IMG/VR virus record: IMGVR_UViG_3300045993_000681
Location: 1-20,679 of that record
Direction: 5' to 3' (one strand)
Source: a virus
Length of the DNA stretch: 20,679 nt
The notes beneath the pieces were generated by a model. It was not told the origin of the DNA and did not search any database. It saw only the letters and a list, made by a program, of their open reading frames with translations. Position numbers and translations under genes: made by a program. Below, in pieces: positions 1 through 20,679 of this stretch (position 1 is its first letter; each line of letters opens with the position of its first letter).

Positions 1-1112
1 GGGATGATCTCCGAGTTCGCGACGCGCAGCGCCGAGTTCGTCTCCTTGATCAGCGCGTCCATCCCGTCGGTCATGGCCTGCGCCATCCGCGTGCGGGTCG
101 CCGTGTCGCGCCACATCTGCTCAAAGTTGTCGAGCAGGAAGCTCGCGTGCGCCGGGTCCGTCCCGTTGAGCATCATCTTCGTGAGGCCCGGATACGACGC
201 CTCGGCCGAGGCGAGCTTCTCCGCGTTCTTCGCCGCCCAGTCCGCCATCGCCGGGCTGCTCGAGGCGACCGCCTTGACCGTCCCCGGGACTGCGTGCTCC
301 AGGGTGTTGAACGTCACCGCGTTCTCGATCAGCACCTGGCTCGACGCCTTCGCCTCCGCGGAGGCGCCAGCGATCATCCGATAGGCGCCCGTCGCCACCT
401 TCTCCGTGGCCCCGTAGAGCGCGACGCCGGCGTCCTTCGCCCCCTCCAACGCCTTCGGCAGAGCCCCTGCCTTCGCCCCGACGAGCCCACCGATCGCGCC
501 GCCGAGGATGCCGCCGAGGCCAATCTCCGCCATCGCAGACTGTGCCGTCAGGTTCGGGTCGCCGAGCGCCGCCTCGTGGACGACGTTCCCCGCGGCGTAG
601 GCCGCTCCCTCCGCGCCCCAGCCCGCCGCAGCCGCAGCCGCGTGGCCGCCGACGCGGGCGAAGCCCGTCGCCGCCTCTGCCCCGAGGGCTGCGCCAACGC
701 GCTCCGTGGCCGCCGCGCCGAGCTTGCTGATGATGCCCGGCGCGGTCGCCTCGCCGAGCCCAGGCACGAGCGCGCCCGCGATGCCGAGGCCTGTCCCGAC
801 GAGGCTTGCCACCGGGTTCGCCCGCTCCCGGCCGGCGATGTCCTCCGCTGGGACTCCCGCCGCCCGCTCGGCCCAGGTCGAGGCGCCGAACGTGAGCGTC
901 GAGGCCGCCTGCTCGGCGGCGGTGATGACCTGGCTCCCGAACCCGCCGTGCCTCTTCTGCAGCTCGTGGTCCTCGATCTGCTGCGGAGAGGCCGGCTGGT
1001 AGCCGGGCACCTCCGCGATCGCCGGGGCCTGCTCGGGCGACGCCTCCACGATCTCGCCAGATGGCGAGAGGAAGTAGGCCGTCTCCGGCGCGCTGGCTGG
1101 AGTCTCGGCCAC
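1..1112 (-). CDS. Internal virion / DNA-ejection-type protein, 3' part beyond window
   Basis: This reading frame opens with GTG at 1112-1110, directly after the TAG of the gene before it, and stays open for 370 codons to the left edge, so the C-terminus is missing. An AGGAAGG sequence sits about 8 bases before the GTG. The N-terminus has a compact segment (YFLSPSGEIVEASPEQAP, residues 13-30, then GYQPASPQQIEDHE) of a kind I associate with the front of large phage internal proteins. Two hydrophobic glycine-rich stretches follow, around residues 102-120 and 197-217; the second (GLGGILGGAIGGLVGAKAG) is a glycine-zipper pattern. The rest is Ala-rich and probably helical. Membrane-active glycine zippers downstream of a tail nozzle gene suggest a protein packed in the virion and ejected to help DNA cross the cell envelope. 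That role is inferred; a tape-measure-like or other virion protein remains possible. Confidence 0.75.
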   Translation of the reverse strand, partial: MAETPASAPETAYFLSPSGEIVEASPEQAPAIAEVPGYQPASPQQIEDHELQKRHGGFGSQVITAAEQAASTLTFGASTWAERAAGVPAEDIAGRERANPVASLVGTGLGIAGALVPGLGEATAPGIISKLGAAATERVGAALGAEAATGFARVGGHAAAAAAGWGAEGAAYAAGNVVHEAALGDPNLTAQSAMAEIGLGGILGGAIGGLVGAKAGALPKALEGAKDAGVALYGATEKVATGAYRMIAGASAEAKASSQVLIENAVTFNTLEHAVPGTVKAVASSSPAMADWAAKNAEKLASAEASYPGLTKMMLNGTDPAHASFLLDNFEQMWRDTATRTRMAQAMTDGMDALIKETNSALRVANSEII

Positions 1113-3569
1113 CTAGTCGCCCTTCCTGGGGAAGAGGTAGGTGCGCTTGATGCCGCCGACCGTCTTGTTGAGGTCGTCGCGCAGGAACTTGAGCGAGCCC
1201 TTCACGTTCCCCGACGACTGGAAGAAGTCCATCGGGTTCTGCACGATCTGAGAGGTCAGCTCCGTCGTCTCCTTGGACGGCTGGACGTTGACCAGGTTGA
1301 AGCCCCGGTCAAACGCCTCCTTGAGCCCCGCTACCGCCGCCTTCGCGCGCCGCTCGTCCTCGGTGTTGCCGGCCATGTTCCCGTGCGGGTACTTGTTCGC
1401 CAGCTCCTCGAGCACCTTCAGCTTCTCGTCGAGCATCCCCGTCGAGAGCAGCGCCTCTCGGGCCTTCTTGGCGCTCTCCGGGTCCATCGCAAGCCGCGGC
1501 TGCACGACCGTCTTCGTCACCGACCCGCCCTTGCCCGTTGGCACCTGGACCTCGGTCGGCACCTGGACCTCGTGCGCCGCCATCTGCTCGGGCTTCTGCA
1601 TGAAGCTCATGCGGAGGAGCTGCTCGGACTTGCTCATCCCGCCACCGCCAGCCGCGTCGCCCTGCATCGCCTTCCAGAGTTCCTGCTGCTGCCTGAGCGA
1701 CGCCGCCCTCTGCGCCATCTCCTGCCGGATGTTCTGCATCTGCAGGCGCTGCATCTCGCCCTGGCCCTGCATCTGGCTCACGGTGAGCCGGTCCTTGACC
1801 GCACCCTGGCGCATCTGCGCGATGAGGGTCTGCGCCTGCGCCTGCGCCTGCTCGCCACCGAACCGGGTCGAGGCCTCCTGGAGCTGCGCCGCGGCGACGT
1901 CCTTCGCGTCGGCCTTCGCGAGGACGAGCGCCTGCCGGATGTCGCCGGTCTCCTGCAGGTAGTGGGAGAGGGCGGAGGCCTTCTTGTTGATGTTGAACTT
2001 CTGCGCGTCCACGTCGCGGTCGATCGCCTTGTCGATGACCTGCAGGGCGAGGTTCGGGCCGTGCGTGAGCCCCGCGCCGATGCCGCCGAGGATGAGGCCG
2101 ATCGCGCTCTGGATCTTGCCCCCGGTGGACATGTGCGCCCAGTAGCCGTTCGGGTCGATCTTCTGGCTGGAGTAGTCCTTGAACAGGTCGTCAGCGTTCT
2201 TCTGGCGCTGCTCTAGCAGGCCGGAGTTCTTCGCCTGGATCTCCTGCTCCGCCACGAGCCGGGCCGCCGCTGCGTCGTGCTCCGCCTCCGCCTGCTGCGC
2301 CTTGACCGTGGCCTGGTTGCCGACCGACTGCTGCTCTGCCTGCTGCGCCTCCGTCAGGTCGCGGAGGTCCCCGTTCGCGGTCGGGGGGCGGGAGCCGGGG
2401 GCGCGGGGCGTGGGGGCGCCGCGGGCGGGCGCGGCGAGGGCCTTCCGCATATCGCCGGCCGCGGGGTCCGCATTGATGTTCTGCGGCAGATCGCCCGGCG
2501 CGCCCTCTCCGGGGCCAGGCGGCGGTCGGACGACCGGCAGGCCTGGAGGGGCGGCGGGGGGCGCGGGGGCGTAGCTCGGGATGAGGCCCGCGTCGCCTGC
2601 GTCGGTGTAGCCGGTGACGGGGCCGACGGGGGCGGGCTCGTAGCTCGAGCTCCAGGGGACCTTCTTCTGCAGCGCCTGCATCGCCGCGACCTGTTCAGCG
2701 GACGCCTCGCCCGGCATCGGCACGGTCGGGTCGAACCCCGCGACGCCCCCGCCGTCGAACCCGCCCGAGTGCCCGTGCTGGCCGCGCAGGGCCCGCACGA
2801 ACGCAGCCGCCGCAGCCTCCGGATCGGCGCTCTTGGTCACGGAACGGGGGAGCACGACCTCTCCGGGCGACAGGCGGGCCGGGACGATGTCGTTCACGGG
2901 GGAGTCGCCGGGGACGGGGGCGGGGCCCGGGATCTCGCCGCCGCTGGCCAGAGCCGCCAGCGCTGCGCCGCCAGCACCGATCAGGCTGCCCGCCATCTGC
3001 GACCCGGCCGCGGTGTTCGACGCCGCCACACCCGCGTTGATCTGCTGCGCGCCGAGCGTGCCCTGGTTCTGGAGGCCGCCGGCTGCGCCCATCATCTGGG
3101 TGCCCTGCTGCCCCATCTGGCCGATGGTGTTGCCCTGCTGGCCGAGCGCCTGCCCGAGCTGCCCGCGCGCCGCGAGCTGCTCCTGCGCCCGCATCGTCGT
3201 GCCCTGGCCTGCCGCCTGCTGCTGCATGGCCGCGCCCTGCTGCAGGGCGAGGCGGGCAGCGAGCGCCGGGTTCAGGCCACGCTGGGAGGCCATCGCGCCG
3301 GCGATCTGCTGCTGGTTCTGCTGCGTCTGCTGCTGGAGCAGGTTCTGCGCGACGCTCGGCCCGCCCTGGCCCATCGCCTGCGCCCGCAGCGCGTCGATGA
3401 AGCTCTGCTGCTGGCCGATGTTCTGGCCCTGGAGGGCCTGCGCCTGACCGTAGCCGGCCAGCCCTTGGTCGATGCCGGCGTTGTACTTCTTGTACGGGTC
3501 CGCCGCCCCCTGGTCGGTGGAGGTGTTGTAGCTGTTCGTCGTGCCGGTCAGGTCGTTGATGAAGCCCAT
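1113..3569 (-). CDS. Large Gln-rich internal virion / tail-associated structural protein
   Basis: An 818-residue protein starting at ATG 3569-3567, one base after the stop of its upstream neighbour, with GGGAG about 8 bases ahead. Residues 40-180 are very rich in Gln, Gly and Ala. A short hydrophobic segment near 193-210 precedes a motif GDSPVNDIVPARLSPGEVVL (221-240). I recognise this GDS..ND.V.A.LSPGE type of motif from many phage tail and internal proteins; its function is unknown to me. Residues 310-400 are Pro-rich and look disordered. A second hydrophobic Gly-rich stretch (IGLILGGIGAGL, 490-501) is followed by helical, Gln/Ala-rich sequence up to about 635. EVQVPT is repeated in tandem at 667-678. 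The C-terminal 120 residues are charged and look folded. Position after the nozzle-like gene and before a glycine-zipper protein suggests a second internal or ejection protein. No enzymatic motif was seen. Confidence 0.8.
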   Translation of the reverse strand: MGFINDLTGTTNSYNTSTDQGAADPYKKYNAGIDQGLAGYGQAQALQGQNIGQQQSFIDALRAQAMGQGGPSVAQNLLQQQTQQNQQQIAGAMASQRGLNPALAARLALQQGAAMQQQAAGQGTTMRAQEQLAARGQLGQALGQQGNTIGQMGQQGTQMMGAAGGLQNQGTLGAQQINAGVAASNTAAGSQMAGSLIGAGGAALAALASGGEIPGPAPVPGDSPVNDIVPARLSPGEVVLPRSVTKSADPEAAAAAFVRALRGQHGHSGGFDGGGVAGFDPTVPMPGEASAEQVAAMQALQKKVPWSSSYEPAPVGPVTGYTDAGDAGLIPSYAPAPPAAPPGLPVVRPPPGPGEGAPGDLPQNINADPAAGDMRKALAAPARGAPTPRAPGSRPPTANGDLRDLTEAQQAEQQSVGNQATVKAQQAEAEHDAAAARLVAEQEIQAKNSGLLEQRQKNADDLFKDYSSQKIDPNGYWAHMSTGGKIQSAIGLILGGIGAGLTHGPNLALQVIDKAIDRDVDAQKFNINKKASALSHYLQETGDIRQALVLAKADAKDVAAAQLQEASTRFGGEQAQAQAQTLIAQMRQGAVKDRLTVSQMQGQGEMQRLQMQNIRQEMAQRAASLRQQQELWKAMQGDAAGGGGMSKSEQLLRMSFMQKPEQMAAHEVQVPTEVQVPTGKGGSVTKTVVQPRLAMDPESAKKAREALLSTGMLDEKLKVLEELANKYPHGNMAGNTEDERRAKAAVAGLKEAFDRGFNLVNVQPSKETTELTSQIVQNPMDFFQSSGNVKGSLKFLRDDLNKTVGGIKRTYLFPRKGD
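1540..1572 (-). repeat. Tandem 15-base repeat, 18-base period, within the 818-residue protein gene
   Basis: On the plus strand GGCACCTGGACCTCG occurs at 1540-1554 and again at 1558-1572. It encodes the duplicated hexapeptide EVQVPT-EVQVPT. The two copies are identical over 15 bases, which suggests a recent in-frame slippage duplication. Confidence 0.8.
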
Positions 3570-3570
3570 G

Positions 3571-3939
3571 TCAGAGTCTCCCGCTCAGGACCCGCGCGGC
3601 TCCGCGGAAGCCAAGGCCGAACCGGCGCGCCCGGCGTGCGATGCCGCCAGCCAGGCACACGGCGACGACGGAGCGAGCCCCGCCGGCCTTCGCCGCCCGG
3701 AGCAGGCTCGAGGTGATCTCATCCACCGCCCGGCTCCGCTCCCGGAGGCCGGCGGCGGGGTTCGTAATGTAGCCGTCGAGCAGCGCGATGCTGCTGTCGG
3801 TTGCGTAGAGGAACCCGGCAGCAACGTCGGGCTCGATCTGCCCCGCCGCCGGTAGCTGGTCGAGCGCCACGCCAGCAAGGCCGTGAGCCAGGCGCCATCC
3901 GTTGACCTCTGCAAGGTCGCTCTGGACGAAGGCGCGCAT
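3571..3939 (-). CDS. Small virion-region protein, possibly GNAT-acetyltransferase-like
   Basis: A 122-residue protein whose ATG (3939-3937) overlaps the TGA of the nozzle-like gene as TGATG, so it is very likely translated by coupling. The frame is open further upstream, but that part lies inside the nozzle-like gene and has a non-protein-like Arg-rich composition. Notable segments are GFLYATDSSIALLDGYITNP (residues 42-61), a helix with REXSRAVDEI-like character, then RSVVAVCLAGGIARRARRFG (89-108). The order 'TDS, small hydrophobic strand, helix, strand, then ARRARRFGLGF' resembles short phage-encoded GNAT-fold proteins that sit next to tail genes. I see no clear acetyl-CoA P-loop (Q/RxxGxG/A), so it may be a degenerate or purely structural version. 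The fold assignment is a weak inference; the gene call itself is sound. Confidence 0.8.
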   Translation of the reverse strand: MRAFVQSDLAEVNGWRLAHGLAGVALDQLPAAGQIEPDVAAGFLYATDSSIALLDGYITNPAAGLRERSRAVDEITSSLLRAAKAGGARSVVAVCLAGGIARRARRFGLGFRGAARVLSGRL

Positions 3940-6900
3940 CAGCTCGTGCTCCGGGAGGCCGGTAGCTTGTAGGCGCCGCGCTTGGCCGCGACCTCGAAGG
4001 TCAGCGCCGTGACGTCGAGGTAGGCCCCCGCGACGCTGGCCTGCGACTCGGTCAGTGTGAGCTGGATCGCCTCGCACTTCTGCTGCGTCGTGAAGATCCG
4101 CTCCTGCCAGTCCGCCCCGGTCGTCGGAAACGCCACGGTCTGCACGGGCGTGGTGTTGTCCAGGTCCACGTAGACCTGCAGCGTGAGGTTCGACGCCGAG
4201 AGCGAGGCCCCGTCGAGCATCAGCTTGCGGATGCGCTTGAACCCCTGGAGCCCCGCCAGCGAGATCCAGGACGTGGTGAACGACAGGGGGATGAAGCTCC
4301 CCTCGTCGGTGTACGTCCCGATCGCCTCGACCGCGACGACACCGGCCGAGCGGAGCCGCGCGTATTGGCTCTTCCAGATGAGCGCGTCAACCTGGCTCGT
4401 CGTGAATACCGACCACTGCCCGACGAAGTAGTCGTAGACGAGCGTCTGCGCGGCCTGCGCAAACCGCACCTGGTTCGTGGACGGGACGAGATTCGCCGCG
4501 ACGATGGCCTGCCCGTTGTAGCTCTCGACCGGAGCCCCGACGTAGCGAGCCACGAGGTCGCGCCCGAGCAGGTAGACGCCCTTCTGGCTCTGGAGCATGA
4601 GCCCGTCGGGGACGACCACGACGCTTTCCGGGTAGGTGCAGCCGCAGTCCGAGGAGACGAGCATCGAGTCTGACCAGTCGCTCTGCGCGCCTGTCGAGTC
4701 GGGACCCTGCCCGGTGATGGCAAAGATGCGGTCGGCCTTGAAGACGACGAGCTTGTCGTCCAGGCTAGCCAGCGCGGTGCAGGGGCCGCCGCGCGGGTCG
4801 ATGTTGAGCGTCAGCGACGCGGAGAACTCCACCGGGGCGCCCGGGGTCGCCTGCTTCGAGTACCAGAGTTCGAGCGGGCTCTCTGACGAGATGCCGATGA
4901 CTCGCGACCGATGGATGGTGGTGGGGCCGAGGGCGGGCGGGGCGTCGTTCTCCAGGACGCCGCCGGTCGTGTAGAGCTGCGCACGACCGAGGATGGTGGC
5001 GTCGGCGAGCGTGTCGGCCCAGGTGACGGAGTCGCTCGAGGTGCTGTTGAGCAGGGAGTCGGAGACGGCTCCGGTGTTGTTGAGCAGATAGAAGACGGTC
5101 CCGTTCGAGATCGTGCGGTAGACGCAGATTCGGACGCCCGCCTTCTGCGTCAGCCGCAGGGTGGGGATCGTGAGCGTGACCGTGGTCGCCGGAGCCCCGA
5201 CCACGACCGAGAGCGCGATGCTGGGCGAGGAGCGGTGGACGAGCCCCTGTGCGTCGGTCCACTCGTAGCAGGCGGCGTACTGGTAGGTCCCCGCCGCGAC
5301 GGCTCCGGCTCCGGCCGCCTGCGTCGCCGAGAGCATGTATGGCGGGTAGTGGTAGCCCAGCTCGGCCGCCGCGTTCCCGTCGTAGTTGTTGACCACCGCC
5401 CCGCCGAGTTGGGCGCTCTGCGCCAGCTCCGTGCGGGACAGGGCGCCCGCCCCGGAGTGGTCGAGCGAGACGAGTTCGATCGCCGACTGGTACGACAGGA
5501 AGGTCCCCGACGTGCCGGGCTCGATCGTGAAGCGGGTCACCTGGGCCGAGGGGAGGTAGGCCTTGAGGCTGACCACCGACGACTCGGGCGTGACGTACGG
5601 GCGGACGCCGGACAGGAGCGCCAGGTTGCCCGTGGGCCGCCCGGCGAACGTTCCCGGGGCGATCTTGGCGACGACCAGTCCGGCGCTGTTGAGGACGAAC
5701 TGCGTGTTGACCGTCGCGCCCGCCTCGCCGCTCACGGCGCTGCCGGTCGAGAAGGCGACAGGGAGATACCAGTCCCCGTTCGCGGTGACCTGGTAGGGCT
5801 TGCCGGCGGGGGATGCGCCGCGGGCGAAGGTGACGGCGGTCCCCATCGAGTAGGAGACGCCGTAGGCCACCTGGAGGCGGATGAGGTCCCGGGCTGTCCT
5901 GCTGCCGTCGTAGTAGTCGACGAAGAAGAGAAGCGAGGAGCCAGCGGTGCTGTTGCTGATCCCCGTGACGTTCGAGAAGTGCCCACCGCCCGTCGCGTCG
6001 AGCGTCTGCGCCGCCGCGACCGCCGCGAGGCCCGAGGAGACGACCGCGAACTGGGCCGTCGTCCCGCCGGTCAGCGTCCAGCCGATCGCGATGTTCCCGT
6101 TGAAGGCATCGGCGAAGATGCAGCACGACGAGACGGCCGTCGACGAGACCGACAAGTGCGAGCCGAACCCCGGCGAGGCTGGCGAGCCCTTAAGCACCGT
6201 GACGCCGCCGGCCTGGCAGGACATCGCGGCAAAGAGGCTCCCGCCCGAGTAGGTGACGTCGTAGCTGGGCGTCGTGGCGTTGACCTGCGTGACCGTCAGG
6301 CTGTTGCTGTCCACCCGCACGGCCGCCGCTGCGGCGAGCGTGGCGTAGGGGATGGAGATGCAGTAGAGGCCGAAGATCGCCCCGTCGACGTAGTAGAGCA
6401 GGAAGCGGTCCGAGGTCGCGATGCACTTCGGCGCGAACGAGGTGGAGGGGAGCGCCACCTGGCCGAGCAGCGTGGTCCCGGTGTTCGTGTCGATCACCGA
6501 GTAGATGATTCCGCCGAGCGACCAGGAGAACACGGGCGACCACTGCTCGGCGGCGCACAGCATCAGCCCCGCGCTGCTCACAGAGGCGTCGTACCCGGCG
6601 AGCGACTGCCCGGCCGCTGGCGACAGGGCCGGCAGCGTCGAGAGCGTCGCGGGGACGAGGCGGCCCCTGTTCGCCCACCCGCTCTGCGCGGAGGAGTAGG
6701 ACAGCAAGAGCGCGCCATCCGCGACGAGCAGCTCCTGCTGGCGGGTGAACATCGCTAGGCCGTTCGTGAGACCCGAGCCGCCCGCGACGCCAGTGCTCGG
6801 CAGCGCGGTGTGGCCGTTGCGCTTCGTGATCCGCTGCGTCGTCTGGAACGTCGCGTTCGTCAGGCTCACGAGTTCGCCCGGCGCGCCGGCCTTGTTGTTG

Positions 6901-6962
6901 CTCTTGACGTTCATGCCCTTCGCGAACACGACGGGCACGATCTGCTTCTCAAGGCCGCTCAT
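3939..6962 (-). CDS. Tail nozzle-like / tail hub structural protein (beta-rich, ~1007 aa)
   Basis: The ATG at 6962-6960 overlaps the TGA of the upstream repeat-protein gene (ATGA), giving MSGLEKQIVPVVF and 1007 residues; an earlier in-frame start would add 14 residues inside the upstream gene and is less likely. The N-terminus (FAKGMNVKSNNKAGAPGEL, then a short 'TKRNGHTAL' segment) has the pattern of phage proteins that begin by listing parameters to be shown as tail beta-propellers. The body is Ser/Thr/Gly/Val-rich beta sequence. Around residue 560-580 is GTYQYAACYEWTDAQGLVHR, a fibronectin-III-like insertion typical of phage tail proteins. Downstream, DDKLVVFKADRIFAITGQGP looks like a propeller blade. 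By size and position after the adaptor and before the ejection proteins, it would match the nozzle (role of T7 gp12 or P22 gp10). This is inferred from architecture; no sequence match was run. Confidence 0.85.
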   Translation of the reverse strand: MSGLEKQIVPVVFAKGMNVKSNNKAGAPGELVSLTNATFQTTQRITKRNGHTALPSTGVAGGSGLTNGLAMFTRQQELLVADGALLLSYSSAQSGWANRGRLVPATLSTLPALSPAAGQSLAGYDASVSSAGLMLCAAEQWSPVFSWSLGGIIYSVIDTNTGTTLLGQVALPSTSFAPKCIATSDRFLLYYVDGAIFGLYCISIPYATLAAAAAVRVDSNSLTVTQVNATTPSYDVTYSGGSLFAAMSCQAGGVTVLKGSPASPGFGSHLSVSSTAVSSCCIFADAFNGNIAIGWTLTGGTTAQFAVVSSGLAAVAAAQTLDATGGGHFSNVTGISNSTAGSSLLFFVDYYDGSRTARDLIRLQVAYGVSYSMGTAVTFARGASPAGKPYQVTANGDWYLPVAFSTGSAVSGEAGATVNTQFVLNSAGLVVAKIAPGTFAGRPTGNLALLSGVRPYVTPESSVVSLKAYLPSAQVTRFTIEPGTSGTFLSYQSAIELVSLDHSGAGALSRTELAQSAQLGGAVVNNYDGNAAAELGYHYPPYMLSATQAAGAGAVAAGTYQYAACYEWTDAQGLVHRSSPSIALSVVVGAPATTVTLTIPTLRLTQKAGVRICVYRTISNGTVFYLLNNTGAVSDSLLNSTSSDSVTWADTLADATILGRAQLYTTGGVLENDAPPALGPTTIHRSRVIGISSESPLELWYSKQATPGAPVEFSASLTLNIDPRGGPCTALASLDDKLVVFKADRIFAITGQGPDSTGAQSDWSDSMLVSSDCGCTYPESVVVVPDGLMLQSQKGVYLLGRDLVARYVGAPVESYNGQAIVAANLVPSTNQVRFAQAAQTLVYDYFVGQWSVFTTSQVDALIWKSQYARLRSAGVVAVEAIGTYTDEGSFIPLSFTTSWISLAGLQGFKRIRKLMLDGASLSASNLTLQVYVDLDNTTPVQTVAFPTTGADWQERIFTTQQKCEAIQLTLTESQASVAGAYLDVTALTFEVAAKRGAYKLPASRSTS

Positions 6963-7717
6963 GAGCGCGGCCCCGTGTAGACGGTCAGGGGAGCCGCGAC
7001 CCACGCGGAGCCGCTCCAGGCGACGAACGGGAGGCCGGAGATCAACCCGCCGCCCCCGCTCGCTCGGCCGGGAGCAACGACAGCAGTCGCCGTCAGCGGC
7101 GCAAGGCCGACCGTCGCGCTGGACGACCAGCCGATGGCCCGACCAGGCGCCTGCGAGAACACGCCCTGGCCCGCGGCGAGGCCCCTAGACGCGCCGCCGG
7201 TCGCCTTGCCAGGAGCGAGAGAGAGCGCCCCCGATACTGAGGCCGCGCCGATGGTGGCGCCGCCTGCTGCGCTTGCGTGACCAGGTGCGACGACGAAGGA
7301 CCCAGCAGCCGCCGTCGCGCCTGCCGTCGCCCCTCCCGTGGCCTTGCCCGGCGCCTGCGCGAAGGACCCGGAGGCGGCGGCCAATCCACGAGCAGCCCCG
7401 CCCGTTGCATGGCCGGGGGCCTGCGAGAGCGAACCGGCGAGCGCGGCGGCCCCGCGGGTAGCCCCTCCTGCCGCATAACCGGGCGCCAGGGCCAGTGCTG
7501 CGGACAGCGCAGAGGCGCCCTGCGTTGCGCCGCCGGTCGCCTTCCCGAGAGCCTGCGAGAACGTGCCGCTGGCGGGAGAAGCGGCGCGAGTAGCTCCGCC
7601 CGCGGCGCGTCCCGGCGCGACGACGAACGCGCCCGAGGCGGGCGCCAGTGCGGCCGTTGCCCCGGTTCCGCCGCCGCCGCCGAGGAGTGCTAGGAGGAGT
7701 GACAAGAGGATTGCCAT
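6959..7717 (-). CDS. Secreted or anchored protein of nine 22-residue Gly/Ala/Pro repeats
   Basis: A 252-residue protein from ATG 7717-7715, two bases after the upstream TAG; its own TGA overlaps the next start. A GTG at 7744 in frame would add nine residues (MGRGRLLLV). The N-terminus MAILLSLLLALLGGGGG is strongly hydrophobic and could be a signal peptide or membrane anchor. Residues 20-221 are nine tandem repeats of about 22 residues, roughly A-T-x-G-A-x-A-x-x-G-x-F-x-x-A-P-G-x-A-x-G-G. The A-P/L-G motif recurs with spacing 22, 22, 22, 22, 22, 24, 22, 25. The C-terminus FVAWSGSAWVAAPLTVYTG carries a W-x-G-S-A-W-V motif that I know from short phage neck and tail proteins. The repeats suggest a fibrous or triangular beta-helical stalk, but no function can be assigned. 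It sits between small structural genes and the nozzle-like gene, so a virion role is likely. Confidence 0.8.
   Translation of the reverse strand: MAILLSLLLALLGGGGGTGATAALAPASGAFVVAPGRAAGGATRAASPASGTFSQALGKATGGATQGASALSAALALAPGYAAGGATRGAAALAGSLSQAPGHATGGAARGLAAASGSFAQAPGKATGGATAGATAAAGSFVVAPGHASAAGGATIGAASVSGALSLAPGKATGGASRGLAAGQGVFSQAPGRAIGWSSSATVGLAPLTATAVVAPGRASGGGGLISGLPFVAWSGSAWVAAPLTVYTGPRS
7040..7660 (-). repeat. Nine coding repeats with a 66-base period
   Basis: This is the DNA that encodes the 22-residue repeats of the Gly/Ala/Pro protein. The period is 66 bases, with two longer units of about 72 and 75 bases. The copies keep the protein pattern but differ at many third codon positions, so they look older than a recent slippage expansion. 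Limits are approximate. Confidence 0.7.
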
Positions 7718-7719
7718 GA

Positions 7720-8376
7720 CTAGTAGGAGGCGACCTCGGCCCACGCGATGTCGAAGAACCAGGCGATGCCGTAAGAGGTCACGTTCAGAACGCGGTTCTC
7801 GGCCACGATCCCCTCGTTCTGCGCGAGTACGAACGGGTGCGTCCCGTTCACGTCATCGAGCGCATCGAGCGGCCCCCATATGGTGGTCGTCCCGATCGCC
7901 GCCGCGACGTTGTAGGGCAGTGTGGCGAACGGCTGCGAGTCCTTCGTGGCCGTGCTGCCGGTCATCCCCGCCGCGACGCCCGTCACGGTAAGGAAGCGCG
8001 GCTGCGCTCCGCCAGGGAATGCCGCCATCGTGGTGCGCTTGACGGAGGCTGCTGGCGTCGTCGCGTTGACCGTGCTTACGACGGTGAAGCTCGTGGCGCG
8101 GTAGAGGTCGACGCTGTTTTCCTGCGCCGTGCCGGCCGCTACCTGGAGCGCGCGGATCGTGATGCGAGTTGGGACGATGAGGTTCGTGCCGCTGTTGCGT
8201 AGCTCCAGCAACCGCGAGTTCGCCGTCTGCGCCGCCGCGGAGAGGATGCGCGTCGTGAAGCGGTAGTGGCCGAGCGCGCCGTACTCCAGCGGCTTGACGT
8301 GGGTGTGGGCCGCGCGGAACGTGGTCCCACCGACCTCGCCGACGACACCGCCGTTGCCCTGGATCTGGATCGCGAT
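7720..8376 (-). CDS. Phage virion protein, probably starting at a non-canonical ATC codon
   Basis: The frame is open from just after the TGA at 8403-8401 to the TAG at 7722-7720, but it holds no ATG, GTG or TTG before a TTG at 8211, deep inside clearly protein-like sequence. Reading from ATC at 8376-8374 gives (M)AIQIQGNGGVVGEVGGTTF, which looks like the N-terminus of a familiar phage structural family that starts with M-x-IQIQGNGG. AGGCAGGG lies about 8 bases before that ATC. The product would be 218 residues. The middle and end are beta-rich (TRITIRALQVAAGTAQENS, ending in WFFDIAWAEVASY), consistent with a head decoration or neck protein. If the only canonical start (TTG, 8211) were used, the protein would be 163 residues and lose the conserved front. 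A sequencing error or point mutation of ATG is the alternative. Function is inferred from context. Confidence 0.75.
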   Translation of the reverse strand: MAIQIQGNGGVVGEVGGTTFRAAHTHVKPLEYGALGHYRFTTRILSAAAQTANSRLLELRNSGTNLIVPTRITIRALQVAAGTAQENSVDLYRATSFTVVSTVNATTPAASVKRTTMAAFPGGAQPRFLTVTGVAAGMTGSTATKDSQPFATLPYNVAAAIGTTTIWGPLDALDDVNGTHPFVLAQNEGIVAENRVLNVTSYGIAWFFDIAWAEVASY

Positions 8377-8400
8377 ATAGCTACCCTGCCTTTCCCGTTG

Positions 8401-8745
8401 TCAGTTCCACACCCACCCCACAGTCCACTGCCCGTAGATGCGCGTGCCGCGCCCGGCCGCGCTGCCCTTCCCGATTGGCGCGGGGTTGATCCCGCCCTCG
8501 TTCAGTTGGGACGTGTTCACCGCGTAGATCGTGAAGCCCGTACCGGCGACGACGTTGCCCGCCTGCACTTGGATCGTCTCCAGCAGGTGTTCGTCGGCCG
8601 TGTGGTCCGCCGTCGCGGTCGGGACAAGCCACGCCTCGACCAGCGAACCGGCGAGGATACCGGCCTGCCCGGTGACGGCGACGCTCGTGTCCGAGCGGCC
8701 CGGGAATGCGTCGAAGTTGAGCGTGGTCGTCCCCTGCGCGCCCAT
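8401..8745 (-). CDS. Small structural protein, 114 aa
   Basis: The ATG at 8745-8743 shares a base with the TGA of the upstream gene (TGATG), giving MGAQGTTTLNFDAFPGRSD and 114 residues. A much longer frame upstream exists but consists of Arg/His-rich out-of-frame sequence over two real genes and is rejected. The sequence has Thr/Val-rich beta segments (TSVAVTGQAGILAGSLVEAW), then IQVQAGNVVAGTGFTIYAVN, and ends in Trp-rich YGQWTVGWVWN. The pattern 'GSLVEAW..P.....H' is one I have seen in short phage head/neck proteins encoded near tail genes. No enzymatic motif. Its place inside a coupled run of virion genes suggests a minor head, neck or tail component. Exact role unknown. Confidence 0.8.
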   Translation of the reverse strand: MGAQGTTTLNFDAFPGRSDTSVAVTGQAGILAGSLVEAWLVPTATADHTADEHLLETIQVQAGNVVAGTGFTIYAVNTSQLNEGGINPAPIGKGSAAGRGTRIYGQWTVGWVWN

Positions 8746-9179
8746 CAGGTGAGCCTGATCTGACCGACGCCCGAGCTGGGGATCGTGACGGTGAAGGTGC
8801 CGCCTGTGGAGACGACGGGCACGCTGCCGGTGTCGGCGAAGCTGATGACGGCTACTGCTTTGTTTGCGCGAGTCGAGTTGTAGATGAGCGCGCCGTCGCT
8901 GGAGATCGTGGACGTGGGCCACGTCGCGTCGTTCCAGTCGATCGACGCCGTCGAGCCGGTCAGCGTGTTCGTGTAGCCGGCGAGCGTCGCGCCGCCGGCC
9001 GAATAGCCGGTGCCGCTCGCCTCGTCGGTGCTCATCGCGGAGTAGTTCGTGGTCGCGGCGCCGAAGGTGCCGGCCACGGCGGTCTTGAAGAGGGCGATCT
9101 TGTAGACGTCGGTGCTGACGTGCGTGCCGTCGAGCACCTCCTGCTTGTAGCTGTTGCAGAGCGCAGTCGTGATGGCCAT
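8745..9179 (-). CDS. Phage structural protein of the 'MAITTALCNS' type, 144 aa
   Basis: It starts at ATG 9179-9177, with AGGA about 8 bases upstream and nine bases after the previous stop; its TGA overlaps the next ATG. The 144 residues begin MAITTALCNSYKQEVLDGTH, followed by VYKIALFKTAVAGTFG and SGTGYSAGGATLAGY. This combination (AITTALCNS.K.E.L.G.H, then an IAL strand, then S-GTGY-AGGATL, then GALIYNS) is a recognisable widespread phage structural family, seen in many podovirus- and siphovirus-like genomes, whose exact place in the virion I do not know. The later part (FTVTIPSSGVGQIRLT) is a beta-rich end. The match is from memory of the family pattern, not from a search. Confidence 0.88.
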   Translation of the reverse strand: MAITTALCNSYKQEVLDGTHVSTDVYKIALFKTAVAGTFGAATTNYSAMSTDEASGTGYSAGGATLAGYTNTLTGSTASIDWNDATWPTSTISSDGALIYNSTRANKAVAVISFADTGSVPVVSTGGTFTVTIPSSGVGQIRLT

Positions 9180-9188
9180 GGTGTCGTC

Positions 9189-9419
9189 CTATGGGGTCTG
9201 AATCCAGCCCCAGTAGCCCTTCCGGGTGGTCTTCCAGTTCGCGTACGTCGTGGTCACGGCCGGCGCAGTCGGGCCCACCCAGACACCCAGCGCCGTCCAT
9301 GGGTCCGTCCCCACGCTGTCCGAGAGCGAGCGCAGGAGCGGGTTGAGCGTGCCCATCAGGTGGTCCTGCAGGCGCGTCACGACCGGGTCGTCGCTCTGGA
9401 TGCGGGTGAGGGTCTTCAC
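9189..9419 (-). CDS. Small virion-region protein, 76 aa
   Basis: A GTG at 9419-9417 overlaps the TGA of the adaptor gene as GTGA, and a G-rich stretch (GAGGGGTGGGG) lies just before it. The product starts (M)KTLTRIQSDDPVVTRLQDHL and ends in WKTTRKGYWGWIQTP. The opening 'L-T-R-I-Q-S-x-D-P-x-x-x-x-L-Q-D' followed by 'LNPLL' resembles a family of short phage proteins beginning with an R-V/I-Q-S/T-x-D helix and ending in an aromatic beta tail, usually next to adaptor or tail genes. The longer frame that runs upstream is antisense-like shadow of the adaptor gene in another phase. Role unknown; tail or neck assembly is a reasonable guess. Confidence 0.75.
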   Translation of the reverse strand: MKTLTRIQSDDPVVTRLQDHLMGTLNPLLRSLSDSVGTDPWTALGVWVGPTAPAVTTTYANWKTTRKGYWGWIQTP

Positions 9420-10414
9420 GAGCCCCACCCCTCGCCCGTGGCCCAGGAGTTGCCGTAGACGTCGCCGCGGCGAACGTCGGCGACGTGGGCCGGCATCCCA
9501 ACATCGCGGTTCTCGGCCTCGGCCTCGAGGCGGGAGATGATGGCGGCCTTCTGCGCCATCAAGATCGAGACGTCCGACTCTTCCTTCTGGAGTGCCTTGA
9601 TCGCCGCGTCGATGACGATGAACTCGTCCCATCCGTTCACTCCGTCGAGCGTGTCGCTGTCGGAGACGAGGACGCGCAGGCGGGGCGTGTACCAGATGCG
9701 GATCGCCTGGCCAGCAGAGGGGAGCGGGACGAGCCAGATCCGGTTGCCGTTGATGCGGTAGCGGATGTTGGAGTGGCCCCAGAAGTTCTGCGTGTTCGGG
9801 AAGGCGAAGCGGTTTCGCTCGGCCCACATGAAGGACTTGAGGGTGAGCCATCCGTTCGGCTGCGAGTTGATCTGGAGGTCGACGCCGTTGACCTTGAACA
9901 GGGCCGGGGCGACGGTCGATCCGTCCGAGAGCAGGTAGCTGGCCGTGCCGTCGGGGAGCGGGTAGCTCGCCGCCGTCGTGGTCGTGAACTGGAACCAGTT
10001 GTCGGGGGTGCCGGCCTGGTAGTAGTCGGCGCCGAACTTCTGGACGAGCAGGCCGTACAGCTCCTGGTAGCTCGCGTTGATGTTCGCGGTCCACTCGGCA
10101 GTGGTCAGGAACTGCGAGTTGACCATGTCGGCGCGCTGCTGGGCTGCGGCCCGCACGCTGGCGAGCGTGGTGGTTGCCCAGCCCGACGGGACGGCCGAGC
10201 CTGCACCTGGGTAGTACAGGTACAGGCTCGAGCCGGTCTGCGGGATGGCGGTCGAGGCGAACCGGATCGTCGAGCTGCCGACGATCGTGTAGTCGACGCT
10301 CGGGATCTGCAGGATGCGGTCAACGAAGATCTGCTCAGACACGACCGGCGCCAACGCGGAGAAGTCCGTGTTGACGCCGTTCACCGGGCCCGATGGGATC
10401 TCGTAGTTCGCCAC
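9416..10414 (-). CDS. Head-tail adaptor / connector-like protein
   Basis: A 332-residue protein from GTG 10414-10412, with GAGGT five to six bases ahead. The N-terminal 100 residues (ANYEIPSGPVNGVNTDFSAL ... QIFVDRILQIPSVDYTIVGS) resemble a beta domain often seen in phage structural proteins ('P-G-x-V-D-G-x-N..F', then a 'v.vnG.....dYt..g..I.f' pattern). The remainder is a helical/beta domain with ELYGLLVQKFGADYYQAGTP, then PNTQNFWGHSNIRYRINGNR and GWDEFIVIDAAIKALQKEES, the last typical of 'WD.yivl.AA...l..eE.d' segments in adaptor proteins. Phage adaptors of this kind join the portal to the tail nozzle. The apparent fusion of a small beta domain to the adaptor core is worth noting. Assignment is by pattern and gene order. 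Confidence 0.82.
   Translation of the reverse strand: MANYEIPSGPVNGVNTDFSALAPVVSEQIFVDRILQIPSVDYTIVGSSTIRFASTAIPQTGSSLYLYYPGAGSAVPSGWATTTLASVRAAAQQRADMVNSQFLTTAEWTANINASYQELYGLLVQKFGADYYQAGTPDNWFQFTTTTAASYPLPDGTASYLLSDGSTVAPALFKVNGVDLQINSQPNGWLTLKSFMWAERNRFAFPNTQNFWGHSNIRYRINGNRIWLVPLPSAGQAIRIWYTPRLRVLVSDSDTLDGVNGWDEFIVIDAAIKALQKEESDVSILMAQKAAIISRLEAEAENRDVGMPAHVADVRRGDVYGNSWATGEGWGS
10197..10229. repeat. 13-base inverted repeat (stem-loop) inside the adaptor gene
   Basis: GAGCCTGCACCTG (10197-10209) and CAGGTACAGGCTC (10217-10229) are complementary at 12 of 13 positions around a 7-base loop. It lies in codons for SLYLYYPGAGS of the adaptor. It may be chance in GC-rich coding DNA. Confidence 0.55.
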
Positions 10415-10435
10415 CGCAGACCTCTGTTGACCCGA

Positions 10436-10837
10436 CTACGTGGGAGCGTTGATCGTCAGGTTCGCCGTGCTCGCGATCGTGACCGCGCCGTCGCTCGTGT
10501 AGACGATGGCCCCGACCGTGTAGACGTCGCTCGTCGCCGTCGCCGGGAACCCGCCGCTGATGCCGGCGGGGGCGTAGGCGTTGATCCCGAAGTTCACGAC
10601 CACCGAGCCCGAGCCGGGGACCGTGTAGGTCGCCCCGCCGGGCAGGATGGGCGCGGAGTAGTTGACCGGCACGCTCGAGCCAGCGCCGCTCACGCCGTTC
10701 GCGGTGATCTGCGGCGTGATGGCGAGGATCTGAACGGGCCCCGCCACCGAGTTCGAGACCGTCAGCGCCACGTTGACGTTGACGTTCCTGGTTACCGTCG
10801 ACTGCGGACCGAGAGCCACTGATGCGGTGATCGCCAT
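10436..10837 (-). CDS. Ig-like beta-rich virion protein, second copy of a tandem pair
   Basis: A 133-residue protein starting MAITASVALGPQS at ATG 10837-10835, with GGGAG five bases ahead overlapping the region just after the previous stop. It is Ser/Thr/Val/Gly-rich and aligns end to end with the gene immediately upstream: both start M-x-IT, share an ANG...SVP segment, an FGI..AP.G..GFP segment, and end in TANLT(I/V)NAPT. Such short immunoglobulin-like beta proteins between the capsid and adaptor genes often decorate heads or form head fibres. Decoration is inferred from fold type and position only. Confidence 0.82.
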   Translation of the reverse strand: MAITASVALGPQSTVTRNVNVNVALTVSNSVAGPVQILAITPQITANGVSGAGSSVPVNYSAPILPGGATYTVPGSGSVVVNFGINAYAPAGISGGFPATATSDVYTVGAIVYTSDGAVTIASTANLTINAPT

Positions 10838-10846
10838 GATGGCTCC

Positions 10847-11251
10847 CTAAGTCGCGGTGGGTGCGTTGACGGTGAGGTTCGCGGTCGCGGCCGTGGCCGT
10901 GGAGCCATCCGACACGGCGCACTGCGCGCCGATCGTGATGACCTCGCTGGCCTGGCTCGACGGGAAGCCGCTCGTGGGGCCGCTCGGCGCGAGGCCCGCG
11001 ATCCCAAACGGCAGAGCCAGGGTGCCGCCGCCGGAGGCGATCGACAGGTTCTGCCCCTGGCTGATGGCGGGCCTCCCGAGCGCGATGGGAACGCTCTGTG
11101 TGACCGCCCCGCCGTTCGCGACGGCGGTCGGCTCACAGAGGGTCACGGTGACCACGCCGGCCCCGTTGTTCGTGATGGTGCAGACCGCGTTGGAGACCTG
11201 TCCACGGGTCGTCGTGGACGGGGTCAGCGTGATGGCGGCGGTGATCGTCAT
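10847..11251 (-). CDS. Ig-like beta-rich virion protein, first copy of a tandem pair
   Basis: It starts at ATG 11251-11249, two bases after the TAG of the 155-residue gene; the longer frame through 11614 is a shadow of that gene. The 134 residues begin MTITAAITLTPSTTTRGQVS and include ICTITNNGAGVVTVTLCEP-like alternating beta strands, then PFGIAGLAPSGPTSGFPSSQ and an ending TANLTVNAPTAT. It is paralogous to the next gene downstream. Differences include two cysteines (in AVCTIT and TLCEP) and a third in GAQCAV that the sister protein lacks. The 'TNNGAGVVTVT' piece resembles surface-displayed Ig-like domains. A capsid decoration or head-fibre role is likely but not proven. Confidence 0.82.
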   Translation of the reverse strand: MTITAAITLTPSTTTRGQVSNAVCTITNNGAGVVTVTLCEPTAVANGGAVTQSVPIALGRPAISQGQNLSIASGGGTLALPFGIAGLAPSGPTSGFPSSQASEVITIGAQCAVSDGSTATAATANLTVNAPTAT

Positions 11252-11253
11252 GG

Positions 11254-11721
11254 CTAGAGCGCCGAGGAGTTCTGGAGGACGATCTTGATGTTCAGCACGT
11301 CGCCGCTGACCGGGTCCGTCGCCGCGTAGGCGGGGCCGGCTGCGAGGCCGAGCGTCGTGAACTTGATCGCGGGGGCCGCTGCCGTCACGTCGGTTCCCGT
11401 CGTCCACAGCCCGATCAGCGCAGTGGTTGGGAGGCCCGTCGCGTTGCTGACGGACGCGCGGAACGAGACGAACCGCTGCCAGGTGTCCTGCAGCGTGAGC
11501 AGGTACACGCCAGCCGACACGCGGGAGATCGACTTGACCCCCTCCGCCCCGATGGCGTACGGCCCGCTGCCCGAGGTCGGGGCAGCGGTGTAGGTGCGGC
11601 TGCTTGGGTTCCACTTCTGCAGCGTCGGGGCACCCGTAGCGCCGATGTTGACGCGGGCGTAGATCGTGACGATGCCCTTCACGAGTGCGCCCTGCTGGAT
11701 CGTTGTCAGCCTGTTGGCCAT
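11254..11721 (-). CDS. Small virion protein following the major capsid gene, 155 aa
   Basis: ATG 11721-11719 is preceded by GAGGAG at a six-base spacing, a strong ribosome binding site, 24 bases after the capsid stop. The protein starts MANRLTTIQQGALVKGIVTI, continues with a beta-rich middle (SAGVYLLTLQDTWQRFVSF) and ends NIKIVLQNSSAL. The pattern 'G.Y.ltL.D....f.s...' followed by 'DV....l.I.i.l.NSS' is typical of short phage head proteins that directly follow capsid genes. A decoration or head-stabilising role is plausible. No other motif was seen. Confidence 0.82.
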   Translation of the reverse strand: MANRLTTIQQGALVKGIVTIYARVNIGATGAPTLQKWNPSSRTYTAAPTSGSGPYAIGAEGVKSISRVSAGVYLLTLQDTWQRFVSFRASVSNATGLPTTALIGLWTTGTDVTAAAPAIKFTTLGLAAGPAYAATDPVSGDVLNIKIVLQNSSAL

Positions 11722-11745
11722 GTCAGTCTCCTCTCAGAGAGCCGA

Positions 11746-12987
11746 CTACTGGCTCAGGGTGATGTTGGCGTTCCAACCCGGGGCGTTGCACTCCAGGTTG
11801 CCGTAGTAGCCAACCCGCACCTCGGCTGCGTCCGCGTTGGTCACGCGGAGCCACTGCAGACCGTCCGCGTACGGGATGATCATGGGTGCCTCGCCGAGGG
11901 TCTTCAGCGTCCAGCTCGACATGGTGAGCATGAAGGCCTGGAAGCCGGGGCAGTTCCGGTCGGGAAGGCAGGTGATCACGCCGTTCGGGCCGTTGATCTT
12001 GATGCCCGAGAAGGAAATGGTCCCCACGTCGGCGACGTCGGTGCCGAGCTGCGTGTAGAGCACCTTCGCGCCGAGGGCCTTCTCGAGCGCCTGGAAGCTC
12101 GCGTAGCTCATGAAGCAGAGGCCCGGCGAGCCACCCTCACGGGCCACGAAGCCGGCCGCGTCGATGAGGGCCTCGGGGATGTCCTGCGCCGCGCCGTTGT
12201 AGCGGACGCCCGCCATGCGGACCGGGTCGAAGGAGCGGTTGACGCCGTAGTAGTTGTCGCTCGAGCCGGGCGCGCTGGCCGGGAGCCAGGCGTTGAGCCC
12301 GGAGACCTTCGCGTTGGAGTCGCCCTGCACGAGGAGGAAGTCCGCCGCGGCCCAGAGCGCGGGGCTCGCCGCGGTGCCGCCCTGCGAGGCCGCCACGGAG
12401 ACGGTGCCGGCGGTGCGGTCGACTGCGACCACGTAGCCGAGCGCCGCGCGGGGGGCCGCACCGTCGGTCGCTGCGGCCTGCAGCGTCTGACCGATCTCGA
12501 ACTGGACCACCGCGCTCGGGTCGGCCAGTGTGATCACGCCGGAGGTGATGCCGCCGGTCGCGATCTGACCGATGGAGCCCGTGCCGCCTCGGTACATCGA
12601 CGAGGACAGCGAGAGCACCGACGCCCGGATCGCCGCGTCGATGACCGTCTGCGCGCCCTCGATGAAGGCGCCCTTGTCGGAGGCCGCCGCCAGCATGGTC
12701 TCGTTGTCGATGGTCGCGATCGAGTAGTCGCGCTTGCGCGTCATCAGGAACTCGACGCCCTGGAGCGGGGTCTGGTTGCCCTGGGCGTTGGCGAACGTCG
12801 AGGATCGGCCCTGCGAGACGCCGACGATCATCGGCACCGGGTGGACCTTGCCGACAAAGTTCGTCTTCTTCTGGACCATCGTGTAGAACGGGTTTTCCTT
12901 GTAGACCTCGTTGTTGACGATCTGCCCGTCGTACAGCTCCTTGAGCGCGAAGTTCGCTGCGCTCAGGTCGAAATAGGTAGAAGCCAC
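11746..12987 (-). CDS. Major capsid protein (HK97-fold type)
   Basis: The frame extends to GTG 12996, but GTG 12987-12985 has GAGGT seven bases ahead, so I prefer the latter (413 residues, starting (M)ASTYFDLSAANFALKELYDG). The next segment, NEVYKENPFYTMVQKKTNFV, and later NQTPLQGVEFLMTRKRDYSI with ATIDNETMLAA look like the N-arm and core of HK97-fold capsid proteins from many environmental phages. Length fits (300-450 residues). It follows the scaffold gene and precedes small decoration-type genes, as expected. Many copies of this protein would form the head shell. A 158-base gap with a hairpin and repeats precedes it, the largest within the head block, consistent with separate high-level control. 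Confidence 0.9.
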   Translation of the reverse strand: MASTYFDLSAANFALKELYDGQIVNNEVYKENPFYTMVQKKTNFVGKVHPVPMIVGVSQGRSSTFANAQGNQTPLQGVEFLMTRKRDYSIATIDNETMLAAASDKGAFIEGAQTVIDAAIRASVLSLSSSMYRGGTGSIGQIATGGITSGVITLADPSAVVQFEIGQTLQAAATDGAAPRAALGYVVAVDRTAGTVSVAASQGGTAASPALWAAADFLLVQGDSNAKVSGLNAWLPASAPGSSDNYYGVNRSFDPVRMAGVRYNGAAQDIPEALIDAAGFVAREGGSPGLCFMSYASFQALEKALGAKVLYTQLGTDVADVGTISFSGIKINGPNGVITCLPDRNCPGFQAFMLTMSSWTLKTLGEAPMIIPYADGLQWLRVTNADAAEVRVGYYGNLECNAPGWNANITLSQ

Positions 12988-13030
12988 GGTACTCACCTCG
13001 GGTGCGCGCAGTGCGCGCTTAGGTTGTTGG
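12974..13030 (-). promoter_or_regulatory. Ribosome binding site and GC hairpin before the capsid gene
   Basis: On the minus strand a perfect 7-base palindrome GCGCGCA-C-TGCGCGC (13018-13004) ends about ten bases before GAGGTGAG, which in turn sits before GTG 12987. The hairpin could shield or expose the binding site, or terminate/stabilise a processed mRNA. No T-run follows it, so it is not a classical terminator. Confidence 0.45.
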
Positions 13031-13047
13031 AACGGCTAGGCCTGCGT

Positions 13048-13149
13048 TACCGACGCACCCGAAACGACCTCTCCGGGGAGCTACCACCCGCCTGCGCGGG
13101 GAGCTGCTGCCGAGCACCTTCCGAACACCCGAGGCCTCCGGGGAGCTAC
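13048..13149. repeat. Direct repeats in the scaffold-capsid gap
   Basis: On the plus strand CTCCGGGGAGCTAC occurs at 13071-13084 and 13136-13149 (perfect 14 bases); each copy is preceded by a CACCCGA (13056-13062 and 13126-13132), so the repeat block is 24-29 bases with a small indel. A third partial copy, CGGGGAGCT, is at 13097-13105. The right-most copy overlaps the stop codon of the scaffold gene, hinting that the gap grew by duplication of the gene's 3' end or that these are protein or RNA sites. Confidence 0.75.
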
Positions 13150-13997
13150 AGCGGTTTCCCGCTCTCCAGCACTGCCATCGCGCGGGCCTCTCGCTCCGCG
13201 CGGGTCCTGCCCTTCGGCGGTACTGCCGCCGCCGTGCTGCCCGTCAACTCGGCGATCGTGCTCCTGCGGACCTGCGGGGATGCTACCGGCTTCTGTACCG
13301 CATTCGATTGCGAAGCCGCAACTCGGGCTTGCCATTTCTTGGTAGCTACGGCTTTTGCTAGCCTTTCCTCGATCTCCTTCTCGACCATCTCTGCGGCCTG
13401 GTCGGGGGAGAGCAGCTCACCCCTGCCGGTGTCGGGATCGAAGGTGGCCCGGTAGTGCTGCTCGATCTTCTGCGGCACGGCCGATTCGAGGCCGTTGGAG
13501 GCGATCAGCTCGTACTTCTCCGCGTTCGCCTGGACGTGCCGCACGGTCCGCTCGCGGAACTCCTGCGTCTCGCGGTCGATGCTCGCCTTGCGCTGCGCCT
13601 CTGCTTGGGCTTGAGCCTTCGCCTCCCGGTCGGCGAGGCTGCGCTTGTGCTCCTCGAGGTCGCGGGAGAGCCGCCTGACCTCCATCTCGGGCGTGGCCGG
13701 CTTGCCGGCGTTGAGCAGGGCCTCCGCCAGCTCGTCGGGCGAGTAGCCGAGCTGCCGCACGATGGTGAGTGGGTCGCGGGTGCTCTTGGCGGCCCGGATC
13801 GACTCCAACTCGGCCAGTTCCGCTGCGTGGGACTTGCGCGCCTCGTCGAGCTTCTGCTGCTCGCGGCGGATCGCCTTCTCGCGGGCGATGATCTTGGTCA
13901 GGTCGGGGGCCGGGGCCGTGGGGGCCGGCTTCGCCGCCTCGGGCGCTGCCTTCGGGGCCTCGGTCGGCACTGGCGCTGCGGGGGCTGCGTCTGCCAT
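13146..13997 (-). CDS. Capsid scaffolding protein
   Basis: Start ATG 13997-13995 has AGGAG at a five-base spacing; GTG 14003 in frame is less likely. The 283-residue product opens with an Ala/Pro-rich disordered segment (about 30 residues), then long charged helices: LTKIIAREKAIRREQQKLDE, a segment up to about residue 160 rich in Glu, Arg, Lys and Ala, and a further EMVEKEIEERLAKAVATKKW helix. The C-terminal part is basic (KGRTRAEREARAMAVLESGK). High helix, charge and position between portal and capsid genes are the hallmarks of phage scaffolding proteins, which guide shell assembly and then leave. No protease motif is visible. The TAG lies inside one of the gap repeats. Confidence 0.86.
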   Translation of the reverse strand: MADAAPAAPVPTEAPKAAPEAAKPAPTAPAPDLTKIIAREKAIRREQQKLDEARKSHAAELAELESIRAAKSTRDPLTIVRQLGYSPDELAEALLNAGKPATPEMEVRRLSRDLEEHKRSLADREAKAQAQAEAQRKASIDRETQEFRERTVRHVQANAEKYELIASNGLESAVPQKIEQHYRATFDPDTGRGELLSPDQAAEMVEKEIEERLAKAVATKKWQARVAASQSNAVQKPVASPQVRRSTIAELTGSTAAAVPPKGRTRAEREARAMAVLESGKPL

Positions 13998-14027
13998 GTC
14001 CACTCCTACGCGGGCGAGCCGCGGTGA

Positions 14028-15929
14028 CTACTGCTGGACCCCGGGGGCGGGGGTGTTTGGGATCAGGTCCGACTGCGGCGGAGGCATCGGGGCCGCCTGC
14101 GGAGAGCCGGGAGCGCCAGCCGCTGCGCCGGGCGGAGCCATCAGCGCTGGCGGGGGAGTCATGAGCGAGTCCACCTGGGCCATGTAGGCCCGCAGGAGGT
14201 CGAGGCGGTCCTCGGGGAGGCACTGCTCCTTGCCGCGAGCGTAGGCCTCGAGAGCCAGTTCCTTCGCCATCGCGAGGTCGTCGTACGGCTCGGGGGCTTC
14301 CATCTCGCCGTCGTAGGCGATCCGCTCGATCGCCGCGGTGAGGTGGTCCTCCATCGCGTTCGCCAGCGAGTTGACCTGCTCGAGGTCCGGGAAGTCGAGG
14401 AGGCGCCGCGCCTGCCGGGGCGACAGGTAGCCCGCCTGGGCGTACTCCTGGATCGTCTGCAGGCGCCCCGCTGGGTCCTGCGGCAGGGCCGAGACCGGGA
14501 AGCACTTGATGCAGTAGTCGTCCTCGTCGAGCTCGACGTCCCGCCAGTCGACGACCTGGCTCGCGCCGCGGGAGGGGACGTTGACCCGGTAGCCTTTGCG
14601 CGAGCCGGCCACGATGTCCTTGACGGTGGCGATCGAGAGGCGCGCCAGGTCGAGTGCGAAGGCTTCGTAGTTCTGCCCGGTGACCATGAAGCGGTCCGAG
14701 TTGATGTCGTCGAACTCGCGCAGGGCGCGCCCGCTGTTGAGGCCGGCGGGCTTCTCGCCCTGCGAGTTGAGCTGGGAGATGCCCTCCTGGTCGTAGCCGC
14801 TTTTGATGAGCGACTGCAGGTGCTGGTAGATCTCCGGCTGCACGATCGGCGGGACCACGTACTCCGGGCGCGTCCCCGTGTACGTGATGATCGTCCCGAT
14901 GTCGTTGTTCAGGTGCTCTTTGACGACCTTCGAGCCGTTCTCCAGCGCGATCTTGAACGTCCCAGCCAGGTGCATCGAACGTTGGATGGTCGCCAGGAGC
15001 TTGTTGATCTCGAGCTGGATCGGCTGCAGCCGCTCCGCCATCCCCTGCGCCCAGTAGCCGTAGAGCCTCGGCGCGTACGGCAGGCGAGCGAACGGGAACC
15101 AGTCGTGCGGCCACTCCTCCGGCTTGCAGATGAGCGCGCCGTCGACGCTCACGACGTGCTTGCCGTCGTCCGCGTCGGGCCCGCTCGGCAGGTGCCACGA
15201 CTCCCGCACCTGGACCATGTCGCCCGTCGTCGGGAACTGCGACGAGTCCTCGTGCGCGGCCCGCGCGCCGCGGATGATCTCGGCCTTGTCCGGGTAGGCC
15301 TCGATGAGCACCTGGCGGTCGACGTCCTTGACCCGATGGAGCTGCCGCGGGCGGCCGTAGTAGCCCTCCAGCTCGTCCACGTACAGCTCGACCGAGAGCA
15401 CGCGCTCCCAGGCTACGCGCTCGTTCTTCGCGTAGACGTGGACCACGCCGTCACCGTAGACGGCCGCGTCGCGCTGGGCGTCCGGCATCATCCGCTCGGC
15501 CTTCTGCTCGTAGAACACGCCGTCGCAGAACCGGGTGAGGCCCTTCGCGCGCCGCTGCTGCTCCCAGTCGCCGCCCGAGGTCAGGAACAGGGGACGGGGC
15601 TTGTTCTTCGACACCTTCGCCGTGAGCGTGTCGACGACGCTGGAGACCAGGTTGAAGCTGATCCGGTCCCGGAGCACGCCCTGGACCGTGTCGTTGAGCC
15701 GGCCCACGCTCATCCCGCCGAACGGGATGGGAGGCAGGTTGCCGTAGAGCCGGGTCGAGACGAGGTACTGCGTCAGCCGCTGGGTCTGGTGCCGCCGCAG
15801 GAGCTGCAGCACGTTCGAGATCGCGTCGGCCTGTTCGTCGCCTTCCAGCTCCCACCAGCGCAGCTTCTCCGCCTGCGGCTCTGCCTGCTTGTCGCCGGAG
15901 AAGTCGCGGTAGTCGGGCGCTTTGGGCAC
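14028..15929 (-). CDS. Portal protein
   Basis: A 633-residue protein starting at GTG 15929-15927 (MPKAPDYRDF); the binding site is weak, with only AGG nearby. Segments typical of portals are present: QTQRLTQYLVSTRLYGNLPP near residue 50, RISFNLVSSVVDTLTAKVSK near 88, then KPRPLFLTSGGDW, and later the helical YWAQGMAERLQPIQLEINKL. The portal forms the ring through which DNA enters and leaves the head; here it follows the large terminase gene and precedes the scaffold, as in most tailed phages. The last 50 residues are Pro/Ala-rich (MTPPPALMAPPGAAAGAPG), probably disordered. A length over 600 residues is closer to podovirus portals than to the shorter siphovirus forms. Confidence 0.9.
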   Translation of the reverse strand: MPKAPDYRDFSGDKQAEPQAEKLRWWELEGDEQADAISNVLQLLRRHQTQRLTQYLVSTRLYGNLPPIPFGGMSVGRLNDTVQGVLRDRISFNLVSSVVDTLTAKVSKNKPRPLFLTSGGDWEQQRRAKGLTRFCDGVFYEQKAERMMPDAQRDAAVYGDGVVHVYAKNERVAWERVLSVELYVDELEGYYGRPRQLHRVKDVDRQVLIEAYPDKAEIIRGARAAHEDSSQFPTTGDMVQVRESWHLPSGPDADDGKHVVSVDGALICKPEEWPHDWFPFARLPYAPRLYGYWAQGMAERLQPIQLEINKLLATIQRSMHLAGTFKIALENGSKVVKEHLNNDIGTIITYTGTRPEYVVPPIVQPEIYQHLQSLIKSGYDQEGISQLNSQGEKPAGLNSGRALREFDDINSDRFMVTGQNYEAFALDLARLSIATVKDIVAGSRKGYRVNVPSRGASQVVDWRDVELDEDDYCIKCFPVSALPQDPAGRLQTIQEYAQAGYLSPRQARRLLDFPDLEQVNSLANAMEDHLTAAIERIAYDGEMEAPEPYDDLAMAKELALEAYARGKEQCLPEDRLDLLRAYMAQVDSLMTPPPALMAPPGAAAGAPGSPQAAPMPPPQSDLIPNTPAPGVQQ

Positions 15930-16001
15930 GTCTGAGGCCTACCGCATTCCGCAAACGAACCGCAAATCAGGCCCCGCATCATTGGCAAACGCCCGTATTT
16001 G
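15930..16001 (-). other. 72-base gap before the portal gene
   Basis: Non-coding. On the plus strand GCAAA appears three times (15951, 15962 and 15984 onward) with an inverted TTTGC at 15998-16002, giving a possible short stem GCAAA...TTTGC directly after the upstream stop. No promoter is convincing. Confidence 0.4.
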
Positions 16002-16241
16002 CTAGCGCGTCGTGTTGCAGGTGGCCACCGCGCAGCCGTGCAGGCATCCGGCGGGGCTGTGCTCCGTGACCAGCGAGTGGCCGCAGGCGCAGACGTCGTC
16101 GTCGGTCGGCATGAGGGCGGGTGGTTCCGGGGGTGGAGCGAATGCGCTCGGGTGCATCTCGACGCGGACGCCGTGCATCTGCACGACCTGCACGCGGCGG
16201 CGGGTCATGAACTCCACGATCTGCTCCAGCTCTACGTCCAT
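16002..16241 (-). CDS. Small Cys/His-rich (probably zinc-binding) protein, 79 aa
   Basis: ATG 16241-16239 overlaps the end of the large terminase gene by ten bases and has a near-perfect AGGAGGAG site at 4-6 bases. The frame continues upstream, but that sequence is out-of-phase shadow of the terminase gene. The 79 residues start MDVELEQIVEFMTRRRVQVV; the C-terminal third is CACGHSLVTEHSPAGCLHGC followed by AVATC. C51, C53, H55, C66, H68, C70 and C75 could bind a metal. The arrangement 'C-x-C-G-H ... H ... G-x-C ... C' resembles short zinc-binding phage and actinobacterial proteins. A packaging accessory or regulatory role is possible because of its position between terminase and portal. Function unknown. 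Confidence 0.75.
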   Translation of the reverse strand: MDVELEQIVEFMTRRRVQVVQMHGVRVEMHPSAFAPPPEPPALMPTDDDVCACGHSLVTEHSPAGCLHGCAVATCNTTR

Positions 16242-17647
16242 CGCTCCTCCTGCTGCCGCTCGAATCGCTCCTCGGCCTCTCGCTCCATGCGGTCCTCCTC
16301 CTCGCGCTGCCACTCCGGCGAGCCAGCGGCAGGCATCGGCTTGATCGCCTGCGACAGGTAGCCGTAGCAGTACCGCCAGGCGTACAGCGCCGAGTCCGAG
16401 CAGTGGTTCGGGCAGCTCGGGTGCTCCTCGCGCTTCTCGCTCTTCGGGTCCCAGATGAGCCCCTGCCACTCCTCGACGAGCTGCGCGCAGGCGGGCGAGA
16501 CCTGCACGTTGCCCATGATCAGTTCGGCGTTCATCAGCTCGATGAAGTCGCTCTTCCCGGTCTTGTCCGCGGCGTGCAGCGGAAGGCCATGCCGGCGCTT
16601 CATCTCCTCGACGGCCTGCTTGTTCGCGTTGTCCACGACCAGGCGGTCGAACTCGTACCGCTCCGAGAGCGCTCGGATGCGCTTCGCCGTCGCGGTGATG
16701 TCGAGGCCTGCCTCCTTCGCGCTCTCGAGCAGGAACAGGCGGCGGTCATGGTCGTGGTAGGCCGCGACCGTCCAGGCCGTGGCGTCCGTGTAGCCGAGGT
16801 CGACGCCCAGCACGTAGTGCCAGGCGCCGCGCGGGTGGCGCGGCAGCTCGCCCGCGAAGTCGTTGCGCCCCGCGGCGTAGCGGTACACGAGCTTGTCGGA
16901 CTCGATGACCCACTCGCCGAGGTACATCTGGCGAAACCAGGGTGTCTCCACGACGGCCGGGTTCGACGCGGTGAGCTGGGCGATCTGCTTCGCCCACTGG
17001 TCGCACATCCGCTCGGTCTGCCCCTCGGGAGTGGCCGTGTTCCTCGTCGTGTCCCATCGGTGCAGCGACCAGTCCTTGCGCCGGCCGTTCGAGACGTCGA
17101 AGAAAAGGCCCTTGATCTTGTTCGACGGCGTCCCGGACATGGCGATCTGCCCGCCGAGGTCCGCCACCGCCGGGCCGAGCGTCGCGTACACAAGCTGCTC
17201 GAGGTCCGTCCCCCAGTCCTGCGCCTCGTCGATGGCGACGGCCCTGTACTTTTGGCCGAGCGCCTTCCGGGCCTCGTTGTCGTTCGAGTCCATGCCGAGC
17301 AGGCGCACGCTCCCGCCGCCGGGGAGGGTCATCTCCAGCCGCGTCTCGTTGAACGTCGCCCCGAGCCGGAACTTGCGGTCGATGGCCTTGAGCACGTCGG
17401 TCCAGAACGCCCCCCGCACGCTCTCGCGGGTGAGCCCCAGCACCAGGTGCTTGCCGCCCTTCTCCTCCGCCGAGCTGACGTGGTCCAGGCCAACGCTGTA
17501 GCTCTTCGCCGCCCGCCGGGTGCAGAACGCAGCCTTGAGCGGAGCCTGGTCGTCGACGAACGCCTGCTGCTCCGGGAAGTCGCCGCGGACAGGCAGGCCA
17601 CTCCCTGCGGGCCTCCATCCCTCGAGCACGGCGAGGAGGTCTGTCAC
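16232..17647 (-). CDS. terL: Terminase large subunit (packaging ATPase-nuclease)
   Basis: I place the start at GTG 17647-17645, which overlaps the upstream TGA as GTGA; GTG 17677 would add ten residues and a 34-base overlap. From 17647 the protein has 471 residues. The ATPase domain has a variant Walker A, CTRRAAKS (42-49), a Walker B AVAIDEAQDW (D140, E141) and a coupling motif SGTPS (171-175). The nuclease domain has GVDLGYTDAT (D283), VVDNANKQ (D339) and HCSDSALYAW (D418), the expected acidic triad of the RNase H-like fold. The enzyme drives DNA into the head through the portal and cuts the concatemer. The C-terminus is a charged helix rich in Glu and Arg. It is complete and looks functional. 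Confidence 0.95.
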   Translation of the reverse strand: MTDLLAVLEGWRPAGSGLPVRGDFPEQQAFVDDQAPLKAAFCTRRAAKSYSVGLDHVSSAEEKGGKHLVLGLTRESVRGAFWTDVLKAIDRKFRLGATFNETRLEMTLPGGGSVRLLGMDSNDNEARKALGQKYRAVAIDEAQDWGTDLEQLVYATLGPAVADLGGQIAMSGTPSNKIKGLFFDVSNGRRKDWSLHRWDTTRNTATPEGQTERMCDQWAKQIAQLTASNPAVVETPWFRQMYLGEWVIESDKLVYRYAAGRNDFAGELPRHPRGAWHYVLGVDLGYTDATAWTVAAYHDHDRRLFLLESAKEAGLDITATAKRIRALSERYEFDRLVVDNANKQAVEEMKRRHGLPLHAADKTGKSDFIELMNAELIMGNVQVSPACAQLVEEWQGLIWDPKSEKREEHPSCPNHCSDSALYAWRYCYGYLSQAIKPMPAAGSPEWQREEEDRMEREAEERFERQQEERWT

Positions 17648-17991
17648 GTCAGCGCGCAATAGATCACGTTCGGCCACGGGACGAGGACCGGCGGCCCGCC
17701 GATGCGCAGCACGCGCAGGCCGTGAGGCGTGACGTGCATCATGGTCAGGTCGTCGGCGATGATGCTGCTCAGGACCTTGCCGGCCACGGTGGGGGCTTGA
17801 GAGAACTTCGCAAAGGTCACCATTTCGACCCCTGCGGCCCGTTCTGGCGATTCCTCGACCTCGACGTGGGCCACGATGGCCTCCGCGACCAGGAGCGCGC
17901 CTTGTGGCTCCGGCGGGCCATCCTGGGGCATCTCCCGCGGCTGCTCCCCTGCATCCCTCGGCGCGTGCTTGCGCCAGCCTCTAGGCGGCAT
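17644..17991 (-). CDS. Hypothetical protein between the terminase genes, 115 aa
   Basis: ATG 17991-17989 overlaps the small terminase stop by 11 bases and has GAGGAG at six bases, so translation is well supported. The N-terminal third is Pro/Glu/Arg-rich and looks disordered. The C-terminal half, from MVTFAKFSQAPTVAGKV on, has a compact beta pattern ending in LRVLRIGGPPVLVPWPNVIY. The 'G-L-R-V ... VPW-x-NV' ending recalls small phage proteins that I have seen near terminase genes, but I cannot name a function. It could assist the terminase. Its 4-base GTGA overlap with the large terminase suggests coupled translation. Confidence 0.75.
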   Translation of the reverse strand: MPPRGWRKHAPRDAGEQPREMPQDGPPEPQGALLVAEAIVAHVEVEESPERAAGVEMVTFAKFSQAPTVAGKVLSSIIADDLTMMHVTPHGLRVLRIGGPPVLVPWPNVIYCALT

Positions 17992-18340
17992 CAGTGCTCC
18001 TCATCGCCTTGCGGCGGGTGATTTCGGCGGCGACGTGCTGGGCGTGGACGCGGAGCTGCTCATCGGTCAGGTGCTGCCACATCGCCCCGCCGAGGACGTC
18101 AAGGGCTGCGCGGCGCTGGCCGTCGAGGGTCTTCGGCTCCAGGGCGCCGATGACTGCGCGTCCCAGCGTGCGGATCGCCACGTCGTGGGGGCGCGCCAGA
18201 AAGTCGGCGAGCGTCTCGGCCGGGGGAATGGGTTGATTCTTTGATTTCGGCTCTATCGCGCGCGCGATGCCGGCCGGAGCCTCGGGGGGCCTCGGTTTCT
18301 TGGGCCTGCCAGCGCCTGGTCTTGCTCCGCCCCGCGGCAT
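17981..18340 (-). CDS. terS: Probable terminase small subunit
   Basis: A 119-residue protein starting at ATG 18340-18338, with GGGAG seven bases ahead. It begins MPRGGARPGAGRPKKPRPPE; this 'GG.RPGAGRPKK' basic opening is a frequent N-terminus of phage small terminases. Later come helical segments (AVIGALEPKTLDGQRRAALD and HLTDEQLRVHAQHVAAEITR). The small subunit would recognise the packaging site and hand DNA to the large subunit. Support is the opening motif plus location just upstream of terL with one gene between. I see no clear helix-turn-helix by eye, so an unrelated DNA-binding protein is possible. Confidence 0.72.
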   Translation of the reverse strand: MPRGGARPGAGRPKKPRPPEAPAGIARAIEPKSKNQPIPPAETLADFLARPHDVAIRTLGRAVIGALEPKTLDGQRRAALDVLGGAMWQHLTDEQLRVHAQHVAAEITRRKAMRSTDAA

Positions 18341-18387
18341 CAGCAGGCTCCCGATGTCGTCGGATCCAGCGGGACGGCTTCGCTCAT
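18340..18387 (-). CDS. Possible 15-codon leader ORF coupled to the small terminase
   Basis: ATG 18387-18385 opens MSEAVPLDPTTSGAC, and the TGA (18342-18340) overlaps the small terminase ATG as TGATG. AGGGGGGT lies about four bases upstream, a fair ribosome binding site. One of the 12-mer repeats falls in it. It could set the translation rate of the terminase; it may also be chance. Confidence 0.35.
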   Translation of the reverse strand: MSEAVPLDPTTSGAC

Positions 18388-18492
18388 TTCGACCCCCCTG
18401 AACTCTTGCCGTCCCTTGGGGCCATAGTAATTACTATGGACCCCCAAACGGGACGGCTTCGGTATCCCGTCCGGGACGGCTTCGGGACGGCT
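18371..18492. repeat. Repeated 12-mer GGGACGGCTTCG between replication and packaging genes
   Basis: On the plus strand the 12-mer is at 18371-18382, 18450-18461 and 18473-18484, with a partial copy (GGGACGGCT) at 18484-18492. A fourth full copy lies at 19510-19521 inside the primase-helicase linker. They could be iterons, regulator sites or mobile short repeats. Confidence 0.75.
18422..18439. promoter_or_regulatory. 18-bp perfect palindrome, candidate operator
   Basis: CCATAGTAATTACTATGG is identical on both strands and unusually AT-rich for this genome. Flanking TTGGGG and CCCCCAA extend the symmetry with one extra base, so a long hairpin is also possible. No T-run follows it. A dimeric repressor or activator site controlling the packaging/head genes is a reasonable guess. 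Confidence 0.6.
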
Positions 18493-18514
18493 GGGACAGA
18501 TAAGATAAAGCCAC

Positions 18515-20566
18515 TCATTCGGAACGCTCCCCGCCGCGACCGGCGGTGAAGGGGACCCGGGTGAGTCGGCGGCGGACGAGCTCCTTGATTTTGCCCTGTT
18601 CGATGAGTCGGTTGACTGCTGAGCGGATGTCGGAAGGGCGCTTTCCGAGCTTGTCCTGCAGCGCCTCCCGGGTGATCGGCTCGCCTGGTGCCTCTGGGAT
18701 GGCGAAGAGCACGACTTGCAGCAGAGCGGCCACGCGCTGTTCGGCGGGTGACGGCCCTCTGGTGGTGGGGCTCTCTTCCATCTCGACGTAGGCCTCAGGC
18801 CCGGTCATCTTGATGCGGGCGAGGCGTGGTGCGACCTTGTTGTCCTCGTCGCGCTGCTTGGTGATGTGGATCGTGAAGCTCACCACCCCAGTGAGCTGCT
18901 CTTCCTCTGCCACGTAGGCCAGCGCGATGACCGTGTCGAGGCCGCCGGCCAGCGCGCTCGACCCTCTTCCGTCCGCCAGCGTCGGCACCTCGCCGGGCTT
19001 CCACTTCGACTTCCCGGTGTGATGGATGCTGTAGACGGCGGCCTTCGTCGCCTCCCGGATGATGTCCAGACTGGCGACGAGCTGGCCGACCTCCTTGGCG
19101 TCGTTCTCCTCCATCCCCGTCGTGACCCTGGCCAGCGAGTCGATGATGACCAGGTCGTAGCCTGCGAGCTCGTCGCACAGGTCCGCCACGTGGCTCCCGC
19201 TCATGAGGCTGATGCGGGGCTTGAAGGACCAGTCGATCGTCTTGCAGGCACCGGGACCTCCAGCCGCAGCTACTGCCCTGCTGATGCGGCTCTGGAAGCC
19301 CCTCTTGCCACCCTCCTCCTCGATGATGGCCACCCGCTTCCCCGCCGCCGCGACCTGCACGGAGAAGTGGAAAGCGAGCAGCGTCTTGCCGATGTTGGGA
19401 GGCGCCACGATCGCCCCGATGCTGCCGGTCTCGATCCACGGGGCGATGAGCCACTCGGTCGGCGGGATTTGCTCCGCCAGCAGCACCGAGATTGGCTGCA
19501 GCTTCAACAGGGACGGCTTCGGGACGGGTACTTCCTGAGTCTCTTCGCCATCATCCGATCCAGGCTCCCGCGTTGCGGCCGACCCTTGGGACGGGTCGCT
19601 GGTGCGCGCCTCTTGGCTTCCCGTTGCAGCCGACCGCGTCCGGTCGCTGGTGCGTTCCGCGTCGAGGAGGTAGCCCCACGGCAGGCTAGACTTGCCCGCG
19701 GCAGAAGCGACCTTGTGGATCAGCTCCTTCTCCGACCACTCCGGCTGGCAGCGGTGGTTGAAGTCGCCCGCGAGCAGCTCGAGCGCCTCTCCCTCCGATA
19801 ACCGGAACCCACGAACCATGGCCTGCGCTGCTGCCCAGAGAGCGTCATGGCCACCGCTCCCCGAGATTGAAGGTTCCATCCTGGCAAGGTAGGCGGCTGC
19901 TCGAGCGTGAGCCTTGTCCGGCTTGGCTGCGGGCCTCACTTCGCGCCAGGACGGCTCGCGCTCATCGGGCGGTGGCAACTTCGAGCAGACGAGCTCGAGC
20001 AGCCAGGCCGGCGCCTCGGCGAGCGGGATGCTGCCCGGCTCGTGGGTCCATCGGTAGGCGCCCCTCGAGTTCAGACTCGGAGCGGCGACGACGTACCCAC
20101 CGTCGCCGCGCACATCGAGGCCCGGGCCGAGGCGCCTGGTGCTGTTCGGCACCGGATAGCCTGGGTGGACGAAGAGCAGATGGCGGCCCCCACTGCCGGT
20201 CTTCGCCTCGACCGTCTCGGGCAGGCGGCCGTTCGCCGCCTCGAGCTCGTTGAGGGTCAGCTCGCCGCCCTTGAGCGTGTCGATGTCGAGCGCCCAGATG
20301 CCGCTTTGGGCCCCAGTGACCAGGCCGATGTTTGCGGACGGCCAGGAGCGCCACCAGCCGGCGATGATGGCCGCGTCGGTCGTGGCGTTCTTGAGGCCGT
20401 TCTTCGTGCGGGGGTGCTTCCCGATCGAGTTCTCGCTGTTCTCGTGCGCGTCGCCGCACGAGCAGCCGCCCTCTGTCGGCGAGTGGAGCGGGACGACGGC
20501 CATCCCTAACGCGGCGTACCGGCGGGCTGCGGCGATCGGGCTCACGTTGTCGGGGGCCGTCATCAC
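18515..20566 (-). CDS. Bifunctional primase-polymerase / RecA-like helicase
   Basis: The start is GTG 20566 or ATG 20563; both overlap the previous stop, and GAGGAGG lies seven bases before the GTG. Numbered from the GTG, 683 residues. Residues 10-195 are a bifunctional DNA primase/polymerase domain: a GGCSCGDAHE...GKHP segment (33-52), ALDIDT (D94, D96), SGGRHLLF (H129) and DVRGDGGYVVAAP (151-163). Residues 215-300 resemble a primase C-terminal helical region. A low-complexity linker (about 303-350) follows. Residues 365-600 are a RepA/AAA_25-like ATPase: VAPPNIGKT (Walker A, K394), YDLVIIDSLAR (Walker B, D476) and SIHHTGKSKW (515-516 His). The last 75 residues look like a winged helix. It would prime and unwind phage DNA. 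The gene has no DNA polymerase next to it in this window. Confidence 0.92.
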   Translation of the reverse strand: MMTAPDNVSPIAAARRYAALGMAVVPLHSPTEGGCSCGDAHENSENSIGKHPRTKNGLKNATTDAAIIAGWWRSWPSANIGLVTGAQSGIWALDIDTLKGGELTLNELEAANGRLPETVEAKTGSGGRHLLFVHPGYPVPNSTRRLGPGLDVRGDGGYVVAAPSLNSRGAYRWTHEPGSIPLAEAPAWLLELVCSKLPPPDEREPSWREVRPAAKPDKAHARAAAYLARMEPSISGSGGHDALWAAAQAMVRGFRLSEGEALELLAGDFNHRCQPEWSEKELIHKVASAAGKSSLPWGYLLDAERTSDRTRSAATGSQEARTSDPSQGSAATREPGSDDGEETQEVPVPKPSLLKLQPISVLLAEQIPPTEWLIAPWIETGSIGAIVAPPNIGKTLLAFHFSVQVAAAGKRVAIIEEEGGKRGFQSRISRAVAAAGGPGACKTIDWSFKPRISLMSGSHVADLCDELAGYDLVIIDSLARVTTGMEENDAKEVGQLVASLDIIREATKAAVYSIHHTGKSKWKPGEVPTLADGRGSSALAGGLDTVIALAYVAEEEQLTGVVSFTIHITKQRDEDNKVAPRLARIKMTGPEAYVEMEESPTTRGPSPAEQRVAALLQVVLFAIPEAPGEPITREALQDKLGKRPSDIRSAVNRLIEQGKIKELVRRRLTRVPFTAGRGGERSE

Positions 20567-20679
20567 CTCCCGCCCTCCTCATCGAGGAAGTGGACCCGGG
20601 CCTCGAGCCGCGGCTCGACTCGGTCGATGAACCTCCTGACCCTGAGCTCGCGCACCTGGCGGTCGTTCACGATGCAGCC
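20563..20679 (-). CDS. C-terminal end of an unidentified gene
   Basis: The last 38 codons of a frame that enters from the right edge end at TGA 20565-20563, which overlaps the next start (GTGATG). The residues, ending RVEPRLEARVHFLDEEGGR, are rich in Arg and Glu and probably helical. Nothing more can be said; even the true start is outside the window, or could be the GTG at 20670 (35 residues). Confidence 0.55.
   Translation of the reverse strand, partial: GCIVNDRQVRELRVRRFIDRVEPRLEARVHFLDEEGGR

Follow-up and report, generated by a model that had tools for sequence, protein, structure and literature searches.

What does the Gly/Ala/Pro-rich repeat protein encoded at positions 6959-7717 of an uncultured phage do, and is it tied to the place in which it was found? 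The window analyzed here is the whole 20,679-nucleotide stretch, a 20.7-kb uncultured virus record. An earlier note on this DNA had read the product as a signal-anchored protein of nine repeats and proposed a stalk or sheath component next to the tail nozzle. We examined the gene, its neighbors and its counterparts in other viruses.

Repeat gene and its units

The gene and its parts were delimited as follows:

6959-7717, minus strand: gene for the 252-aa repeat protein, starting with ATG and closing the cassette described below
7679-7717, minus strand: hydrophobic leader MAILLSLLLALLG, resembling the family leader MSLLLALQG
7055-7663, minus strand: nine 22-residue units (aa 19-221)
7663-7598, 7597-7532, 7531-7466, 7465-7400 and 7399-7334, minus strand: units 1-5
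7333-7262 (24 aa), 7261-7196, 7195-7130 and 7120-7055, minus strand: units 6-9
6962-7054, minus strand: 31-aa C-terminal tail containing WSGSAW, pLDDT below 50 in the model

The nine units of about 22 residues were confirmed: the lag-22 autocorrelation reached a z of 10.06, a value that none of 5,000 shuffles equaled at any lag between 5 and 79 (best 4.68), and in a separate test of leader proteins the period-22 tandem repeat (z 10.9) exceeded all 500 shuffles. Unit pairs have 54% of their residues in common. Ala2, Ala16, Gly18, Ala20 and Gly22 are kept in all nine units and Pro17 in eight, and position 13 is Phe or Leu in eight of nine. The strict spacing of the A-P-G motif claimed earlier has to be qualified at two points: unit 6 carries a two-residue insert and unit 9, the most diverged, is offset from unit 8 by three residues. 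The repeat is indeed not of the Gly-x-y type, with Gly at columns 1, 5, 11, 18 and 22 of a unit whose length is not a multiple of three; a collagen-like protein was rejected for the same reason, Gly not occupying every third residue in the nine units. The hydrophobic N-terminus and the C-terminal W-SGSAW segment are both present. A search of 165 records for the WSGSAW-type motif W.G.[AST]W gave 12 matches, the window being counted twice (itself and its copy L001), and one match besides the window lay in a fiber-like context (L143).

TRF found no 66-bp DNA array at the repeat region, and the same residue in two units used the same codon in 34% of 429 comparisons, against 37% expected from the codon use of the ORF. 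Unit-to-unit identity at codon positions 1, 2 and 3 was 0.64, 0.73 and 0.32. The repeat thus exists at the protein level only, a further argument for the minus strand as the coding strand, and its persistence across units with random codons indicates an old repeat maintained by protein-level selection. The ATG lies 2 nt past the stop of the upstream gene, and the stop overlaps the start of the next gene as ATGA (6962-6959). ORF 6959-7717 is a real gene with a real, old repeat.

Gene neighborhood in the window

Three genes precede the repeat gene and a large one follows it:

8745-9179, minus strand: slot 1, phrog_644 family protein, from a PHROGs match and synteny
8401-8763, minus strand: slot 2, a small protein of the TxDFGAxPG type (TTTLNFDAFPG in the window) and the cassette's most constant member
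7720-8376, minus strand: slot 3, predicted jelly-roll protein, its extent taken from homology to other loci
3939-6962, minus strand: large structural protein downstream, nozzle-like, with weak PHROG matches to internal virion and virion structural proteins

The order from 9179 to 6959 is the same in six other loci (L148, L152, L156, L158, L159 and L163). As annotated, slot 3 starts at TTG 8211 and encodes 163 aa (7720-8211), a start that would lose its conserved N-terminal domain; homology extends the gene to about 8376, and translation from 8400 recovers the N-terminal domain seen in L105. The codon at the homologous start (8374-8376) reads ATC, where relatives have ATG. The downstream gene matched phrog_511 ("internal virion protein") at 5.6e-7 and, weakly, phrog_3287 (virion protein), and the nozzle profile found nothing below E 0.98 among PDB sequences. 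Elsewhere in the window, 10436-10837 and about 10847-11245 are apparent paralogues, both matching the same relatives (e.g., L015 7676-8479).

Database searches and nearest relatives

The repeat protein gave no match in Pfam or PHROGs, including their curated tail fiber families, at E up to 1, and none in NCBIfam, PDB sequences or phage isolates, in agreement with the earlier view that the repeat is of no recognized class. Relatives of the phage were collected by the major head protein. Among the 100 loci with a head-protein match, neither the repeat protein nor any of slots 1-3 had a blastp match at 1e-3, and the slot between the adaptor and the nozzle-like gene (L002-L101) was highly variable, occupied by a fiber-like protein of 214-448 aa, by a small protein or by nothing. 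The fiber-like protein often encoded there has an N-terminus such as NMxLTLPxxG. In L015, which gave the best match (55%) to the small head-region gene 11254-11721, the slot contains a 403-aa frame. A sheath component fixed beside the nozzle finds no support in relatives whose corresponding slot holds other proteins or nothing. Since the closest kin are devoid of the cassette, it was probably acquired by the lineage of the window phage.

A recurring cassette in other uncultured phages

Relatives of slot 3 were found at 40 loci. An MSLLL-type leader gene follows slot 3 within 2.5 kb in 16 of the 40 and within 25 nt in 12, with L113/L114 and L120/L121, pairs whose members are the same or almost so, counted singly. 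The cassette runs from slot 1 (phrog_644 or a PF23140 GP4-fiber-I-like protein) through the TxDFGAxPG gene and slot 3 to the leader gene, whose products make up a cassette-end family defined in this analysis.

The viral collection was also scanned with the leader DNA alone, ignoring neighbors; this recovered 17 loci, 14 encoding proteins of 145-421 aa and three encoding only 19-45 aa. The TxDFG gene was present in 12 of them (L148, L152, L153, L156-L159, L162 and L163, plus L160, L161 and L164); among non-redundant loci the count is 9 of 14, L160 and L164 being contigs known from the slot-3 search and the L161 protein being that of L157. Of the 30 leader loci tabulated, 21 have a same-strand TxDFG gene no more than 5 kb upstream, and seven of the other nine contain less than 1.5 kb of upstream sequence. 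L150 and L151, with less than 1.4 kb each, have a slot-3 relative instead. A different context is that of L154, where the leader gene sits among head-tail connector-like genes; at 1237-2190 it encodes the leader and 32-residue repeats, joined to an apparent tail-terminator-type domain.

That the repeat gene closes a recurring cassette of four genes is well supported. Searches of open-licence papers gave no description of the leader, the cassette or the window repeat; phage isolates gave no match for slot 3 or for L105, L106 or the slot-3 protein of L156, and no isolate with the leader gene turned up among those searched; the genome collection gave no confirmed relative of slot 3 or of the GxYxLTGxA consensus discussed below; and PDB sequences gave nothing convincing for slots 1 and 3.

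Leader peptide and start codon

From the ATG start, the hydrophobic stretch of the window protein is AILLSLLLALL, 11 residues. The segment SLLLALLG begins four residues after the ATG and has Leu where the family has Gln (SLLLA.QG); an in-register TTG at 7705 would place SLLLALLG straight after the start, as in MSLLLALQG. Synonymous codon changes at the Ser and at the three Leu positions over 26 rows indicate that the peptide itself is kept; conservation of SLLL in these rows follows from their selection by SLLL, while the codon variation does not. Judged from sequence, the hydrophobic N-terminus of the window protein probably corresponds to the short leader of the cassette-end family (MSLLLA.QG) found in other phages, and the signal anchor assumed by the earlier note finds no support. 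A GTG start at 7744 would give the N-terminus MGRGRLLLVMAILLSLLLALL; among the possible starts it alone adds a basic segment, and we found nothing that favors it.

Repeat bodies of the leader proteins

Twenty-eight leader proteins were tested for repeats, with duplicates and three short frames excluded. Tandem repeats were significant in 22 (0/500 shuffles); the top lags included a period of 20-22 in 16 of these and one of 30-35 in six; no significant repeat was found in L104, L108, L109, L115, L124 and L158. A count by eye gave about 12 of the 28 with a C-terminal acidic stretch and then a run of leucines, a feature that the window protein does not have. Such termini, seen in L105, L113, L121, L122, L124, L129, L150, L152, L158 and L163 among others, might form a second docking end. 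Another variant, L140:1225-4956, is a 1,243-aa leader protein in which SAEAFGTP-type repeats flank other domains.

The earlier note had suggested looking for the same repeat in related phages, and had named the lack of a conserved repeat there as counting against its reading. A profile of the window unit, run against 12,175 six-frame ORFs from 166 records, matched only the window and its own copy L001, so for these particular units that counter-evidence is present, but the architecture recurs with other repeats. In profile-profile comparison with 15 other repeat proteins, the top probability was 3.5% (L163), and seven of 20 column-permuted controls scored at least as high as L163. The score was equaled by none of 20 controls for L159 and by one of 20 each for L107 and LTG_ct, yet these alignments spanned no more than one or two columns, and we claim nothing from them. 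As the window units cannot be aligned by profile to those of other members, we do not claim homology of the bodies. At the level of sequence, the leader is common and the bodies differ from virus to virus.

Structure predictions

An AlphaFold2 model built from the repeat protein sequence alone showed regular short strands in each unit, with a mean pLDDT of 54.9 and a pTM of 0.50, and a Foldseek search of the PDB with this model returned nothing below E 0.9. The resulting beta-solenoid is a low-confidence prediction. A passage of PMC11795689 describes confident but false beta-solenoids given by AlphaFold2 for repeat sequences.

The C-terminal domain of slot 3, modeled from 37 sequences, is predicted to be a jelly-roll-like beta sandwich (pLDDT 82.9). 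Foldseek gave nothing under E 0.2 in the PDB; VIA-align paired the model with viral jelly-rolls at a best Z of 6.1, a likeness that may reflect merely a common arrangement. Three entries of a viral library matched under E 0.001, two of them uncharacterized phage proteins and one nameless.

Proposed role and alternative explanations

Three contexts bear on function. In L156 and L157, slot 1 scores above the Pfam cut-off for PF23140, "Podophage GP4 fiber I protein gp80", and GP4 is a podophage with a known virion structure. In Octadecabacter Antarctic DB virus 2, the neighbors of a slot-2 relative are a DNA-ejection protein, a tail fiber protein and a virion protein of phrog_3287. Microcystis phage MJing1 encodes a "tail repeat like protein" just after a phrog_644 relative. 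Together, these contexts point to the fibers or tail end of short-tailed phages.

We infer that the repeat protein acts as an elongated virion fiber or whisker. It looks like an interchangeable virion fiber part and not a membrane-anchored sheath; of the stalk or sheath idea, a structural, fiber-like role in the tail region is still the best guess, and the fixed sheath part finds no support. Our main reading, with a probability of roughly 45%, takes the gene for the variable end of a mobile structural cassette of four genes in tailed phages and its product for a leader-docked repeat body. The protein would consist of a short hydrophobic leader, a tandem-repeat body and a C-terminal tip. The leader would serve as a docking peptide fixing the protein to a constant virion partner, most likely the TxDFGAxPG protein of slot 2, since this accompanies both types of slot 3. 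The repeats would build an elongated, probably beta-rich stalk, their number fixing its length, and the tip or the stalk surface would meet the host or the surroundings. Bodies would be exchanged while the socket stays.

If this is right, a structural cassette that is nameless in the libraries searched keeps a short peptide and replaces its repeat body wholesale; leader and cassette position would then be a simple annotation handle for many "hypothetical" repeat proteins of uncultured phages, and the peptide-socket pair a testable model for the swapping of fiber-like parts. The vague "signal-anchored sheath" becomes a specific, checkable prediction for the window protein. A broader and distinctly tentative extension makes the leader a docking plug of general use: phages unrelated to one another might share a constant TxDFGAxPG socket that takes any acquired repeat protein via a six- to nine-residue peptide, whole bodies being exchanged in one step and the peptide-socket pair kept. 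This would be a modular attachment system hitherto undescribed.

The best-surviving alternative, which we consider somewhat unlikely, is a flexible, mostly disordered Gly/Ala/Pro linker or mucin-like spacer, in which the repeat would set contour length only and no fixed fold exists. Gly and Ala make up 53% of the repeat region, Asp, Glu and Cys are absent from the protein, and the low model confidence, together with the false solenoids mentioned above, agrees with this. However, Phe/Leu at position 13 in eight of nine units and the fixed Ala-Pro-Gly-x-Ala-x-Gly, both kept with random codons, suggest more than a constraint on composition.

An internal virion protein ejected into the host envelope with the DNA, its leader being a membrane-active peptide, is less probable. 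It would explain the hydrophobic leader, the leucine-rich C-termini of many members and the phrog_511 match of the next gene, but the slot-1 proteins of two cassettes are fiber proteins and the leader of most members has just about six hydrophobic residues.

Quite improbable is a signal-anchored or secreted protein. The N-terminus from GTG 7744 does resemble a signal anchor, yet a gene starting there would run into slot 3 by 25 nt, while related leader genes begin just past the slot-3 stop and their products have no basic N-terminus. Finally, a spurious reading frame in GC-rich DNA can be dismissed: other long frames do overlap the ORF on both strands, but the protein-level repeat with saturated codons in practice already refutes it, and the tight gene packing with its ATGA overlap and the cassette synteny also speak against it.

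Comparison with known systems

The podovirus isolate ctVRi840 (MW202742, 5147-5737; L144:3839-4429) encodes a GxYxLTGxA repeat protein, annotated as hypothetical; genes for a "phage stabilization protein" and a tail adaptor-like protein lie nearby. Its repeat also has period 22 and a similar G-[SA]-[FY] start, and by eye we suspected that the window repeat belonged to this class; the candidate was rejected, as the unit profile scored 0.5 bits and 81 of 484 column-permuted controls were as high.

The "tail repeat like protein" of MJing1 likewise has tandem repeats and lies directly after its phrog_644 relative, but its repeat differs from that of the window and it has many PHROG tail-fiber matches, against none for the window protein. 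PF23140 Gp80 (podophage GP4 fiber I) is a neighbor of the repeat protein in L156 and L157, not the repeat protein itself; in the window, slot 1 is phrog_644 instead, and the repeat protein has no Pfam match.

Compared with the leader-type cassette-end proteins (e.g., L105, L107, L159 and L163), for which we found no database name, the window protein has repeats that do not align with theirs and is devoid of the acidic, leucine-rich tail of many members, but it has the same last-gene place, an N-terminus resembling the SLLLA-type leader and, like them, repeats of about 20-22 residues.
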